Origin: Caldanaerobius polysaccharolyticus DSM 13641
GTDB lineage: Bacteria; Bacillota; Thermoanaerobacteria; Thermoanaerobacterales; Caldanaerobiaceae
Direction of reading: 5' to 3'
Assembly (NCBI RefSeq): GCF_000427425.1
Contig: NZ_KE386495.1
Location: 733,072 to 797,071 of the forward strand
Length of the DNA: 64,000 nt
The translations under genes were made by a program, and so were the position numbers. The notes under the pieces are model-generated. The model was given only the letters and a program-made list of their open reading frames with translations, did not search any database and was not told the origin of the DNA. The first letter of the stretch is position 1, and every line of letters starts with the position of its first letter. Shown one piece after another: positions 1 to 64,000 of the stretch.

Positions 1-183
1 GACAAGCCCATGAATGTGCAATTGGTTATGGTTCAGGGGAAAAAGACCACTGTGGTTTACAGCGGTGTGAATAAATACACGGACAGCCCGCTTAGCATAC
101 CTGTTACGGCAAAGGGCAAGGCGGTTTTACAGCTTTACATTGATGGAAAACTACAGAGTACTCAAGAGGTAGATTTTCGTTGA
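1..183 (+). CDS. prkC: C-terminal end of a PASTA-type Ser/Thr protein kinase (partial)
   Basis: The reading frame is open from the first base and stops at 181-183, giving the last 60 residues of a protein cut by the window edge. The segment is beta-rich with Val/Thr/Lys, and ends in a short LQLYIDG..STQEVDF strand pattern. This fits the extracellular tail after the PASTA repeats of PrkC kinases. No kinase motif is visible here, so the call rests mainly on position: prkC-rsgA-rpe-thiN is a conserved order in Firmicutes. The stop overlaps the TTG start of rsgA, which suggests translational coupling. A different secreted or membrane protein cannot be excluded. Confidence 0.6.
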   Translation, partial: DKPMNVQLVMVQGKKTTVVYSGVNKYTDSPLSIPVTAKGKAVLQLYIDGKLQSTQEVDFR

Positions 184-1061
184 AAGGCGTAATTGTAAAA
201 GGCGTTGGGGGTTTGTATTACGTTAAGACCGAAAGCGGGGTTTACCCATGTAGAGCCAGGGGTAGGTTCAGGAAAGATGAAATAATACCGATGATAGGGG
301 ATCGGGTAGAAATAGACGTGGTAAATGAAAGAGGAGAAGGCTTTATAAAGGAAATTCTTCCTAGAGACAACTTTATGATTAGACCTCCTGTAGCCAACAT
401 TGATCAGGTCATCGCGGTGTTTTCTGTGACAAATCCTGATCCCAACCTTCTTTACGTGGATAAGCTCCTGCTTATGTGCCATACCAGTGGTATTTGTCCT
501 GTTATTTGCATAAATAAGATCGATCTAGACGAAAAAGATGTTGCCAGCTACTATGGAAATATCTACATTAAAGCTGGGTATAAAGTGGTCTTTACATCTA
601 CGGTAAACAAAACAGGGATAGGCGAACTAATAGGGACTATGAAGGGCAAGGTATCCGCTATGGCAGGCCCATCGGGAGTGGGTAAGTCTTCCCTGCTTAA
701 CGCTATTCAGCCAGATCTAAATCTTAAGACAGGGGATGTAAGCTACAAAGCTAACAGGGGCAAGCATACCACAAAACACGTAGAATTACTTGAGTTGAAA
801 GTCGGTGGTTATATACTGGATACACCAGGTTTTGGGGCAATAGATCTGAGCTTTTTGACCAGGGCAGAGGTAGCAGCGAGTTACCCTGAATTTAAAGCTT
901 ATCAAGGGCAATGCCGCTTTGTGGATTGTTTGCACATTTTTGAACCGGGCTGCAAGGTTAAAGAAGCTTTACAGGCAGGAGAGATAAGTTATGAGCGATA
1001 CCAAAATTACACGCGCATTCAAGAAGAGGTAAAAGCTGCAGAGGAAAGGAGATATGATTAA
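180..1061 (+). CDS. rsgA: Ribosome small subunit biogenesis GTPase RsgA
   Basis: RsgA is a circularly permuted GTPase that helps mature the 30S subunit. An OB-fold occupies roughly residues 1-65. The GTPase motifs follow in permuted order: NKID near residue 111, the P-loop GPSGVGKSS near 162-170, and DTPGFG near 213. A zinc-binding C-x4-C-x-H-x5-C module (CRFVDCLHIFEPGC) lies near 244-257. The 293-aa length is normal for the family. The TTG start overlaps the stop of the upstream kinase gene, and the stop codon overlaps the ATG of rpe (TAATG), so kinase, rsgA and rpe are probably coupled in one operon. Confidence 0.95.
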   Translation: MKGVIVKGVGGLYYVKTESGVYPCRARGRFRKDEIIPMIGDRVEIDVVNERGEGFIKEILPRDNFMIRPPVANIDQVIAVFSVTNPDPNLLYVDKLLLMCHTSGICPVICINKIDLDEKDVASYYGNIYIKAGYKVVFTSTVNKTGIGELIGTMKGKVSAMAGPSGVGKSSLLNAIQPDLNLKTGDVSYKANRGKHTTKHVELLELKVGGYILDTPGFGAIDLSFLTRAEVAASYPEFKAYQGQCRFVDCLHIFEPGCKVKEALQAGEISYERYQNYTRIQEEVKAAEERRYD

Positions 1062-1711
1062 TGCCATTATTATCGCCGTCTATACTGGCAGCCGACTTTG
1101 CCTGTCTCCTTGAGGAGATTTTAAAAGTGGAAAAAGCCGGTGCCGATATGTTGCATATTGATGTGATGGATGGCCATTTTGTTCCCAATTTGAGTTTTGG
1201 CATTCCTGTAATACAGTCTATTGTGGGCAAAACATCTTTGCCTTTTGACGTGCACCTGATGGTGGATAACCCTGATGCGTATGTCAACGAACTGGCCAGG
1301 CTGGGCGTCTACAATATAACAGTGCATGCAGAATCCTGCATCCATATGGATAGGCTTTTAAATCGGATTAAAAGCGCTGGTATAAAAGCCTCTGTGGCTT
1401 TGAATCCATCTACTCCTTTAACGGTATTGGATTACACCTTGGCTTTATGCGATATGGTGCTTATAATGACCGTAAACCCCGGCTTTGGAGGACAGAAGCT
1501 CATTCCATATACGCTAGAGAAGGTAAGGGATTTAAAAGTTTTGAAAGAGAAAAGGGGATTAGAGTTCTTAATTCAGGTAGACGGAGGTATTGACATTCAA
1601 AATGTCAGAAAAGTGATAGACGCAGGTGCGGATGTAATAGTAGCTGGAACATGTGTTTTTAAAAGCGAAAACGTAGAAAAAACAGTGTATATGTTAAAAG
1701 GCGGGGTGTAA
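1061..1711 (+). CDS. rpe: Ribulose-phosphate 3-epimerase
   Basis: This TIM-barrel enzyme interconverts ribulose 5-phosphate and xylulose 5-phosphate in the pentose phosphate pathway. Diagnostic segments are SPSILAADF at the N-terminus, the metal-site strand HIDVMDGHFVPN near residues 32-43, DVHLMV near 64, MTVNPGFGGQ near 136-145 and the phosphate-binding VDGGI near 172. The 216-aa length is typical. The start overlaps the rsgA stop by one base and the gene is followed after one base by thiN, so it lies inside a tight prkC-rsgA-rpe-thiN operon. Confidence 0.95.
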   Translation: MPLLSPSILAADFACLLEEILKVEKAGADMLHIDVMDGHFVPNLSFGIPVIQSIVGKTSLPFDVHLMVDNPDAYVNELARLGVYNITVHAESCIHMDRLLNRIKSAGIKASVALNPSTPLTVLDYTLALCDMVLIMTVNPGFGGQKLIPYTLEKVRDLKVLKEKRGLEFLIQVDGGIDIQNVRKVIDAGADVIVAGTCVFKSENVEKTVYMLKGGV

Positions 1712-1712
1712 T

Positions 1713-2339
1713 GTGAAGGGGCTTGTAATAACCCATGGCACTATTTGCGACATCAATTTTTATAGAGGCATGGATTACGATATATGCGTGTGCGCTGATG
1801 GAGGGATAGAATACGCCCGAAAGTTGAATATAATACCTGATTTGATAATAGGGGATTTTGATTCTTGCAACAGGGATTTACTAGACGAATTTATTGAGAA
1901 AGGTGTAAAAGTGCAGAAGTTTCCTGTAGAAAAGGATTTTACAGATACCCAGCTGGCTGTAGATGCGGCTGTAGACATGGGATGTGACGAAATAACGATA
2001 ATCGGGGGGATAGGTTATCGACTGGATCACACTATAGCCAACATCCACATACTGGTAGATTTGGTCAGGAGAAATATCCAGGGACGTATTGTGGATGAGC
2101 ACAACGAAATTTTTATAATCAAGGGAGAAAAGAGAATACAAGAAAAGCCAGGATGCATAATATCGCTAATACCCTTTGGCGGGCGAGCAGAAGGGCTCAA
2201 AAGTAAGGGGCTTTATTATCCATTGCCCGATTTTATGGATATCTATAAACCCTGTGGGGTCAGCAACGTGTTTACAGAAGAAGAGGCGTGGATTGCGGTA
2301 AAGAAGGGAATGCTGCTGGCGATAGTGGCAAGAGACTAG
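1713..2339 (+). CDS. thiN: Thiamine pyrophosphokinase
   Basis: The enzyme transfers pyrophosphate from ATP to thiamine to make thiamine diphosphate in the cytoplasm. The sequence shows CADGGIEYA near residues 27-35, the nucleotide-binding LIIGDFDS near 45-52, and the family's DFTDTQLAV segment near 75-83. These are followed by GGIGYRLDHTIANI, all hallmarks of the TPK catalytic domain. A beta-rich thiamine-binding domain fills the C-terminus (about residues 130-208). The GTG start lies one base after the rpe stop. It is the last enzyme gene of the operon, and a small membrane-protein gene and a terminator follow. Confidence 0.93.
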   Translation: MKGLVITHGTICDINFYRGMDYDICVCADGGIEYARKLNIIPDLIIGDFDSCNRDLLDEFIEKGVKVQKFPVEKDFTDTQLAVDAAVDMGCDEITIIGGIGYRLDHTIANIHILVDLVRRNIQGRIVDEHNEIFIIKGEKRIQEKPGCIISLIPFGGRAEGLKSKGLYYPLPDFMDIYKPCGVSNVFTEEEAWIAVKKGMLLAIVARD

Positions 2340-2398
2340 TAGCAACTCATACTTTTTTAGAATAGTATATAACAAAAAGGCTTTAGGGGCTGGTTTCC

Positions 2399-2554
2399 AT
2401 GAAATTAGGAAAAAAGAATTACAATAAGTGGATCGGGGCAGCCGCCATAGCGATAGGAATTTTAGTAATTTTGATAAGCATACCTTCCTGGCTGTGGTTT
2501 TTGGTAATGGGCATTGTGATCGTAGGGGTAGGATTAGAACTGTACCAGCGATGA
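2399..2554 (+). CDS. Small two-helix membrane protein (51 aa)
   Basis: A 51-codon frame starts with ATG at 2399 and ends at 2552-2554. The protein has a short basic N-terminus (MKLGKKNYNKW) and two hydrophobic stretches, about residues 13-26 and 29-46, separated by the turn ISIPSW. It is therefore predicted to be a small integral membrane protein with its N-terminus inside. The ribosome binding site is weak (TAGGGGCTGG). The gene lies 59 bases after thiN and directly before a strong terminator, so it probably ends the rsgA-rpe-thiN transcript. I do not recognise a named family and infer no function. Confidence 0.6.
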   Translation: MKLGKKNYNKWIGAAAIAIGILVILISIPSWLWFLVMGIVIVGVGLELYQR

Positions 2555-2564
2555 GAGAATAAAT

Positions 2565-2591
2565 AAAAAGCGACATCAGCAGTCGCTTTTT
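2565..2591. terminator. Bidirectional intrinsic terminator between the thiN operon and rpmB
   Basis: AAAAAGCGAC (2565-2574) pairs perfectly with GTCGCTTTTT (2582-2591) around a 7-base loop. The A tract on one side and T tract on the other allow it to end both the forward thiN transcript and the reverse rpmB transcript. The last codons of rpmB touch its right arm. Confidence 0.85.
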
Positions 2592-2781
2592 ATATAGCCC
2601 TTTGCACTTTGCCTGAACGTATGCAGCTAGTACATACATTCAACCTTTTAGGCGTGCCATTGACGATCACTCTGATCTTTTTGATATTTGCTTCCCATCT
2701 TCTGTTGGTCCTTTTGTGGGAATGGCTGTATTTAATTCCCATTATTGCTGTTTTATTACATATATCGCATACCCTTGCCAT
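2590..2781 (-). CDS. rpmB: 50S ribosomal protein L28
   Basis: This is a 63-aa basic ribosomal protein of the large subunit. It begins MARVCDIC and has the L28 signature segments HSHKRTNRRWEANI and RLNVCTSCIRSGKV. The two Cys pairs (CDIC and CTSC) suggest a zinc-binding version of L28. The ATG at 2781 is chosen because a strong AAGGAGGTG lies six bases upstream; an in-frame GTG three codons earlier falls inside that site. The gene is transcribed away from recG, as in other Firmicutes. The asp23-like and fatty-acid-kinase genes that often sit on the other side of rpmB are absent. Confidence 0.95.
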   Translation of the reverse strand: MARVCDICNKTAIMGIKYSHSHKRTNRRWEANIKKIRVIVNGTPKRLNVCTSCIRSGKVQRAI

Positions 2782-2794
2782 GTTGAACACCTCC

Positions 2795-2849
2795 TTGAAA
2801 TTCCACGCCTTTTATTTTAGCATATAATTGAGGAAAAAAACAAGGTGGT
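2795..2849. promoter_or_regulatory. Divergent promoter region between rpmB and recG
   Basis: On the reverse strand TTGTTT (2843-2838) and TAAAAT (2819-2814), 18 bases apart, could drive rpmB. On the forward strand TATAAT at 2823-2828 could be a -10 for recG with a poor -35 (TTCCAC, 16-base spacer). The recG ribosome binding site AAGGTGGT ends the region at 2849. The forward call is weak. Confidence 0.35.
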
Positions 2850-2860
2850 ATTGTGAAAGT

Positions 2861-4882
2861 ATGAGAGAATTACAGTATATCAAAGGAGTGGGGCCCAAAA
2901 GGGTGAAGCTTTTAAACCGATTGGGCATATATTCTCTAGAAGATCTTTTGTATTATTTCCCGAGAGAATACGAGTTGAGAGAAGTAACGCCTATATCCAG
3001 GCTGATAAACGGCGAAAAGCAGACTATAAAATGTAAAATCATGGATTATGCCAGGGAGATCAAGGCCCGCAGTGGCCTTATTATTACTAAGATCCCTGTG
3101 TACGATGGCACGGGTTATGCCAGCCTTGTATGGTTTAACCAGCCTTATAAAAAGGACGAATTTAAAATAGGCGCTGAATACATTTTAACGGGAAAAGTAA
3201 ACATAAAATTTGGGGAAGTTCAGCTCCTTTCCCCGGAGGTTCAAAAGAGCACAGGTATTGTACCTGTTTACAGGCTTACAGAAAATTTAAGTCCTGTGCT
3301 AATGCGCAACATAATTTTAAATGCTCTCAATCGCGTGGAAGAAATTGAGGAGATTTTTTCCGACTCATTTAGGGAAAAATACGATTTGATGGAGATCCAC
3401 CAAGGTTTAAGGCAAATGCATTTTCCCGATGATGAAAAAATGCTGGAAAAAGCCAGAAAGAGATTTGCCTTTGAAGAGCTTTTCTTTTTGCAATTGGGCA
3501 TGTTATTAAAGAAAATGGAAAATCAAGTGCAGCAGGGGATACGTTTTAAACCCCGTCGGGAAGTGAATGATTTTATAAATAGGCTGCCTTTTAATATGAC
3601 AGCAGCTCAAAAGCGCGTGTGGGAACAGGTAGAGCAGGATATGAGCTGCGATAAGGTCATGAACAGGTTGATTTTGGGAGATGTAGGGTCGGGAAAGACG
3701 TTAATTGCGGTTCTGGCATCGCTGATGGCTGCGTACAACGGCTATCAAACGGCGTTTATGGTCCCGACGGAGGTCCTGGCAGAGCAGCATTACAGGAATA
3801 TAGCGAGGATGCTAAAGGATTGTGATGTGGACGTGGCTCTGCTCACCGGGAGCCTTGCGCCAAAGCAAAAATCAGTGGTTTTAGAGGGCATCGAGTCGGG
3901 AGATGTGGACATAGTCATAGGAACTCATGCCATAATACAAGATGGGGTCAAGTTTAAAAATCTGGGACTGGTGGTAACCGACGAGCAGCACAGGTTTGGA
4001 GTAAAGCAGAGGGCAATGCTATCTCAGAAGGGCCAGAATCCGGACATGCTTATCATGACGGCTACGCCAATTCCCAGGACTATGGCACTGGTTTTGTACG
4101 GAGATCTGGATGTGAGCATAATAGATGAGATGCCGCCAGGTCGCAAAAAGATAATGACGTACGCCGTAGATGAAGGCATGAGCGATAGGGTGTATGAATT
4201 TGTGCGAAAGTTGGTTAAAAGTGGAAGACAGGCTTACGTGGTATGCCCGTTGATAGAGGATTCTGAGGTCATAGAGGCTAAATCCGCCGTAGAGCATTTT
4301 GAGTATTTGAAAGACAAATACTTTAAAGATTGTAAATTGGGATTGCTCCACGGCAAAGTTTCCCCTGCTGAAAAGGACAAGACCATGAGGGATTTTTCGG
4401 AAGGTAATATAGACGTCCTGGTCTCTACTACTGTAATTGAAGTGGGCATAGATGTGCCTAATGCCTGCGCTATAGTGGTGGAGAATGCCGAAAGATTTGG
4501 GCTGGCGCAACTGCATCAGTTGAGAGGGAGAGTCGGCCGCGGCGATCATCAGTCGTATTGCTTTTTAATATCCAGTATGGCTTCGGAAATCATAAGAAAG
4601 CGCATGGAAATAATGGTTAAGTCTCAAAATGGATTTGAAATTGCGGAAAAAGATATGGAGCTTAGAGGGCCGGGAGAATTTTTAGGGGTGAGGCAGCACG
4701 GAATGCCTGAATTTAAAGTTACAGATCTTTCTAGAGATTTTGACTGTTTAAAAAAAGCCAGACAGGCTGTAGAAGAAATATTAAAGGAAGATCCCGATAT
4801 GGACATCCCTGAAAATCGCATTATTAAAAATGTATTAAAAAAGAAATTTTCCAAAGAATACGATGATGTTATATTAAATTAG
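2861..4882 (+). CDS. recG: ATP-dependent DNA helicase RecG
   Basis: RecG is the branch-migration helicase that remodels stalled forks and Holliday junctions. The N-terminal helix-hairpin (KGVGPKRVKLLNRLGI) and the wedge OB-fold precede two RecA-like helicase domains. Walker A GDVGSGKT is near residue 273, the DEQH box (DEQHRFGVKQR) near 373, TATPIPRT near 400 and the motif VI segment QLRGRVGRG near 552. The ATG at 2861 gives 673 residues, close to the usual size. An in-frame TTG at 2828 is rejected because it lies on a -10-like TATAAT and upstream of the ribosome binding site AAGGTGGT. Confidence 0.95.
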   Translation: MRELQYIKGVGPKRVKLLNRLGIYSLEDLLYYFPREYELREVTPISRLINGEKQTIKCKIMDYAREIKARSGLIITKIPVYDGTGYASLVWFNQPYKKDEFKIGAEYILTGKVNIKFGEVQLLSPEVQKSTGIVPVYRLTENLSPVLMRNIILNALNRVEEIEEIFSDSFREKYDLMEIHQGLRQMHFPDDEKMLEKARKRFAFEELFFLQLGMLLKKMENQVQQGIRFKPRREVNDFINRLPFNMTAAQKRVWEQVEQDMSCDKVMNRLILGDVGSGKTLIAVLASLMAAYNGYQTAFMVPTEVLAEQHYRNIARMLKDCDVDVALLTGSLAPKQKSVVLEGIESGDVDIVIGTHAIIQDGVKFKNLGLVVTDEQHRFGVKQRAMLSQKGQNPDMLIMTATPIPRTMALVLYGDLDVSIIDEMPPGRKKIMTYAVDEGMSDRVYEFVRKLVKSGRQAYVVCPLIEDSEVIEAKSAVEHFEYLKDKYFKDCKLGLLHGKVSPAEKDKTMRDFSEGNIDVLVSTTVIEVGIDVPNACAIVVENAERFGLAQLHQLRGRVGRGDHQSYCFLISSMASEIIRKRMEIMVKSQNGFEIAEKDMELRGPGEFLGVRQHGMPEFKVTDLSRDFDCLKKARQAVEEILKEDPDMDIPENRIIKNVLKKKFSKEYDDVILN

Positions 4883-4905
4883 AAATAAATATATATATTT
4901 CCTTA

Positions 4906-4935
4906 GTATATACGCTACGTTATATGGTTATATTA
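4906..4935 (+). promoter_or_regulatory. Candidate forespore (sigma F/G) promoter of the SASP gene
   Basis: GTATA at 4906-4910 and GGTTATATTA at 4926-4935 are separated by 15 bases. They resemble the -35 (GYATA) and -10 (GGnnAnnnTA) elements recognised by forespore sigma factors, as expected upstream of a SASP gene. The assignment is by eye. Confidence 0.45.
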
Positions 4936-4964
4936 ATAGTGCAGGCACAAAGGAGGTGATATAA

Positions 4965-5195
4965 ATGGCACAAGGATCAGCAACAAGAAATCCGTTAGTA
5001 GTAAGCCAGGCTAAGGCTGCTATGAACAAATGGAAATACGAAGTTGCTAATGAATTGGGCATTCAACCTCCTGCAGATGGATATTGGGGAAATCTGACAT
5101 CAAGGGACTGCGGTGCTGTTGGAGGGCACATGGTGAGAAAGATGATCGAGATGGCTGAAGCTAGCATTGCTAATGCTAATCAGACTACTCGTTAA
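4965..5195 (+). CDS. Alpha/beta-type small acid-soluble spore protein
   Basis: Proteins of this family coat spore DNA in the forespore and protect it from UV and heat; they are degraded by the Gpr protease at germination. The 76-aa sequence has both family signatures. WKYEVANELGI near residues 23-33 contains the Gpr cleavage region, and GYWGNLTSRDCGAVGGHMVRK near 40-60 binds DNA. A very strong AAAGGAGGTGAT site lies seven bases before the ATG. The gene is monocistronic, with a forespore-type promoter candidate upstream and two tandem hairpins downstream. It shows that the organism makes endospores. Confidence 0.95.
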   Translation: MAQGSATRNPLVVSQAKAAMNKWKYEVANELGIQPPADGYWGNLTSRDCGAVGGHMVRKMIEMAEASIANANQTTR

Positions 5196-5202
5196 AGCTT
5201 AT

Positions 5203-5240
5203 AAAAAGGAATGATCCTTTTAAGGTATCATTCCTTTTTA
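5203..5240 (+). terminator. Intrinsic terminator after the SASP gene
   Basis: AAAAAGGAATGAT (5203-5215) pairs with ATCATTCCTTTTT (5227-5239), giving a 13-bp stem that ends in a T tract. It sits eight bases after the SASP stop codon. Confidence 0.85.
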
Positions 5241-5255
5241 CATGAGCGCAAAATT

Positions 5256-5286
5256 AAAAATCCAGGTGTTGTCACCTGGATTTTTT
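5256..5286 (+). terminator. Second tandem hairpin terminator
   Basis: TCCAGGTG (5261-5268) and CACCTGGA (5273-5280) form a perfect stem around TTGT, flanked by AAAAA and TTTTTT. It lies only 16 bases beyond the first terminator. No gene lies between them, so it is either a backup terminator for the SASP transcript or a block against reverse transcription. Confidence 0.75.
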
Positions 5287-5343
5287 GGGAGAGGAGAAAT
5301 TGAAGGAAGAATTTTGGGGGAATTTTGCTTCCCGATTATATTT

Positions 5344-5372
5344 TTGACATTTTTTAATCTTTTATACATAAT
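5344..5372 (+). promoter_or_regulatory. Promoter upstream of rsmD-coaD
   Basis: TTGACA (5344-5349) and CATAAT (5367-5372) are spaced by 17 bases, a good vegetative sigma-A promoter. A second AT-rich -10-like GATAAAAT lies at 5413-5420. The rest of the 272-base gap between the SASP gene and rsmD shows only the two hairpins. Confidence 0.65.
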
Positions 5373-5467
5373 CTTAAAAAATCTTACGTCGTTGTTTTTA
5401 TCATTTATATGTGATAAAATAATAAGACGATGTTAAGACCAGCCAAAAGGCAGATAAGAGGTGCCAA

Positions 5468-6028
5468 ATGAGGGTTATATCAGGGACGGCAAGAGGCGTA
5501 AAGCTTTATTGCCCGGAAGGTTCCGATGTAAGGCCCACTGCCGATAGGGTTAAGGAGGCCATATTTAATATAGTGCAGTTCAATGTGTCTGGTGCTGTGG
5601 TGTTGGATTTGTTCTCAGGCAGTGGAGCACTGGGAATCGAATCATTAAGCCGCGGAGCAGAAAAGGCGGTGTTTGTGGACAAGAGCAAAGTGAGCGTGCG
5701 GTTTATAAAAAGAAATCTCTTATCCACAAAGTTAATGGACAGGGCTATGGTGTTTTGTATGCCGGTGGAAAAGGCTTTGAAAAACCTTAAAGGGCCTTTT
5801 GACCTGATATTTATGGATCCGCCCTACTCTAAGGGCCTTATTATTCCTACTTTATGGGAAATAAGCCGCAGAGGCGTTTTAAAGGATGAAGGCATTGTCG
5901 TAGTGGAGCACGAAGCTAAAGACGTATTGCCTGATGAAATAGAAAATCTTGTAAGGTACAAGCAAAGGGAATACGGGAGAACATCGGTAAGCTTTTATAA
6001 AATTTCGAAATTTAGTTGTGAAGGGTGA
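5468..6028 (+). CDS. rsmD: 16S rRNA (guanine(966)-N(2))-methyltransferase RsmD
   Basis: RsmD methylates G966 of 16S rRNA in assembled 30S particles using S-adenosylmethionine. The N-terminus RVISGTARG and [17 protein letters not shown] match the family. The SAM-binding motif [19 protein letters not shown] lies near residues 43-61, and the catalytic DPPY ([10 protein letters not shown]) near 116-125. At 186 residues it is full length. Its stop overlaps the region just before coaD, and the rsmD-coaD pair is conserved in bacteria. Confidence 0.95.
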
Positions 6029-6033
6029 GAGCA

Positions 6034-6510
6034 ATGAAAGTGGCAGTTTACCCAGGCAGTTTTGACCCTGTAACCAATGGACATATTGACATTATAAACA
6101 GGAGTGCCAAGATATTTGACAAGCTCATTGTGGGGGTCTTGAAAAACCCCCATAAAACGCCCATGTTTTCTGTGGAAGAGCGGATAGATATGCTTAAAAA
6201 AGTCACGGTAGATATGCCCAATGTAGAGGTGTACGGTTTTTCTGGGTTATTGGTCAATTTTATGAAGGAACACAATGCCAGCGTTATAATAAAAGGCTTG
6301 AGAATGGTATCGGATTTTGAGTACGAGTTTCAAATGGCCCTTATGAACAAAAAGTTAGATGACAATATTGAAACGCTTTTCATGATGACCAGCAGTCAAT
6401 ACGCTTATCTAAGTTCAAGCCTTATCAAAGAAGTAGCTCAGTTTGGCGGATGCCTTAAAGGCCTGGTCCCAGATCAATTAATCCCTATAATAATCAAAAG
6501 GGCGAGATAG
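6034..6510 (+). CDS. coaD: Phosphopantetheine adenylyltransferase
   Basis: CoaD joins ATP and 4'-phosphopantetheine to make dephospho-CoA, the fourth step of CoA synthesis. The nucleotidyltransferase motif [10 protein letters not shown] spans residues 8-17 and the substrate-loop segment [18 protein letters not shown] is near 87-104. The ATP-binding [11 protein letters not shown] is near 126-136. The ATG at 6034 is preferred because GAAGGGTGAGA sits just before it; a GTG three codons upstream lacks spacing. The gene ends three bases from the convergent ylbJ stop, with no clear terminator between. Confidence 0.96.
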
Positions 6511-6513
6511 TCG

Positions 6514-7674
6514 TTATCTTATTATATGATGTACCACGCTTTTAACGATGTGATATGAAAGCCCTAATAGCAGAAATAACGCGATGGCAGCTAAGAAGTT
6601 GATAGAAGAGCTTTCTAGTTTGCTCAGCCAGGTGCTTGTGCCTACATAAAAAACGGGTATTTCAGGTTTTAAAAAGGCCAGCACTATGGGCGAATAGACA
6701 AAAGTAAAAAAGGCATGGAGTGTTTTTGATAGAAAAAAGGGCAAGTACGATATGTCGGTTTTTGTTATCAGGCTAAATATCTGAGCGTGGGCAGAGAGTC
6801 CACCCCAGGCTATTAAGGTGGCAACAAGCATTACCTTGTACGTTGCATCTACATGGGATGTGCTTATATTGTATGCGCCTACGGTAATTTCAACAAGGCC
6901 GGTTAAAAATTCAGGCATAATACCGGTTATCTTTGCCAGGATGTTTACGATTCCCGTGATATTTAAAAGGCGTATTAGCACTGAAAAGAAGACGATGTAT
7001 CCCCCTATGGTGAGTATTGTATTTACAGAGCTTACAACGCTTTCTGAGAGGAGATCTCCAAAGGTCTTCCCATTTCTTTTTCTTGTTTCAACCATTTCCC
7101 TTAAAGCTCTTTTTACGTCGATTTTTACCGGTGAGTGTTTTTCACCCTGGCTTTTGTAAAATCTAAATGCGAATCCTACAGTTATTGCGCCAAGGTAATT
7201 GGCGGCTATTATTGAATAACCTGCAATAGGGCTGTTGAACATGCCTACGCCTACTGCTCCTATCATGAAAAGAGGTCCGGAGTTGTTGCAAAAAGACATC
7301 AGGCGCTCTGCTTCAATTTTTGTACATAGTTTTTCCTGGCGCATCCTTGAAATGACCTTTGCACCCATAGGGTAGCCTGATGTAAATCCCATGGCCATGG
7401 CAAAAGAGCCGGAACCTGGGACGTTGAACAATGGGCGCATAATGGGCTCTAAAAGGACACCGATGAAGTTCACCACTCCCAGGCCTAGTAGCAATTCCGA
7501 ACCGATGAAAAACGGCAAAAGGGTGGGGAATACCGTATCCAGCCATAGCCTTAATCCTGAAGATGCGGCGATTAAAATATCTTTCGGGAAGGCGATGAGC
7601 AAGGCTGTCATTGCTATTACCATGAGAGCCAGTGTGATTGTGGAAAAATGCTCGTATTTGCTTTTTGCTTTCAT
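6514..7674 (-). CDS. ylbJ: Sporulation integral membrane protein YlbJ
   Basis: YlbJ is a membrane protein needed for normal spore cortex formation in Bacillus; its gene commonly lies next to coaD in Clostridia. The 386-aa product has about eight to ten hydrophobic segments. It also has the conserved nucleoside-recognition (Gate) pattern, GFTSGYPMGAKVISRM near residues 97-112 followed by SFCNNSGPLFMIG near 126-138. The start is supported by GGGAGGATTAAA before ATG on the reverse strand. An 8-bp inverted repeat in the leader overlaps that ribosome binding site. The molecular function is not established. Confidence 0.9.
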   Translation of the reverse strand: MKAKSKYEHFSTITLALMVIAMTALLIAFPKDILIAASSGLRLWLDTVFPTLLPFFIGSELLLGLGVVNFIGVLLEPIMRPLFNVPGSGSFAMAMGFTSGYPMGAKVISRMRQEKLCTKIEAERLMSFCNNSGPLFMIGAVGVGMFNSPIAGYSIIAANYLGAITVGFAFRFYKSQGEKHSPVKIDVKRALREMVETRKRNGKTFGDLLSESVVSSVNTILTIGGYIVFFSVLIRLLNITGIVNILAKITGIMPEFLTGLVEITVGAYNISTSHVDATYKVMLVATLIAWGGLSAHAQIFSLITKTDISYLPFFLSKTLHAFFTFVYSPIVLAFLKPEIPVFYVGTSTWLSKLESSSINFLAAIALFLLLGLSYHIVKSVVHHIIR

Positions 7675-7683
7675 TTTAATCCT

Positions 7684-7724
7684 CCCTGTGCCACCGTGTA
7701 GTATAAATATATACCAGCACAGGG
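7684..7724 (-). promoter_or_regulatory. Leader hairpin overlapping the ylbJ ribosome binding site
   Basis: On the reverse strand CCCTGTGC (7724-7717) is complementary to GCACAGGG (7691-7684). The last GGG of the second arm is part of the ylbJ ribosome binding site GGGAGG (7686-7681). The 25-base loop contains a further GTATA/ATAC pairing. Folding would hide the ribosome binding site, so translational control is possible but unproven. Confidence 0.35.
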
Positions 7725-7749
7725 TGTAATATGAATCGCAAGTGATTTA

Positions 7750-8970
7750 CTATATTATAATAGGTGATGCGGTCTGGTCGCGACCCGCCCTTTTCTCCTC
7801 AGGGTTTTTAAAGCCTAGGACGTATAAATCGGTGGCTTTAGCCTCGATTTCCAGCATTGACCTTGTCGGCTCAGGATATTTTGAAATGTCGCCTATATTA
7901 GATATGATGGGTAGTGGAGAGTTCTTTTTTATAAGCTTTAAAAGCTCTCTGCCTTTTTCGTTAAACCCTAAAACCCTTATGTACTGGGGCCCTCCATTGT
8001 CGTTAAAAGTGTTTAGTTGTCTTTTTTCCATACCTAAAAGAGCGTGTATTAATATCCTGTTTATTCTGGTCATGGTATACCTCTTGGTTTTTATCTGGTT
8101 TATTAAAGCGCTTAACTCACCTGTTTCCCTGGAGCATTTTAAAAGCCTGTTCTCCAGTCCTTCGCTTACGTCCTGTATCGCTCTGAGCGCTTTTTCGGAG
8201 CTCCTTCTGAGCACAAAAAATATGAGCGCTTCAAAATTTTCCATGAAGACGGGACCTTTGCCCTTTCTAAATTGTTCCACCAGCACACTGTAACAGGTAT
8301 CAGGCATAGTGCCTTTGACGTGGTCTACGTGGCCTTTTTTTAAGGCGTTTCGTATAGCTGTGGCGCTGGAGATATGGCTTATCTCCACATCATGGTAGCC
8401 TGATGATATCCGCTTTATGGTGTAAGGCTTTACATTGCTGTTTAGCCTTATGAGATTTTTTAGGTACTCTACGGCCAAAATGTTGTTGGGCGTGGACAGT
8501 ATTTGATGTACGCCATCGACGCTTTCCTGAAGGGCAAGCTGTCTTGCTACCGGAAAGGATACACCTCGCTTAAGGTGTTTTTTTACAGAATCCTTAAAAG
8601 ACGGATTTTCGTATGCCAGGATTTCAGCTGCTTTTTTTAAAGCCTGGATATCACCTGATTCACTGCCAAAGCAGATGCTATCCACAATCCTAGTCTCATT
8701 TAAAAGTTTTATCGCTCCGTAGGCGAATATTTCGGCGCTCTGCACTGCGTATACGGCGGGGAGTTCTATAACCAGATCTACGCCGCTGAATAAAGCCATC
8801 TTACACCTGGCCCATTTGTCTACAAGTGCAGGTTCGCCCCGCTGTATGAAGTTTCCGCTCATGACGGCTACTACATGGGTGGCACCTGTCAGCTTTTTGG
8901 ACATGGTCAGGTGATACAGGTGGCCATTGTGAAAGGGGTTGTATTCAACGATTAATCCCAGTACGTGCAC
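7750..8970 (-). CDS. tmcAL: tRNA(Met) cytidine acetate ligase TmcAL
   Basis: TmcAL (formerly YlbM) uses acetate and ATP to make N4-acetylcytidine at position 34 of elongator tRNA-Met. The N-terminal nucleotidyltransferase core shows GLIVEYNPFHNGHLYHL with the HIGH-like HNGH near residues 15-18. MSGNFIQRGEPALVDKWAR follows near 38-56, and the SSATAIRNALKKG segment near 207-219 is the family's second ATP-binding motif. At 406 residues it is full length. It is transcribed in the same direction as ylbJ, 75 bases upstream of it, so the two may share a transcript. Confidence 0.92.
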   Translation of the reverse strand: MHVLGLIVEYNPFHNGHLYHLTMSKKLTGATHVVAVMSGNFIQRGEPALVDKWARCKMALFSGVDLVIELPAVYAVQSAEIFAYGAIKLLNETRIVDSICFGSESGDIQALKKAAEILAYENPSFKDSVKKHLKRGVSFPVARQLALQESVDGVHQILSTPNNILAVEYLKNLIRLNSNVKPYTIKRISSGYHDVEISHISSATAIRNALKKGHVDHVKGTMPDTCYSVLVEQFRKGKGPVFMENFEALIFFVLRRSSEKALRAIQDVSEGLENRLLKCSRETGELSALINQIKTKRYTMTRINRILIHALLGMEKRQLNTFNDNGGPQYIRVLGFNEKGRELLKLIKKNSPLPIISNIGDISKYPEPTRSMLEIEAKATDLYVLGFKNPEEKRAGRDQTASPIII

Positions 8971-9098
8971 GATATCACCTCACGGTATTTTTGTACATAT
9001 TTTATATTAATTTTATGCAAATATCTACAGGCATCAAAAGATATTAGAAAATGCGCTGTGCTTGGGCTGTAGCCTTTCTCATGGTTGTTTGGTTTGCT

Positions 9099-9127
9099 TT
9101 GAAAAAACGATTAGAATGTGATAAAAT
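9099..9127 (+). promoter_or_regulatory. Promoter of pta-ackA
   Basis: TTGAAA (9099-9104) and TAAAAT (9122-9127) are 17 bases apart, about 50 bases before the pta start. They form a reasonable sigma-A promoter. The remainder of the divergent tmcAL-pta gap (8971-9177) holds no other clear signal. Confidence 0.6.
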
Positions 9128-9177
9128 AAATTCGATATTCTGTATACATAATATTCATTTTGAAAGGGGTCAACACA

Positions 9178-10170
9178 ATGGATGTCATAGGTAATATTAT
9201 CAATAAGGCTAAGGGCGATATAAAAAAAATAGTATTGCCAGAAGGGACAGAGGCCAGAAATTTAAAAGCCGCTGAAATCGCCTTAAGAGAAAAGATTGCC
9301 CAGGTAATATTGCTGGGTAATGAGGCTGAGATAAAAGCTGCGGCTAAAGGCCTGGACATATCAGGCGCTGAAATCATCGACCCTGCGACTTCACCTAAAC
9401 ACGCGGAATACGCAGAAGCGTTTTACCAGCTGAGAAAACATAAAGGCATGACTATGGAAAAAGCAAGAGAAATTGTAAAAGACCCTATGTACTATGGATG
9501 CATGATGGTGAAAATGGATGATGCAGATGGTCTGGTATCAGGCGCAGTTCACGCTACTGCTGATCTATTAAGGCCGGCCTTTCAGATCATAAAGACAGCG
9601 CCAGGCGTATCAGTCGTATCCAGCGCTTTTATCATGATAGTGCCCAATTGTGATCTTGGTGCTGATGGAGTTTTACTGTACGCCGACTGCGGAGTGATAC
9701 CAAATCCCACAGCGGAACAGCTGGCCTCTATAGCTGTATCAGCTGCTGGTACCATGAGAGCACTGGTAGGAGTAGAACCTGTTGTGGCTATGCTTTCTTT
9801 TTCCACTAAAGGCAGTGCAGAGCATGAGCTGGTGGATAAGGTGAGAAAGGCTACAGAAATGGCAAAGGCAATGGCTCCGGACTTGCAGATTGACGGCGAA
9901 TTGCAGGCGGATGCTGCGTTGATACCGGAGGTCGCTCAGTTAAAAGCCCCTGGAAGCAAGGTCGCAGGGCGCGCCAATGTGCTTATATTCCCGGATCTGC
10001 AGGCAGGCAATATAGGCTATAAGTTGACTCAGAGGTTGGCAAAGGCCGAAGCTATAGGTCCTCTGTTGCAAGGACTGGCTAAACCTGTAAATGATTTATC
10101 GAGGGGCTGCAGTCCCGAAGACATAGTGGCTGAAATCGCCATAACGGCTGTGGAAGCTCAAAGCTTGTAA
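9178..10170 (+). CDS. pta: Phosphate acetyltransferase
   Basis: Pta converts acetyl-CoA and phosphate to acetyl-phosphate, feeding acetate kinase for ATP production in fermentation. The 330-aa protein begins MDVIGNIINKAKGDIKKIVLPEG. It contains the family segments LVSGAVHATADLLRPA near residue 117, MLSFSTKGSA near 205-214 and GELQADAALIPEVA near 239-252. The ATG at 9178 follows AAAGGGG with eight-base spacing and is preferred over a TTG six codons upstream. ackA follows after 24 bases. The pair could also supply a kinase for propionyl-phosphate made by the microcompartment pathway at 50-63 kb. Confidence 0.96.
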   Translation: MDVIGNIINKAKGDIKKIVLPEGTEARNLKAAEIALREKIAQVILLGNEAEIKAAAKGLDISGAEIIDPATSPKHAEYAEAFYQLRKHKGMTMEKAREIVKDPMYYGCMMVKMDDADGLVSGAVHATADLLRPAFQIIKTAPGVSVVSSAFIMIVPNCDLGADGVLLYADCGVIPNPTAEQLASIAVSAAGTMRALVGVEPVVAMLSFSTKGSAEHELVDKVRKATEMAKAMAPDLQIDGELQADAALIPEVAQLKAPGSKVAGRANVLIFPDLQAGNIGYKLTQRLAKAEAIGPLLQGLAKPVNDLSRGCSPEDIVAEIAITAVEAQSL

Positions 10171-10194
10171 ATATGATGAGAAGGGTGATTTGCG

Positions 10195-11388
10195 GTGAAT
10201 ATACTTGTGATTAACTGCGGTAGCAGTTCGGTAAAATACCAGCTTATAAATATGACCGATGAATCGGTTATGGCCAATGGCCAGATTCAGAGGATAGGTT
10301 TGGATTCCCAGATACTGAGGCATACCCGATACGATCATAGATACCCTGATAGACCGTGTGTTGCTCGCGATCACGCAGAGGCTTTAAAAGTAGTTATAGA
10401 CGTGCTGCTGGATAAAGAGTTGGGCGTCATAAACGACCTTTCGGAGATCGGGGCTATAGGCCACCGAGTAGTTCATGGCGGTGAAAAATTTGCCCACTCG
10501 GTACTGATAGACCAGGAGGTTTTAAGCGCTATAAAGGAAAACTCGGATTTGGCTCCTCTGCACAATCCTCCTAACATACTGGGCATTGAGGTGTGCCAGA
10601 AGCTGATGCCCAATACGCCCAACGTGGCGGTTTTTGATACGGCTTTTCACCAGACCATGCCTGAGGAAGCTTATATATACCCATTGCCTTATGAGTATTA
10701 CGAAAAATACAAGATAAGGAGATATGGTTTTCACGGGACATCCCACAAGTACGCAGCCCAGACTACGGCTCAGGCGATGGGAAGACCTGTAGAGGAATTA
10801 AAAATCGTAACCGTGCATTTGGGCAACGGTTCCAGCATCGCTGCTGTAAAGTACGGAAAGTCCATCGATACCACCATGGGTTTTACACCTCTTGAGGGCG
10901 TGCCTATGGGGACCAGAAGCGGTAGCATAGATCCAGCTATAATACAGTTTTTAATGCAAAAGGAGAACATGACGATAAATCAGGTAATGGATGTGTTAAA
11001 TAAAAAATCGGGCTTAACGGGGATATCCGGCGTAGGAGCTGATACCAGGGATCTGGTGGACAGCATGGAAAAGGGCAATAAGCGCGCAAAACTATCTCTT
11101 GATATATTGAGCTACCAGGTGGCAAAATTTATAGGGGCGTACGCTGTGGCTATGGATGGCATTGACGCCATTGCTTTTACAGGTGGTATAGGGACATATG
11201 AAATCTGCGTGAGAGAAAATATTTTGAAAAGGCTGGGTTTCCTGGGCGTTAAGCTGGACAACGAGAAAAACCAGATGGTGAATAAGATTGTGGAAATAAC
11301 TAGTGAAGATTCTAAAGTCAAAGCGTATGTTATACCTACCAATGAAGAATTGATGATCGCGCGGGAGACCAGAGATGCGTTGAAATAA
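10195..11388 (+). CDS. ackA: Acetate kinase
   Basis: Acetate kinase forms ATP from acetyl-phosphate. The sequence shows the N-terminal phosphate-binding VINCGSSSVKYQ (residues 4-15) and HRVVHGGEKF near 89-98. FDTAFHQTMP is near 147-156, HLGNGSS near 208-214, the catalytic TRSGSIDP near 240-247, and AFTGGIGTYE near 326. The 397-aa length is standard. A GTG start follows AAGGGTGAT. It is co-transcribed with pta; a consensus promoter for the next operon begins ten bases after its stop. Enzymes of this family often also accept propionyl-phosphate. Confidence 0.97.
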   Translation: MNILVINCGSSSVKYQLINMTDESVMANGQIQRIGLDSQILRHTRYDHRYPDRPCVARDHAEALKVVIDVLLDKELGVINDLSEIGAIGHRVVHGGEKFAHSVLIDQEVLSAIKENSDLAPLHNPPNILGIEVCQKLMPNTPNVAVFDTAFHQTMPEEAYIYPLPYEYYEKYKIRRYGFHGTSHKYAAQTTAQAMGRPVEELKIVTVHLGNGSSIAAVKYGKSIDTTMGFTPLEGVPMGTRSGSIDPAIIQFLMQKENMTINQVMDVLNKKSGLTGISGVGADTRDLVDSMEKGNKRAKLSLDILSYQVAKFIGAYAVAMDGIDAIAFTGGIGTYEICVRENILKRLGFLGVKLDNEKNQMVNKIVEITSEDSKVKAYVIPTNEELMIARETRDALK

Positions 11389-11397
11389 TTAATTTTC

Positions 11398-11426
11398 TTG
11401 ACATGGGCTGGTGCCCCCTGTATAAT
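11398..11426 (+). promoter_or_regulatory. Consensus sigma-A promoter of the DUF177-rpmF operon
   Basis: TTGACA (11398-11403) and TATAAT (11421-11426) are separated by exactly 17 bases, a perfect vegetative promoter. It lies 28 bases before the ATG of the DUF177 gene. Confidence 0.9.
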
Positions 11427-11453
11427 AGATGTGGTAATCACGGGGTGATCTTT

Positions 11454-11939
11454 ATGAAGCTGGACGTAATGAAGCTGTTTGCGACCGACAACCGCACCGT
11501 AGAGCTAGACTACGATGAGGAGGTAAAGGTAGAAAGGGCAGATATTAAAGAGGCGATGGGGCCAGCTCATGTTCACTTGACGGTTCTTGGTACGGACAAT
11601 GGCGTCATCATAAAAGGCACGGCTAGGCAAAAGCTTTTGGTGTTTTGCTATAGGTGCTTGGCGCCCTTTGAATACGATCTTTTGGCGGATATATACGAGG
11701 ACATATCGTTTTCTGAGGGCGGAGATGAAGAAGAAGGGATATTGTCTGACGATAAAAAGTACATTGATTTGGACGAAGTACTAAATGCGGCTTTGTATCT
11801 ATCGTTACCTATGCGCTTTGAGTGCTCCGAGAACTGCGTGGGTCTGGGCATTACCGGTGAGGAACATAGCGATGAAAGTGATTGCCATGATGTGGATCCA
11901 CGGTTGGCGGTTTTAAAGAAGTACTTTGAAAAGGATTAG
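11454..11939 (+). CDS. DUF177 (YceD-family) protein upstream of rpmF
   Basis: YceD/DUF177 proteins are encoded next to rpmF in most bacteria, and plant and bacterial members are linked to 23S rRNA accumulation. The 161-aa acidic protein has a central CYRCLAPFEYD and a later FECSENCVGLG. These are the paired Cys motifs common in this family and possibly metal-binding. An acidic stretch SEGGDEEEG lies between them. The ATG at 11454 follows GGGGTGATC; an in-frame ATG 17 codons earlier lies inside the promoter and is rejected. rpmF starts 11 bases downstream. Confidence 0.85.
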   Translation: MKLDVMKLFATDNRTVELDYDEEVKVERADIKEAMGPAHVHLTVLGTDNGVIIKGTARQKLLVFCYRCLAPFEYDLLADIYEDISFSEGGDEEEGILSDDKKYIDLDEVLNAALYLSLPMRFECSENCVGLGITGEEHSDESDCHDVDPRLAVLKKYFEKD

Positions 11940-11950
11940 GAGGTGCAGAT

Positions 11951-12133
11951 ATGGCTGCAGTACCCAAGAGGAGGATATCCAAGTCCAGAAGGGATAAAAG
12001 GCGCACCCATTATAAATTGGAAGCCCCTAAATTTGTGGAGTGCCCTCACTGCCATGAGCTTATGATACCCCATAGGGTATGCAAGAGCTGTGGCTATTAC
12101 GATGGAAGAAGCGTAATCGCAGAGGCAAAATAG
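11951..12133 (+). CDS. rpmF: 50S ribosomal protein L32
   Basis: This 60-aa ribosomal protein has the family's basic N-terminus (AAVPKRRISKSRRDKRRTH). Its C-terminal zinc ribbon is made of CPHCHEL and CKSCGYYDGRSV, with four cysteines. A strong TTAGGAGGTGCAGAT lies before the ATG. The pairing with the DUF177 gene is nearly universal. The stop codon lies inside the left arm of a perfect terminator stem. Confidence 0.96.
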   Translation: MAAVPKRRISKSRRDKRRTHYKLEAPKFVECPHCHELMIPHRVCKSCGYYDGRSVIAEAK

Positions 12134-12167
12134 TAATGTGAATGCATTACTATTTTGCCTTTTTTTG
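12123..12167 (+). terminator. Intrinsic terminator of the rpmF operon
   Basis: AGGCAAAATAGTAATG (12123-12138) pairs perfectly over 16 bp with CATTACTATTTTGCCT (12145-12160), followed by a T tract. The stem includes the last codons and stop of rpmF. Confidence 0.92.
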
Positions 12168-12187
12168 TCTTTTTATTCTGAAGCGGC

Positions 12188-12216
12188 TTGATTTTTTTTC
12201 GGATATCTTATATACT
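12188..12216 (+). promoter_or_regulatory. Promoter of the fapR-plsX-fab operon
   Basis: TTGATT (12188-12193) and TATACT (12211-12216) are 17 bases apart, about 45 bases before the fapR start. This is a good sigma-A promoter. Confidence 0.65.
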
Positions 12217-12219
12217 ATA

Positions 12220-12249
12220 TTAATAGCAGGTCACAATAGCTGGTAATAA
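12220..12249. promoter_or_regulatory. Inverted repeat at the fapR promoter, candidate FapR operator
   Basis: TTAATAGCAG (12220-12229) and CTGGTAATAA (12240-12249) form an imperfect dyad matching at 8 of 10 positions. It starts four bases after the -10 element, where a repressor would block transcription. FapR is known to repress its own operon in Bacillus and to be released by malonyl-CoA. The repeat does not closely match the Bacillus 17-bp site, so the identity of the bound protein is inferred. Confidence 0.4.
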
Positions 12250-12261
12250 AAGAGGTGTGCG

Positions 12262-12834
12262 ATGAAAAGGGCTTTATCAAAATCCAAAAGACATGAAGAA
12301 ATAAGAAAAATGATAGCAGAAAACCCCTTTTTAACTGATGAAAGCCTCGCCGAAGCACTAGGTGTGAGTATACAGACTATTCGATTGGATCGCATGGAGA
12401 TGGGAATACCTGAGCAAAAAGAGAGAATAAAGAGCGTAGCCGAGAATAAATTTGAGAGCATAAGGGCTTTAGCATTTAATGAGATCGTAGGTCAGTTGGT
12501 TAATTTTAAATTAGGCGAGGGAGGTACATCGGTATTTCAGCCTTCTAAGCACATGGCCTTTGAAAAGTCCGGTGTGATAAAAGGCCAGTATATTTACGCT
12601 CAGGCTGAATCTCTGGCTATTTCTGTAATAGATGCTGATGTAGCCCTTATAGGTGTGGCCAATATAAAGTATAAACATCCTGTTTACAGCGGCGATACGC
12701 TGGTTGCTACAGCTGAGGTCATAAGGAAGAGAGGCAATAAGTATTTTGTATGGGTCAAGATAAAGAAAGACGAGGAAGAGGTATTCAGGGGAAAATTTAT
12801 CCTGGTCTCTCTTGATGATCGAAAAGAGAGGTGA
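12262..12834 (+). CDS. fapR: Transcription factor FapR, fatty acid and phospholipid synthesis repressor
   Basis: FapR represses fatty acid and phospholipid genes and is released by malonyl-CoA or malonyl-ACP. The 190-aa protein has a DeoR-like helix-turn-helix (residues about 10-50, [20 protein letters not shown]). A linker helix is followed by a hot-dog fold like that of thioesterases, with [23 protein letters not shown] near 130-152. It is the first gene of the operon with plsX and fabHKDG, the classical FapR regulon. A promoter and an inverted repeat just upstream suggest autoregulation. Confidence 0.93.
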
Positions 12835-12841
12835 AATTGTA

Positions 12842-13846
12842 TTGAGAATTGCAGTAGATGCCATGGGCGGCGATAATGCTCCTCGCGAGATTGTAAAGGG
12901 CGCTGTACTGGCTGCTAAGGACATGAGTGATCAGATTGTGCTTATAGGGGAAAAGGATGCAATACAGGCCGTCCTGAGCAAAGAAAAGGATTTGCCTTAT
13001 AATATCGAGGTAGTACACGCGTCCGAGGTGATAACAGGAGAAGACAGCCCGGTGGCAGCTATCAGGTCTAAAAGGGAGTCGTCGATGTATATAGGCCTTG
13101 AGATGTTGAGGGATAAAGAATGCGATGCGTTTATATCCGCAGGTAATACCGGGGCGTTTATGGTAGGTGCGCTTATGATCGTGGGGCGGATAAATGGCAT
13201 TAAGAGGCCGGCATTGGCTCCTATCATACCTACTAAAACGGGAAATATGTTGATGATAGATGCAGGTTCCAATACCGATTGCGACGAGGAGAACCTTATG
13301 CAATTTGCTAGGATGGGGTCTATATACTGCAGTTATGTCCTCGACGTAGAGAATCCAAGGGTAGGGATATTCAATGTAGGTTCAGAGCCGGGCAAAGGCA
13401 ATGAGTTGACTAAAAAGGTGTATAAACTGTTAGAGTTATCTGACCTCAACTTTGTAGGAAATATAGAAGGCCGTGATATTCCTTTTGGCAAAGCAGATGT
13501 ACTGGTCTGCGATGGCTTTGTGGGTAATGCCATTTTAAAATCTATGGAAGGGACAGCTCTGTTGCTTTTAGATATGATAAGGGAAGAACTTACTAAAAAC
13601 TGGATTACGAAGTTGTGCGCATTGGGTTTGAAAAATGGCTTTAAGAGAATTGCCAAAAAAATGGATTACAATGAATATGGAGCGGCTCCTTTTTTGGGAA
13701 TAAATGGCGCTTGTTTAAAAGCCCATGGTACGTCCAATGCCAAGACGATAAAAAATGCTATCTTTCAGGCGCAGAAATACGTAAAAAGCGGTGTAATCGA
13801 TTATATTCAAAGAGAGATGATGTTGGGGGCTGATAAAAGTGGCTGA
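12842..13846 (+). CDS. plsX: Phosphate acyltransferase PlsX
   Basis: PlsX makes acyl-phosphate from acyl-ACP, the first committed step to phosphatidic acid with PlsY. The sequence begins with the family signature RIAVDAMGGDNAPREIVKG, then shows VITGEDSPVAAIRSKRESSM and FISAGNTGAFMVG, all conserved in PlsX. The TTG at 12842 is chosen because AGAGAGGTGAA precedes it; in-frame TTG/ATG codons further upstream lie inside fapR. This gives 334 residues. The 3' end overlaps fabH by eight bases. Confidence 0.94.
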   Translation: MRIAVDAMGGDNAPREIVKGAVLAAKDMSDQIVLIGEKDAIQAVLSKEKDLPYNIEVVHASEVITGEDSPVAAIRSKRESSMYIGLEMLRDKECDAFISAGNTGAFMVGALMIVGRINGIKRPALAPIIPTKTGNMLMIDAGSNTDCDEENLMQFARMGSIYCSYVLDVENPRVGIFNVGSEPGKGNELTKKVYKLLELSDLNFVGNIEGRDIPFGKADVLVCDGFVGNAILKSMEGTALLLLDMIREELTKNWITKLCALGLKNGFKRIAKKMDYNEYGAAPFLGINGACLKAHGTSNAKTIKNAIFQAQKYVKSGVIDYIQREMMLGADKSG

Positions 13847-14834
13847 GCTAAGGAATGTAGGAATAATTGGCACAGGGCATTATGTTCCGCAAAAAGTGGT
13901 AACTAATTTTGACCTTATGAAAATGGTGGATACCAGTGACGAGTGGATAAGGACAAGGACTGGAATAAGAGAAAGGCGCATTGCTGATGAAAACACTGCT
14001 ACTTCAGATCTGGCAGCACAGGCTGCAGAGCGCGCCATTCAGGACGCGGGAATCGATGCTGATGACATAGATATGATAATAGTGTCCACTGTAACACCTG
14101 ACATGAATTTTCCATCTACTGCTTGTATCGTCCAGGAAAAAATAGGAGCGCAAAGGGCCTTTGCGTTTGATATCGAGGCAGCCTGCTCGGGATTCATTTA
14201 CGGCTTGACCATTGCCCAGCAGTTTATATCTACAGGGTATTGCGATACGGCATTGCTGGTTTGCGCTGATACCTTATCCAAGATAACCAATTGGGAGGAC
14301 AGGAATACCTGTGTGTTGTTTGGAGATGGTGCTGGGGCAGTGGTATTAGGTGCGGTAAGCGAGGGATACGGTTTGCTCTCAACGGTTATGGGAGCAGATG
14401 GTAGAGGCGGCCAGAGTTTGAACATGCCAGGCGGTGGATCCCGTATGCCTTTGTCAAAAGAGGTATTGGATAAAAAGCTAAATACCATACACATGAACGG
14501 ACAGGATATATTTAAGTTTGCTGTAAAGGTTATGGCAGGGGCTTCTATAGAGGTCTTGGAAAAATGCAATTTAAAACCTGAAGACGTGGATTTTCTGATT
14601 CCCCATCAGGCCAATATAAGAATTATTGATTCCGCAGTAAAAAGGTTGTCGTTGTCGTACGATAAGGTATACGTTAACCTGGATAAATACGGCAATATGT
14701 CTTCTGCTTCCATTCCTGTAGCTTTAGATGAAGCGCTGAAAGAGGGCAAAATACATAAGGGCGATGTGGTGCTTTTTGTAGGCTTTGGAGCAGGGTTAAC
14801 GTGGGGATCTGCTGTGGTCAGGTGGGCAAAATAG
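13839..14834 (+). CDS. fabH: Beta-ketoacyl-ACP synthase III (FabH)
   Basis: FabH starts fatty acid synthesis by condensing acetyl-CoA or a branched acyl-CoA with malonyl-ACP. The active-site triad is visible: Cys in EAACSGFIYG near residue 115, His in PHQANIRI near 256, and Asn in YGNMSSAS near 286. It has the thiolase-fold N-terminus and GTGHYVPQKVVTN. The 331-aa length is usual. A GTG start overlaps the end of plsX, and fabK follows after 13 bases. Confidence 0.96.
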   Translation: MAELRNVGIIGTGHYVPQKVVTNFDLMKMVDTSDEWIRTRTGIRERRIADENTATSDLAAQAAERAIQDAGIDADDIDMIIVSTVTPDMNFPSTACIVQEKIGAQRAFAFDIEAACSGFIYGLTIAQQFISTGYCDTALLVCADTLSKITNWEDRNTCVLFGDGAGAVVLGAVSEGYGLLSTVMGADGRGGQSLNMPGGGSRMPLSKEVLDKKLNTIHMNGQDIFKFAVKVMAGASIEVLEKCNLKPEDVDFLIPHQANIRIIDSAVKRLSLSYDKVYVNLDKYGNMSSASIPVALDEALKEGKIHKGDVVLFVGFGAGLTWGSAVVRWAK

Positions 14835-14847
14835 GAGGGTCTTATTT

Positions 14848-15789
14848 ATGTTTCATACCAAGTTGTGCGATATACTGGGCATAAAGTATCCCATCATTCA
14901 GGGCGGAATGGCATGGGTTGCCACTGCAGAACTGGCAGCGGCTGTATCTAACGCTGGAGGATTGGGCATTATTGGTGCAGGTAATGCTCCGGCTTCTTTT
15001 GTGAGGCAGCAGATAAGAAAAGCTAGGGAGCTGACAGATAAACCTTTTGGCGTCAATGTGATGCTTATGTCTCCTTTTGTGGAAGAGGTGATGGACGCCG
15101 TCTGTGAAGAAAGAGTATCTGTTATAACCACAGGGGCTGGTAATCCTGGCAAGTACATAGAAAGGCTTAAAAGCCTGGATATTAAAGTGATACCTGTTGT
15201 GCCTTCGGTAGCGCTGGCAAAGCGTATGGAGAGAGAAGGAGTAGATGCTGTTATAGCGGAGGGAACCGAGTCGGGAGGTCATATAGGCGAACTGACCACC
15301 TTGGCGTTAGTCCCTCAGGTAGTAGATGCGGTGAATATCCCGGTGGTGGCAGCAGGAGGTATAGCCGACGGCAGGGGATTTGTAGCTGCCATGGCTCTGG
15401 GGGCTTGTGGCGTGCAGATAGGCACCAGATTTATATGCGCTGTTGAATGTACGGCCCATGAAAACTATAAAAAGGCTGTACTGCAGGCAGGTGACAGGGA
15501 TTCAGTGGTCACGGGTAGGCCTACAGGTCACCCTGTCAGGGTGTTGAAAAACAGATTGACCAGGCAGTTTGAGCTTTTAGAAAAAAACCATGCACCGGTA
15601 GAGGAGTTTGAAAAGCTAGGTGCGGGAAAGCTTAAAGCGGCGGTTGTAGATGGCGATGTAGAATACGGTTCGGTGATGGCAGGGCAGATAGCCGGCCTTG
15701 TCAATGAGATAAAACCCGCTGCCCAGATAATACAGGACATATTAGGGCAAGCGAAGGTTGTGATAGAAAAAGTCAGGGGGATGATATGA
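14848..15789 (+). CDS. fabK: FMN-dependent enoyl-ACP reductase II (FabK)
   Basis: FabK catalyses the last reduction of each elongation cycle, using FMN and NAD(P)H in place of FabI. The 313-aa TIM-barrel shows YPIIQGGMAWVATAELA near residues 14-30 and GGLGIIGAGN near 37-46. AEGTESGGHIGE near 138-149 and VVAAGGIADGRGFVAA near 167-182 are the FMN-binding elements. TGRPTGHPVRVLKN near 221 is also typical. The gene sits within the fab operon and no fabI is seen, so FabK is probably the working enoyl reductase. Confidence 0.94.
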   Translation: MFHTKLCDILGIKYPIIQGGMAWVATAELAAAVSNAGGLGIIGAGNAPASFVRQQIRKARELTDKPFGVNVMLMSPFVEEVMDAVCEERVSVITTGAGNPGKYIERLKSLDIKVIPVVPSVALAKRMEREGVDAVIAEGTESGGHIGELTTLALVPQVVDAVNIPVVAAGGIADGRGFVAAMALGACGVQIGTRFICAVECTAHENYKKAVLQAGDRDSVVTGRPTGHPVRVLKNRLTRQFELLEKNHAPVEEFEKLGAGKLKAAVVDGDVEYGSVMAGQIAGLVNEIKPAAQIIQDILGQAKVVIEKVRGMI

Positions 15790-15790
15790 G

Positions 15791-16732
15791 ATGGCAAAGG
15801 TAGCGTTTATTTACGCGGGACAGGGTGCGCAATACGCTGGTATGGGAAAGGATTTGTATCAGAATTATAAAGAGGCGGCTAAGATTTTTGAGATTGCCAA
15901 CGAAAGTATTGGCTTTGACATTGCCAGGCTTTGCTTTGAAGGCCCTGATGAAGAATTGATGAAAACCGAAAACACCCAGCCCGCTGTTTTGACGATGAGC
16001 ATAGCGTGCCTCAAGGTGCTGGAGTCCCGAGGTTTTAGCCCTGATGTAGCTGCGGGTTTGAGCTTGGGAGAATATTCCGCTTTAGTTAACGCCGGTGCTC
16101 TGAGGTTTGAAGACGCTGTTCCGCTGGTTAAACTGAGGGGAAAGTTGATGCAGGAGACTGTGCCTTTAGGCAAAGGAGGCATGGCGGCCATCATAGGGCT
16201 TACTAATGAAGCGGTTGTCGATACCTGCAAAGAGGCTTCTGCGTACGGTGTTGTGGAGCCGGCAAATTTTAATTGCCCGGGTCAGATCACTATTGCAGGC
16301 GAGATAAAAGCGCTGGAAAAAGCTATAGAGATCGCCAAAGAGAAAGGCGCCAAAAGGGCTATAATGTTACCTGTAAGCGCGCCTTTTCACTGCAGCATGT
16401 TAAAGCCCGCCGGTGAAAAGTTAGAGGAGGCTCTGGATAAGATTGAGTTTAGCGACCTTAAATTGCCGGTTATATCCAATGTCAATGCCCGGTACATAAT
16501 GGACAAATCCGAGATCAAGAACCTACTCGTACGCCAGGTATACTCTTCCGTTTTATGGGAGGCCACTATTGAGCGCATGATACAGGATGGAGTTGACGTG
16601 TTTGTGGAATTGGGGCCAGGGAAAACTTTGTCAGGATTTATAAAGAAAATCGACAAAACCAAGATGTCGCTGCACGTAGAAGATATGGGCAGCCTTGAAG
16701 AGACGTTAAAAGCCCTGGAGGATTTAAAATGA
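15791..16732 (+). CDS. fabD: Malonyl-CoA:ACP transacylase (FabD)
   Basis: FabD transfers malonyl from CoA to acyl carrier protein. The motif [10 protein letters not shown] is near residues 10-19 and the nucleophile serine lies in [10 protein letters not shown] near 90-99. The catalytic His is in PFHCSML near 198-204, and [11 protein letters not shown] is near 272. The 313-aa length is normal. It begins one base after the fabK stop and overlaps the fabG start. Confidence 0.96.
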
Positions 16733-17460
16733 GGTGTGCGATTGTAACAGGTGCCTCAAGGGGAATAGGCCGTGCTATTGCCTTAAAGTTGGCCGAGATG
16801 GGGTATGGCGTTGTGGTCAATTACGCTAGTAATAGCCAGAAGGCAGAAGAGGTTGTAGAGGAAATACGCAAAAAAGGTGGTTCGGCAATAGCTATAAAAG
16901 CAGACGTGTCCAGACTTGACGAAGTGAAAGCTATGGTGGATGAGGCAATGGGGCAGTACGGCAATATAAGCGTCCTGGTTAACAATGCGGGAGTTACCAG
17001 GGATAACCTTATCGTTAAAATGAGCGAAGAGGACTGGGAAGAGGTAATAAATATTAATCTTAAAGGCGCATTTAACTGCATAAAGTGCGTGTCAAGGCAG
17101 ATGATAAAACAGAGGTACGGCAAGATCGTAAATGTGTCGTCGATTATAGGGTTGACAGGAAATGCAGGCCAAGCCAACTACGCTGCTTCCAAAGCAGGTT
17201 TAATAGGTCTAACCAAGAGCGTGGCAAGGGAGCTGGCTGCAAGGGGTATAAACGTAAATGCTGTAGCCCCCGGTTACATAGATACGGATATGACCCAGGT
17301 CCTCTCTGAAGAATTAAAAAGCAAGATGCTTGACAGCATACCCCTTCAGAGGTTTGGCAAGCCTGAAGATGTAGCGAATTTAGTGGCGTTTTTGGTTTCA
17401 GATGAGGCATCGTACGTAACAGGGCAGATAATAAGTATTGACGGAGGTATGGCGATATAA
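16729..17460 (+). CDS. fabG: 3-oxoacyl-ACP reductase (FabG)
   Basis: FabG reduces beta-ketoacyl-ACP with NADPH. This is a short-chain dehydrogenase with the cofactor motif TGASRGIG (residues 7-14), NNAG near 85-88, the catalytic Ser in NVSSIIG near 134-140 and YAASKAG near 150-156. The C-terminal substrate loop begins [10 protein letters not shown]. The 243-aa length is typical. The start overlaps the fabD stop (ATGA). Confidence 0.96.
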
Positions 17461-17492
17461 TATTATTATGGGAAGGAGGTGAAATAAATCGT

Positions 17493-17735
17493 ATGGTATT
17501 TGACAGAGTAAAGAAGATAGTTGCAGAGCAGTTAGGCGTAGGAGAAGACGAAATAACTACGGAATCATCATTTATTGACGATTTAGGAGCAGATTCTCTG
17601 GATGTAGTAGAGTTGATCATGGCATTGGAGGAGGAGTTTGACATCGAAATTCCGGACGAAGATGCAGAGAAAATTTCTACTGTGGGTGATGCGGTAGAAT
17701 ATATTAAACAGCATGCGGACATAGATGAAGAGTAA
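17493..17735 (+). CDS. acpP: Acyl carrier protein
   Basis: This 80-aa acidic four-helix protein carries growing acyl chains on a phosphopantetheine arm. The attachment serine is Ser35 in [13 protein letters not shown], followed by the typical [17 protein letters not shown] strong GGAAGGAGGTGAA lies before the ATG with a long 10-11-base spacer. It sits between fabG and fabF. A GC-rich hairpin follows the stop. Confidence 0.97.
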
Positions 17736-17737
17736 TT

Positions 17738-17762
17738 AAGGGCCCCGCATTTTGCGGGCCTT
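17738..17762 (+). terminator. GC-rich hairpin between acpP and fabF (partial terminator or processing site)
   Basis: AAGGGCCCCGC pairs with GCGGGCCTT around ATTTT with one bulged base. It is not followed by a T tract, so full termination is doubtful. It may attenuate fabF expression or stabilise the abundant acpP message. Confidence 0.5.
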
Positions 17763-17821
17763 GGATTATTATGGCTTTTGCCTTGATATAGATAGATACG
17801 CTAGTTTTTGAGGTGAATAAA

Positions 17822-19063
17822 ATGAGCAATAGAGTGGTAATAACCGGTATAGGTTGTGTTACCCCGATAGGCATTGGAAAAGAAGCGTATTGGAATGCAT
17901 TGAAATCCGGTAAGTCCGGTATCGGTCCTATAACGAAATTCGATGCCTCTGAGTATCCTACAAGGATCGCGGCGGAAGTGAAGGATTTCAATCCCATGGA
18001 TTTTATAGAGAAAAAAGAAGCCAAGCGAATGGATAGATACACCCATTTTGCTATAGCGTCTGCCAAGATGGCTATTGAAGATGCCGGATTGGATCTGGAT
18101 ACTGTGGACAAAAATCGCTTCGGTGTTATACTAGGGTCTGGCATAGGCGGTATAGAGACGTTTGAAGAGCAGTTTAGGGTTATGATGGAAAAAGGCCCAG
18201 GTAGGGTAAGCCCATTTTTTATACCCATGATGATATCCAATATGGCTGCAGGACAGATAGCTATAACCTTTGGCGCTAAGGGACCTAATGAGACAACTGT
18301 AAGCGCGTGTGCTTCCAGCACCAATGCCATAGGAGATGCTTTTAAGCTTATACAGAGCGGAAGAGCCGATGTGGTGCTGGCTGGGGGTTCAGAAGCGTCT
18401 ATAACGCCCATGGCGCTGGCAGGCTTTTGTTCTCTTAAAGCGCTGTCAACCAATAATGAGAATTACCATGAAGCCAGCAGGCCTTTTGACAAAAATCGCG
18501 ATGGATTTGTCATGGGAGAAGGTGCCGGCATAGTGCTACTTGAGAGGATGGACAAAGCACTGGAAAGAGGCGCCAAGATATACGCTGAGATAGTGGGTTA
18601 TGGATCCACCTGTGATGCATACCATATAACGGCACCGGCCCCAGAGGGTGAGGGAGCCGCCAGGGCGATGGCTGAAGCTATAGCAGATGCAGGGATAAGA
18701 CCTGAGGATATCGATTATATTAATGCCCATGGCACGTCTACGGATTACAATGACAAGTACGAGACCATGGCTATAAAGACGGTGTTTGGGGAGCACGCTT
18801 ATAAATTAGCCATAAGCTCTACCAAGTCCATGACAGGACATCTGTTAGGAGCAGCTGGTGCTATTGAGGCCATTGCGTGCTTGTTGGCCATAGATCAAGG
18901 TTTTATACACCCGACTATAAATTTGCGTACGCCTGATCCTGAGTGCGATTTAAATTACGTTCCCAACGTCGGTATAGAGAAAGACGTGAAGTACGCGCTG
19001 TCCAATTCCTTTGGATTTGGAGGTCAGAATGCGTGCATAATATTCAAGAAGTACTGCGAGTGA
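17822..19063 (+). CDS. fabF: Beta-ketoacyl-ACP synthase II (FabF)
   Basis: FabF performs the chain-elongating condensations. The catalytic Cys lies in [10 protein letters not shown] near residue 163. His is in [11 protein letters not shown] near 303, and a second His in [15 protein letters not shown] near 339. The 413-aa length is standard. The ATG at 17822 is preferred over a GTG three codons upstream because that GTG is part of the ribosome binding site TTGAGGTGA. In related genomes rnc usually follows fabF; here a broken radical-SAM gene starts five bases later. Confidence 0.96.
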
Positions 19064-19067
19064 TCTT

Positions 19068-20131
19068 ATGATAATACCTATATTTGTCCCTCATAGAGGT
19101 TGCCCCCATAATTGCGTCTTTTGCGATCAAAAGAAGATATCAGGTCAGGATGAGGTCGTTACCCCTGATTATGTTAAAAAAAAATTGAAGATCACTTAAA
19201 AACAGCTCATGGACAGCCTGTAATGGTGGCCTTTTACGGCGGCAGCTTTACGGCGATACCTGTAGAAGTCCAGAATAGTTTGATGGATGCGGTAAAGCCC
19301 TATATGCAAAGGGGCAAAGTGACGGGTATTAAGTTGTCTACGAGACCTGACTGCATTGACAGGCACATACTTGATAACCTCAAATCCCACGGTGTAAAGG
19401 AGATAGAGCTAGGGGTACAGTCCATGGATGATGAGGTGCTGTCGCTGGCGGAGAGAGGCCATACGTCGGACGACGTAAGGAAGGCTGCGAGTTTGATAAA
19501 GCCATATGGCTTTAAATTGGGGCTTCAGATGATGGTAGGTTTGCCTGGTGACACCAAAGCTAAAGATATGTATACAGCAGTAGAGCTCATAAGGATGAAA
19601 CCTGACTACGTGAGGATTTACCCCACCCTTGTTATAAGAGGTACTTCTCTAGAAGAGATGTATAAAAAGGGCCTTTACGTTGCTTTGAACCTTAAAGAGG
19701 CTGTGGATATATGCAGCGATCTGTTGCTGATGTTTTCACTTTACGATGTGCCGATCGTAAGGGTGGGGTTGCAGCCTACGGAGGAAATCAACGAAAAAGG
19801 CGACGTGGTGGCAGGGCCTTTTCACCCGGCGTTCAGACAGGTGGTAGAGGCCAAAATAGCGTGGGATATGATGTCGTATGCCTATAGGTGTTTGGGTGGA
19901 AACCATTTGACATTGGTGGTTAATCCCAGGGATTTGTCCAATGTGGTAGGGGTTAAAAAGTCCAACGTATTGAAGTTTTGCTCTGAGTATGGAGTGACTG
20001 TCGAAGTAAAAGGAGAACAGCAGGTGGAAAGGGATACGATAATATTTATAACAGAAAAGGGAAAGTATAAATTGAGCAAAAAAGAATATGCAAAAAGCAG
20101 GAATTTACAAGTGCATGTAGAATATAAATAG
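19068..20131 (+). pseudogene. Radical SAM protein of the ELP3-like family, split by a frameshift in a run of nine A
   Basis: An ATG at 19068 opens a frame coding MIIPIFVPHRGCPHNCVFC, with the CxxxCxxC cluster motif of radical SAM enzymes. That frame stops at about 19197. The rest of the enzyme continues in another frame from the A run at 19176-19184 to 20131, including FYGGSFTAIP, STRPDCID, ELGVQSMDDEVL, GLQMMVGLPGDT and a C-terminal domain. With ten A instead of nine, the two parts join as VKKKIEDHLK, the expected sequence. It may be a true mutation, a sequencing or assembly indel, or slippage-corrected expression. ELP3-like radical SAM proteins sit before smc in several Clostridia; the substrate is unknown. 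Confidence 0.8.
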
Positions 20132-20171
20132 TATCGCAATAGTACAATAAAAAAATATAGGAGGATTATAT

Positions 20172-20432
20172 ATGGAAATACTCAAAGTATCGGCTAAGTC
20201 ACAACCAAAGGCTGTTGCAGGTGCTATAGCAGCAGTGCTGAGGGAGAATTCCACTGCTGAGATCCAGGCGGTGGGAGCGGGCGCGATAAATCAAGCAGTA
20301 AAAGCAATAGCTATAGCCAGAGGTTATGTAGCCCCCAATGGAATAGATCTTGTAGCTATACCAGCGTTTTCCGAAATTGAAATCGACGGCGAAACGCGAA
20401 CAGCTATTAAGTTTATAGTAGAGCCAAGGTAA
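20172..20432 (+). CDS. spoVS: Stage V sporulation protein S
   Basis: SpoVS is a small Alba-like protein (86 aa) that affects septation and spore coat assembly. The sequence MEILKVSAKSQPKAVAGAIA and the repeated Ala/Ile-rich core (EIQAVGAGAINQAVKAIAIARGY) are nearly invariant in the family. A good AGGAGGATTATAT precedes the ATG. The gene ends just before a perfect 11-bp hairpin, and smc begins 55 bases downstream. Confidence 0.96.
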   Translation: MEILKVSAKSQPKAVAGAIAAVLRENSTAEIQAVGAGAINQAVKAIAIARGYVAPNGIDLVAIPAFSEIEIDGETRTAIKFIVEPR

Positions 20433-20436
20433 GTAG

Positions 20437-20462
20437 AAGACCTGCTAGAAATAGCAGGTCTT
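20437..20462 (+). other. Stable GAAA-loop hairpin between spoVS and smc
   Basis: AAGACCTGCTA (20437-20447) pairs perfectly with TAGCAGGTCTT (20452-20462) across a GAAA tetraloop. There is no T tract after it, so it is unlikely to be a full terminator. A role in message stability or attenuation is possible. Confidence 0.6.
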
Positions 20463-20487
20463 GCCATGTTTACGGAGGTCAAATGAG

Positions 20488-23400
20488 ATGTACCTTAAAA
20501 AGCTTGAAATACAGGGATTTAAGTCCTTTGCAGATAAAGTGGAGCTAGAGTTTAACGGCGGAATCACTGCGGTGGTAGGTCCTAATGGGTGTGGTAAAAG
20601 CAACATATCTGACGCCATAAGGTGGGTACTGGGCGAACAGAGCGTAAAGAACCTCAGAGGCAGCAAGATGGAAGACGTTATATTTGCGGGGACGCCTAAC
20701 AGGAAAGCCTTGGGTTTTGCTTCTGTCACTATAACCTTCGACAACCGGGATGGGACGTTGCCTATAGACTACGAGGAAGTGGCTATTGGCCGCAAGCTTT
20801 ATAGATCCGGAGAAAGCGAGTATTCCATAAACGGTACCCCATGCAGGTTGAAGGACATAACAGATCTTCTATACAGTACAGGCATAGGCAAAGACGGCTA
20901 TTCCATCATAGGACAAGGACAGGTAGAAAAGGTCATAAATTCCAGACCTGATGACAGGAGAGAAATATTTGACGAAGCCACAGGTATTTCGAAATACAAG
21001 TATAAGAAGCAGGAAGCCATAAAAAAGCTGGAGGAGGCCAACAATAACCTGCAGAGGCTTGATGACATAATAGGAGAGGTAGAAATTCAGAGAGCCTCGC
21101 TGAAAGAGCAGGCCGATAAAGCCCGGAGGTATATTGAGTTATATGAGAGGCTAAAAACCCTTGAGGTAAACGGCATCCTTAAGGAGCTGGATAAAGTAGA
21201 CGAGAGTATAGGTTTATCTGTAAATGAAGGAAACCTGTTGCAGGTAAAAATAAATGGCCTAGAAGAGAAGAAAAGCGAAATGGTTGCTGAGCTTGAAGAG
21301 CGAAAAGAAAAATGCAAAGCTTTGAGGGAAGAGGCAGAACGGTTGGATCTTGCGGTAAGGGATCTGGAGCAAAATAGAGAAAAGATGGAGAACCAGTACC
21401 AGGTATTGCATGAACGGCTTTTGAACAGAGAAAAGGATAGGGTAAGTTATGAAAATGAAATCGCTAAAGCGAAAGGCATCGTAGAGCATATAGAAAAGCA
21501 ACTGGAAGAGTGTTCAGCGAGGATAGGTCAAAAACAACTGTTTTTGAGCAGGATAGATGCATTTCAAATGAATATGGAATTAAAGCTTTCCCGTATGAAC
21601 GACATGCTGGAGAAAAAAGAAAAAGAAGAGGGCGATGTTCGGGATATCCATGCGAAGATAAATTATCTTGTGGAGCTGATTAAAAAGAATGAAGAGCAGC
21701 TGAGCAAGCTGGATGAGAGTATAGAGGATATCTGCCGATCTTTAGAAAAAAAGAAACGTTTGTACGGCGAGGAGAAAAAGTGTTATGATAAATTCCAGTC
21801 GAACTTAGAAAAAGTGAACCAGGTGGTAAAAGAAAAGTCGCTGATGCTGGATGAGATCAATGAATCTCTGGAAAAACACAGGGGCGAGTTTTACAGGATT
21901 AACAAAGAAATAGACAGGCTTACAGTGAAGTTATCAGGGCTTAAGGCCAAATCTGAACAAATCAATAGGAGCGTCAAAGCCCTGGTTGACGCCAGGTATA
22001 AGGATAGCGGGTTGCCTCAGTTTTGGCCTGTTATAGACCTCGTTGAGGTACCTGAGGCGTACCGCGTGGCTGTGGAAGTAGCGTTAGGGTCAGCGCTATA
22101 TGACGTGGTGGTGAACACCGATGATGATGCCAGGGCGCTTGTGGAATACTTGAAACAGCACAATCTAGGTAGGGTCACTTTTATACCTCTTAACGCTGTA
22201 AGAGATGTCAGGCTTGATAGCAACAGAGAAATTTACCAAGAGGATGGCTTTATAGATTACGCTATAAAGCTTATAAATTATGAGGCAAAATACGACAGGG
22301 CGATAAAGTTCCTTTTTGACAGGGTACTCGTGTGCCGCAATATGGATAGCGCCCTTCGCCTGTCCCGAAAATACCCTTACCGCTATAAGATCGTAACGCT
22401 GGAAGGCGAGATAATATATCCTTCTGGTTTGATCACAGGGGGTAGCTTAAACAAAAGCGCGATGGTCGGGGTGCAAAGCGAAAGGCGCCTCTTGGAAAGC
22501 GCCATTGGAGAACAGCGGAAAAAGTGCAGGGAAGCAGCAGAGAAGATAAAAGCAATGGAAGTTCAAGTAGAGGCTATACGAGTGGAGATAGCGAGGTTAA
22601 AACAGCGAAGGGATGATCTGGAAAAAGCGGTGCGAGATGGTGAAGTGAAGTGCCATAGGTTGAAACTTGACATGGAATTTTTGGAGAGACAGCTGGAGCA
22701 ATTGCAAAGAAATAAAGGCGCGTTGTATTCTGAAACAGAGGGGCTTAAGGAGCAGTTGAAAAGCTACAGCCACAGGATAGACAGGATGGAAGAGAATTCA
22801 GAGAATTGGCAACAATATAAAGACGCGGTGGAGAATTTAAAGAGAAAATTGTTGAACGTAAAGCTCATAAAAGCTAGATACCAGGAGCAGGTTTCTTCGC
22901 TATACCGCCAGAGGGATGAACATGAAAATGCCCTGCGACAAAAAAAGCTGGAGATTGATGGATTTGAAGCTAAATATCATTCTGTTTTAACAGAAATTGA
23001 TCAGCTGCAAGCACGTATTAAAGAATTGGCAGAGGGTAGAGAAGAATTAAAAGGCAAAAAAAGAGAATTGATGGCTAGAATAGTAGATATAAAGGACCGG
23101 TTGATGGCCTTTGAAAAAGAGATAGAGGAAATAACGCGAGATATACAGGACGTGGATGGGCAGCTTAAAGATCTGGCGGAAAAAAAGATGAGGTGCCAAT
23201 TGGATAAGGCAAAATGGGAGCTTAAGAGGAGCGATTTGGTTAACGCCTTGGAAGACCTGTACGGCATGTCCTTAGAACAGGCGCAGGCGCTTAGGCAAGA
23301 AGTTGACGTGGATAGCGCCGAGGTCAAGAGGCTAAAGAAGGAGATAGAGCTATTAGGGGATGTAAACAAGGGTTCTATAGAGGAGTACAGGAAGGTTGAT

Positions 23401-23958
23401 GAGAGGTACCTTTTTCTTGATGCTCAGCGCAAAGACCTTCAAGAGTCAATGGCCAAGATTCAAAAGGTGATAGACGAGCTGAATGAAGCCATGAAACAGC
23501 AGTTTATAAGCCAGCTGGAGCTCATCAATAAGAATTTTGACAGGGCGTTAAAAGAGCTGTTTGGCGGCGGCAAAGGGAGACTGATCCTCGTGGATAGCCA
23601 GGATGTGCTTCAATCGGGTATAGATATAGAAGTCCGGCTGCCAGGTAAAAAGGTCCAGAATATGCAGTTGCTATCCGGTGGCGAAAAGGCCCTGTGTGCT
23701 ATCTCGCTTCTATTTGCTTTTCTGTACGCGAATCCCTCTCCTTTTTGTGTTCTTGACGAGATAGATGCGTCCCTTGACGAAGCCAATGTGGAGAGATTTG
23801 CTTCGTTTTTACAGAGATTGTCTCAGAGGATCCAATTTATCGTCATAACCCACAGAAGAGGTACGATGATGGCGGCAGATTACGCCTACGGCGTGTCTAT
23901 GCCTGAACAGGGAGTATCCCGCCTTTTGTCTGTTAAAATAGATGAGGAGGCAAGTTAG
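20488..23958 (+). CDS. smc: Chromosome segregation ATPase SMC
   Basis: SMC forms the ATPase ring of condensin with ScpA and ScpB and organises the chromosome. Walker A GPNGCGKSN is near residues 30-38. Long coiled coils (about 165-490 and 670-990) flank a hinge that starts near GLPQFWPVIDLVEV (about 506). The signature LSGGEKAL is near 1062 and Walker B FCVLDEIDASLDEANV near 1086. With the ATG at 20488 it has 1156 residues. An overlapping out-of-frame ATG lies just before, and an upstream in-frame TTG falls in the spoVS hairpin, so both are rejected. ftsY starts directly after the stop. Confidence 0.97.
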   Translation: MYLKKLEIQGFKSFADKVELEFNGGITAVVGPNGCGKSNISDAIRWVLGEQSVKNLRGSKMEDVIFAGTPNRKALGFASVTITFDNRDGTLPIDYEEVAIGRKLYRSGESEYSINGTPCRLKDITDLLYSTGIGKDGYSIIGQGQVEKVINSRPDDRREIFDEATGISKYKYKKQEAIKKLEEANNNLQRLDDIIGEVEIQRASLKEQADKARRYIELYERLKTLEVNGILKELDKVDESIGLSVNEGNLLQVKINGLEEKKSEMVAELEERKEKCKALREEAERLDLAVRDLEQNREKMENQYQVLHERLLNREKDRVSYENEIAKAKGIVEHIEKQLEECSARIGQKQLFLSRIDAFQMNMELKLSRMNDMLEKKEKEEGDVRDIHAKINYLVELIKKNEEQLSKLDESIEDICRSLEKKKRLYGEEKKCYDKFQSNLEKVNQVVKEKSLMLDEINESLEKHRGEFYRINKEIDRLTVKLSGLKAKSEQINRSVKALVDARYKDSGLPQFWPVIDLVEVPEAYRVAVEVALGSALYDVVVNTDDDARALVEYLKQHNLGRVTFIPLNAVRDVRLDSNREIYQEDGFIDYAIKLINYEAKYDRAIKFLFDRVLVCRNMDSALRLSRKYPYRYKIVTLEGEIIYPSGLITGGSLNKSAMVGVQSERRLLESAIGEQRKKCREAAEKIKAMEVQVEAIRVEIARLKQRRDDLEKAVRDGEVKCHRLKLDMEFLERQLEQLQRNKGALYSETEGLKEQLKSYSHRIDRMEENSENWQQYKDAVENLKRKLLNVKLIKARYQEQVSSLYRQRDEHENALRQKKLEIDGFEAKYHSVLTEIDQLQARIKELAEGREELKGKKRELMARIVDIKDRLMAFEKEIEEITRDIQDVDGQLKDLAEKKMRCQLDKAKWELKRSDLVNALEDLYGMSLEQAQALRQEVDVDSAEVKRLKKEIELLGDVNKGSIEEYRKVDERYLFLDAQRKDLQESMAKIQKVIDELNEAMKQQFISQLELINKNFDRALKELFGGGKGRLILVDSQDVLQSGIDIEVRLPGKKVQNMQLLSGGEKALCAISLLFAFLYANPSPFCVLDEIDASLDEANVERFASFLQRLSQRIQFIVITHRRGTMMAADYAYGVSMPEQGVSRLLSVKIDEEAS

Positions 23959-24876
23959 ATGGCATTTGGGTTCTTTGATAGGTTAAAAGAAGGTCTTAAA
24001 AAGACCCGTACGGGTATAGCTGAAAAAATGGAAAAGATTATAAAGATTTACCCCCGATTGTCTGATGAATTTTACGATGAGCTGGAAGAGGTTTTGATAA
24101 CATCGGATATGGGAATAGAAACGACCATGAAAATAATAAGCGACATCAAGCGGGAAGCCAGAGAGAAAAAGTTAAGCGATGCTGAGGCTGTAAAGGATTT
24201 GTTAAAGAACAGGCTTTACGAGATATTAGACCGCAATGAAAAAGGTGACGAGGGAACAAAGAGCCCTTGTGTAGTCCTTGTGATAGGGGTAAATGGGGTT
24301 GGCAAAACCACCTCTATAGGCAAACTGGCCCATGTGTACCGAGAAAAAGGCAAGAAGGTGCTTTTAGCTGCTGCTGACACCTTTAGGGCCGCAGCTATAG
24401 AACAGATTGAGGAGTGGGGCAAAAGGGCTGGTGTAGACGTGATTAAGCATCATGAGGGATCAGATCCTTCGGCAGTGGTTTTTGATGCCATACAGGCTGC
24501 TAAGTCCAGAAAAGCCGATGTTTTGATTTGTGATACGGCAGGGCGCCTGCACAATAAAAAAAATCTCATGAATGAGCTCTCAAAGATCGAAAGAGTGATT
24601 TCTCGGGAATACCCTGAGGCCTACAAAGAGGTATTTTTGGTGCTCGACGCGACCACAGGGCAAAATGCCTTACAACAGGCTATGCTGTTTAAAGAAGCTG
24701 CGGATATCACGGGGATTATTTTGACTAAACTGGATGGCACTGCTAAAGGCGGTATTGTCGTAGCCATATGTTCTGAGATAGGCATCCCTGTAAAGTATAT
24801 CGGCGTGGGAGAGGGTATCGACGACCTTCAACCTTTTTCTGCAAAAGATTTTGTAGACGCGTTGTTTTCTTCTTGA
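23959..24876 (+). CDS. ftsY: Signal recognition particle receptor FtsY
   Basis: FtsY is the SRP receptor GTPase that delivers ribosomes to the membrane. The N domain comes first (about 1-90), followed by the G domain. P-loop [10 protein letters not shown] is near residues 111-120, [10 protein letters not shown] near 140, DTAGR near 192-196 and [10 protein letters not shown] near 256-265. The 305-aa protein lacks a long acidic A domain, as is usual in Clostridia. It starts on the base after the smc stop. A promoter-like TTGACA for ylxM overlaps its last codons. Confidence 0.96.
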
Positions 24877-24901
24877 CAAAATCTCCAATGTATTATAAAC
24901 T
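24873..24901 (+). promoter_or_regulatory. Candidate promoter for ylxM-ffh within the end of ftsY
   Basis: TTGACA (24873-24878) is followed after 17 bases by TAAACT (24896-24901), or after 15 bases by TATAAA (24894-24899). The -35 is perfect and the -10 weak. It would provide extra transcription of ylxM, ffh and the ribosomal genes beyond. Confidence 0.4.
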
Positions 24902-24923
24902 ATGTAAAGGTGATTCACTTGAC

Positions 24924-25298
24924 ATGCAAAAAGAGGATGCGTTTGAAAAGCGAACAAGGCTGAACACCTATTTTGATTTTTACGGCCGTCTGTTGACGCA
25001 AAAGCAGCGAGATGTGTTCAAGATGTATTATTTAAACGATTATTCCATGGGAGAGATATCAGAGGAACTACATATATCGCGGCAAGGGGTTTTTGATGTT
25101 CTCAAAAGGGCGGAGAAAGTGCTGGAGGAACACGAAGAAAAGCTGGGACTGGTAAAAAGATTTGAAGAAAAGCAGAGTGAGTTCAGAAATGTCTTCAGGC
25201 GGTTAAAAGAGCTTGGGGAGACTCTGCCTGAGGATAAAAAAGCGATAGTGTGGGACATAATAGATGAATTAAGTGAGGCTATAGAAGGTCTGGTATAG
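24924..25298 (+). CDS. ylxM: YlxM-family DNA-binding protein
   Basis: YlxM proteins are small sigma-70 region-4-like helix-turn-helix proteins encoded just upstream of ffh and may modulate the SRP pathway. The sequence has LTQKQRDVFKMYYLNDYSMGEI and the HTH SEELHISRQGVFDVLKRAEKVLE, followed by a charged helix. The ATG at 24924 follows AAAGGTGAT with nine-base spacing; a TTG 17 codons earlier overlaps the ftsY end and is less likely. This gives 124 residues. Confidence 0.88.
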   Translation: MQKEDAFEKRTRLNTYFDFYGRLLTQKQRDVFKMYYLNDYSMGEISEELHISRQGVFDVLKRAEKVLEEHEEKLGLVKRFEEKQSEFRNVFRRLKELGETLPEDKKAIVWDIIDELSEAIEGLV

Positions 25299-25319
25299 GT
25301 ATAGTGGAGGTCTTACTAA

Positions 25320-26663
25320 ATGGCGTTTGAAAATCTGGCCGATAAGCTTCAAAACGTATTTAAAAAATTAAGAGGTAAGGGAAAGCTGGGCGAAAAAGAC
25401 ATTAAGGACGCGATGCGGGAAGTCAGGCTTGCCTTATTGGAAGCTGATGTAAATTTCAAGGTGGTAAAAGACTTTATAAACCGCGTTTCCCAGAGGTGCG
25501 TAGGAGCGGAAGTCCTGAAAAGCTTGACACCTGCTCAGCAGGTGATAAAGATAGTAAAGGATGAGCTTACTGAGCTGATGGGCTCTACTCAGAGCAGGTT
25601 GAATACCTCAGCAGGTTCCCCTTTTGTCGTTATGATGGTAGGGCTTCAAGGATCAGGCAAGACTACTACAGCGGCTAAAATAGGCGGATATTTGTATAAA
25701 CAAGGTAAACACCCCATGCTGGTAGCGTGCGATGTCTATAGACCTGCTGCTATAAAGCAATTGCAGGTGGTAGGAGAAAAGTTGGGGTTGCCCGTTTTTT
25801 CTTTAGGGCAAAATGTCAGTCCAGTGGATATTGCTAAAGCGTCGATTAGTGCCGCCAGGAAAAACGGCAACGATGTAGTTATAATAGACACAGCGGGAAG
25901 GTTACACATAGATGAAGAAATGATGCAAGAGCTAAAAGCGATAAAAGCGGAAGTCAAACCTCACGAAATACTGCTGGTGGTCGATGCCATGACTGGCCAG
26001 GACGCTGTCAATATCGCTCAGAACTTCAACGAAAAGCTGGGAATAGACGGAATAGTCATGACGAAGCTGGACGGAGATACCAGAGGCGGAGCGGCCCTTT
26101 CGGTAAAAGCGGTGACGGGCAAGCCTATCAAGTTCGTAGGAGTGGGCGAAAAGCTGGAGGACATAGAGGTATTTCATCCCGACAGAATGGCATCGCGCAT
26201 ATTGGGCATGGGAGATGTGCTTACTCTGATTGAAAAAGCGGAGCAGGCATACGATGAAAAGAGAGCGTTAGAGCTCCAAGAGAAGATAAGCAAGCAGCAG
26301 TTTACGTTGCAGGATTTTTTGGAGCAGATGCAGGAAGTCAAGAAAATAGGCCCTATAAATCAGATACTGGAGATGATTCCGGGGTTAAATCAAAAGCAGT
26401 TAAAGGGGTTTAATGTGGACGAGAGAGAAATATCCAGAATAGAGGCTATTATTAAATCCATGACCCCTGAAGAGAGGATTAACCCTTCTATAATAAATTC
26501 CAGCAGGAAAAAGAGAATAGCCATGGGTAGCGGTACTACCATTCAGGATGTAAACAAATTGTTGAGGGAATTTGAGCAGACCAAAAAAATGATTAAGCAA
26601 TTTCAGGATTTAGATAAAGATTTAAAAAAGGGCAAGAAGGGATTTCCGTTGTTCAAATTTTAG
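25320..26663 (+). CDS. ffh: Signal recognition particle protein Ffh
   Basis: Ffh is the SRP54 GTPase that binds signal sequences and 4.5S RNA. The N domain comes first, then the G domain with P-loop [11 protein letters not shown] near residues 107-117, [10 protein letters not shown] near 138, [12 protein letters not shown] near 189 and [12 protein letters not shown] near 247. A methionine-rich M domain lies at about 310-447 and includes the RNA-binding segment [12 protein letters not shown]. The 447-aa length is standard. It is followed after 14 bases by rpsP. Confidence 0.97.
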
Positions 26664-26677
26664 AAGGAGGTGAAAGG

Positions 26678-26920
26678 ATGGCAGTAAAGATAAGGCTGAT
26701 GAGAATGGGAGCTAAAAACAATCCTTTCTACAGGGTTGTGGTTACAGATTCCAGATCTCCTCGCGATGGCAAATTTATCGAGTCAATAGGGTATTATAAC
26801 CCTATATCCCAGCCGAGAGAGGTTAAGATTGATGCCGAAAAGGCTTTAGAATGGTTGAAAAAAGGCGCGCAGCCGTCAGATGCTGTCAGGCTCATTTTAA
26901 AATCCCAAGGTATCATATAG
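26678..26920 (+). CDS. rpsP: 30S ribosomal protein S16
   Basis: The 80-aa protein starts [21 protein letters not shown] and includes [19 protein letters not shown], the defining S16 sequence. A strong AGAAGGAGGTGAAAGG precedes the ATG. It heads the classical rpsP-khpA-rimM-trmD-rplS cluster for ribosome and tRNA maturation. Confidence 0.98.
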
Positions 26921-26942
26921 CGTGGAAAATGGAGGTGTTATC

Positions 26943-27179
26943 TTGGCATCCTTAGGAGAGTTAGTCAAGGTTATCGCTCAATCTCTTGTCAATGATCCCG
27001 ATTCTGTAGAAGTAAAGGAAATCCAAGGAGAGCATTCCATCATCATTGAGCTAAAGGTAGCGCCAGAGGATACAGGCAAGGTAATAGGGAAGCAGGGAAG
27101 GACAGCAAAAGCTATAAGGACGATAGTGAGAACCGCGGCAATTAAGCAGAATAAAAAAGTAATGGTGGAAATCATATAA
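26943..27179 (+). CDS. khpA: KH-domain RNA-binding protein KhpA
   Basis: KhpA (YlqC) is a small RNA-binding KH protein that pairs with KhpB and influences cell division and small RNAs. The KH motif is visible as GKVIGKQGRTAKAIRTIV. The TTG at 26943 is preferred because AATGGAGGTG lies seven bases upstream; the GTG at 26922 would place that ribosome binding site inside the coding region. The result is 78 residues. It sits between rpsP and rimM, its normal place in Firmicutes. Confidence 0.92.
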   Translation: MASLGELVKVIAQSLVNDPDSVEVKEIQGEHSIIIELKVAPEDTGKVIGKQGRTAKAIRTIVRTAAIKQNKKVMVEII

Positions 27180-27185
27180 AAAGGT

Positions 27186-27674
27186 ATGCTAGAGTATTTG
27201 ATGATCGGTAAGGTCGTATCTCCCCACGGCGTAAAAGGGGAAGTAAAGGTATACCCTACGACTAAGGGCGTAAAGAGGTACGACAATTTGGAATGGCTGT
27301 ACGCCGATGAAAATGGCTGCCTTGTAAGGTATGACGTACAATGGGTTAAGTACCACAAAAACATGGTTATACTTAAATTGAAAGGGATAGACAGCCGCGA
27401 TGAAGCGGAAAAGATAAGGGGATGCCCCTTGAAAGTTGACAGGAAGCACGCTATAGAGCTTGAAGAGAACGAGTATTTTATAGGCGACATCATAGGCCTT
27501 GAGGTGCGCGATATATATGGCGCCCCCATGGGCAAAGTAGTTGACGTCATATCTACAGGGAGCAATGACGTGTACGTGGTTAACGGCCCTGAAGGGGAGG
27601 TCTTAATTCCTGCGATCAAGCAATTCGTCAAAAAAATAGATATTGAAAAGGGTATGATGGTTGTTGAGATTTGA
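27186..27674 (+). CDS. rimM: Ribosome maturation factor RimM
   Basis: RimM binds S19 and assists 30S head assembly. The N-terminal domain shows IGKVVSPHGVKGEVKVYP near residues 7-24. The PRC-barrel C-terminal half has YFIGDIIGLEVRD, KVVDVISTGSNDVYVV and EVLIPAIKQFVKKID. The 162-aa length is typical. Its 3' end overlaps the trmD start by 14 bases, a common coupling. Confidence 0.96.
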   Translation: MLEYLMIGKVVSPHGVKGEVKVYPTTKGVKRYDNLEWLYADENGCLVRYDVQWVKYHKNMVILKLKGIDSRDEAEKIRGCPLKVDRKHAIELEENEYFIGDIIGLEVRDIYGAPMGKVVDVISTGSNDVYVVNGPEGEVLIPAIKQFVKKIDIEKGMMVVEI

Positions 27675-28416
27675 TATATTGACGCTTTTCCCCGAGATGT
27701 TTCGGGGAATGTTAGAGTCCAGCATTATCTCTAGAGCGATAAATAATGGCATTGTCCAAGTAAATCTGGTTAATATACGGGATTTTTCGCTGGATAAACA
27801 CAGAAAGGTGGACGATTATCCTTTTGGCGGTGGCACGGGCATGATCATGAGCTGCGAGCCTATATCCAGGGCTATTGCCAGCGTGCGCACGCAGTCTTCG
27901 AGGGTGGTGTATATGTCGCCTAAAGGTCGGGTTTACAACCAGCGCATTGCTGAAGAATACGCTGCTTTGAGTCACGTTATAATTCTCTGCGGTCATTACG
28001 AGGGAGTAGACCAAAGGGTTATAGACATGGAAGTGGATGACGAGATTTCACTGGGCGATTTTGTGCTTACAGGAGGCGAAATTGCAGCAATGGCCTTGGT
28101 GGATAGTGTAAGCAGGTTGATTCCTGGTGTTTTACCTGAAGGAGCCGTGAAGGAGGAATCTTTTAATGGCGGCTTGTTGGAGTATCCGCAGTACACCAGG
28201 CCCGCGGTCTATAAAGGAGTTGAGGTTCCACCCGTGCTTTTGTCCGGGAATCACGAAATGATAAGGCGATGGAGGAGAAAAAAGGCGTTTGAGATAACCA
28301 TGCTTAGAAGGCCAGATTTGCTGGCAGATGCCAAACTATCGCAGGAAGACCTGCAGATAATATTTGAGCTTGAGTGTGAAAACATAAGGTACAGCAATCG
28401 AAAGGAGGGTAAATAA
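27661..28416 (+). CDS. trmD: tRNA (guanine(37)-N1)-methyltransferase TrmD
   Basis: TrmD methylates G37 of tRNAs to prevent frameshifting. Its trefoil-knot SPOUT fold is marked by FDILTLFPEMFRGM, DDYPFGGGTGMIM, the SAM-binding ILCGHYEGVDQRVID and SLGDFVLTGGE. The start is one of two adjacent TTG codons at 27661/27664 inside the end of rimM. The protein has about 251 residues, the normal size. Confidence 0.96.
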   Translation: MLRFDILTLFPEMFRGMLESSIISRAINNGIVQVNLVNIRDFSLDKHRKVDDYPFGGGTGMIMSCEPISRAIASVRTQSSRVVYMSPKGRVYNQRIAEEYAALSHVIILCGHYEGVDQRVIDMEVDDEISLGDFVLTGGEIAAMALVDSVSRLIPGVLPEGAVKEESFNGGLLEYPQYTRPAVYKGVEVPPVLLSGNHEMIRRWRRKKAFEITMLRRPDLLADAKLSQEDLQIIFELECENIRYSNRKEGK

Positions 28417-28755
28417 ATGGACTACATCAAGTACGTTGAGGAGCAATATCGCAGAAGCGACATTCCTGATTTTAACGTAGGCGATACTGTAAGGGTAAAT
28501 GTGAAAGTTATTGAAGGTAATAGGGAAAGGATCCAGGCCTATGAGGGCATTGTGATAAGCAAAAAAGGAGAAGGCCTAAGGGAGACATTTACTGTAAGGA
28601 GAGTATCCTACGGTGTAGGCGTAGAGAGGACATTTTTGCTTCACTCCCCGCGGATAAGCAGCATAGAGGTAGTAAAGCGGGGAAAAGTAAGGCGCGCCAA
28701 ACTGTACTATTTGAGAGACAGGGTTGGCAAAGCAGCCAGGGTAAAAGAGCTGTGA
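28417..28755 (+). CDS. rplS: 50S ribosomal protein L19
   Basis: The 112-aa protein has the L19 pattern [26 protein letters not shown]. This continues with [31 protein letters not shown] and [21 protein letters not shown] strong AAAGGAGGGTAAATAA lies before the ATG, which directly follows the trmD stop. A small hairpin lies between it and rbgA. Confidence 0.98.
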
Positions 28756-28765
28756 TATTTTGCAG

Positions 28766-28786
28766 AAGGGGACGAAAGTCCCTTTT
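28766..28786 (+). terminator. GAAA-loop hairpin after rplS (weak terminator)
   Basis: AAGGGGAC (28766-28773) pairs with GTCCCTTT (28778-28785), with one G-U pair, across a GAAA loop. Only a four-base T run follows. It may partly terminate the ribosomal-protein transcript before rbgA. Confidence 0.5.
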
Positions 28787-28812
28787 ATGCGTATTTTGAT
28801 AAGGTGAAGATC

Positions 28813-29673
28813 ATGATTCAATGGTATCCCGGTCATATGGCTAAGACAAAAAAGTTAATAATTGAAAACCTCAAGCTTGTAGATGTGGTATTGCACATAA
28901 TTGATGCGAGGGTTCCTAGAAGCAGTTATAACCCCCTTATAGAGAAGTTGTCAGGGAACAAACCTCAGATTGTGGTGATGAATAAAGCCGATTTAGCCGA
29001 TGACGCTGCCAGTGAGATATGGATTGAGTACTACAGAGGAAAAGGCATAAAAGCCGTTAAGACCAATGCGAGAAATCGCAAGGGCATTAAGGATGTCTTG
29101 AAAGCTGCTAAGGAATTAACGGAGAGCAAGAGAGAAAAGATGGCCAGGATGGGTTATGTCAACGTGCCGATAAAGTTCATGATCGTAGGCATACCCAACG
29201 TAGGAAAATCCGCTGTGATAAATGCCATGGCAGGATCCGCTAAGGCAAAAGTTGGAAATAAACCGGGTATAACCAGGGGAAAGCAGTGGATAAGGATTGG
29301 AGGGGAATTTGAGTACCTGGATACGCCAGGTATATTGTGGCCTAAATTTGAGGATGAGATGACGGGGTATATGCTGGCTTTTGTGGGCTCGATTAAGGAC
29401 GAAGTGCTGGATTTTGAAGAGATTGCGTTGAAGTTAATAGGTATTTTAAGCCATCGTTACCCTCAAGCCCTTTTGGAGAGTTACCAGCTGAATTGCCTAT
29501 CAGAAGACCCTTACGCAAACCTGCTGAGCATAGGTGAAAAGAGAGGGTGCCGCGTAAAGGGTGGAGAAATTGATGCGCTTAAAGCGGCTAGAATTGTAAT
29601 CGACGACTTTAGGAATGGAAGACTGGGCAATATAACGTTAGAGTTACCAGAAGGTGTAAAGTATGAACAATAG
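28813..29673 (+). CDS. rbgA: Ribosome biogenesis GTPase RbgA (YlqF)
   Basis: RbgA is a circularly permuted GTPase required for a late step of 50S assembly. The sequence starts with the signature MIQWYPGHMAKTKK. It carries VLHIIDARVPRSS, the G4 motif NKAD near residue 58, the P-loop GIPNVGKSAV near 122-131 and YLDTPGILWPKF near 174. The C-terminal RNA-binding helical domain completes 286 residues. The ATG at 28813 follows AAGGTGAAG. yraN overlaps its end by 11 bases; the rnhB gene usually found in between is missing. Confidence 0.95.
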   Translation: MIQWYPGHMAKTKKLIIENLKLVDVVLHIIDARVPRSSYNPLIEKLSGNKPQIVVMNKADLADDAASEIWIEYYRGKGIKAVKTNARNRKGIKDVLKAAKELTESKREKMARMGYVNVPIKFMIVGIPNVGKSAVINAMAGSAKAKVGNKPGITRGKQWIRIGGEFEYLDTPGILWPKFEDEMTGYMLAFVGSIKDEVLDFEEIALKLIGILSHRYPQALLESYQLNCLSEDPYANLLSIGEKRGCRVKGGEIDALKAARIVIDDFRNGRLGNITLELPEGVKYEQ

Positions 29674-30031
29674 AGAGATAGGCTGTTTAGGAGAAAGGAT
29701 AGCTGAATCTTATCTTGTGCAGATGGGTTATACGATACTGGAGAGAAACTTCCGACAGCGCGGAGGCGAGATAGACATCGTTGCACAGGACGATGGCACT
29801 ATCTGCTTTATAGAGGTTAAAACGCGCACAGGAGACGCTTTTGGGGCACCTTCTGAGGCTGTGGACATAAGGAAGAGGGCTAAGATCAGCCATATGGCGA
29901 TGGCGTATTTATACAAAAACAAATTACATAATCGCCCGTGTAGATTTGATGTGGTAGAAATATGGTTATCCGGACAATCAGGAGAGGTGAAAAGGATAAA
30001 CCTCATCAAAGATGCCTTTGATTTTGTGTGA
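29663..30031 (+). CDS. yraN: YraN-family (UPF0102) endonuclease-like protein
   Basis: This 122-aa protein has a nuclease-like fold of the PD-(D/E)xK type, marked by GCLGERIAESYL, the acidic core RQRGGEIDIVAQDD and FIEVKTRTGDAFG. Its cellular role is not settled. It overlaps both rbgA (11 bases) and comM (4 bases if comM starts upstream), showing a tight operon. Confidence 0.9.
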   Translation: MNNREIGCLGERIAESYLVQMGYTILERNFRQRGGEIDIVAQDDGTICFIEVKTRTGDAFGAPSEAVDIRKRAKISHMAMAYLYKNKLHNRPCRFDVVEIWLSGQSGEVKRINLIKDAFDFV

Positions 30032-30057
30032 ATGTAGTATGGGGGAGTGGTCTGGGT

Positions 30058-31575
30058 GTGTTGACAAAGGTTTTAAGCGCCGCACTATACGGTATCGACG
30101 CGTATACGGTAGAAGTAGAGACGTACATATCCAATGGTTTGCCTTTGTTTGACATAGTAGGCCTACCTGATGCCTCTGTAAGGGAGTCCCGTGAAAGGGT
30201 TAAAGCCTCTATAAAAAACGCGGGGTTCGAATTCCCTGTGAAGAAAATAACTGTTAACTTGGCACCGGCAGATAGGAAAAAAGAGGGCCCTTCTTTTGAC
30301 TTGCCTATTGCTGTAGGTATACTGTCTGCTTGCGGGTATGTGCCTAGCGATTTAAGCCGTTTTATGTTTTTAGGAGAGCTCTCTTTAAGCGGAGAAGTAA
30401 GACCTGTATCAGGTGTACTTTCTGTGGCTATGCTGGCGGCTAAATCGGGCATAGAGTATTTGATTGTGCCTTACGGCAATGTGAGAGAAGCTTCGATGGT
30501 TGAAGGCGTAAAGGTATACGGTGTAAAGGCTCTAAGTCAGCTCATAGGTTTTCTCAACGGAAATGCCATGTTACCGGAGATTAAAAGAGATAGCTATTAT
30601 AAATTTCCGGAATACGCTATTGACTTTTCTGATGTAAAAGGCCAAGAAAATGCTAAAAGGGCCCTGGAAATAGCGGCAGCTGGAGGACACAATCTGTTGC
30701 TTATCGGGCCACCAGGGTCCGGGAAGACCATGCTGGCGAAAAGGCTTCCTACCATACTCCCTGATCTCACCTTTGAAGAGTCTTTGGAAATAACCAGAAT
30801 ATACAGTGTAGCAGGGCTTTTAAATGAAGAACCTATTGTGACGAAGAGGCCTTTTCGCTCGCCACACCATACCATTTCTACGGCGTCTTTGATAGGAGGC
30901 GGCAGTATTCCAAAGCCTGGAGAGATAAGTTTAGCTCATTATGGAGTCCTTTATCTCGATGAACTGCCTGAGTTCAGAAGGGATTGCCTGGAAGCCTTGC
31001 GGCAGCCCTTGGAAGACAAAAAAGTGGTGATATCCAGGTCTAATGGTAGGTATATTTTTCCAGCTGATGTTTCGCTGGTAGCTTCTATGAATCCATGTCC
31101 GTGCGGTTTTTATGGTGATGCCTATCATCAGTGTAAGTGCACCCCAATGCAGATAAAAAGATATTTAAACAGGATATCAGGACCGCTATTGGATAGGATA
31201 GATATGTTCGTGGAGGTTTCGCCGCTGGAATACGCCTCAATAACAAATCATAGGAAGGAAAAAACGTCGGCTGAGATCAGGGAGGGCGTTAATAGGGCGC
31301 GGCGGATACAACTGGAAAGGTATAAAGGCGCAAAAGTATTCAACAACGCACAATTGGACCAGCATCATGTGGCCAAGTACATACGGCTGGATAGAGGAGC
31401 CAATAAGCTGCTCAAAGATGCCTTTGACAAGATGAGATTAAGCGCGAGATCGTATTTCAGGGTGTTAAAGGTAGCGAGAACAATAGCTGATCTCGAGGGT
31501 TCGGATTTGGTACATTCTTATCATGTGGCGGAGGCATTGCAATATAAAGCCAATTTTCCTGTGTTTAACGGTTGA
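30058..31575 (+). CDS. ComM/YifB-family AAA+ ATPase (Mg-chelatase-like)
   Basis: ComM is a branch-migration helicase in natural transformation of gram-negatives; the role of the widespread YifB relatives in Firmicutes is less clear. An N-terminal Lon-protease-like domain (TVEVETYISNGLPLFDIVGLPD) is followed by an AAA+ core with Walker A GPPGSGKTM near residue 220 and Walker B LYLDELPEF near 300. A Cys-rich loop MNPCPCGFYGDAYHQCKC lies near 345. GTG at 30058 gives 505 residues after the ribosome binding site GGGGGAG; a GTG ten codons earlier, overlapping yraN, is the alternative. dprA and topA, frequent next genes, are not present. Confidence 0.9.
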   Translation: MLTKVLSAALYGIDAYTVEVETYISNGLPLFDIVGLPDASVRESRERVKASIKNAGFEFPVKKITVNLAPADRKKEGPSFDLPIAVGILSACGYVPSDLSRFMFLGELSLSGEVRPVSGVLSVAMLAAKSGIEYLIVPYGNVREASMVEGVKVYGVKALSQLIGFLNGNAMLPEIKRDSYYKFPEYAIDFSDVKGQENAKRALEIAAAGGHNLLLIGPPGSGKTMLAKRLPTILPDLTFEESLEITRIYSVAGLLNEEPIVTKRPFRSPHHTISTASLIGGGSIPKPGEISLAHYGVLYLDELPEFRRDCLEALRQPLEDKKVVISRSNGRYIFPADVSLVASMNPCPCGFYGDAYHQCKCTPMQIKRYLNRISGPLLDRIDMFVEVSPLEYASITNHRKEKTSAEIREGVNRARRIQLERYKGAKVFNNAQLDQHHVAKYIRLDRGANKLLKDAFDKMRLSARSYFRVLKVARTIADLEGSDLVHSYHVAEALQYKANFPVFNG

Positions 31576-31602
31576 GTTAACTTAAAAGGTGGTGTTTTTG
31601 CA

Positions 31603-32511
31603 GTGAAGGCATTTGAAAAAAGGCCCCTGGGTAAAACAGGGGAAAAAGTTACTTTTTTAGGATTTGGGGCTTTGGAGATAGGTAGAGACTGGGGATTGGG
31701 TAACGCCGATCAAAAAAGGCGTCCTGACGAGCAGACTGCTTGTAAGGTATTAAACGGGGTACTGGATATGGGCATAAATATAATTGATACGGCCAGAGCG
31801 TATCATCGCAGTGAAGAGCGTATCGGCCTATGCATAGGCCACAGGAGAAAGGAGTATTTTCTTGCGTCAAAATGCGGTGAGCACAGCTGTGAACCAGATA
31901 CGTACTATGACTTTAGCTATGATGCTGTGAAAAAATCTATTGATATGAGCCTAAAGCTGTTAAAGACCGATTGCATTGACCTGATGCAGATTCATTTTGG
32001 ACCTGACCCCCATAAGGTTTTAGACGATGGTGAGACTTTAGCTGCCATGAAGGACGCTCAAAAAGAGGGCAAGATACGTTTTTTGGGCGCATCGTGTGAT
32101 GGCGATGTAGCTAAGAGGTGCATACAGTCAGGGGAATTTGATGTTATACAGATGCACTACAATCTCCTGCACAGGGATAACAGCGAGAATATAGAGGAGT
32201 GCGGCAAAAAAGGTATTGGCGTCCTTATAAGAGGAGGTCTTGGAGCAGGATTGCTTACGCCTAGAGTTATACCTCACCTCAACGAGATACAGGAAAAAGA
32301 GAAAATTGCAGCCTTGCTTGATCTGGTTAAAGGCAATGGCGACATGTTGACTGCAATTGCCCTCAATTTCCTTTACAGGAATGATAATATCTCTTCAGTT
32401 CTCGTAGGGTCTAAAAATCCTGATCACGTTATGGACAATGTAAAGCTGCTTGAAGTGGAGATAAGTGAGGATGTGTACAATGAGGCGTTAAAAATCGCTG
32501 GAATAAATTGA
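31603..32511 (+). CDS. Aldo/keto reductase
   Basis: An NADPH-dependent TIM-barrel oxidoreductase of 302 residues. The catalytic tetrad is visible as Asp in NIIDTARAYHRSEERIG with its Tyr, Lys in FLASKCG and His in MQIHFG. The C-terminal cofactor segment is SSVLVGSKNPDHVMDNV. It resembles the aldose or L-galactose dehydrogenase-like branch, but the substrate cannot be read from sequence. A GTG start follows AAAAGGTGGTG. It opens a three-gene carbohydrate group (reductase, alcohol dehydrogenase, beta-mannosidase) between comM and comEA. Confidence 0.85.
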   Translation: MKAFEKRPLGKTGEKVTFLGFGALEIGRDWGLGNADQKRRPDEQTACKVLNGVLDMGINIIDTARAYHRSEERIGLCIGHRRKEYFLASKCGEHSCEPDTYYDFSYDAVKKSIDMSLKLLKTDCIDLMQIHFGPDPHKVLDDGETLAAMKDAQKEGKIRFLGASCDGDVAKRCIQSGEFDVIQMHYNLLHRDNSENIEECGKKGIGVLIRGGLGAGLLTPRVIPHLNEIQEKEKIAALLDLVKGNGDMLTAIALNFLYRNDNISSVLVGSKNPDHVMDNVKLLEVEISEDVYNEALKIAGIN

Positions 32512-32546
32512 GGTAGTAGCCTGTTATGTAGAGCTTTATTACGTTG

Positions 32547-32576
32547 TTGAAAAAGCCTTGATCACAATGTTATAAT
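32547..32576 (+). promoter_or_regulatory. Promoter of the zinc dehydrogenase/beta-mannosidase pair
   Basis: TTGAAA (32547-32552) and TATAAT (32571-32576) are 18 bases apart in the gap between the aldo/keto reductase and dehydrogenase genes. Confidence 0.6.
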
Positions 32577-32632
32577 AGATTCCGAAGGCCTGTTTTTAGC
32601 TGTGCATGTCAATAACAGGGAGGTATGGGAAA

Positions 32633-33649
32633 GTGAAGGCGGCTGTGTTCAATGGCCCCGGGGATATAGTGGTATCGGACATCCCTGAGCCTGATATAGG
32701 AGATGGAGATGTTCTCATAAAGGTCAAAGCGTGCGGGGTATGCGGCACGGATCTGCACGTATACCATGGAGGTGAAGGGTCAGCTCCTGTAAACCCGCCT
32801 GTGGTCCTGGGACATGAGTTCTCAGGAGAGGTAGTTAAGGTGGGCCATGGAGTGAAAACTTTAAAACCAGGGGATAGGGTTGCTGTGGATCCCAACATCT
32901 ATTGTGGCGAATGTGAGTACTGCCGCACTGGGAAAAAAGAGCTTTGTGAGCGTTTAAAAGCTATTGGAGTAAATTACAATGGCGGTTTTGAGGAATACTG
33001 TGCTGTGCCCGCAAAACAGGTTTACAGACTCCCTGACACGGTGGATTTTGTAAGCGGTGCCATGATGGAACCTCTTGCCTGTTGTATACATGGGATGGAT
33101 TTAGCTGAAGTAAAAGCAGGGGATACGGTGCTTGTGCTGGGAGGCGGAGCTATTGGCCTGATAATGATGCAGTTAGCGCGCCTGTCGGGTGCTGCAAAGG
33201 TTGTAGTGAGCGAACCCGTGGAAATGAGGAGATCATTGGCGCTTAAGCTAGGAGCAGATGTGGTTGTCAACCCTATCGAAAACGATTTAAAAGCGGCTTT
33301 GAGTATAAGCGGGATCAGTGGAGCTGACGTAGTTATAGAATGCGTTGGTTCAAAAGTTACGGCGAGGCAGGCTTTTGATGTAGCAAAAAAAGGCGGGCGT
33401 ATCGTGCTCTTTGGCGTTGCAGCGGTAAACGACGAAGTGGTTTTAAAGCCTTTTGACGTATACCAGAAGCAGCTTACAATAAAAGGGTCGTTTATCAACC
33501 CTGATACTAACTATAGAGCTGTGGAGCTTTTAGGGTCAGGCAGGATAAACGTAAAAGACCTTGTCACTCATAAGTTCCACATTGATGATATAAACGACGC
33601 TTTCAATGGAAAAAAAGATGAAAGAATAAAAACGATGATCGTATTTTAG
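32633..33649 (+). CDS. Zinc-dependent medium-chain alcohol/polyol dehydrogenase
   Basis: This 338-aa enzyme of the sorbitol/threonine/butanediol dehydrogenase group oxidises a secondary alcohol with NAD(P). Catalytic zinc ligands lie in CGVCGTDLHVYHG and LGHEFSGEV. The structural zinc site is CGECEYCRTGKKELC with four Cys. The Rossmann motif VLGGGAIGLIMMQLA is near residue 170. GTG at 32633 is preferred, being preceded by CAGGGAGGTATGGG. The beta-mannosidase gene follows after 17 bases, suggesting a role in mannose-related or other sugar conversion. The exact substrate is unknown. Confidence 0.85.
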   Translation: MKAAVFNGPGDIVVSDIPEPDIGDGDVLIKVKACGVCGTDLHVYHGGEGSAPVNPPVVLGHEFSGEVVKVGHGVKTLKPGDRVAVDPNIYCGECEYCRTGKKELCERLKAIGVNYNGGFEEYCAVPAKQVYRLPDTVDFVSGAMMEPLACCIHGMDLAEVKAGDTVLVLGGGAIGLIMMQLARLSGAAKVVVSEPVEMRRSLALKLGADVVVNPIENDLKAALSISGISGADVVIECVGSKVTARQAFDVAKKGGRIVLFGVAAVNDEVVLKPFDVYQKQLTIKGSFINPDTNYRAVELLGSGRINVKDLVTHKFHIDDINDAFNGKKDERIKTMIVF

Positions 33650-33666
33650 TAGAGAGGGGATAAAAC

Positions 33667-36132
33667 ATGGAAAAGCGCATTTCTTTGAACGGCGTGTGGC
33701 AATTTAGAGAAGCTTCTGAGAGCTCGTGGAACGATGGGAAAGTCCCTGGATGTGTGCAATTAGATCTCATGGCGCTAAACAAGTTGAGCGATCCTTTTTA
33801 CCGCATGAATGAGATAGAATGCCACAAATTAGAGGAAAAAGAATGGGTGTACAGAAAAGAATTCAATTTTGACTTATCCGAGGAATTTGACGAAATAAGG
33901 TTGGTGTTTGAAGGCATTGACACCTTTGCCGATGTGTACTTTAACGGTGAATTTATAGGTAGAACCGAAAACATGTTTATACCCCATGCCTTTGATATCA
34001 CTGATATGATAAAAGACGGCAGCAATGTGGTGGAAGTTCATTTTGATTCACCTGTAAAAACCATGAGAGCTATAGAAAACAACAGCCCTGTAAAATTGGA
34101 GTCATCATGTGATACCGGTAGGCCGTACGTGAGAAAAGCTCAATACGCTTACGGTTGGGATTGGGGGCCGAGGATAGCCCAGGTTGGTTTATGGAGAGGT
34201 GTGTATATTTCTGTAATAAAAGACGCCAAGATAGAGAATCCTTTCTTTTATACCGAAAAGATACAGAAAGATTCGGCATATGTGAGAGTTAGCGCTGAAG
34301 TCCAATCTTATACCGATCTAGATTTTAACGCTGAGATCACTGTATCATTAAATGGCACGGTGTGCTCAAGAGAAGTGGTGCCGGTTGTTTATGGAGAGAT
34401 AAAAGCCACATTAAAAATAGATAATCCCAAATTGTGGTATCCTAATGGCGTTGGCGAACAGCCCCTTTACGACATAAGCATAAAGCTGTTGGTAGATGAA
34501 GAGGTCATCGATGAGGTAAACTTTAAATCGGGAATAAGAATTGTCAAACTTATACGCGAAAAAGACAGCGAGGGTGAGAGCTTTATATTTGAAATCAACG
34601 GGGTAAAGGTGTTTGCCAAAGGCGCTGACTGGATTCCCGCGGATAACCTCCTGCCAAGGCTTACCCGAGAAGACTACTATGAGTACATAAAATTGGCCAA
34701 GGATGCCAATATGAATATGCTGAGGATTTGGGGCGGAGGCATATATGAGGACCCAGCTTTTTACGAAGCTTGTGACCAGATGGGCATAATGGTATGGCAG
34801 GATTTCATGTACGCTTGTGCTCAGTATCCCGATCAATTTGAATGGTTTCAGCAGTTGGCTGTAGAAGAGGCTGAGGCCGTTTTGCTAGAGCTTAGAAATC
34901 ACCCGTCTATTGTCCTGTGGTGCGGCAATAATGAAAACAATGTGGGATTTTACTCCTGGTGGAAAAACGGTGATCCCAAGTATCTTGGAAACTATATTTA
35001 CAAAGAGATATTGCCTCAGATTTGCGCTAAGTACGATCCCTCCAGGCCTTATTGGGTGTCCAGCCCTTATGGCGGAGAGGATCCTAATAGTGAATCAGAA
35101 GGCGACAGGCACCAGTGGAATGTGTGGAGCGGCTGGGCCGATTATGCCGCTTATGTGGCGGATAGAAGCAGGTTTGTAAGCGAGTTTGGTTTTCAGGCTA
35201 TGCCTAACTGGAAGACGGTGTTGTCTTATACGGCGCCGGAGGACAGGTCTATTTTAAGCCCTGTGATGGTAGCTCACAACAAGATGGTAGAGGGTATGGA
35301 GCGCCTGATCAGGTTTATGGTAGGACATCTGGGTTTCCCAAAGGATTTGAGAAGCTTTGTATATTTGACTCAGTTTAACCAGGCAGAAGCCATAAAGACA
35401 GGAGTAGAGCACTGGAGATCCCGTAAGTTTATGACAGCTGGGACACTGTACTGGCAGTTTAACGACTGTTGGCCTGTAGCTAGCTGGTCCTGCCTTGACT
35501 ATTACAAGAGGAAAAAGGCTCTTTACCATTATTCTACGAAGTTTTATGCCAATGTGCTTCCCTATCTGGTACAGGAAGGAGATGGGATAACCGTATACGG
35601 TATAAGCGATTTATTGGAGGACGCAGACGCTCATGTAAAGATCTTGTGTTACAGCCTTGATGGCAAAAAACTCGGAGAAAAAGAACTCGATGCGAGGCTG
35701 ATTGCTAACGACGTGGTGAAGATAGCCCATTTCAGGGCTGAAGAGCTGGGTATAGGTTATTCGCCTAAAGAGATGCCTGTGGACGTACTCCATTGTACCC
35801 TTCCTGTGGAGAAAAACGGGGAGCTGTTAAACAGCGTGGTATACGTGAGAATGACGGTGGGAGATAATACCTATGACAATTATCTTGTCTTTGATAGGTT
35901 TAGAAACCTGCAACTCACACAGCCTTCTATAGATTACAGGGTAGAGGGCGATAAAGTGATTCTCTCATCAGATGTGCCAGCGTTTGGTGTCTTTATTGAG
36001 ACGGAGAACGACGTAGACCTTTCGGATAACTGCCTTAATATGATACCTGGTGAGAATTACACCGTAAAATGTTCAGGTCAGCCTGGAAAGGTAGAGGTAC
36101 TTGATCTGACGCGTCTGATCTCAAAGATATGA
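33667..36132 (+). CDS. Beta-mannosidase (glycoside hydrolase family 2)
   Basis: The 821-aa enzyme removes beta-linked mannose from manno-oligosaccharides. An N-terminal jelly-roll (LNGVWQFREAS, PGCVQLDLMALNKLSDPFYRMNE) and the immunoglobulin-like domain precede the TIM barrel. The acid/base Glu lies in LWCGNNENN near residue 424 and the nucleophile Glu in FVSEFGFQAMPNW near 506. The mannosidase-type segments NMNMLRIWGGGIYE and WQDFMYACAQYP are clear. There is no signal peptide, so it acts in the cytoplasm on imported oligosaccharides. No transporter gene is adjacent. A terminator follows. Confidence 0.92.
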   Translation: MEKRISLNGVWQFREASESSWNDGKVPGCVQLDLMALNKLSDPFYRMNEIECHKLEEKEWVYRKEFNFDLSEEFDEIRLVFEGIDTFADVYFNGEFIGRTENMFIPHAFDITDMIKDGSNVVEVHFDSPVKTMRAIENNSPVKLESSCDTGRPYVRKAQYAYGWDWGPRIAQVGLWRGVYISVIKDAKIENPFFYTEKIQKDSAYVRVSAEVQSYTDLDFNAEITVSLNGTVCSREVVPVVYGEIKATLKIDNPKLWYPNGVGEQPLYDISIKLLVDEEVIDEVNFKSGIRIVKLIREKDSEGESFIFEINGVKVFAKGADWIPADNLLPRLTREDYYEYIKLAKDANMNMLRIWGGGIYEDPAFYEACDQMGIMVWQDFMYACAQYPDQFEWFQQLAVEEAEAVLLELRNHPSIVLWCGNNENNVGFYSWWKNGDPKYLGNYIYKEILPQICAKYDPSRPYWVSSPYGGEDPNSESEGDRHQWNVWSGWADYAAYVADRSRFVSEFGFQAMPNWKTVLSYTAPEDRSILSPVMVAHNKMVEGMERLIRFMVGHLGFPKDLRSFVYLTQFNQAEAIKTGVEHWRSRKFMTAGTLYWQFNDCWPVASWSCLDYYKRKKALYHYSTKFYANVLPYLVQEGDGITVYGISDLLEDADAHVKILCYSLDGKKLGEKELDARLIANDVVKIAHFRAEELGIGYSPKEMPVDVLHCTLPVEKNGELLNSVVYVRMTVGDNTYDNYLVFDRFRNLQLTQPSIDYRVEGDKVILSSDVPAFGVFIETENDVDLSDNCLNMIPGENYTVKCSGQPGKVEVLDLTRLISKI

Positions 36133-36138
36133 GAAGAG

Positions 36139-36165
36139 GCGGCCTTAGGGCCGCTTTATATTTTT
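36139..36165 (+). terminator. Intrinsic terminator after the beta-mannosidase gene
   Basis: GCGGCC (36139-36144) and GGCCGC (36149-36154) form a GC-only stem with loop TTAG, followed by TTTATATTTTT. Confidence 0.8.
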
Positions 36166-36194
36166 GAAAGCAGATCGTAATGGGGGGAGAAAAA

Positions 36195-36821
36195 TTGAGC
36201 AGGCGGGTCCTTTACGTAATAATTGCCTTATTGTCCTTTTCGCTTTTGGGAAGTTTGATGCTAAACTATAACCTCCATAAGCAGGTAGATCAGATTATCA
36301 TAACGGCGGACAGTGTGCCTAGTTCTGTATCTGAGAGCAAAGGCGAAAACGCTGTTTCTCGTAAGGACAACGCGATACCTAAGGAGATATACGTGGATGT
36401 AAGCGGTGCTGTAAAAAACCCGGGGGTTTACAAGTTTAAACAGGGCGATAGGATTATAGATGCTGTAAACAGAGCAGGGGGTTTGATGGCTGATGCGGAC
36501 ACCTCTCAGGTGAACTTGGCCAAAAAGCTGGCGGATGAAGAAAAGGTTTATATCCCTAAAAAAGGAGAAAAACTACCACAGCCAGCAGCAAATGTTTCAA
36601 CAGTGGGAGGTGAAACTCCTGCTGAGGGCAAAATAAATATAAATACGGCATCGCTTCAAGAACTGGATACATTGCCAGGCATCGGACCTGTAATAGCTCA
36701 GCGGATAATCGATTATAGAAATCAAAATGGTCCATTTAAATCCATTGAAGAGATAAAAAATGTGAGCCGCATAGGCGATAAGCTGTATGAGCAGATTAAA
36801 GATAAAATAACGGCACAATAA
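36195..36821 (+). CDS. comEA: ComEA-like competence DNA-binding protein
   Basis: ComEA is the membrane-anchored receptor for incoming double-stranded DNA in transformation. The sequence has a short cytoplasmic start and one membrane helix (about residues 4-25). A Ser-rich linker is followed by an SLBB domain (YVDVSGAVKNPGVYKFKQGD and following). Tandem helix-hairpin-helix motifs sit at the C-terminus (ININTASLQELDTLPGIGP and IKNVSRIGDKLYEQI). TTG at 36195 is preferred because GGGGGGAG lies just before it; an ATG five codons upstream has no ribosome binding site. comEB/comEC do not follow; a T-box begins instead. Confidence 0.88.
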   Translation: MSRRVLYVIIALLSFSLLGSLMLNYNLHKQVDQIIITADSVPSSVSESKGENAVSRKDNAIPKEIYVDVSGAVKNPGVYKFKQGDRIIDAVNRAGGLMADADTSQVNLAKKLADEEKVYIPKKGEKLPQPAANVSTVGGETPAEGKININTASLQELDTLPGIGPVIAQRIIDYRNQNGPFKSIEEIKNVSRIGDKLYEQIKDKITAQ

Positions 36822-36827
36822 AAATTA

Positions 36828-36856
36828 TTGACATATTTAAATATTTACTGTATTAT
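36828..36856 (+). promoter_or_regulatory. Promoter of the trp operon
   Basis: TTGACA (36828-36833) and TATTAT (36851-36856) are 17 bases apart, immediately upstream of the T-box leader. An overlapping TATAAT at 36854-36859 has a 20-base spacer. Confidence 0.75.
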
Positions 36857-36884
36857 AATAATTACAAAAGTTGATAAAGAAAAT

Positions 36885-37213
36885 CGATGAAGGGGAAGAG
36901 TAGATGACATGATTGGATTAAAGAGAGCCGGGGACGGTGGAATCCTGGTATCCTGAGTGTCATTGAATGGGCCCTGGAGATGTGGCGTGAAGCCAAAAGG
37001 TGTGTAGCGTCAATCGGTGGTCTACCGTTAAAAAGACAGGGTATCGAAGTTAATTACTTCTGTACCTGAATGAGATGGCTATACATAGGTGGCTAGCGGA
37101 TGCGAAAGCATTTCGCCCTAATGGGTGAAATGCTTTTTTAGTTACCTTGGTAGCCGAATTTGGGTGGCACCGCGAGGTACCTCGTCCCATACAGGATGAG
37201 GTACCTTTTTTTA
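36885..37213 (+). ncRNA. Tryptophan-specific T-box riboswitch leader
   Basis: The leader binds uncharged tRNA-Trp and switches between a terminator and an antiterminator. It starts with GATGAAGGGGAAGAGTAGATGA, shown here by positions 36886-36907, and has the AGAGAG and GGTGGAATCC elements of Stem I. A TGG triplet at 36968-36970, after the usual GAA, is the specifier codon. The conserved T-box sequence TGGGTGGCACCGCG spans 37161-37174. The terminator is AGGTACCTCGTCC (37175-37187) pairing with GGATGAGGTACCT (37194-37206), followed by a T tract. Stem III (37105-37136) is an unusually long hairpin ending in T residues. The leader controls trpEGDCFBA. Confidence 0.95.
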
Positions 37214-37251
37214 TTGGCGCTTTTATTATCGAAGAGAAAGGAGTGGTACTT

Positions 37252-38685
37252 TTGATATCACCGTCTAAATCGGAATACGAGGTATTGAGAAAAAGAAAAG
37301 CCATTATACCTGTCGTCATGACGGTAAACGCCGATGAGTTTACACCTATAAGCCTTTTTTACAGTTTGGAAGGAAATCACAAATTTCTGCTGGAGAGCGC
37401 GGAAAGCGGTAAAAAATGGGGAAGGTACTCTTTTCTTGGCGTCAGCCCTTACATGGTGATAAGCAGTTATGGCAATGAAGTTCGCGTGCAAAAAGGCGAT
37501 AAAGTGGAAGTCATTAAAGGCAAGGTCTTAGACGAAGTGAAAAAGCGCATGGGCGGCTACGCTGTTTTAAAGGGGAAGGATTTACCGCCCTTTGTAGGAG
37601 GTGCGGTGGGCTATATAGGGTATGATGTTATCAGGCAATATGAGAGGTTGCCTGATAAAAATCCTGATGTTATCGGAGTTCCAGAGGCTTGTCTGATGTT
37701 TTACAGAGACATTGTGGCGTATGATCACTTTTATCACAGGGTATCTGTCATTCACAACGCTATGCCCTATGAAGATGAAAATTATGAGCAGGTAGTAGAA
37801 AGGTTAAACGAGATAAAACGGTTGATCATGAAGGGAAGCGATATACACCCTATAGAATCAAAAGGCCCTCTGAAGGAGATTAAGGTCAATTACGACAAAA
37901 ACGGCTATTGTGACATGGTAAAAAAGGCTAAAGAGTACATCAGGCAAGGGGATATATTTCAGGTGGTTTTATCCCAGAGGGTGACGGTAGACACAGATAT
38001 CCATCCTTTTGATGCGTACAGGAAGCTCCGTTCGTTGAATCCCTCTCCGTATTTATTTTACATTGACTTTGGGGAGTTTCAGATAGTGGGTTCGTCGCCA
38101 GAAAGCCTTGTAAGCGTCAAAGGCCGCACGGTAATGACAAATCCCATTGCAGGCACCAGACCTAGGGGGGCGTCAGAAGAAGAGGACCAGAAATTGAAAG
38201 AGCAGTTATTAAAAGATGAGAAAGAGCGGGCTGAACACGTGATGCTGGTAGATCTGGGCAGAAATGATATAGGAAAGGTCAGCGAGTTTGGCAGCGTGAA
38301 AGTAGAGCGATTCATGGAAGTGGATATGTATTCCCACGTAATGCATATCGTGTCCACGGTATCTGGTGAACTCAAGGAGGGTAGAACGTGCTATGATTCC
38401 CTTATAGCGTGTCTGCCTGCGGGTACAGTATCTGGGGCGCCTAAGGTTAGGGCCATGGAGATCATTGACGAGCTGGAAAACGCAAGAAGGGGTATATACG
38501 CTGGCGCAGTAGGGTATTTCGCCTATACAGGTGATATGGATATGTGCATCGCCATACGCACCATAGTTTTTAAAGGGGGAAAAGCGTATATACAGTCTGG
38601 CGCAGGTATTGTGTACGATTCCATACCTGAAGTGGAGTACCAGGAGGTTTTAAATAAGGCCATGGCTTTAAAGGAGGTTTTGTGA
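37252..38685 (+). CDS. trpE: Anthranilate synthase component I
   Basis: TrpE makes anthranilate from chorismate using ammonia supplied by TrpG. The feedback motif KFLLESAESGKKWGRYSFLG lies near residues 44-63, and its LLES element binds tryptophan. The catalytic core includes GDIFQVVLSQR, NPSPYLFYIDFG, GSSPESLV, PIAGTRPRG and AGTVSGAPKVRAMEII. TTG at 37252 follows AAAGGAGTGG and gives 477 residues. Reading frames that start further upstream run through the T-box terminator and are rejected. Confidence 0.95.
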   Translation: MISPSKSEYEVLRKRKAIIPVVMTVNADEFTPISLFYSLEGNHKFLLESAESGKKWGRYSFLGVSPYMVISSYGNEVRVQKGDKVEVIKGKVLDEVKKRMGGYAVLKGKDLPPFVGGAVGYIGYDVIRQYERLPDKNPDVIGVPEACLMFYRDIVAYDHFYHRVSVIHNAMPYEDENYEQVVERLNEIKRLIMKGSDIHPIESKGPLKEIKVNYDKNGYCDMVKKAKEYIRQGDIFQVVLSQRVTVDTDIHPFDAYRKLRSLNPSPYLFYIDFGEFQIVGSSPESLVSVKGRTVMTNPIAGTRPRGASEEEDQKLKEQLLKDEKERAEHVMLVDLGRNDIGKVSEFGSVKVERFMEVDMYSHVMHIVSTVSGELKEGRTCYDSLIACLPAGTVSGAPKVRAMEIIDELENARRGIYAGAVGYFAYTGDMDMCIAIRTIVFKGGKAYIQSGAGIVYDSIPEVEYQEVLNKAMALKEVL

Positions 38686-38686
38686 G

Positions 38687-39265
38687 ATGGTCCTTTTAAT
38701 CGATAATTACGATTCTTTTACTTACAATTTGTATCAATACATCGGAGAGCTCTACCCACGGGTCGAAGTGGTGCGCAATGATGAGATAACAGCAGAGGAA
38801 GCAATGAATTCAGGAGCTGTGAGAATTATCCTTTCACCAGGTCCGGGTAGGCCTGAAAACGCCGGTATATGCGTAGAACTTATTAGAAAATTGAAAGGCA
38901 AAATTCCACTGCTGGGCATATGCCTGGGGCATCAGGCTATTGGCTATGCCTATGGTGGAAAAATCGTAGAGGCCGACAAAATCCTTCACGGCAAGACATC
39001 TATGGTAATACACACAGGACGGGGTGTATTTTATGGTTTGAAAAACCCTATATGCGCTACCAGATATCATTCTCTGGTAATTGATAAGGAAAGCCTGCCA
39101 CAAGAGCTGGAGGTTACAGCTTATACCTCCGATGGCACTATAATGGGTATAAGGCATAAGAGCCTTCCTGTTTACGGACTTCAATTTCATCCTGAATCCA
39201 TTCTCACAGAAGGAGGCAGGCGCATTTTAAAGAATTTTTTGGGAGGGATTATAAATGTTACATGA
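38687..39265 (+). CDS. trpG: Anthranilate synthase component II (glutamine amidotransferase)
   Basis: TrpG hydrolyses glutamine to feed ammonia to TrpE. The class I amidotransferase triad shows as Cys in [17 protein letters not shown] (near residue 79), and His and Glu in [13 protein letters not shown] (near 168-170). The opening [19 protein letters not shown] is diagnostic. It has 192 residues. ATG follows the trpE stop by one base, and the end overlaps trpD by 11 bases. In organisms with a single copy it may also serve folate synthesis as PabA. Confidence 0.95.
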
Positions 39266-40271
39266 AGCTATAGAGAAGGTCATAAAGAAAGAGGACCTCA
39301 CTCAGCAGGAAGCGTACATGGCTATGGATGCCATAATGAGTGGAGAGGCTACTCCGGCTCAGATAGGAGGCTTTTTGGTAGCTCTAAGGATGAAAGGGGA
39401 GACGATACCAGAGATAACCGGTTGTGCTATGTCCATGAGGTCAAAGGCTAAGAGGGTTGAAATAAAGGATTATGCCATAGACACGTGTGGTACGGGGGGA
39501 GATGGAGGAAAGACCTTTAACATATCCACCGCCGTAGCTATAATCGCTGCTGCCGCTGGGGTTAAGGTGGCAAAGCACGGCAACAAAGCGGTATCCAGCA
39601 AGAGCGGAAGTGCCGATGTGCTGGAAGCCCTGGGCGTAGAGATAAATATGTCGCCGGAACAAGCTCAAAAGTGCATAAATGAGGTGGGAATTGGGTTTTT
39701 GTTTGCGCCTCATTATCACCTTTCTATGAAAAACGTAGCGGGACCTAGAAGGGAATTAGGCACCAGGACTATTTTTAATATATTGGGTCCACTTACAAAT
39801 CCGGCGCACGTGAAGGGCCAGGTGGTGGGGGTTTATGATGGCGGCTTGACCCGCACCGTGGCAGAAGTGCTGAAAAACATGGGGACTGAAAGAGCTATGG
39901 TCGTCCACGGCATGGACGGGCTGGATGAAATAACCATAACTTCCAGTACGCTGGTGAGCGAGATAAGAGATGGGCAGATAATCGACTACCAGATAGATCC
40001 CCGGGAATATGGGATTCCCTATGGCAGATTAGAGGACATATCCGGTTCTGATGCTTCTTATAACGCCAAGCTTATAATCCGCATTTTCCAGGGCGAAAGA
40101 GGGCCTGCCAGGGATATCGTGTTGTTGAATGCCGCCGCGGCTCTTTACGTGGGGAATGCTGCAGAAGATATGAAGGAAGGCATTAAAAAGGCTGCTGACG
40201 TCATTGACTCAGGAGCGGCCTACGATAAGCTCAACGAGTTTATAAAAATCAGCAGGGAGATTGTAGTATGA
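39255..40271 (+). CDS. trpD: Anthranilate phosphoribosyltransferase
   Basis: TrpD joins anthranilate to phosphoribosyl pyrophosphate. The PRPP-binding [17 protein letters not shown] lies near residues 76-92 and [21 protein letters not shown] near 107-127. [10 protein letters not shown] is near 175, and the acidic metal site MDGLDEITI near 222. The 338-aa length is normal. It overlaps trpG and trpC at its ends, so the operon is tightly coupled. Confidence 0.96.
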
Positions 40272-41068
40272 TACTGGATGAAATAGTAGCGTATAAAAGG
40301 CTAGAAATAGAGGAAGAAAAGAAGCGATTCCCCTTTGAAAAATTGATAAAAGCCGCAACCCCATCTCCCTCGTGTAACGCGAGGAATTTTAAAAGAGCTC
40401 TGAAGCCAAGATACGGTGACGCTGAAGGTACGAGCATAAGCATAATTGCGGAGATTAAAAAGGCATCACCATCTAAAGGCGTCATAAGACAAGATGTGGA
40501 CCCTGTTACGCTGGCGCGCCTGTATCAAGCTGGGGGCGCAGATGCTGTTTCCGTGCTCACTGAAAGGAAGTTTTTTTTAGGGGAGGATAAGTTTGTAACA
40601 GAAGTAAAAAATGCCATTTCTCTTCCTGTTTTAAGAAAGGATTTTATAGTCGACAAGTACCAGCTGTATCAATCCAAGGTTATAGGTGCTGACGCCGTTC
40701 TGCTTATTGTAGCTGTTCTAGGCCGGGATGTTAGAGAGTATTATGAGTTGGCGAGATCACTGGGCTTAGATTGCCTCGTAGAGGTTCACGACGAACAAGA
40801 AGTAGATATTGCAGTAGAATCCGGTGCCGATATTATAGGGATAAATAACAGAGACCTTAGGGACTTCACTGTAAACTTAAAAAACACCGAAAAGCTCATA
40901 AAAAAAATACCTGATGATGTGGTAAAGGTTTCTGAAAGCGGAATTAAGACTTCTGATGATATAAGATACCTCAGATCTATGGGGGTAGATGGTGTGTTAA
41001 TAGGTGAGACATTTATGAGGTCTGCTGATGTAATAAGTGCTATAAAAGAGCTGAAGATGGTCAGGTAG
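40268..41068 (+). CDS. trpC: Indole-3-glycerol phosphate synthase
   Basis: TrpC closes the indole ring from carboxyphenylamino-deoxyribulose phosphate. The TIM barrel shows [15 protein letters not shown] near residues 58-72, [14 protein letters not shown] near 93-106, [11 protein letters not shown] near 119, [10 protein letters not shown] near 171, [11 protein letters not shown] near 191 and VSESGIKT near 220. The 266-aa length is standard. Its start overlaps the trpD stop by four bases. Confidence 0.96.
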
Positions 41069-41081
41069 AGCAGGTGATACT

Positions 41082-41699
41082 GTGGTTAAAGTGAAGATCT
41101 GTGGATTGAGGCGGTTGGAAGATATCGAATACGTCAATGCCCTTATGGTAGATTACGCAGGTTTTGTATTTGCAGAAAGCAAAAGAAAGGTAAATCTGAA
41201 TCAGGCTAAAAGGCTGGCAGAGAGGTTGGACAGGAGGATAAAGAAAGTCGGCGTTTTTGTCAATGAGGGCAGGGACTTTATAGAAAAGGTTAAAAGCCAT
41301 CTGGGGCTTGATGTCATACAGTTCCATGGTGATGAGAAGCCGGAAGACGTGGCAGGTTATGACGTGGAGGTATGGAAAGCCATAAGGGTTAGTGATGTGA
41401 AAAGCCTTAAAGAGGCAGAAAAATATCCCGTTCAAAAGATACTTCTCGACTCACCGGGTAGGACAAATAAAGATGTAGCGTACGGAGGCACTGGTGTCCC
41501 CTTCGACTGGTCTATTTTGGATGATCTTAAGGTGAGATTTCCTGTGGTGTTGGCAGGCGGGTTGAATCCTGACAATGTCGTTGACGCCATAATGAAAGTA
41601 AAGCCTTATGCGGTGGACGTAAGCAGTGGTGTTGAGACCAATGGCTTTAAGGATTTTGATAAGATGAAAAAATTTGTGGAGAGGGTGAGAGTTTTATGA
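41082..41699 (+). CDS. trpF: Phosphoribosylanthranilate isomerase
   Basis: TrpF converts phosphoribosylanthranilate to the TrpC substrate. The N-terminal [12 protein letters not shown] and the active-site elements VQFHGDE-like [45 protein letters not shown] and [14 protein letters not shown] define the family. It has about 205 residues with a GTG start. trpB overlaps the last four bases. Confidence 0.95.
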
Positions 41700-42880
41700 G
41701 CAGTGTACCGGGGAAGTTTGGCATATACGGCGGCCAGTACGTTCCTGAGACGGTCATGAACGCTTTGATAGAGCTTGAGAAGGAATTTAACGCGGCTATA
41801 AGAGACGAGAAGTTTATGGAAGAGTACAGGTATTATCTTAGGGAATACGCGGGGAGGCCCACACCACTTTATTACGCTGAAAACCTGACGAAAAAACTGG
41901 GAGGAGCCAAGGTATATCTTAAAAGAGAGGACCTTAACCATACGGGTGCTCATAAGATAAACAATGTACTGGGTCAGATACTGCTGGCAAAGCGCATGGG
42001 CAAAAAGAAGGTTATAGCGGAGACCGGTGCCGGACAACACGGGGTGGCTACAGCTACCGGCGCTGCCATGTTTGGCATGGAATGCGAGATCTTCATGGGA
42101 GAAGAGGATATAAGGAGGCAGGCCCTCAACGTGTTCAGGATGAAACTCCTGGGTGCCAAAGTCACCAGCGTGCACTCTGGGACTGGGACGCTGAAGGACG
42201 CTGTAAATGAAGCGATAAGGAATTGGGTTACCCACGTAGAGGATACTTTTTACGTGATGGGATCTGTAGTGGGGCCTCATCCCTATCCTACTATAGTGAG
42301 GGATTTTCAAAGGGTCATAGGCGATGAAGCCAAGGCTCAGATACTGGAAAAAGAGGGCAGGTTACCTGATTATGTGATAGCGTGCGTAGGTGGAGGGAGC
42401 AACGCTATGGGCATATTTCATCCATTTTTTGAGGATAAAGAAGTAAAGTTGATAGGGGTAGAAGCGGCAGGACAGGGATTGGACACGGGCAAACACGCTG
42501 CTACCATGGCTAAGGGCAGTGTGGGCGTTATACACGGCATGAAAACCATGTTATTACAGGACAAAGAGGGCCAGATAATGCCGGTGTATTCTATATCCGC
42601 AGGTCTTGATTACCCCGGGGTAGGCCCTGAGCACGCCTATTACAAGGAGATACGACGTGCCGAGTACGTTTCAGCTACGGATAAGGAGGCTGTGGACGCT
42701 TTTGTAAAGCTGTCCAGGGTAGAGGGGATAATACCGGCGCTGGAAAGCTCCCACGCGGTAGCATATGCATTAAAGCTGGCCCCCAAGCTTTCTAAGGACA
42801 ATATCATCATCGTCAACCTGTCAGGTAGGGGAGATAAGGACGTGGAGACGGTAGCAAAAGTACTGGGGGTGGAGATATGA
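41696..42880 (+). CDS. trpB: Tryptophan synthase beta chain
   Basis: TrpB condenses indole with serine using pyridoxal phosphate. The Schiff-base lysine lies in [14 protein letters not shown] near residue 87. The catalytic Glu is in [13 protein letters not shown] near 109, and the phosphate-binding [10 protein letters not shown] near 231. The TrpB1-type start [20 protein letters not shown] and 394-aa length match the form that works with TrpA. Confidence 0.97.
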
Positions 42881-43668
42881 ACAGGATAGATGAAAGGTTT
42901 AGCCGCCTCATAGCCAGAGGTCAAAAAGCCCTTATCACTTATATCACCGCAGGAGACCCGCATATAGAGTTGACGTATCAGCTGGTCCTGGAGATGGAAA
43001 AGGCCGGTGCTGATATGATAGAGCTGGGCATACCATACTCGGATCCTCTTGCCGATGGCCCTGTCATACAGAGGGCCTCAGCGAGGGCTCTTGCCAACGG
43101 CGTCAGGATACCGGATATCATGAAGGTGGTAAGGTCTATAAGACAGGTCAGCGATATACCGCTTATATACTTGGTGTATTACAATTCTGTATTTAAATAC
43201 GGTTTGGAAAGGTTTATAGGGGAAGCAGCAGAGGTGGGTATAGATGGGCTCATAATCCCGGACCTTCCATTAGAAGAAAGAGGAGAGATATACGATATGG
43301 TGAGGAAATACGGCGTACACCTTATACCGCTGGTGGCGCCTACTTCCCATCAGAGGATAAAGAAGATAACGGAAAAGGCCGGAGGATTTGTATACTGTGT
43401 ATCTACTACCGGTGTTACAGGGCAGAGAGAAAAAATGGATACAGATATAAAGAGGTATATGGAGGAAGTGGCATCTTATACAGATCTGCCCAGGGCCATC
43501 GGTTTTGGCATATCGGGTCCTGATATGGCAAATTCGCTTAAAGGTTATTGTGAGGGGATAATAGTTGGGAGTGCTGTGGTCAGCGAAATAGAAAAAGGAG
43601 GAGACAGCAACGAGCAGATCGTAGAGAACGTCAGGGCGTTGGTTAAGGATTTAAAAGGCGCCTTATAG
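42877..43668 (+). CDS. trpA: Tryptophan synthase alpha chain
   Basis: TrpA releases indole from indole-glycerol phosphate and channels it to TrpB. The catalytic Glu is in [18 protein letters not shown] near residue 50 and Asp in the same segment near 61. The phosphate-binding [10 protein letters not shown] lies near 211 and VGSAVV near 231. It has 263 residues. It is the last gene of the operon and is followed by a long imperfect hairpin without a T tract. Confidence 0.96.
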
Positions 43669-43677
43669 ATATAACTC

Positions 43678-43721
43678 GGCCCTTTGTTTACCGCTGTGTA
43701 TCCAGCTGGTAAACATGGGCC
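43678..43721. other. Long imperfect hairpin downstream of trpA
   Basis: GGCCC, TGTTTACC and GCTG (43678-43696) pair in order with CAGC, GGTAAACA and GGGCC (43703-43721), giving about 17 paired bases with small bulges and a 6-base loop. No T tract follows, so it is not a standard terminator. The remaining gap to 43965 is AT-rich and shows only a -10-like TATAAT at 43938-43943 before the next gene. Confidence 0.6.
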
Positions 43722-43965
43722 AGCCTTCCCGTAATACTTAACGATAGGTAATCGCGACGGATTTGGCTTTGTGAAAAAGAAAAAAAGAGCAAGAGTAAGT
43801 TATGGTGAAATAGAAAAAGGAAGAGAGCAAATATTGGCCGAATTTCGCTTAATTTAAGCAAATTTAGGCTTTGAAAATATTTACGCAGTGAGGTAGGATA
43901 ATATCAGCAACTTAATAAAGTTTTTTTAAAAAGCTTTTATAATGTATAAAAAGGAGAATTTTTGT

Positions 43966-45597
43966 ATGCTGAAGTTAAGCAGAGATGGCATAAAGGTTGC
44001 TGATAATTGGAGGCAGATGGGAATAGAGCTCCCGCAATTTGACCGCCAGCACATGATAGCCTTAACATTAGAAAGACCTAGGTGGGTACATTTTGGTGCG
44101 GGGAATATTTTCAGGGCATTTATAGCTATGTTACAGCAAGAGCTTTTAAATTCAGGTGAAGTGGATACAGGAGTTATCGCTGTAGAGGGTTTTGATTATG
44201 AGATCATTGATAAGATTTACGCACCGCATGACAACTTGAGTTTACTGGTAATAACCAATTCTGACGGCAATTTTGAAAAAAAGGTTATAGGGAGCGTAAG
44301 TGAAAGCCTGATAGGAGATCCATCTAAAAAAGGAGACTGGGAGAGGTTAAACGCCATATTTTCAAACCCGTCGCTGCAGATGGTAAGTTTCACCATTACC
44401 GAAAAGGGTTATAACCTTAAAAGTAATTCAGGAAAGTATTTGCCCGATGTAGAAAAAGATATATTAGAAGGGCCAAAACACCCCAGAAATATCATAGCGA
44501 AAGTTGCGTCCCTGGCTTATACCAGGTACAAAAACGGTAAGTTGCCTGTCGCTTTTGTGAGCATGGACAATTGTTCTGGTAATGGGAAAAGGCTTCACGA
44601 TGCTGTGGAGGCGATTGCCAGGGAATGGGTAGAAAGAGAGCTTGTCGAAAAGGGGTTTCTCGAGTACATAAATAACCCAGAAAAAGTCACTTTTCCGTGG
44701 AGTATGATAGATAAAATAGTGCCAAGGCCCTCTGAAGAGGTAAAAAAGGCGCTAAACCAGATAGGTTTTATGGATACTCAGATTGTGTGCACCGATAAGA
44801 ATACGTTTATTGCTCCTTTTGTCAATGCAGAGAAACCTCAGTACCTGGTGGTAGAGGATAATTTCCCTAACGGTCGGCCGCCATTGGAAAAAGCGGGGGT
44901 TCTTTTCGCTGACAGATCGACGGTAGAAAAAGCTGAAAAAATGAAGGTGTGCACGTGCTTAAATCCCTTGCACACATCTCTGGCGGTTTTTGGATGTTTA
45001 TTAGGGTATAACCTGATTTCAGAGGAGATGAGAGATCCTCATTTAAAAAGGCTGGTAGAAAAGGTGGGTTATGAAGAGGGAAGGCCTGTGGTGGCTGACC
45101 CGGGGATATTGGATCCTGAGAAATTTATAAAAGAAGTTATCGAAGAAAGACTACCTAATCCCTATATACCTGATACCCCTCAGAGGATCGCGACGGATAC
45201 ATCCCAAAAGATAGGCATAAGGTTTGGTGAGACGATCAAAGCTTATTGCGAGAGGCCAGACTTGGATGTAAGAAAACTTAAATACATTCCACTGGTTATA
45301 GCCGGTTGGTGTAGGTATTTGATGGGAATTGACGATAGAGGAAACGAAATGGCTTTAAGCCCGGATCCGTTATTGGATACGCTGAGGGCTTGTGTTGCCA
45401 ATATAAGGCTGGGAAGTAATATCTCACCATGTGACAGTCTGAAGCCGATACTTTCTAATGAGGGTATTTTTGGATTGGACCTTTACAGCGTAGGTCTTGG
45501 GGAAAAAATCGAGGGCTACTTTAACGATATGATTTCCGGTGTAGGTGCGGTGAGACGCGCATTGCAAAAACATCTAGGCGTTGACGTAAACCAATAA
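43966..45597 (+). CDS. uxuB: Fructuronate reductase / mannitol dehydrogenase family protein
   Basis: UxuB reduces fructuronate to mannonate with NADH in glucuronate breakdown. The 543-aa protein shows WVHFGAGNIFRAFIAMLQQ, the dinucleotide-binding start of the family, and SFTITEKGYN. SMDNCSGNGKRLHDAV contains the typical D-N-x3-N-G pattern, and the C-terminal domain has PLVIAGWCRYLMG. ATG at 43966 follows AAAAAGGAG; an ATG eight codons upstream precedes that site. The adjacent mannonate dehydratase supports the hexuronate role over mannitol. It is longer than typical UxuB (about 490), so the specificity remains inferred. Confidence 0.8.
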   Translation: MLKLSRDGIKVADNWRQMGIELPQFDRQHMIALTLERPRWVHFGAGNIFRAFIAMLQQELLNSGEVDTGVIAVEGFDYEIIDKIYAPHDNLSLLVITNSDGNFEKKVIGSVSESLIGDPSKKGDWERLNAIFSNPSLQMVSFTITEKGYNLKSNSGKYLPDVEKDILEGPKHPRNIIAKVASLAYTRYKNGKLPVAFVSMDNCSGNGKRLHDAVEAIAREWVERELVEKGFLEYINNPEKVTFPWSMIDKIVPRPSEEVKKALNQIGFMDTQIVCTDKNTFIAPFVNAEKPQYLVVEDNFPNGRPPLEKAGVLFADRSTVEKAEKMKVCTCLNPLHTSLAVFGCLLGYNLISEEMRDPHLKRLVEKVGYEEGRPVVADPGILDPEKFIKEVIEERLPNPYIPDTPQRIATDTSQKIGIRFGETIKAYCERPDLDVRKLKYIPLVIAGWCRYLMGIDDRGNEMALSPDPLLDTLRACVANIRLGSNISPCDSLKPILSNEGIFGLDLYSVGLGEKIEGYFNDMISGVGAVRRALQKHLGVDVNQ

Positions 45598-45619
45598 GTA
45601 AAAGAGGAGATGAATAGCT

Positions 45620-46693
45620 ATGAAAATGACGTTTAGGTGGTTTGGCGAAAAGGACGATAGCGTTACTCTGCAGCAGATACGCCAGATACCAGGCGTAAGT
45701 GGAGTTGTAGGTGCTTTATTTGACATACCGGTAGGTGAAGTCTGGCCCCTGGACAGAATACTGGAGTTAAAAAAGAAAGTGGAAGCCTATGGGCTAAAAC
45801 TAGAGGTCATAGAGAGCGTCAATGTCCATGAGGATATAAAGCTAGGTCTTCCCTCCAGGGAAGTTTATATAGAAAATTACATAGAGACCATAAAAAACCT
45901 AGGGATCGCAGGCATTAAGGTGGTATGCTATAATTTCATGCCCGTTTTTGACTGGTTAAGATCGGATTTGGCTAGAAAGCTCCCCGATGGTTCGGAGGTC
46001 CTCTATTATGATGACAGCGTTATAAAAAATGTGGACCCGGTTAAATTGGTAGAAGATACGGAAAGTGGATCTCGGGGCTTTTCGCTGCCAGGCTGGGAGC
46101 CCTATAGGCTAAAGGAATTGAAGAGACTATTTGAGCTGTATGAAGATGTAGACGAAGAAAGGTTGTTTGACAACTTAAAGTATTTCCTGGAGCGGATTAT
46201 TCCTGTGTGCGAAAAGTACGATGTAAAGATGGCTATACACCCAGACGATCCACCATGGTCTGTATTTGGCTTGCCGAGAATTGTAACTGGCAAAGAAAAC
46301 CTTGAGAGAATAATAAAACTGGTAGATAGCCCATACAATGGATTAACACTTTGCAGCGGTTCCTTAGGAGCTAATCCTGAAAATAATATACCTGAGCTTG
46401 TCAGGTATTTTGGGAAAATAGGGAGGATACATTTTGCCCACGTGAGGAACATAAAGATTTTGTCAGACAAAGTTTTTCATGAGACATCCCATCTTTCGTC
46501 GGATGGTTCCTTTGATATGTTTGAGATCATGAAAGCTTATTACGATATAGGGTTTGATGGTTACATGCGCCCCGATCATGGCAGGATGATATGGGGTGAG
46601 AAAGCCAGGCCAGGATATGGATTGTACGATAGGGCGCTGGGAGTGGCTTATTTAAACGGGTTGTGGGAAGCTATTTGTAAAATGAATAAATGA
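45620..46693 (+). CDS. uxuA: Mannonate dehydratase
   Basis: UxuA dehydrates D-mannonate to 2-keto-3-deoxygluconate. The 357-aa TIM-barrel enzyme begins KMTFRWFGEKDDSVTLQQIRQ and includes GLKLEVIESVNVHEDIKLG, CYNFMPVFDWLRSDL, the metal-binding MAIHPDDPPWSVFGLPRI and MRPDHGRMIWGE. A strong AAAGAGGAGATGAAT precedes the ATG. It lies 22 bases after the fructuronate reductase gene, so the pair forms a hexuronate operon. KDG kinase and aldolase genes are not in this window. Confidence 0.93.
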   Translation: MKMTFRWFGEKDDSVTLQQIRQIPGVSGVVGALFDIPVGEVWPLDRILELKKKVEAYGLKLEVIESVNVHEDIKLGLPSREVYIENYIETIKNLGIAGIKVVCYNFMPVFDWLRSDLARKLPDGSEVLYYDDSVIKNVDPVKLVEDTESGSRGFSLPGWEPYRLKELKRLFELYEDVDEERLFDNLKYFLERIIPVCEKYDVKMAIHPDDPPWSVFGLPRIVTGKENLERIIKLVDSPYNGLTLCSGSLGANPENNIPELVRYFGKIGRIHFAHVRNIKILSDKVFHETSHLSSDGSFDMFEIMKAYYDIGFDGYMRPDHGRMIWGEKARPGYGLYDRALGVAYLNGLWEAICKMNK

Positions 46694-46706
46694 CTTTAAA
46701 AGATTT

Positions 46707-46745
46707 AAAAGGGGTATGAGGCTTTTAAGCTTCAATACCCCTTTT
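46707..46745. terminator. Bidirectional terminator between uxuA and gldA
   Basis: AAAAGGGGTAT (46707-46717) pairs with ATACCCCTTTT (46735-46745), and the inner bases GGCTT/AAGC extend the stem. It can end both the uxuA transcript and the reverse gldA operon, whose stop codon lies within it. Confidence 0.85.
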
Positions 46746-47840
46746 GTGTTGTTTTCTCTTTTTTCCGTAAGCGTCTGCTGCCTTTAACGCCGACAATACA
46801 ACCTCAGGAGATATAGGTATGGGTTCATTGTAAATTGTCTCGCCTTCGGCACAAGCGCTCTCCGCTACCTTCATGAGTTCCTCGTCCGAGGCTTTTCCCA
46901 GTCCTATGTCTGAAAGGGTTGTTGGAAGTCCCACCGACTCGCAAAAAGAATAAACTTCGTCAATGACGTCAGCGCTTTTGTCAGTCAGAAACAGCGATGC
47001 AAGGGTACCGTAGGCCACTTTTTCACCGTGATAATATTTGTGGGTTTGTTCCAGGACAGTTAGCCCGTCGTGTATAGCGTGAGCAGCCGCCAAGCCTCCG
47101 CTTTCAAAGCCTATTCCGCTCAACAGGGTATTGGCTTCCACAACCCTTTCTAATGCCGGCGTCACGGTTTTTGCTTCACACGATATCTTTGCCATTGCCC
47201 CGTAGTTTATCAGGGTCTCATAGCAAAGCCCAGCCAACGCATATGCCGTCATGGATCCGACTTTGCCTGTCATGTTTGCAGCGTATTTTAGCCTGCAAGA
47301 TTCTGCTTCAAAATATGTAGACAAGGCATCGCCCATTCCGGATACCAGAAACCTTACCGGGGCATTTGCTATTATGCCCGTATCAACCAGGACTACGTCG
47401 GGATTTCGGCGAAGGACGAGATATCTTTTGAATTGACCTTCTTTGGTGTAAATAACTGATAGGGCGCTGCAGGGAGCATCAGTTGAAGCAATGGTAGGTG
47501 CGATTATTACGGGGAGGTTGAGGTTGTGTGCAATAGCTTTTGCCGTGTCAAAAGTCTTACCTCCACCTATTCCTATGATTACATTGCATTGGTTAGCGCG
47601 GCATATATCTGATAGCCTATCTATTTCCTCGTCCGAGCACTCCCCTCCAAATCGCTCTACGTGTATGTTTATTGATTGCTCTATGAACTGTTTTACATTT
47701 ACCAGTATATTGTTTAGCACAAACTCATCGCCGATGATTAAAGCTTTATCTCCTAAACGAGCGGCTTCTTCGCCTAATTGAGCGATAACACCCTTCCCCT
47801 GAACGTACCTGCCTGGGAAAATAGTAGTAGAAATCGACAT
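46725..47840 (-). CDS. gldA: Glycerol dehydrogenase (iron/zinc alcohol dehydrogenase family)
   Basis: GldA oxidises glycerol to dihydroxyacetone with NAD and can reduce methylglyoxal and related carbonyls. The 371-aa protein shows IGIGGGKTFDTAKAIAH near residues 90-106, APTIASTDAPCSALSVIY near 117-134 and VDTGIIANAP. The metal-binding His residues are in AAHAIHDGLTVLEQTHKYYHGEKVAYG (two segments, near 254 and 271). It is the last gene of a reverse operon with an azoreductase and a PNPOx-like protein (gaps 30-33 bases). That company suggests a role in carbonyl or redox balance rather than glycerol growth alone. Confidence 0.92.
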   Translation of the reverse strand: MSISTTIFPGRYVQGKGVIAQLGEEAARLGDKALIIGDEFVLNNILVNVKQFIEQSINIHVERFGGECSDEEIDRLSDICRANQCNVIIGIGGGKTFDTAKAIAHNLNLPVIIAPTIASTDAPCSALSVIYTKEGQFKRYLVLRRNPDVVLVDTGIIANAPVRFLVSGMGDALSTYFEAESCRLKYAANMTGKVGSMTAYALAGLCYETLINYGAMAKISCEAKTVTPALERVVEANTLLSGIGFESGGLAAAHAIHDGLTVLEQTHKYYHGEKVAYGTLASLFLTDKSADVIDEVYSFCESVGLPTTLSDIGLGKASDEELMKVAESACAEGETIYNEPIPISPEVVLSALKAADAYGKKRKQHKRGIEA

Positions 47841-47870
47841 TTTAGTTACCTCTTTCTTTTTTCAATATCA

Positions 47871-48473
47871 TTAAAATGTTTTAGCGAGTTCCTGAGCTCG
47901 CTTAATCGCGTCTGATACTATTTTTTCCACATCTTCTCCTATTATATCCAACTTTTCTGCTGCGATGGTTTGTACTTCAATGCCCATAAACCCAAATATT
48001 GTCTTTATGTATCTGTTTGCCATTTCAAATTCTGCAGAGGGTCCCTGAGTGTATTCACCGCCAGTAGCCATGATGTGAACGGCTTTTTTGCCTTTCATCA
48101 ACCCTATAGGCCCTTGGTCTGTATACTTGAACGTTATACCTGATACTGTAATGTAGTCGATGTAGGCTTTTAAAATGGAGGGAATGCCCAAGTTCCACAT
48201 AGGAGCAGCTATAACGTACTTGTCGGCTTCTGCAAACTGATATGTGTATTTTAATATCGGATGGTCTTTAGAGCTGTCAGTTTTGGGCCCAAATATACTA
48301 TTGATGTCCTCCAGCGTCAAAAACCGCATTTTTTCTTTGTACAGATCTAAAGTAATTATCTCATCTTGAGGGTTATATTCCCTATAGGTTTCTATAAATT
48401 TCTCAGATATCCTGAATGTCCTTGATACATCGTCACTTTTGGGGTTTGCTTTGATGTACAATAATTTGCTCAT
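47871..48473 (-). CDS. azoR: FMN-dependent NADH:quinone reductase / azoreductase
   Basis: AzoR-family flavoproteins reduce quinones and azo compounds by two electrons and protect against thiol-reactive compounds. The 200-aa flavodoxin-like protein shows KLLYIKANPKSDDVSRTFRI, APMWNLGIPSILKAYIDYI, the hydrophobic ITVSGITFKYT and GLMKGKKAVHIMATGGEY. AAAGGAGATCAAAT lies before the ATG on the reverse strand. It is the middle gene of the PNPOx-azoR-gldA operon that faces an HxlR regulator, a common arrangement for electrophile stress genes. Confidence 0.9.
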   Translation of the reverse strand: MSKLLYIKANPKSDDVSRTFRISEKFIETYREYNPQDEIITLDLYKEKMRFLTLEDINSIFGPKTDSSKDHPILKYTYQFAEADKYVIAAPMWNLGIPSILKAYIDYITVSGITFKYTDQGPIGLMKGKKAVHIMATGGEYTQGPSAEFEMANRYIKTIFGFMGIEVQTIAAEKLDIIGEDVEKIVSDAIKRAQELAKTF

Positions 48474-48506
48474 ATTTGATCTCCTTTCGCATGAAAAATT
48501 TCTGGT

Positions 48507-48908
48507 TTAAAAATTGACTTTTTCAAGTACTTTACCAGTTATGTCGAATAAAAATCCTTCGCCGTGCTCTATGTAAAACACCTCAAAGGATGGGTTGTCC
48601 GCTGATTTATAAATAGCTTTTATGCTTGGGTTTTTATCTAGGACTGCCTGCTTTAAATTTAAGTCATCAGTAAACACCACTTTGCCTGATAACCTGACGC
48701 TGATCATATCACTGGATGTGCTTGTAAATTCGGCATACGGGTTTTTTTGCAACTCTTTATATACATTTTTAGTATTAGATGTGCAAAAATAAAATTTACC
48801 ACCTTGTTCAAACTGAAACTGCCATGGCCTTACCCGGGGCTTTCCATCGTCTACAGTAGCAAAAGCGCCATTGGGGTTTTGAGTCAAGAACTTAACTATT
48901 TCTTCCAT
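48507..48908 (-). CDS. Pyridoxamine 5'-phosphate oxidase-like FMN-binding protein
   Basis: This 133-aa split-barrel protein resembles the general-stress or nitroreductase-like members of the PNPOx family. It has MEEIVKFLTQNPNGAFATVDDGKPRVRPW, with the RVRPW strand contacting FMN, then KFYFCTSNTKNVYKELQKNPYAEF and DMISVRLSGKVVF. True PdxH signatures are not seen, so a redox role is more likely than vitamin B6 synthesis. The ATG at 48908 follows GGAGGTACAAAAG; a GTG five codons earlier overlaps that site. It is the first gene of the reverse operon divergent from hxlR. Confidence 0.82.
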   Translation of the reverse strand: MEEIVKFLTQNPNGAFATVDDGKPRVRPWQFQFEQGGKFYFCTSNTKNVYKELQKNPYAEFTSTSSDMISVRLSGKVVFTDDLNLKQAVLDKNPSIKAIYKSADNPSFEVFYIEHGEGFLFDITGKVLEKVNF

Positions 48909-49037
48909 CTTTTGTACCTCCACCCATTGATATTCTTTTGATTTTCTAATAAAATGATATCGAATAATATTATTTTTTACAAGTACAACAATTTTTTATT
49001 CGTAGTATAAAAAAACGTACTATAAAGAGGTGTAAAA

Positions 49038-49400
49038 ATGGAATTAAGAAAAGAATTGTTAAATGCAAAATGCCCTATAGCTGTAACTCAATGCGTAGTT
49101 GCTGGCAAATGGAAGCTGGTCATAATATGGCAGCTTAGAGAAGGGCCTAAGCGATTTAATGAGTTAAAAAGGCTTTTGCCAGATATAAGGCAAGGGTACT
49201 TGACGCAGCAGTTAAGGGAATTGGAGAGGGATGGCCTTATACACAGGGAAGTGTATAACGTGGTGCCGCCCAAAGTGGAATACTCGTTGACTGAAATAGG
49301 CATTAAATTTCTGAAGATCATGGATAAAATGTATGAATGGGGCAGCGAATACATTAAATTTTTAGAAAAAGAAATCAACCTTAACAATAAACCAGTTTAA
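49038..49400 (+). CDS. HxlR-family winged-helix transcriptional regulator
   Basis: HxlR proteins sense aldehydes, quinones or disulfide stress, often through a conserved N-terminal cysteine. This 120-aa protein has CPIAVTQCVVAGKWKLVIIWQL, with Cys12 and Cys19, and the recognition helix in RFNELKRLLPDIRQGYLTQQLRELERDGLI. The wing is YNVVPPKVEYSLTEIG. It is divergent from the PNPOx-azoR-gldA operon, its likely target, with a 129-base shared control region containing TAGTA/TACTA arms near 49002-49020. Its 3' end overlaps the convergent DeoR gene by 20 bases. Confidence 0.9.
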   Translation: MELRKELLNAKCPIAVTQCVVAGKWKLVIIWQLREGPKRFNELKRLLPDIRQGYLTQQLRELERDGLIHREVYNVVPPKVEYSLTEIGIKFLKIMDKMYEWGSEYIKFLEKEINLNNKPV

Positions 49401-50142
49401 CTTGTTTTTTTCTCAGGAATTCTTCCCAATCGTTTGACAGCTTTCTGTCTGTAAAAACATAGTGCACTTTGTCGAAGTCCAGCATTTTAACAAAAGAGGA
49501 CTTGTCAAATTTAGTATGATCCACCAGCATAAAGACCTCTTCGGCAGATTGGACCATGGCTTTTTTTACTTCTGCTTCTCGTTCGTTGGATTCAGTGATT
49601 CCCTTTTCCATGTCAAATCCCTTACAGGATATTATGGCTTTGTTAACGTAGTAGTTTTTTAAAGCTTTTTCAGCCAGATGGCCCACTAAAGAGAGGGAAT
49701 TAACTTTGAGCTCACCGCCTGTGGATATGACTTTACAGTCTTTAGCATTGGCCAGCTCCAAGATTATCTTCTCGGAGTTGGTGATAACCGTCATTTTTTT
49801 CTTGAATTTTATCTGCTTTGCCACCTGTAGCACTGTAGAACTGGAGTCAAGCATTAATGTCTCGCCGTCCTCTATAAACTGCGCTACTTTTAACCCTATT
49901 GCCTGTTTTCCCTCTATATTTGTTATCTCTCTTATGATAAGAGGTAGATCCACATTGGTGTTATCGTTTATTACAGCTCCACTATAAGTTCGCTTTAATA
50001 TCCCCTCTTTTTCTAATTTTTCTAAATCGCGCCTTATGGTTTCTTCGGTCACGTTGAACAGCTTGCTTAATTCAGGTACTACCACGCTCTGTTTTTCCTG
50101 AAGCAAATCCACGATTTTTTTTCTGCGCTCTATAGGAAGCAT
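49381..50142 (-). CDS. DeoR-family transcriptional repressor of the BMC operon
   Basis: This 253-aa protein has the DeoR-type winged helix (residues about 5-55) with VVVPELSKLFNVTEETIRRDLEKL and GILKRTYSGAV. A sugar-phosphate sensor domain of the ribose-isomerase fold follows, with LMLDSSSTVLQVAKQI, TVITNSEKIILELA and FMLVDHTKFDKSSFV. It is divergent from the microcompartment operon and very likely represses it, being released by a phosphorylated deoxyhexose intermediate, as for FucR/GlpR relatives. Three spaced repeats at 50278-50331 are candidate operators. Its stop lies inside the hxlR coding end (20-base overlap). Confidence 0.9.
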   Translation of the reverse strand: MLPIERRKKIVDLLQEKQSVVVPELSKLFNVTEETIRRDLEKLEKEGILKRTYSGAVINDNTNVDLPLIIREITNIEGKQAIGLKVAQFIEDGETLMLDSSSTVLQVAKQIKFKKKMTVITNSEKIILELANAKDCKVISTGGELKVNSLSLVGHLAEKALKNYYVNKAIISCKGFDMEKGITESNEREAEVKKAMVQSAEEVFMLVDHTKFDKSSFVKMLDFDKVHYVFTDRKLSNDWEEFLRKKQVKLVYC

Positions 50143-50239
50143 CCTCTATTCCTCCACCATGGCAATATTTAAAATTGTTTCGTGTATTTATTCTAATTTA
50201 AATATGACAGAGTGTCAATACATGTTTAATGCTAAAGCC

Positions 50240-50268
50240 TTGACATCAAAAATATTTGCTGATATAAT
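50240..50268 (+). promoter_or_regulatory. Consensus promoter of the microcompartment operon
   Basis: TTGACA (50240-50245) and TATAAT (50263-50268) are separated by exactly 17 bases. The perfect promoter implies that expression is set mainly by repression. Confidence 0.9.
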
Positions 50269-50277
50269 AAAGAAAAA

Positions 50278-50331
50278 CAAAGAAAAATAAATATAAACAA
50301 ATATAATCAAAAATATATCAATATAATTCAA
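50278..50331 (+). promoter_or_regulatory. Three phased repeats downstream of the BMC promoter, candidate DeoR operator
   Basis: CAAAGAAAAATAA (50278-50290), CAAATATAATCAA (50298-50310) and CAATATAATTCAA (50319-50331) recur every 20-21 bases, two helical turns. They start ten bases after the -10. Direct AT-rich repeats with this phasing are typical of DeoR-family operators. A 17-of-20 match to the middle repeat occurs again at 62940-62959 before lacI. Confidence 0.5.
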
Positions 50332-50352
50332 CAATCAAAAGGGGGCTTATAG

Positions 50353-51138
50353 GTGCTTTCAGAATACGAGGTTAAAAAACAGATATGCGACATAGGTAAA
50401 CGCATATACGCCAATGGCTTTGTTGCAGCAAATGACGGCAATATATCTGTTAGGATAAGTGAAGACGAGGTAATAACCACGCCCACAGGGGTTAGCAAGG
50501 GATTTATGACCCCTGACATGCTCGTCAAGATAAACACGAAAGGCGAGGTCTTATCTGCATCAGGAGGTTATAAACCGTCTTCGGAGATAAAAATGCACTT
50601 GAGGGTTTATAAAGAGAGGCCTGATGTAAAAGCTGTTGTCCATGCTCATCCGCCCTTTGCCACAGGTTATGCTATTGTAGGCATACCCCTGACCAAGCCT
50701 ATAATGCCAGAGGCTGTTATCTCCTTAGGGTGTGTGCCGATAGCAGATTATGGAACCCCTTCTACCGAGGAGATTCCTGACGCCATATCCAAGTATCTCC
50801 AAAATTTCGATGCGCTTTTACTGGAAAATCATGGGGCTTTGACCTATGGCCCTGATCTTATCACAGCTTATTATAAAATGGAATCTTTGGAGTTTTATGC
50901 TAAACTCACATTTATAACCACACTTCTGGGGGGACCCAAGGAATTATCTGACAATCAGGTATCCAAGCTTTACGAGATAAGGAATAAGCTTGGGGTGCCA
51001 GGCAGGCATCCTGGAGAGTTGTGCAATTCCCTTGAATGTAAATTTCGCTCTGATTCCAGGAATAGCGATCAGGATGACCTGTCCCAGTTGGTAGATATTA
51101 TCACCAAAAAAGTATTGGAAGAGCTGAAGAAGAGTTGA
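50353..51138 (+). CDS. fucA: Class II aldolase (L-fuculose/rhamnulose-phosphate type) with C-terminal encapsulation peptide
   Basis: The enzyme cleaves a deoxyketohexose 1-phosphate to dihydroxyacetone phosphate and L-lactaldehyde. The aldolase domain shows VAANDGNISVRIS and TPTGVSKG. Zinc ligands are in VVHAHPPFATGYAI near residues 95-108 and ENHGALTYGPD near 156-166. The catalytic Glu region is SSEIKMHLRVY. After residue about 225 a Ser/Asp-rich linker leads to the amphipathic helix DLSQLVDIITKKVLEELKKS, which matches the N-terminal helix of PduD in this operon and should direct the enzyme into the shell. A GTG start follows AAAAGGGGGC. Fuculose and rhamnulose phosphate cannot be told apart by sequence alone. 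Confidence 0.88.
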   Translation: MLSEYEVKKQICDIGKRIYANGFVAANDGNISVRISEDEVITTPTGVSKGFMTPDMLVKINTKGEVLSASGGYKPSSEIKMHLRVYKERPDVKAVVHAHPPFATGYAIVGIPLTKPIMPEAVISLGCVPIADYGTPSTEEIPDAISKYLQNFDALLLENHGALTYGPDLITAYYKMESLEFYAKLTFITTLLGGPKELSDNQVSKLYEIRNKLGVPGRHPGELCNSLECKFRSDSRNSDQDDLSQLVDIITKKVLEELKKS

Positions 51139-51159
51139 AAAGTAAAAGAGGAATGAAAA

Positions 51160-52824
51160 ATGAGGCGCTCAAAGAGATTTGAGGTGTTGGATAAAAGGCC
51201 TATAAACCAAGATGCTTTTATTAAAGAGTGGCCTGAAAAGGGCTTTATAGCTATGAGCAGCCCTTATGATCCCAAACCGTCTATTAAGGTACAAGGGGAC
51301 CGGATAGTGCAGATGGACGGAAAACAAAGAGATCAGTTTGACTTTATAGACGCGTTTATAGCTGATCACGCCATAAACGTAAAACAGGTTGAAGAATCCA
51401 TGGGCAAAGATTCTCTTGAGATCGCTCGGATGCTGGTGGACATACACGTGAGCAGGGACGCCATTGTGAAACTGGTTTCAGGTATGACTCCTGCTAAAAT
51501 TGTGGAAGTGGTAAATCACTTAAACGTGGTAGAGATGATGATGGCGATGCAAAAGATGAGAGCCAGGAAGATCCCAGCCAATCAGGCGCATATAACCAAT
51601 TTAAAGGATAACCCGGTCCAAATTGCGGCGGACGCCGCTGAAGGCGCTTTAAGAGGCTTCAGAGAGCTGGAGACGACGGTGGGAGTGGCCAGGTACGCGC
51701 CTTTTAACGCTATCGCGCTGCTTATCGGCTCTCAGGTAGGGGGAAGAGGGGTGCTCACCCAGTGCGCGGTAGAGGAAGCCACAGAGCTGGAGTTGGGCAT
51801 GCGAGGATTTACCACGTACGCTGAAACCATATCGGTATACGGTACAGAAAGCGTCTTTATAGATGGGGATGACACGCCGTATTCCAAAGCTTTTCTCGCG
51901 TCGGCGTATGCTTCCAGGGGACTTAAAATGAGGTTTACGTCGGGAACGGGTTCAGAGGTCCTTATGGGCAACGCCGAAGGCAAATCTATGTTGTATCTAG
52001 AGACGAGGTGCCTTATGGTTACAAAAGGCGCAGGGGTGCAGGGTATTCAAAACGGGGCTATAAGTTGTATAGGCATTACCAGTTCCGTTCCCTCGGGCAT
52101 CAGGGCTGTTTTAGCTGAAAACCTTATCGCTTCTATGTTGGACCTGGAAGTAGCCTCAGGTAACGACCAGACCTTTTCCCATTCTGACATAAGGAGGACG
52201 GCCAGAACGATGATGCAGTTTTTGCCCGGCACAGACTTTATATTTTCAGGTTACAGCGGCACGCCCAATTACGACAACATGTTCGCAGGTTCTAATTTTG
52301 ACGCCGAAGACTTTGACGACTACAACGTATTGCAGAGGGATCTGAAGGTAGATGGGGGTTTGAGGCCGGTAAAAGAGGAAGACGTTGTAAGAGTAAGGAG
52401 AAAAGCTGCAAAGGCTCTGCAGGCTGTCTTCAGGGAATTGGATCTGAGCGTGATAACCGACGAAGAGGTAGAGGCTGCGGCGTACGCCCATGGCAGCAAA
52501 GATATGCCGGAGAGGGATGTCCTTTCAGATCTTACGGCCATTGAAGACATGATGAAGAGGGGTATAACGGGTATAGACGTAGTAAAAGCGCTTTACAGGT
52601 CAGGGTTTGAGGACGTGGCTGAAAGCGTGCTAAATATGCTAAAGCAGCGAATCACAGGAGATTACCTTCAGACCTCGGCGATACTGGACGAAGACTTTAA
52701 CGTCATAAGCGCTGTAAATTGCCCTAATGACTACATGGGTCCTGGAACTGGTTACAGGATAAGCGAGAAAAGGTGGAATGAGATAAAGAACATTCCCCAT
52801 GTCATCAACCCCGATGAAATATAG
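51160..52824 (+). CDS. pduC: B12-dependent propanediol/diol dehydratase large subunit
   Basis: PduC is the catalytic subunit that converts 1,2-propanediol to propionaldehyde with adenosylcobalamin. The 554-aa protein matches the family throughout. RSKRFEVLDKRPINQDAFIKEWPE is at the start, and the barrel segments ANQAHITNLKDNPVQIAADAAEGA, GGRGVLTQCAVEEATELELGMRG and FTSGTGSEVLMGNAEGKSMLYLE follow. It has no encapsulation helix of its own and is probably carried by PduD. Glycerol dehydratase activity is possible, but the aldolase and PduP/PduL context argues for propanediol. It is of the B12 type, not the glycyl-radical type. Confidence 0.95.
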   Translation: MRRSKRFEVLDKRPINQDAFIKEWPEKGFIAMSSPYDPKPSIKVQGDRIVQMDGKQRDQFDFIDAFIADHAINVKQVEESMGKDSLEIARMLVDIHVSRDAIVKLVSGMTPAKIVEVVNHLNVVEMMMAMQKMRARKIPANQAHITNLKDNPVQIAADAAEGALRGFRELETTVGVARYAPFNAIALLIGSQVGGRGVLTQCAVEEATELELGMRGFTTYAETISVYGTESVFIDGDDTPYSKAFLASAYASRGLKMRFTSGTGSEVLMGNAEGKSMLYLETRCLMVTKGAGVQGIQNGAISCIGITSSVPSGIRAVLAENLIASMLDLEVASGNDQTFSHSDIRRTARTMMQFLPGTDFIFSGYSGTPNYDNMFAGSNFDAEDFDDYNVLQRDLKVDGGLRPVKEEDVVRVRRKAAKALQAVFRELDLSVITDEEVEAAAYAHGSKDMPERDVLSDLTAIEDMMKRGITGIDVVKALYRSGFEDVAESVLNMLKQRITGDYLQTSAILDEDFNVISAVNCPNDYMGPGTGYRISEKRWNEIKNIPHVINPDEI

Positions 52825-52836
52825 GGCGGTGAAAAT

Positions 52837-53448
52837 ATGTACATTGATGAAGACCTCGTAAGGGAAGTAACCCGTCGGGTATTAGAAGAACTAAATAAGG
52901 GTGCTATTCGGGATTTTAAAGATATAGGCATTGCAGCTCAGGGTAGCGACGTAAAAGAGGTAGTAATAGGGATAGGTCCGGCTTTTGGGATTTATATAAA
53001 GAAGACGTTAAATGGTTTGGACCACAAAAGCGTTATTAAGGAGATCATAGCAGGTATAGAAGAAGAAGGAATGGTGCCAAGGGTGGTGAGGGTGGTTAAA
53101 ACTTCAGATGTCGCCTTTATAGGTAAGGAGGCAGCAATGTTAAGCGGTTCGGGAGTGGGTGTAGGCATTCAATCCAAAGGCACTACTGTCATACATCAGA
53201 GGGATTTGTACCCTCTAAGCAATTTAGAACTTTTTCCCCAGGCTCCTTTGCTTACCCTGGAAACCTATAGAGAGATAGGAAAAAACGCGGCCCGTTACGC
53301 TAAAGGCATGGTAGTAAAACCTATAGCGGTTCAAAACGACTATATGGTAAGGCCGAAGTACCAGGTCAAAGCTGCTATCATGCATATCAAGGAAACCGAA
53401 AAGGTGGTAAAAGGTGCTCCTTCTCGGGATGTAGAGCTTAGATTTTAA
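52837..53448 (+). CDS. pduD: B12-dependent diol dehydratase medium subunit with encapsulation peptide
   Basis: PduD helps bind adenosylcobalamin between subunits. The core has VVIGIGPAFGIYIKKTLNGLDHKSV, VSGSGVGVGIQSKGTTVIHQRDL and NAARYAKGMVVKPI. The N-terminus MYIDEDLVREVTRRVLEELNKG is an amphipathic helix joined by a short linker. This is the place where PduD carries its shell-targeting signal in Salmonella. The helix is similar to the C-terminal helix of the aldolase (LV..[IV]T[KR][KR]VLEEL). It has 203 residues and lies 12 bases after pduC. Confidence 0.93.
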   Translation: MYIDEDLVREVTRRVLEELNKGAIRDFKDIGIAAQGSDVKEVVIGIGPAFGIYIKKTLNGLDHKSVIKEIIAGIEEEGMVPRVVRVVKTSDVAFIGKEAAMLSGSGVGVGIQSKGTTVIHQRDLYPLSNLELFPQAPLLTLETYREIGKNAARYAKGMVVKPIAVQNDYMVRPKYQVKAAIMHIKETEKVVKGAPSRDVELRF

Positions 53449-53467
53449 ATATAAAAGGGGGAATACT

Positions 53468-53866
53468 ATGGCGGAGTACCCTCTTTCCAGGAGCGATTTC
53501 GGCGATATAAAGTCCAGAACAGGAAAACCTTTAAGTGAGATCAATATGGACAATGTCTTAAAAGGGAAAATAGGTTTAGAGGACATTAAAATATCAAAAG
53601 AGACGTTGCTTAAACAGGGGGAGATAGCGGAGCGACACGGAAGACCACAGCTTAGGAAGAACTTTGAAAGAGCCGCGGAACTCATAGATGTGCCGGATGA
53701 AGAGATATTGAGGATATACAATAGCCTTAGGCCTTATAGGTCCACAAAAGAAGAGTTGATAAGGATAGCGCAAGAGCTAAAAGATAGGTATAATGCTGTA
53801 AATTGTGCACAGTTGGTCCTGGAGGCTGCAGAGGTTTACGAAAAAAGAGGCATATTTAGATCTTAA
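53468..53866 (+). CDS. pduE: B12-dependent diol dehydratase small subunit
   Basis: PduE completes the (alpha-beta-gamma)2 diol dehydratase. The 132-aa protein shows YPLSRSDFGDIKSRTGKPLSEI near the N-terminus, QGEIAERHGRPQLRKNFERAAEL and EEILRIYNSLRPYRSTKEELI, all characteristic of the gamma subunit. AAAAGGGGGAATACT lies before the ATG. pduG follows 19 bases after its stop. Confidence 0.93.
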   Translation: MAEYPLSRSDFGDIKSRTGKPLSEINMDNVLKGKIGLEDIKISKETLLKQGEIAERHGRPQLRKNFERAAELIDVPDEEILRIYNSLRPYRSTKEELIRIAQELKDRYNAVNCAQLVLEAAEVYEKRGIFRS

Positions 53867-53885
53867 TTTTAAAAGGGGTTTAAAG

Positions 53886-55703
53886 ATGAAGCTCATAGCG
53901 GGAGTGGACATAGGGAATTCTACAACAGAGGTGTGCATTGCGTCCCTGGACGAGTATCAAAGAGTAAAGTTTTTGAGCAGTGCTCTGGTGGCTACTACGG
54001 GTGTAAAAGGGACTAAAGATAATGTCACTGGCATATTAAGGGCGCTATCAATGGCGTTGAATAAAGTAGGAAAGAAGGTCTCAGACCTGGATGCGATACT
54101 CTTAAATGAAGCGGCCCCTGTGGTATGCGATACGGCCATGGAAACCATAACGGAGACTATTATAACTGATTCCTCTGTGATAGGTCATAACCCATCGACA
54201 CCGGGAGGGGTTGGGTTAGGTGTAGGCGTTACGATAGACGTGCGCAATCTGACGTCGGCGGGGAAAAATAAAAAATACATAGCGGTGATTCCCGGCGATG
54301 TGAGTTATGAGGATGCTGCAAAGGCTTTAAACGACGCTTTTGACAGAGGTATTGTTGTCAGTGCTGCTATTGTGCAAAAGGACGAGGCTGTGCTTATATG
54401 CAACAGGATAAAAAAAATGATACCTATTGTAGACGAGGTTAAACACATAGACAGAGTGCCCCAAGGAGCTGTGGCGGCTGTAGAAGTGGCTTCTCCTGGC
54501 CGCACCATAAGCACCCTGTCAAATCCTTATGGGATAGCTTCAATATTTAGTTTAACCCCAGAAGAGACAAAATATACAGTGCCCATAGCGAAAAGCCTTA
54601 TAGGCAAGAGATCAGCGGTAGTCATAAGGACACCTGAAGGTGGAGTAAAAGAACAGGTAGTGCCTGCGGGTTCGCTGTATATAAGAGGAGGCAGTGGCTC
54701 TGTCAAAGTAAGTGTGGAATCAGGGGCAGAGGAAATTATGAAGGCCTTAGAGAGCGTACAGCCCTTGGAAGATGTAGAAGGGGAAGTGGGCACTAATGTA
54801 GGGACAATGATCCATAGGGTGAAAAATTCTATGGCGAGTTTAACGGGACAGAGTGCCAGTAAGATAAAGATAAAAGACCTACTGGCAATAGATACTGTTG
54901 TGCCTGTAAGAGTTCGGGGCGGTGTGGCTGGAGAAACGTCCATGGAAAAAGCTGTAGCCATTGCGGCAATGGTAAAGACAGATAGACTGCCTATGATGGA
55001 TGTGGCGGAATATCTTAAAGGCAAAACCGGCGTGTTTGTAAAAGTGGCAGGGGTTGAAGCCGTTATGGCTGCACTGGGCGCTTTAACTACTCCGGGTACT
55101 GAGTTACCTCTTGCGATACTGGATGTAGGAGGAGGCTCTACCGATGCCGCAATAATAGATCAGAAAGGTATAGTAAGGTCGGTACACCTGGCGGGAGCAG
55201 GGGACCTGGTTACCATGTTGATAAATACGGAGCTGGGATTGGGCGATAGGTTTATAGCCGAAGAAGTAAAAAAGAACCCGGTGGCTAAGGTGGAGAGCCT
55301 TTTTCACATAAGGATGGAAAGCGGTGAGATAAGGTTTTTTGACAGGCCTTTAAATCCAAGGTACTACGGCAGGATAGTTGCGTTAAGAAGAGAGGACATG
55401 ATACCTCTTCCTAGAGAAGACCTTACGTTGGAAAAAGTAGTACAGGTAAGGCGGCAGGTTAAGTACCAGGTATTTGTCCACAATGCCATAAGGGCGTTGC
55501 GGCAGATAGCCCCTCAAAACAACTTAAAAAATATTTCCAACGTCGTTATGGTGGGTGGCTCTGCGCTGGATTTTGAAATACCTGAGATGATATTGCAAGA
55601 GCTTTCCCGCTACAACATCGTAGCAGGGAGGGGCAATATACGCAACTGCGAAGGCCCAAGGAATGCCGTGGCAACGGGGCTTGTCATGTCGTATGTAGGG
55701 TGA
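53886..55703 (+). CDS. pduG: Diol dehydratase reactivase large subunit
   Basis: PduG is an ATP-dependent chaperone-like factor that exchanges damaged cobalamin on the dehydratase. The Hsp70-like actin fold begins IAGVDIGNSTTEVCIASLD (phosphate loop near residues 4-22). It has GGVGLGVGVTIDVRNL, the swivelling domain, and LAILDVGGGSTDAAIID near 415-431. ATG at 53886 follows AAAAGGGG and gives 605 residues; upstream in-frame codons lie inside pduE and are rejected. Confidence 0.94.
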   Translation: MKLIAGVDIGNSTTEVCIASLDEYQRVKFLSSALVATTGVKGTKDNVTGILRALSMALNKVGKKVSDLDAILLNEAAPVVCDTAMETITETIITDSSVIGHNPSTPGGVGLGVGVTIDVRNLTSAGKNKKYIAVIPGDVSYEDAAKALNDAFDRGIVVSAAIVQKDEAVLICNRIKKMIPIVDEVKHIDRVPQGAVAAVEVASPGRTISTLSNPYGIASIFSLTPEETKYTVPIAKSLIGKRSAVVIRTPEGGVKEQVVPAGSLYIRGGSGSVKVSVESGAEEIMKALESVQPLEDVEGEVGTNVGTMIHRVKNSMASLTGQSASKIKIKDLLAIDTVVPVRVRGGVAGETSMEKAVAIAAMVKTDRLPMMDVAEYLKGKTGVFVKVAGVEAVMAALGALTTPGTELPLAILDVGGGSTDAAIIDQKGIVRSVHLAGAGDLVTMLINTELGLGDRFIAEEVKKNPVAKVESLFHIRMESGEIRFFDRPLNPRYYGRIVALRREDMIPLPREDLTLEKVVQVRRQVKYQVFVHNAIRALRQIAPQNNLKNISNVVMVGGSALDFEIPEMILQELSRYNIVAGRGNIRNCEGPRNAVATGLVMSYVG

Positions 55704-55707
55704 TTTT

Positions 55708-56049
55708 ATGGAGTTTACAAAGCCTTTGATCATAATATACGCTGGCGACGGCACCTGTGAGATGCTCGCAGAAGTAAAAGCGGGTATCGAGGAAGAAGGG
55801 GCCCTATGCCAGGTGCAGCGGTGCGATCTTGGCGATACCAGAGAGATGGCATACAGGGCAGCTAAAAGGTCTGTACTGGGGATAGGTATAGGTGTAGCTC
55901 AGGAAGGAGTATGCGTACATTGTAAGGAGTTAGAGCGAGATAACCCTCTTTTCGAAGTTAAAAAATATAACCGCGATGCCTTGAGGATTATGGGCATCAA
56001 TGCTGCGAGGTACGCGAAAGGCTTGCCTTTCAAAATATTAGAGAATTGA
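55708..56049 (+). CDS. pduH: Diol dehydratase reactivase small subunit
   Basis: PduH partners PduG, taking the place of the dehydratase beta subunit during cofactor exchange. The 113-aa protein has KPLIIIYAGDGTCEMLAEVKAGIEEEG, RSVLGIGIGVAQEGVCVHCKEL and INAARYAKGLPFKIL. The first resembles the PduD fold, as expected. It starts four bases after pduG. Confidence 0.92.
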   Translation: MEFTKPLIIIYAGDGTCEMLAEVKAGIEEEGALCQVQRCDLGDTREMAYRAAKRSVLGIGIGVAQEGVCVHCKELERDNPLFEVKKYNRDALRIMGINAARYAKGLPFKILEN

Positions 56050-56075
56050 TTGCAAGCCAGTAAAGGAGGATTGGT

Positions 56076-57485
56076 ATGGCAGGTATTAGAGAAGAGGATA
56101 TAGAGCTCATCGTGAGGCGCGTCTTATCTAATCTGGATTTAAAAAATCTTAAAGCAGCTGTAAAAAAAGACATAGGCGTGTTTGAAGATATGAAACAAGC
56201 CATATCGGCTGCTAAAAAAGCTCAAAAAGAACTTAAATCCATGTCTATTGAATTCAGGGAAAAGATCATACAGAACATCAGAAAAAAGACCTTGGAGAAC
56301 GCGAGGATAATGGCGGAAATGGGCGTTCAGGAGACGGGAATGGGAAAGGTAGAGCACAAGGTCTTAAAGCATGAGCTGGTGGCCAGAAAAACCCCGGGAA
56401 CAGAAGACATAATTACCACGGCGTGGTCAGGGGACAAAGGGCTAACCTTAGTGGAAATGGGCCCATGGGGTGTAATCGGTGCTATAACCCCTTCTACAAA
56501 CCCCAGCGAAACCGTCATATGCAACAGCATAGGCATGATAGCCGCGGGAAATTCAGTGGTGTTTAACCCTCACCCAGGAGCTGTAGGCGTGTCTAATTAC
56601 GCGGTAAGGTTGATCAATGAGGCTGTAGTAGAAGCGGGAGGGCCGCCAAACCTCGCTGTATCTGTGGCTAAGCCTACTCTGGAGACAGCTGAAATAATGT
56701 TCAAACACCCGGATATAAATCTCCTGGTAGCTACGGGGGGACCGGGAGTGGTGACAGCAGTGCTGTCTACAGGTAAAAGGGCTATAGGTGCCGGCGCGGG
56801 GAATCCGCCCGTGGTGGTAGATGAAACCGCTGACATCAGGAAAGCGGCCAAGGATATAGTAGACGGTGCTACTTTTGACAACAACCTGCCGTGTATAGCC
56901 GAAAAAGAGGTCATAGCGGTAAACAAGGTCGCCGATGAGTTGATCTACTATATGAAGCAGAATGGCTGCTATATGGCATCTAAAGAAGAGATTGAGGAAT
57001 TAAAAGCTATGGTACTACAGACAAGGGACGGTAAGTATTATCTTAACAGAAAATGGGTAGGAAAAGATGCCAGCACGCTCTTAAAGGGCATAGGCGTCGA
57101 TGTAGACGATAAGGTGCGCTGCATAATATTTGAAGCTACTAAGGACCATCCTTTTGTAGTAGAAGAGCTGATGATGCCAATTCTTGGTATAATCAGGGCA
57201 GAAAACGTAGATGAGGCCATCGCTATTGCCGTGGAATTAGAGCACGGCTTCAGGCATTCGGCGCACATGCATTCTAAAAACGTGGATAATCTCACCAAGT
57301 TTGCACGGGCAATTGATACCGCGATTTTTGTTAAAAATGCACCTTCTTATGCGGCCATAGGTTTTGGAGGGGAGGGGTATTGCACGTTTACCATCGCCAG
57401 CAGGACAGGTGAAGGCCTGACTTCAGCCAGGACGTTTACAAAGAGCAGGAGATGCGTTCTAGCCGATGGGCTTTCTATCAGATAG
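56076..57485 (+). CDS. pduP: CoA-acylating propionaldehyde dehydrogenase with N-terminal encapsulation peptide
   Basis: PduP oxidises propionaldehyde to propionyl-CoA with NAD inside the shell. The N-terminal helix IREEDIELIVRRVLSNLDLKN (positions about 4-24) is followed by a linker and the aldehyde dehydrogenase fold. The catalytic Cys lies in NNLPCIAEKEV near residue 273. AITPSTNPSETVICN, FNPHPGAVGVSNYA and ATGGPGVVTAVLSTGKRAIG are typical of the CoA-acylating class. The helix closely matches that of the downstream alcohol dehydrogenase. At 469 residues it is full length. AAAGGAGGATTGGT precedes the ATG. Confidence 0.95.
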   Translation: MAGIREEDIELIVRRVLSNLDLKNLKAAVKKDIGVFEDMKQAISAAKKAQKELKSMSIEFREKIIQNIRKKTLENARIMAEMGVQETGMGKVEHKVLKHELVARKTPGTEDIITTAWSGDKGLTLVEMGPWGVIGAITPSTNPSETVICNSIGMIAAGNSVVFNPHPGAVGVSNYAVRLINEAVVEAGGPPNLAVSVAKPTLETAEIMFKHPDINLLVATGGPGVVTAVLSTGKRAIGAGAGNPPVVVDETADIRKAAKDIVDGATFDNNLPCIAEKEVIAVNKVADELIYYMKQNGCYMASKEEIEELKAMVLQTRDGKYYLNRKWVGKDASTLLKGIGVDVDDKVRCIIFEATKDHPFVVEELMMPILGIIRAENVDEAIAIAVELEHGFRHSAHMHSKNVDNLTKFARAIDTAIFVKNAPSYAAIGFGGEGYCTFTIASRTGEGLTSARTFTKSRRCVLADGLSIR

Positions 57486-57496
57486 GAGGGATGATT

Positions 57497-58714
57497 GTGG
57501 AAATAAATGATATAAATATAGAGGAAATAGTGAGGAAGGTGTTGAGCAACTTAAAGGGAGAGGCAAAAGAGGAAATACCTTCATCTGTATCACCTTCAGC
57601 AATCCCGCAGACGTGTAGGGCTGCGGTGCTAACCGGTATAAAAAGTATACAGGTCAGAGAATATCCTATACCTGAAATTGGCGACGACGAGATGCTGGTT
57701 AAAGTAGAGGGATGTGGCATATGCGGTACTGACGTCCACGAGTATAAGGGAGATCCTTTTGGCCTTATTCCCGTTGTTCTAGGCCATGAGGGCACTGGAG
57801 AAATAGTGAAGATAGGTAAAAATGTTAAGAGGGATTCAGCAGGCAATGATGTAGGTGTAGGGGACAAAATAGTAACATGCGTTGTACCATGTGGGCATTG
57901 CGATGTATGCCTAAATCACCCTGATAAGGTCAACCTATGTGAAAACACCAAGATATACGGATTGATTCCCGACGACGAATACCATCTTAACGGTTGGTTT
58001 GCCGAATACCTGGTTATAAGGAAAGGCTCTACGTTTTTTAAGGTAAACGATTTGAGCCTGGATTTGAGGCTATTGATAGAGCCTTCGGCGGTGGTGGTAC
58101 ACGCTGTTGAACGGGCTAAATCCACAGGGCTTATAAAGTTCAACAGCAAGGTACTGGTGCAGGGGTGTGGTCCCATAGGCCTTTTGCTCATAGCTGTGGT
58201 GAGGACTTTAGGAGTGGAGAACATCATAGCCATAGATGGGAATGAGAAGAGGCTGGATTTTGCCAGAAAGCTGGGCGCCAGTCACACCATTGACTTTACC
58301 AGGTACAGCGACGTCGAGGGACTCGTAGAAGCAGTAAAAGAGGCTACGGGAGGAAAAGGCGCTGATTTTGCGTTTCAGTGTACCGGTGTTCCGGCGGCAG
58401 CGGCTAACATATGGAAATTCGTTAGGCGAGGAGGCGGATTGTGCGAGGTTGGATTTTTCGTCAACAACGGCGAATGCCAGATAAACCCTCATTTCGATAT
58501 ATGCAACAAGGAGATCACAGCCGTAGGTTCCTGGACGTATACGCCTCAGGATTACCTCACAACCTTTGATTTTCTCAAAAGGGCAAAAGGTATAGGGCTT
58601 CCCATTGAAGAGATCATAACCCACAGGTTTTGCCTGGATGAGATGAATAAGGCCATGGAAGTCAACATGAGGCAAGAGGGGATAAAGGTAGTGTACATCA
58701 ACGATAGGTTTTAG
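57497..58714 (+). CDS. Zinc-dependent medium-chain alcohol dehydrogenase with N-terminal encapsulation peptide
   Basis: This 405-aa enzyme belongs to the zinc medium-chain family, not to the iron family of PduQ. The dehydrogenase starts near residue 52. It shows catalytic zinc ligands in CGICGTDVHEYKG and LGHEGTGEIV, four structural-zinc Cys in CGHCDVCLNHPDKVNLC plus the nearby CVVPC, and the Rossmann motif GCGPIGLLLI. Before it lie an extra helix (INDINIEEIVRKVLSNLKG) and a Ser/Pro linker (SSVSPSAIP), as in encapsulated enzymes. GTG at 57497 follows AGGAGGG; an ATG two codons earlier abuts that site. It probably regenerates NAD by reducing propionaldehyde and perhaps lactaldehyde. Confidence 0.88.
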   Translation: MEINDINIEEIVRKVLSNLKGEAKEEIPSSVSPSAIPQTCRAAVLTGIKSIQVREYPIPEIGDDEMLVKVEGCGICGTDVHEYKGDPFGLIPVVLGHEGTGEIVKIGKNVKRDSAGNDVGVGDKIVTCVVPCGHCDVCLNHPDKVNLCENTKIYGLIPDDEYHLNGWFAEYLVIRKGSTFFKVNDLSLDLRLLIEPSAVVVHAVERAKSTGLIKFNSKVLVQGCGPIGLLLIAVVRTLGVENIIAIDGNEKRLDFARKLGASHTIDFTRYSDVEGLVEAVKEATGGKGADFAFQCTGVPAAAANIWKFVRRGGGLCEVGFFVNNGECQINPHFDICNKEITAVGSWTYTPQDYLTTFDFLKRAKGIGLPIEEIITHRFCLDEMNKAMEVNMRQEGIKVVYINDRF

Positions 58715-58723
58715 GTGATGTAA

Positions 58724-59038
58724 ATGCAAGCCGTAGGATTTATCGAGGTATACGGATTGGTAGCGGCGTTTGTGGCAGCGGATGCCGCTTGTAAGGCAGC
58801 CAATGTGACCATAGAATCCTTTGACAACAATAAGCCGCAAAACGCCGATAAACTACCTGTGCCTTTGGTTATAATTGTGAAAATTCGCGGTAGCCTGGAA
58901 GACGTGAAAACTGCTTTAACTGCCGCTGTAGAAGCAGCGAACAAAGTATCTGGCGTGGTGACAAGTCACGTCATTCCCAGGCCGGAAAGGGATACAGAAA
59001 AGCTCTTAAAGTTGAATTGCCTCAGTAGGGGCAAGTGA
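58724..59038 (+). CDS. BMC-H shell protein with an altered pore loop
   Basis: A single-domain BMC hexamer subunit of 104 residues. It has AVGFIEVYGLVAAFVAADAACKAANVTIES, then a longer segment FDNNKPQNADKLPVPLVIIV where paralogs have the short pore loop KIGSG. The end is the normal VTSHVIPRPERDTEKLL. The changed loop implies a different central pore, perhaps for another substrate or a blocked channel. It starts nine bases after the alcohol dehydrogenase and is the first of four BMC-H genes. Confidence 0.9.
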   Translation: MQAVGFIEVYGLVAAFVAADAACKAANVTIESFDNNKPQNADKLPVPLVIIVKIRGSLEDVKTALTAAVEAANKVSGVVTSHVIPRPERDTEKLLKLNCLSRGK

Positions 59039-59071
59039 GAAATAAATTTTAATGAAAAAGGAGGATTTATC

Positions 59072-59347
59072 ATGCAGGAAGCATTGGGCATGATTGAGAC
59101 AAGGGGTCTGGTTGCGGCTATCGAAGCGGCGGATGCCATGGTGAAAGCCGCAGATGTTACGCTTATAGGTACTGAGAAAATCGGTTCAGGGTTGGTGACA
59201 GTCATGGTGAGAGGCGACGTGGGAGCAGTTAAGGCGGCTACAGAGGTAGGCGCTAGCGCCGCTTCCAAGCTGGGAGAGATCATAGCCGTACACGTTATAC
59301 CAAGGCCTCATACTGATGTAGAGAAGATCCTTCCCACTTTAAAGTGA
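59072..59347 (+). CDS. pduA: BMC-H shell protein (PduA/J type)
   Basis: A canonical 91-aa hexamer subunit forming the flat facets of the shell. It has [21 protein letters not shown], the pore loop [12 protein letters not shown] and [15 protein letters not shown] very strong AAAAAGGAGGATTTATC precedes the ATG, consistent with high expression. It differs from the core of the fourth BMC-H gene (59782-60060) at only 15 of 90 aligned residues, so one is a duplicate of the other. Confidence 0.93.
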
Positions 59348-59372
59348 TTTCGTCTTTATCGGAGTGCAAAAC

Positions 59373-59690
59373 ATGAATGCAATAGGCCTTATAGAGATCA
59401 CAGGATTGGTTGCAGCTATTGAGGCATTAGACGCCATGTTAAAGGCGGCTGATGTGGAGTTTTTGACGTGGGAGAAAAGGTTGGGGGGTAGGCTTGTCAC
59501 AGTAATCGTAAAAGGGGAGGTTTCAGCGGTGCAAGAAGCTATCTCAACGGGCAAGGTAAGAGCTGATGAGATCACCCGTGCGGTTGCCTGGGCTGTTATA
59601 CCAAGCCCCCATCCTGAGACGATGAGAATGATAAGCATAAGTGCATCTAAAATATCTAACAACAGATTGGGTGGTATAAATGAGTTCTGA
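59373..59690 (+). CDS. BMC-H shell protein with KRLGGR pore loop
   Basis: A 105-aa BMC-domain protein with [29 protein letters not shown], pore loop [13 protein letters not shown] and [14 protein letters not shown]. The Arg-rich pore loop differs from the GSG type and would make a more positive or differently sized channel. A short C-terminal tail ([14 protein letters not shown]) follows. The ATG at 59373 follows CGGAGTGCAAAAC, and the end overlaps the next gene by 11 bases. Confidence 0.9.
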
Positions 59691-60060
59691 GGCAAAGGAA
59701 AAAGACAAAAAGGCGAAAGACGTTGAAGGGCCTAAAGACGATAAAGGCCATGAAAAAGAACTTATAAAGGAGGTACGTAACGTGGAACAGCAAGCATTAG
59801 GTATGGTGGAGACGAGAGGGCTGGTGGCTGCTATTGAGGCGGCGGACGCTATGGTGAAGGCTGCAAACGTCACCCTTTTGGGCAGTGAGAAGATCGGCTC
59901 AGGATTGGTGACGGTTATGGTGCGGGGTGACGTAGGCGCTGTCAAGGCGGCAGTGGAGACAGGGGCAAAGGCGGCTGAAAAGTTAGGCGAGCTGGTAGCA
60001 GTGCATGTAATACCCAGGCCTCACAGTGATGTAGAAAAGATATTGCCTTCTGCAAGGTAG
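59680..60060 (+). CDS. BMC-H shell protein with charged N-terminal extension and internal second start
   Basis: Starting at ATG 59680 the protein has 126 residues. A 34-residue highly charged extension ([19 protein letters not shown] and following) precedes a PduA-like BMC domain with pore loop [12 protein letters not shown]. An in-frame GTG at 59782 begins exactly at the usual BMC start (VEQQALGM). It has its own excellent ribosome binding site AAAGGAGGT (59766-59774), better than GGGTGG before the first ATG. Two forms are therefore likely, long and short. The arrangement recalls PduB and PduB' of Salmonella, where the long form's extension links shell and cargo; PduB itself is absent here. 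Confidence 0.9.
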
Positions 60061-60071
60061 TGTGATAGTGG

Positions 60072-60704
60072 ATGGAGGAATGGCTGGTAGAGCTGGTGAC
60101 AAAGGCCGTAAAAGAGACGCTGGCTCAAAGAACTGGATTAAAGATACCTGTTGCTGTGTCAGCGCGCCATGTTCACCTTTCGAAGCAACATTTTGAAATG
60201 CTTTTTGGAGAAGGATACGAGCTTAAAAAGAAAAAGGAACTTATGGGTGGCCAGTTTGCGGCGGAGGAATGTGTAACCGTTGTAGGAAAGAAACTCAGCG
60301 CCATAGAAAACGTGAGGATTGTGGGGCCTTTGAGAAAGTTTACACAGGTAGAGGTATCCAGAACCGACGCTGTAAAGCTGGGCTTGGATCCACCTGTAAG
60401 GGAGTCAGGCAAAATAGAAGGTTCGGCACCTATAACGATAGTAGGGCCTAAAGGTGCGGTGTCTTTAAATGAGGGCTGCATTATTGCCAGCAGGCACATT
60501 CACATGTCATTGGAGGATGCCGAAAGGTTTGGGGTGTCTGATAACCAAAAGGTGTCAGTTAAGGTTTTTGGAGAAAGAGGTGGCATCCTCCACAATGTGC
60601 AGGTTAGGGTTGACAAGGCGTTTACCCTTGAGATGCACATTGATACCGATGAAGCTAATGCCTTAGGTATTACGAGCGGTTCCCTTGTGGAGATATTAAA
60701 ATGA
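60072..60704 (+). CDS. pduL: BMC phosphotransacylase PduL with N-terminal encapsulation peptide
   Basis: PduL converts propionyl-CoA and phosphate to propionyl-phosphate and recycles CoA inside the compartment. The 210-aa protein has two beta-barrel repeats with the zinc-binding histidines in VAVSARHVHLSKQH near residues 27-40 and IIASRHIHMSLEDA near 137-150. Also present are GPLRKFTQVEVSRTDA and an N-terminal amphipathic helix MEEWLVELVTKAVKETLAQ that serves as encapsulation signal in this family. The ribosome binding site is weak (GATAGTGG), so coupling to the upstream shell gene may matter. Confidence 0.94.
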   Translation: MEEWLVELVTKAVKETLAQRTGLKIPVAVSARHVHLSKQHFEMLFGEGYELKKKKELMGGQFAAEECVTVVGKKLSAIENVRIVGPLRKFTQVEVSRTDAVKLGLDPPVRESGKIEGSAPITIVGPKGAVSLNEGCIIASRHIHMSLEDAERFGVSDNQKVSVKVFGERGGILHNVQVRVDKAFTLEMHIDTDEANALGITSGSLVEILK

Positions 60705-60722
60705 TATTAGGAGATGAAGGCG

Positions 60723-61001
60723 TTGATAATTGCAAAAGTAGTGGGAACTGTTATTTCAACGCGCAAAAACAGCAACCTTGTAGGCAACAAGTTTTTGATC
60801 GTTGAACCGATAGATGAGATGAATTTTAAAAGTAAAAGCAGGATTGTGGCTGTGGACAACGTGGGAGCTGGTGTAGGCGAAATTGTACTGGTGGTTTTTG
60901 GGAGTGCAGCGAGAGTTGGTTGCAATGCGCAGAGCGCCCCAATAGATGCGGCGGTAGTAGGCATTGTGGACAACATAAAAGACGTGATAATAAATGAATG
61001 A
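60723..61001 (+). CDS. pduN: BMC vertex protein, EutN/CcmL family
   Basis: This pentamer-forming protein caps the icosahedral vertices. It has IIAKVVGTVISTRKNSNLVGNKFLIVEPID, then DNVGAGVGEIVLVVFGSAAR and IVGIVDNI, all standard for the family (given here in parts). TTG at 60723 is chosen because TTAGGAG ends nine bases before it and family members start at this point. An ATG at 60714 touches that site. The product is 92 residues. Confidence 0.92.
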   Translation: MIIAKVVGTVISTRKNSNLVGNKFLIVEPIDEMNFKSKSRIVAVDNVGAGVGEIVLVVFGSAARVGCNAQSAPIDAAVVGIVDNIKDVIINE

Positions 61002-61026
61002 GTATTGCTTGAGGTGATTTTATACC

Positions 61027-62388
61027 ATGCTTTTAGAAGAGCTTAAAAGCATCGTATTCAACAATGGCATTGTAGGCGCTGGAGGAGCGGGCTTTCCTAC
61101 CCATGAAAAGCTGGCCGGTGGCATAGAAGCCGTTATATTAAATGGCGCTGAGTGTGAACCGCTTCTCAGGGTAGATAGACAACTATTGGCACGGCATACT
61201 GATGACATTTTAAAGGCATTGCATTTGATAGTGGAGGCCTCAGGAGCTGAAAAGGGAATTGTGGCGTTAAAAGACACCTATACTGCCGCGATTTACGCTG
61301 TAAAAAAAGCGATAAAGAAATATCCTAAACTGGAGATTAAGATTTTACCAGATGTGTATCCAGCAGGGGATGAAGTGGTGCTGGTTTATGAAGCTACCGG
61401 TAGGATCGTTCCAGAAGGGTCTATACCTATCTCGGTGGGTGTGGTAGTGGTTAACGCAGAAACGGCTCTTAATGTATACAGAGCTGCTTACCTGAATTTA
61501 CCTGTAACTGACAAATACGTGACAGTCACAGGGGCTGTTAAAAACCCTGTTACTTTTAAAGTACCTATAGGCACTACCGTAGGTGAACTTATAGAGCAGG
61601 CCGGAGGAGCTACAGAAACCGACTATAAGGTCATAATGGGTGGTCCCATGATGGGGAGTGTGGTTAGCGAAAATATACCAGTGACAAAAACCACCAAGGC
61701 TGTAATAGTGCTCCCCAGCGACCACCCAGTGGTTTTAAAAAAGCAGGCAAATATAAAGGTGAGCGTTAAGCGGGCAATGTCAGCCTGTTCTCAATGCCAG
61801 ATGTGCACGGACTTGTGCCCAAGGCATCTGTTGAGCTATTCTATAAAGCCCCATAAGGTTATGAACGCTGTGGCCCACGGAATCACGGCTGATGTCGAGG
61901 CTTATACATCTACCATGTCGTGCTCGGAGTGCGGCCTTTGCGAGATGTATTCATGTCACCAAAGTTTAGCTCCTAGATCTATTATAAAAGAGGTTAAAGC
62001 TTTATTGAGGCAAAACGGCGTTAAAAATCTCCACAGAAAAAGACATCAGAGTGCTCATCCTTTCAGGCAAGACAGAATGGTGCCGATGGAAAGGCTTATC
62101 TCGCGCTTGGGGTTGGATAGGTACAACGTTGATGCACCGGTATTTGACGGTAAGTTTAAGCCATGGAAGGTATGCATCCCGCTAAGTCAGCATGTGGGAG
62201 TGCCTGCCGAGGCTGTGGTAAAAGCAGGAGATGTGGTTGAGAAAGGTGATTTGATCGCAAATGTCCCTGAAGGCAAACTGGGAGCCAAGGTACATGCCAG
62301 CATAGACGGAGTTGTAACAGCGGTAGACAAACGCGGCATCACCATAGAGTCGAGAGGTGAAGGGCAATGGATAAAGCAATCGGATTAG
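61027..62388 (+). CDS. pduS: PduS-like cobalamin reductase / RnfC-like flavoprotein
   Basis: PduS reduces cob(III)alamin or moves electrons across the shell using FMN and iron-sulfur clusters. The 453-aa protein shows the RnfC/NuoF-like GIVGAGGAGFPTHEKL near residues 14-29, ILNGAECEPLLRVDR and an SLBB-like GAVKNPVTFKVPIG. Two 4Fe-4S motifs, CSQCQMCTDLCP near 257 and CSECGLCEMYSC near 301, are clear. GAGGTGATTTTATACC precedes the ATG. Its end overlaps pduT by 22 bases, in line with their known partnership. Confidence 0.92.
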   Translation: MLLEELKSIVFNNGIVGAGGAGFPTHEKLAGGIEAVILNGAECEPLLRVDRQLLARHTDDILKALHLIVEASGAEKGIVALKDTYTAAIYAVKKAIKKYPKLEIKILPDVYPAGDEVVLVYEATGRIVPEGSIPISVGVVVVNAETALNVYRAAYLNLPVTDKYVTVTGAVKNPVTFKVPIGTTVGELIEQAGGATETDYKVIMGGPMMGSVVSENIPVTKTTKAVIVLPSDHPVVLKKQANIKVSVKRAMSACSQCQMCTDLCPRHLLSYSIKPHKVMNAVAHGITADVEAYTSTMSCSECGLCEMYSCHQSLAPRSIIKEVKALLRQNGVKNLHRKRHQSAHPFRQDRMVPMERLISRLGLDRYNVDAPVFDGKFKPWKVCIPLSQHVGVPAEAVVKAGDVVEKGDLIANVPEGKLGAKVHASIDGVVTAVDKRGITIESRGEGQWIKQSD

Positions 62389-62915
62389 TAGAGTACAAAT
62401 CTGTAGCCACGGGAATTACTGCCGCCGATCAGATGGTGAAAGTCGCCGATGTAGAGATAATAGAAGCGCAAACGGTGTGTCCAGGTAAGTATATTGTGAT
62501 GATTTGCGGCAAGTTGAGCGCTGTAATTGCCGCCGTGGAAAAAGGTGAAAGGGAATTTTCTGAGGATGTAATAGACAGCTTTGTCCTCGGGAACCCTCAT
62601 GAGGCCATATTTAAGGCTTTGAACGGCACATCGGAAATAAATGACGTTGAAGCACTGGGTATAATAGAGACATTTTCCGTTGCGTCTATCATTGTAGCCG
62701 CTGACGCCGCAGCTAAGGCGGCAAAAGTCAACCTTATAGAGATCAGGGTTGCCAGGGGGATGTGCGGCAAGTCTTACCTGTTGCTGACAGGGGAGCTGGC
62801 GGCAGTACAAGCGGCAATCGATGCAGGGTACAAAAAGGCCTCGGAAAGTGGGATGTTATTGAATAAAACTGTAATTCCAAACCCGGACAAGAAAATATGG
62901 GAAAAAATAATATAA
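62367..62915 (+). CDS. pduT: PduT-like tandem BMC-domain shell protein with iron-sulfur site
   Basis: PduT forms trimers of two fused BMC domains and carries a central 4Fe-4S cluster that may pass electrons between lumen and cytoplasm. The first domain (AIGLVEYKSVATGITAADQMVK) has Cys38 in TVCPGKYIVM, the position reported to ligate the cluster in Citrobacter PduT. The second (ALGIIETFSVASIIVAADAA) has Cys in ARGMCGKSYLL. The 182-aa length is right. It overlaps the pduS end, and it is the only tandem BMC protein in the window. Confidence 0.93.
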   Translation: MDKAIGLVEYKSVATGITAADQMVKVADVEIIEAQTVCPGKYIVMICGKLSAVIAAVEKGEREFSEDVIDSFVLGNPHEAIFKALNGTSEINDVEALGIIETFSVASIIVAADAAAKAAKVNLIEIRVARGMCGKSYLLLTGELAAVQAAIDAGYKKASESGMLLNKTVIPNPDKKIWEKII

Positions 62916-63045
62916 AATAGTACTTAAAAAATAAAAAAACAAAAAAAATCAAAAATAAAGAAGGAATTTTAGAAATAATGTCGAATATATATAAACAAAG
63001 GCACAAGATAATAACATAGAAAATGATTTCTATTGGGGTGATGAT
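62916..63045. promoter_or_regulatory. AT-rich region before lacI with repeats shared with the BMC control region
   Basis: The 130-base gap lacks a terminator hairpin after pduT. CAAAAAAAATCAAAAATAAA (62940-62959) matches 17 of 20 bases at 50298-50317, and ATATAAACAAA (62989-62999) is identical to 50291-50301. These may be further binding sites for the DeoR repressor. The extreme AT content makes chance similarity possible. Confidence 0.35.
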
Positions 63046-64000
63046 GTGAAGAAAGTAACGATAAAGGAGGTGGCAGAGAGAGCAAATGTTTCCATAGCTA
63101 CTGTATCAAGGGTGTTGAATAACAATTATCCTGTTAGCAAAGAATTGAAAACAAAAGTTTTAAAAGCTATAGAAGAACTAGATTTTCAACCTAATGGACT
63201 TGCCCGATGCTTAAAGAAAAATACTACTCATATGATTGGAGTGGTGGTACCAGATATTGCTAACCCTTTCTTTATGGATGTTGGAAAAGGCTTAGAAGGT
63301 GTAGTGAGTAAAAAAGGCTATGTGATTATTTTATGCAACACAGACGAAAATGTTGTGAAAGAATATAATTCATTGAAAACCCTTGTTGAAAAGAGGGTCG
63401 ATGCTATTGTACTTTCTACTTGTAACAGCAATAACCAATATATAAATGATATCGTAAAAAAAGGTGTTCCTTTGCTTTTAGTCGATAGAAGAATAAAAGG
63501 AGTTAATACGGACGTAATTGTAAATGACAATTACGGCAGTTCTTATATGCTTACAAAGTATTTGATCCAAAATGGACATAAGGATATATGTATTGTTAAT
63601 GGCTCGCTAAGCGTCAGTACTGGATATGAGAGGTTCTGTGGCTTTAAGGCTGCTATGGAGGAATTTGGTATACCTATAAAGGATGAGTTTGTTTTAAACG
63701 GAAATTTTAAAGCGAAGATTGCTTACAGAGAAATAAAAAAATTACTTAAATCAAATAAAAGACCTACTGCTATTGTTGCGGCTAACAATTTAATGGCCGA
63801 AGGAATAATGGAGGCTTTGCAGGAAGAAAATTTAGCAGTTCCCGATGATATCTCCCTGGTTTGTTTTGAGAAAATCAGAAATCAAAGGCTGGTGAAGCCA
63901 AAGCTTACCTATATTAATCAGAATGGTTTTTTAATGGGCGAGAAAGCAGGAGAGATTGTGTTAGAGATATTAGAAAACAAATCAAAAGACAAGACCAGAA
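63046..64000 (+). CDS. LacI-family transcriptional regulator (partial, runs off the window)
   Basis: A GTG at 63046 after TTGGGGTGATGAT opens a frame that stays open to the window end, giving 318 residues so far. The helix-turn-helix VTIKEVAERANVSIATVSRVLNNN is at residues 4-27. A periplasmic-binding-protein-like sensor follows, with IGVVVPDIANPFFMDVGKGLE, LVEKRVDAIVLST, GVPLLLVDRR and NGHKDICIVNGS. It probably responds to a sugar and may control genes further downstream or the BMC operon. Its codons are visibly more A+T-rich than those of the BMC genes. Confidence 0.9.
   Translation, partial: MKKVTIKEVAERANVSIATVSRVLNNNYPVSKELKTKVLKAIEELDFQPNGLARCLKKNTTHMIGVVVPDIANPFFMDVGKGLEGVVSKKGYVIILCNTDENVVKEYNSLKTLVEKRVDAIVLSTCNSNNQYINDIVKKGVPLLLVDRRIKGVNTDVIVNDNYGSSYMLTKYLIQNGHKDICIVNGSLSVSTGYERFCGFKAAMEEFGIPIKDEFVLNGNFKAKIAYREIKKLLKSNKRPTAIVAANNLMAEGIMEALQEENLAVPDDISLVCFEKIRNQRLVKPKLTYINQNGFLMGEKAGEIVLEILENKSKDKTR

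Follow-up and report, generated by a model that had tools for sequence, protein, structure and literature searches.

A radical SAM enzyme gene split at a conserved run of nine adenines: probable frame restoration by RNA polymerase slippage

The radical SAM gene at 19068–20131 (forward strand) of the window, i.e., the whole 64-kb stretch of DNA that was analyzed, is broken into two reading frames that meet at a tract of nine adenines (A9). Based on sequence comparison, we propose that the two frames encode one radical SAM enzyme and are not a pseudogene, and that the frame is probably set by slippage of RNA polymerase at the A9 tract, which is conserved in a second species.

Results

Architecture of the split gene

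The features of the gene are as follows.

19068–19199, forward strand: zero-frame ORF (43 aa) with CxxxCxxC (C12, C16, and C19) and a TAA just beyond the A tract
19176–19184, forward strand: putative A9 slippage tract, codons V-AAA-AAA-AAA, identical in the sister genome (G001)
19178–20131, forward strand: −1 frame of 317 open codons with the remaining radical SAM barrel and Radical_SAM_C
19068–20131, forward strand: whole gene, a predicted 354-aa enzyme if the transcript gains one A or the ribosome shifts back by one base

The zero frame starts with ATG at 19068 and runs for 43 codons, including C-P-H-N-C-V-F-C, to the stop codon TAA at 19197–19199. The −1 frame is closed by TAA at 19175–19177, is open from 19178, and ends at TAG (20129–20131), and its ATG-started ORF begins at 19223. 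The two frames overlap only at 19178–19196, which corresponds to the tract and four codons beyond. One extra A gives the junction V-K-K-K-I, whose V-xxx-I spacing matches that of intact relatives, and the length of 354 aa results from 36 codons before the tract, three lysines, and 315 codons after it. Unslipped reading stops at the fifth codon past the tract (TAA), and one A fewer leads to an immediate stop (TGA).

In the Pfam search, the first piece matched Radical_SAM (PF04055) at model positions 2–38 (27.6 bits, just below the cut-off of 29.5), and the second piece matched PF04055 at positions 49–157 (48.5 bits) and Radical_SAM_C, both above the cut-off. Taken together, the pieces have the CxxxCxxC motif and barrel of the radical SAM superfamily. 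No further damage was found in the second piece, whose frame runs unbroken and which has all 17 residues that do not vary among the 61 rows of a family alignment (the piece itself being one of the rows). The sequence and the Pfam split confirm the original prediction that the CxxxCxxC part and the rest of the enzyme lie in two frames joined at A9; its claims that one added A restores a continuous protein and that the remainder is undamaged agree with the spacing in the intact relatives and with the unbroken second piece, respectively.

Gene fission into two proteins was rejected. Of the radical SAM domain, the first piece covers just the beginning, including the cluster motif, which is absent from the second piece, and inspection by eye revealed no ribosome-binding site ahead of the ATG at 19223. 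Within the window, no A or T run other than A9 reaches nine bases, and seven of the eight runs of eight A/T are located inside one open frame of 120–633 codons.

Conservation of the break in the sister genome

The host genome (G000) was compared with the one other genome of the genus, G001, in which the same A9 is found at the same codon and with the same frame relation. The genes share 71.8% identity at the DNA level and 68–69% at the protein level. Downstream of the tract, 214 of 315 residues are identical (dS 1.89, dN 0.223, and dN/dS 0.118), and upstream of it, 32 of 36 are identical with a dN/dS of 0.115; these values come from a simple Nei–Gojobori count and are rough because dS is near saturation. 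The identities at the three codon positions of the downstream −1 frame (0.775/0.835/0.495) follow the pattern of a translated frame. As judged from these substitutions, strong purifying selection acts on both halves of the gene, at a dN/dS of about 0.12. The A9 falls in a 19-base identical block, which is not exceptional by itself because it is only the fourth longest in the gene; what counts is the shared break and frame.

A stop after 43 codons, in a gene that other members of the order lack or carry in broken form, is what recent inactivation to a pseudogene would leave, but this reading is almost certainly wrong, since the break is shared at a dS of about 1.9, close to saturation, and dN/dS is about 0.12 on both sides. 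The shared A9 split and the purifying selection, together with the in-frame state of the other in-gene runs of G000 (see below), make both a recent knock-out and a base-calling error unlikely. Among the three options offered in the original prediction, slippage yielding functional protein therefore fits, whereas very recent inactivation is disfavored by the age of the break and base-calling error by the same tract and frame in the divergent G001 and by those runs.

Reliability of homopolymer runs in the two genomes

The distinct runs of at least nine A/T in G000 number 41 or more, as counted from 100 of 110 positions, and the 40 besides A9 were examined. Eight of them are in-gene runs, each in a Pfam-matching open frame, and all eight, including an A10 inside a YabG-type gene, continue in frame; three are within 30 codons of a gene end, a position at which a shift might do little harm. 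As judged from open-frame extents, no second split gene was apparent among the 40 runs. In G001, 19 of at least 37 distinct runs were examined, and five of these sit deep within long open frames, which continue across them.

An A11 on contig C1 of G001 (about 101,293–101,306) splits larC into LarC1 and LarC2 frames. The larC gene is expressed by frameshifting in Lactobacillus, and the split in G001 may reflect either recoding or faulty assembly; it weighs against full trust in this genome. G000 carries a dispersed repeat, in which an A/T run lies between short conserved flanks, GAATATTCnCCG-Tn-cAGAAT. Among the 16 copies seen, ten have exactly 13 bases in the run and the others have 10 to 14.

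If the true tract were A10 in both genomes, the gene would be an ordinary one and the split a sequencing error. Reads by 454, Ion Torrent, and long-read methods fail at long A runs, two other relatives with A8 shifts (described below) come from Ion Torrent or from 454 plus Illumina, larC of G001 is likewise split, and the run lengths of 10 to 14 in the G000 repeat copies could be natural or erroneous. However, an identical miscall would be required twice, and longer runs are called in G000, namely the in-frame A10 of the yabG-like gene and the 13-base run of ten of the 16 repeat copies. With all eight other in-gene runs in frame, we regard a sequencing error as improbable.

Occurrence of the split among orthologues

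In the order of the host, which includes Thermoanaerobacter, 23 of 24 genomes gave an orthologue-grade match (E at most 2.2e-87); in G020 an orthologue was not found, the best match being 8.0e-15. Twenty orthologues run in one frame from query residue 1–3, and the N-terminal split is confined to G000 and G001 of one genus among the 24 genomes. The gene of G015 is interrupted around residue 230, at an A7 that corresponds to an A8 in a close relative. In a further relative, G077, the gene is in pieces with stops.

Replication is prone to slip at A9/A10 tracts. Phase variation, with the tract flipping between A9 and A10 and both isolates caught in the off state, or parallel recent loss of one A would exploit this property, which has been discussed for such tracts (PMC1088944, excerpt), and would suit a gene that is missing or broken in some relatives. 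Both versions are very improbable, as the same state is required twice without a trace of decay. Phase variation is further at odds with an enzyme that seems cytoplasmic and housekeeping-like, unlike a surface antigen, and the polymerase could slip at A9 anyway.

Among 155 sampled genomes of the order of Fervidicella, 150 gave an orthologue-grade match (E at most 7.6e-60), and three of these matches start after residue 20, i.e., those of Fervidicella, Thermobrachium, and G214. The last was ruled out as a split gene; it is intact with an insertion. In the class, 102 of 167 sampled genomes gave such a match (E at most 1.1e-56), and only that of Fervidicella starts after residue 8. Six genomes are common to the two samples. 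Matches crossing one in-frame stop were found in four genomes of the order sample (G110, G126, G193, and G204) and in eight of the class sample.

In Fervidicella metallireducens and Thermobrachium celere, the frame is shifted at an A8 in C-N-Q-K-K, just past CxxxCxxC. An in-frame A9 is present at this C-N-Q-K-K(-I) site in 8 of 17 genomes of their family, and in the tree T. celere groups with three intact relatives, apart from Fervidicella. The Fervidicella genome was read by Ion Torrent (PMC4007986, excerpt) and that of Thermobrachium by 454 plus Illumina (PMC3715667). Given these platforms, the A8 shifts are leads only and are not relied on here. When A8 runs were scored by script, 30 in each assembly, none was judged to split a gene; 22 and 19 of the runs, respectively, are in a long open frame and the remainder in no such frame. 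Selection for the A tract across the whole family is not claimed.

Protein family

The best NCBIfam matches of the second piece were Elp3 (TIGR01211, 112.6 bits) and MnmL/YtqA (TIGR01212, 99.6 bits), both below the curated cut-offs (350 and 180, respectively). Two intact orthologues also scored under them (117.5/94.1 and 115/89.2 bits for TIGR01211/TIGR01212). This gene is itself the best MnmL candidate in the G000 genome (96% complete), at 100.4 bits against the cut-off of 180. For an orthologue from Caloramator quimbayensis, modeled with a mean pLDDT of 93.1, Elp3 chains occupied the top 11 places among the fold matches, with TM-scores by query of 0.53–0.65. The predicted product is a radical SAM enzyme of an Elp3/MnmL-like family, below both named-family cut-offs. 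It resembles Elp3 and MnmL/YtqA in the top NCBIfam matches and, through the orthologue model, in the Elp3 fold, but differs from them in its scores and in that no GNAT family is among its Pfam matches.

Discussion

Mechanism of frame restoration

Here, we propose a mechanism for the expression of the gene. When RNA polymerase copies the A9, it would slip back and add one A in a fraction of the transcripts, which would be read through as V-K-K-K-I to give the 354-aa enzyme. Unslipped transcripts would end at the TAA in the fifth codon past the tract, and transcripts short of one A at the immediate TGA. We infer all three elements of this proposal: that the full-length product is made, that slipping is by the polymerase and not by the ribosome, and the slipping fraction. 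The uninterrupted tract, the direction of the insertion, and the lack of ribosomal stimulators all agree with polymerase slippage. A slippage-prone run of nine A or T lies at the junction of two ORFs, as in the criteria for slippage genes in PMC1088944 (excerpt); for a further criterion of that kind, the pair considered was G000 and G001, at 68–69% protein identity. Insertions prevail when polymerase slips in A/T runs (PMC5574713, excerpt). In the same excerpt, a survey of Escherichia coli and Buchnera detected no transcription error restoring a frame, which indicates that frame rescue by transcription need not be common. Against the slippage reading, only two genomes carry the site, and the gene is dispensable in some relatives (none found in G020, pieces in G077, and broken in G015). 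In addition, A AAA AAA is also the heptamer of −1 ribosomal frameshifting, so the sequence is compatible with either mechanism.

In the ribosomal alternative, a programmed −1 slip on A AAA AAA in the tract would give the same 354-aa protein from unedited mRNA. The slippery heptamer is in the right phase, the frames overlap only at or just past the tract, and the conserved split and the selection fit equally well. However, the stimulators were not seen. RNA folding around the tract was no better than that of shuffled sequences in both species (z 0.55, 0.00, 1.24, and 1.12, with pseudoknots outside the model), and by eye no Shine–Dalgarno-like motif was present within about 15 bases upstream of the tract in G000 and G001. 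The sequence AGGATGAGG lies some 20 bases upstream in G000 and is not conserved in G001. Moreover, the heptamer needs no nine unbroken A, though AAG accounts for 45% of the lysine codons in 11 neighboring genes. Because neither a stem–loop nor a nearby Shine–Dalgarno stimulator was found, ribosomal frameshifting is rather unlikely and ranks as our second choice after polymerase slippage.

Comparison with known systems

The −1 ribosomal frameshifting of the E. coli dnaX type uses an A AAA AAx heptamer of lysine codons. The present gene shares the heptamer but differs in that no nearby Shine–Dalgarno or stem–loop stimulators were found. As to polymerase slippage, dnaX of Thermus thermophilus slips at nine A/T (PMC5009743, excerpt) and resembles our case as a thermophile gene with a nine-base A/T tract, added A's, and nearby stops in the other frames. 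There, slippage leads to the shorter product and the long form is encoded in one ORF, whereas here it would be required for any enzyme; we infer here what has been demonstrated in Thermus. In Buchnera and Blochmannia, frameshifted genes are thought to be corrected by slippage (PMC3017870, excerpt). Those are also cellular genes with one homopolymer indel, some of them conserved between species without decay. They belong to low-GC endosymbionts with reduced genomes, in contrast to the present 2.5-Mb genome with a window of about 44% GC, in which the 40 further runs of at least nine A/T that were examined leave no gene split. In IS elements, an A run joins two ORFs (PMC1088944, excerpt), and slippage at an A7 of IS1447 was reported in the thermophilic clostridium Clostridium thermocellum (PMC6211511, excerpt). 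These are transposase fusions of mobile elements, whereas ours is a chromosomal enzyme gene between fabF and spoVS–smc. No report of slippage in this gene family was found in the literature searched, outside which most subscription journals lie. The term "radical SAM" is absent from the main text of a 2013 survey of prokaryotic frame transitions, as far as excerpted (PMC3711429), and from the examined part of a 2016 review (PMC5009743).

Significance

Slippage-dependent genes are known in kind; this gene and place are new. On the comparative evidence, the apparent pseudogene is most likely a living gene dependent on slippage. If so, a free-living thermophile has long kept a chromosomal enzyme gene in a form fully expressible only via slippage, the cases compared being those of dnaX, of mobile elements, and of endosymbionts with reduced genomes. 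Annotation software would tend to score it as a pseudogene, and such genes may therefore be undercounted. Two species, 20 intact orthologues of the same order, and a short tract offer a clean system to ask whether the arrangement is regulation or a neutral trap.

Named members of the Elp3/MnmL families modify tRNA, and Elp3 acts at the wobble uridine. The shift could then be a feedback switch, in which the enzyme modifies tRNA-Lys(UUU) and thereby tunes its own synthesis: the tract consists of three AAA codons, which are read by this tRNA, and a lack of the enzyme would alter slipping at its own AAA run. This idea is highly speculative and very probably wrong. Were it true, Thermobrachium and Fervidicella, whose A8 shifts fall at two further lysine codons of this gene, would have arrived at the same control independently.

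Genomic setting

The window spans positions 733072–797071 of contig C3 in G000, and its gene order is fabH-fabK-fabD-fabG-acpP-fabF, the radical SAM gene, spoVS, smc, ftsY, ylxM, and ffh, with names read from the translations and SpoVS confirmed by Pfam. From fabD onward, G001 has the same order, without rnc. The rnc gene is likewise absent from this place in G000 (window 19063–19068), and in Fervidicella and Thermobrachium, as read from the translations, it sits between fabF and the radical SAM gene.
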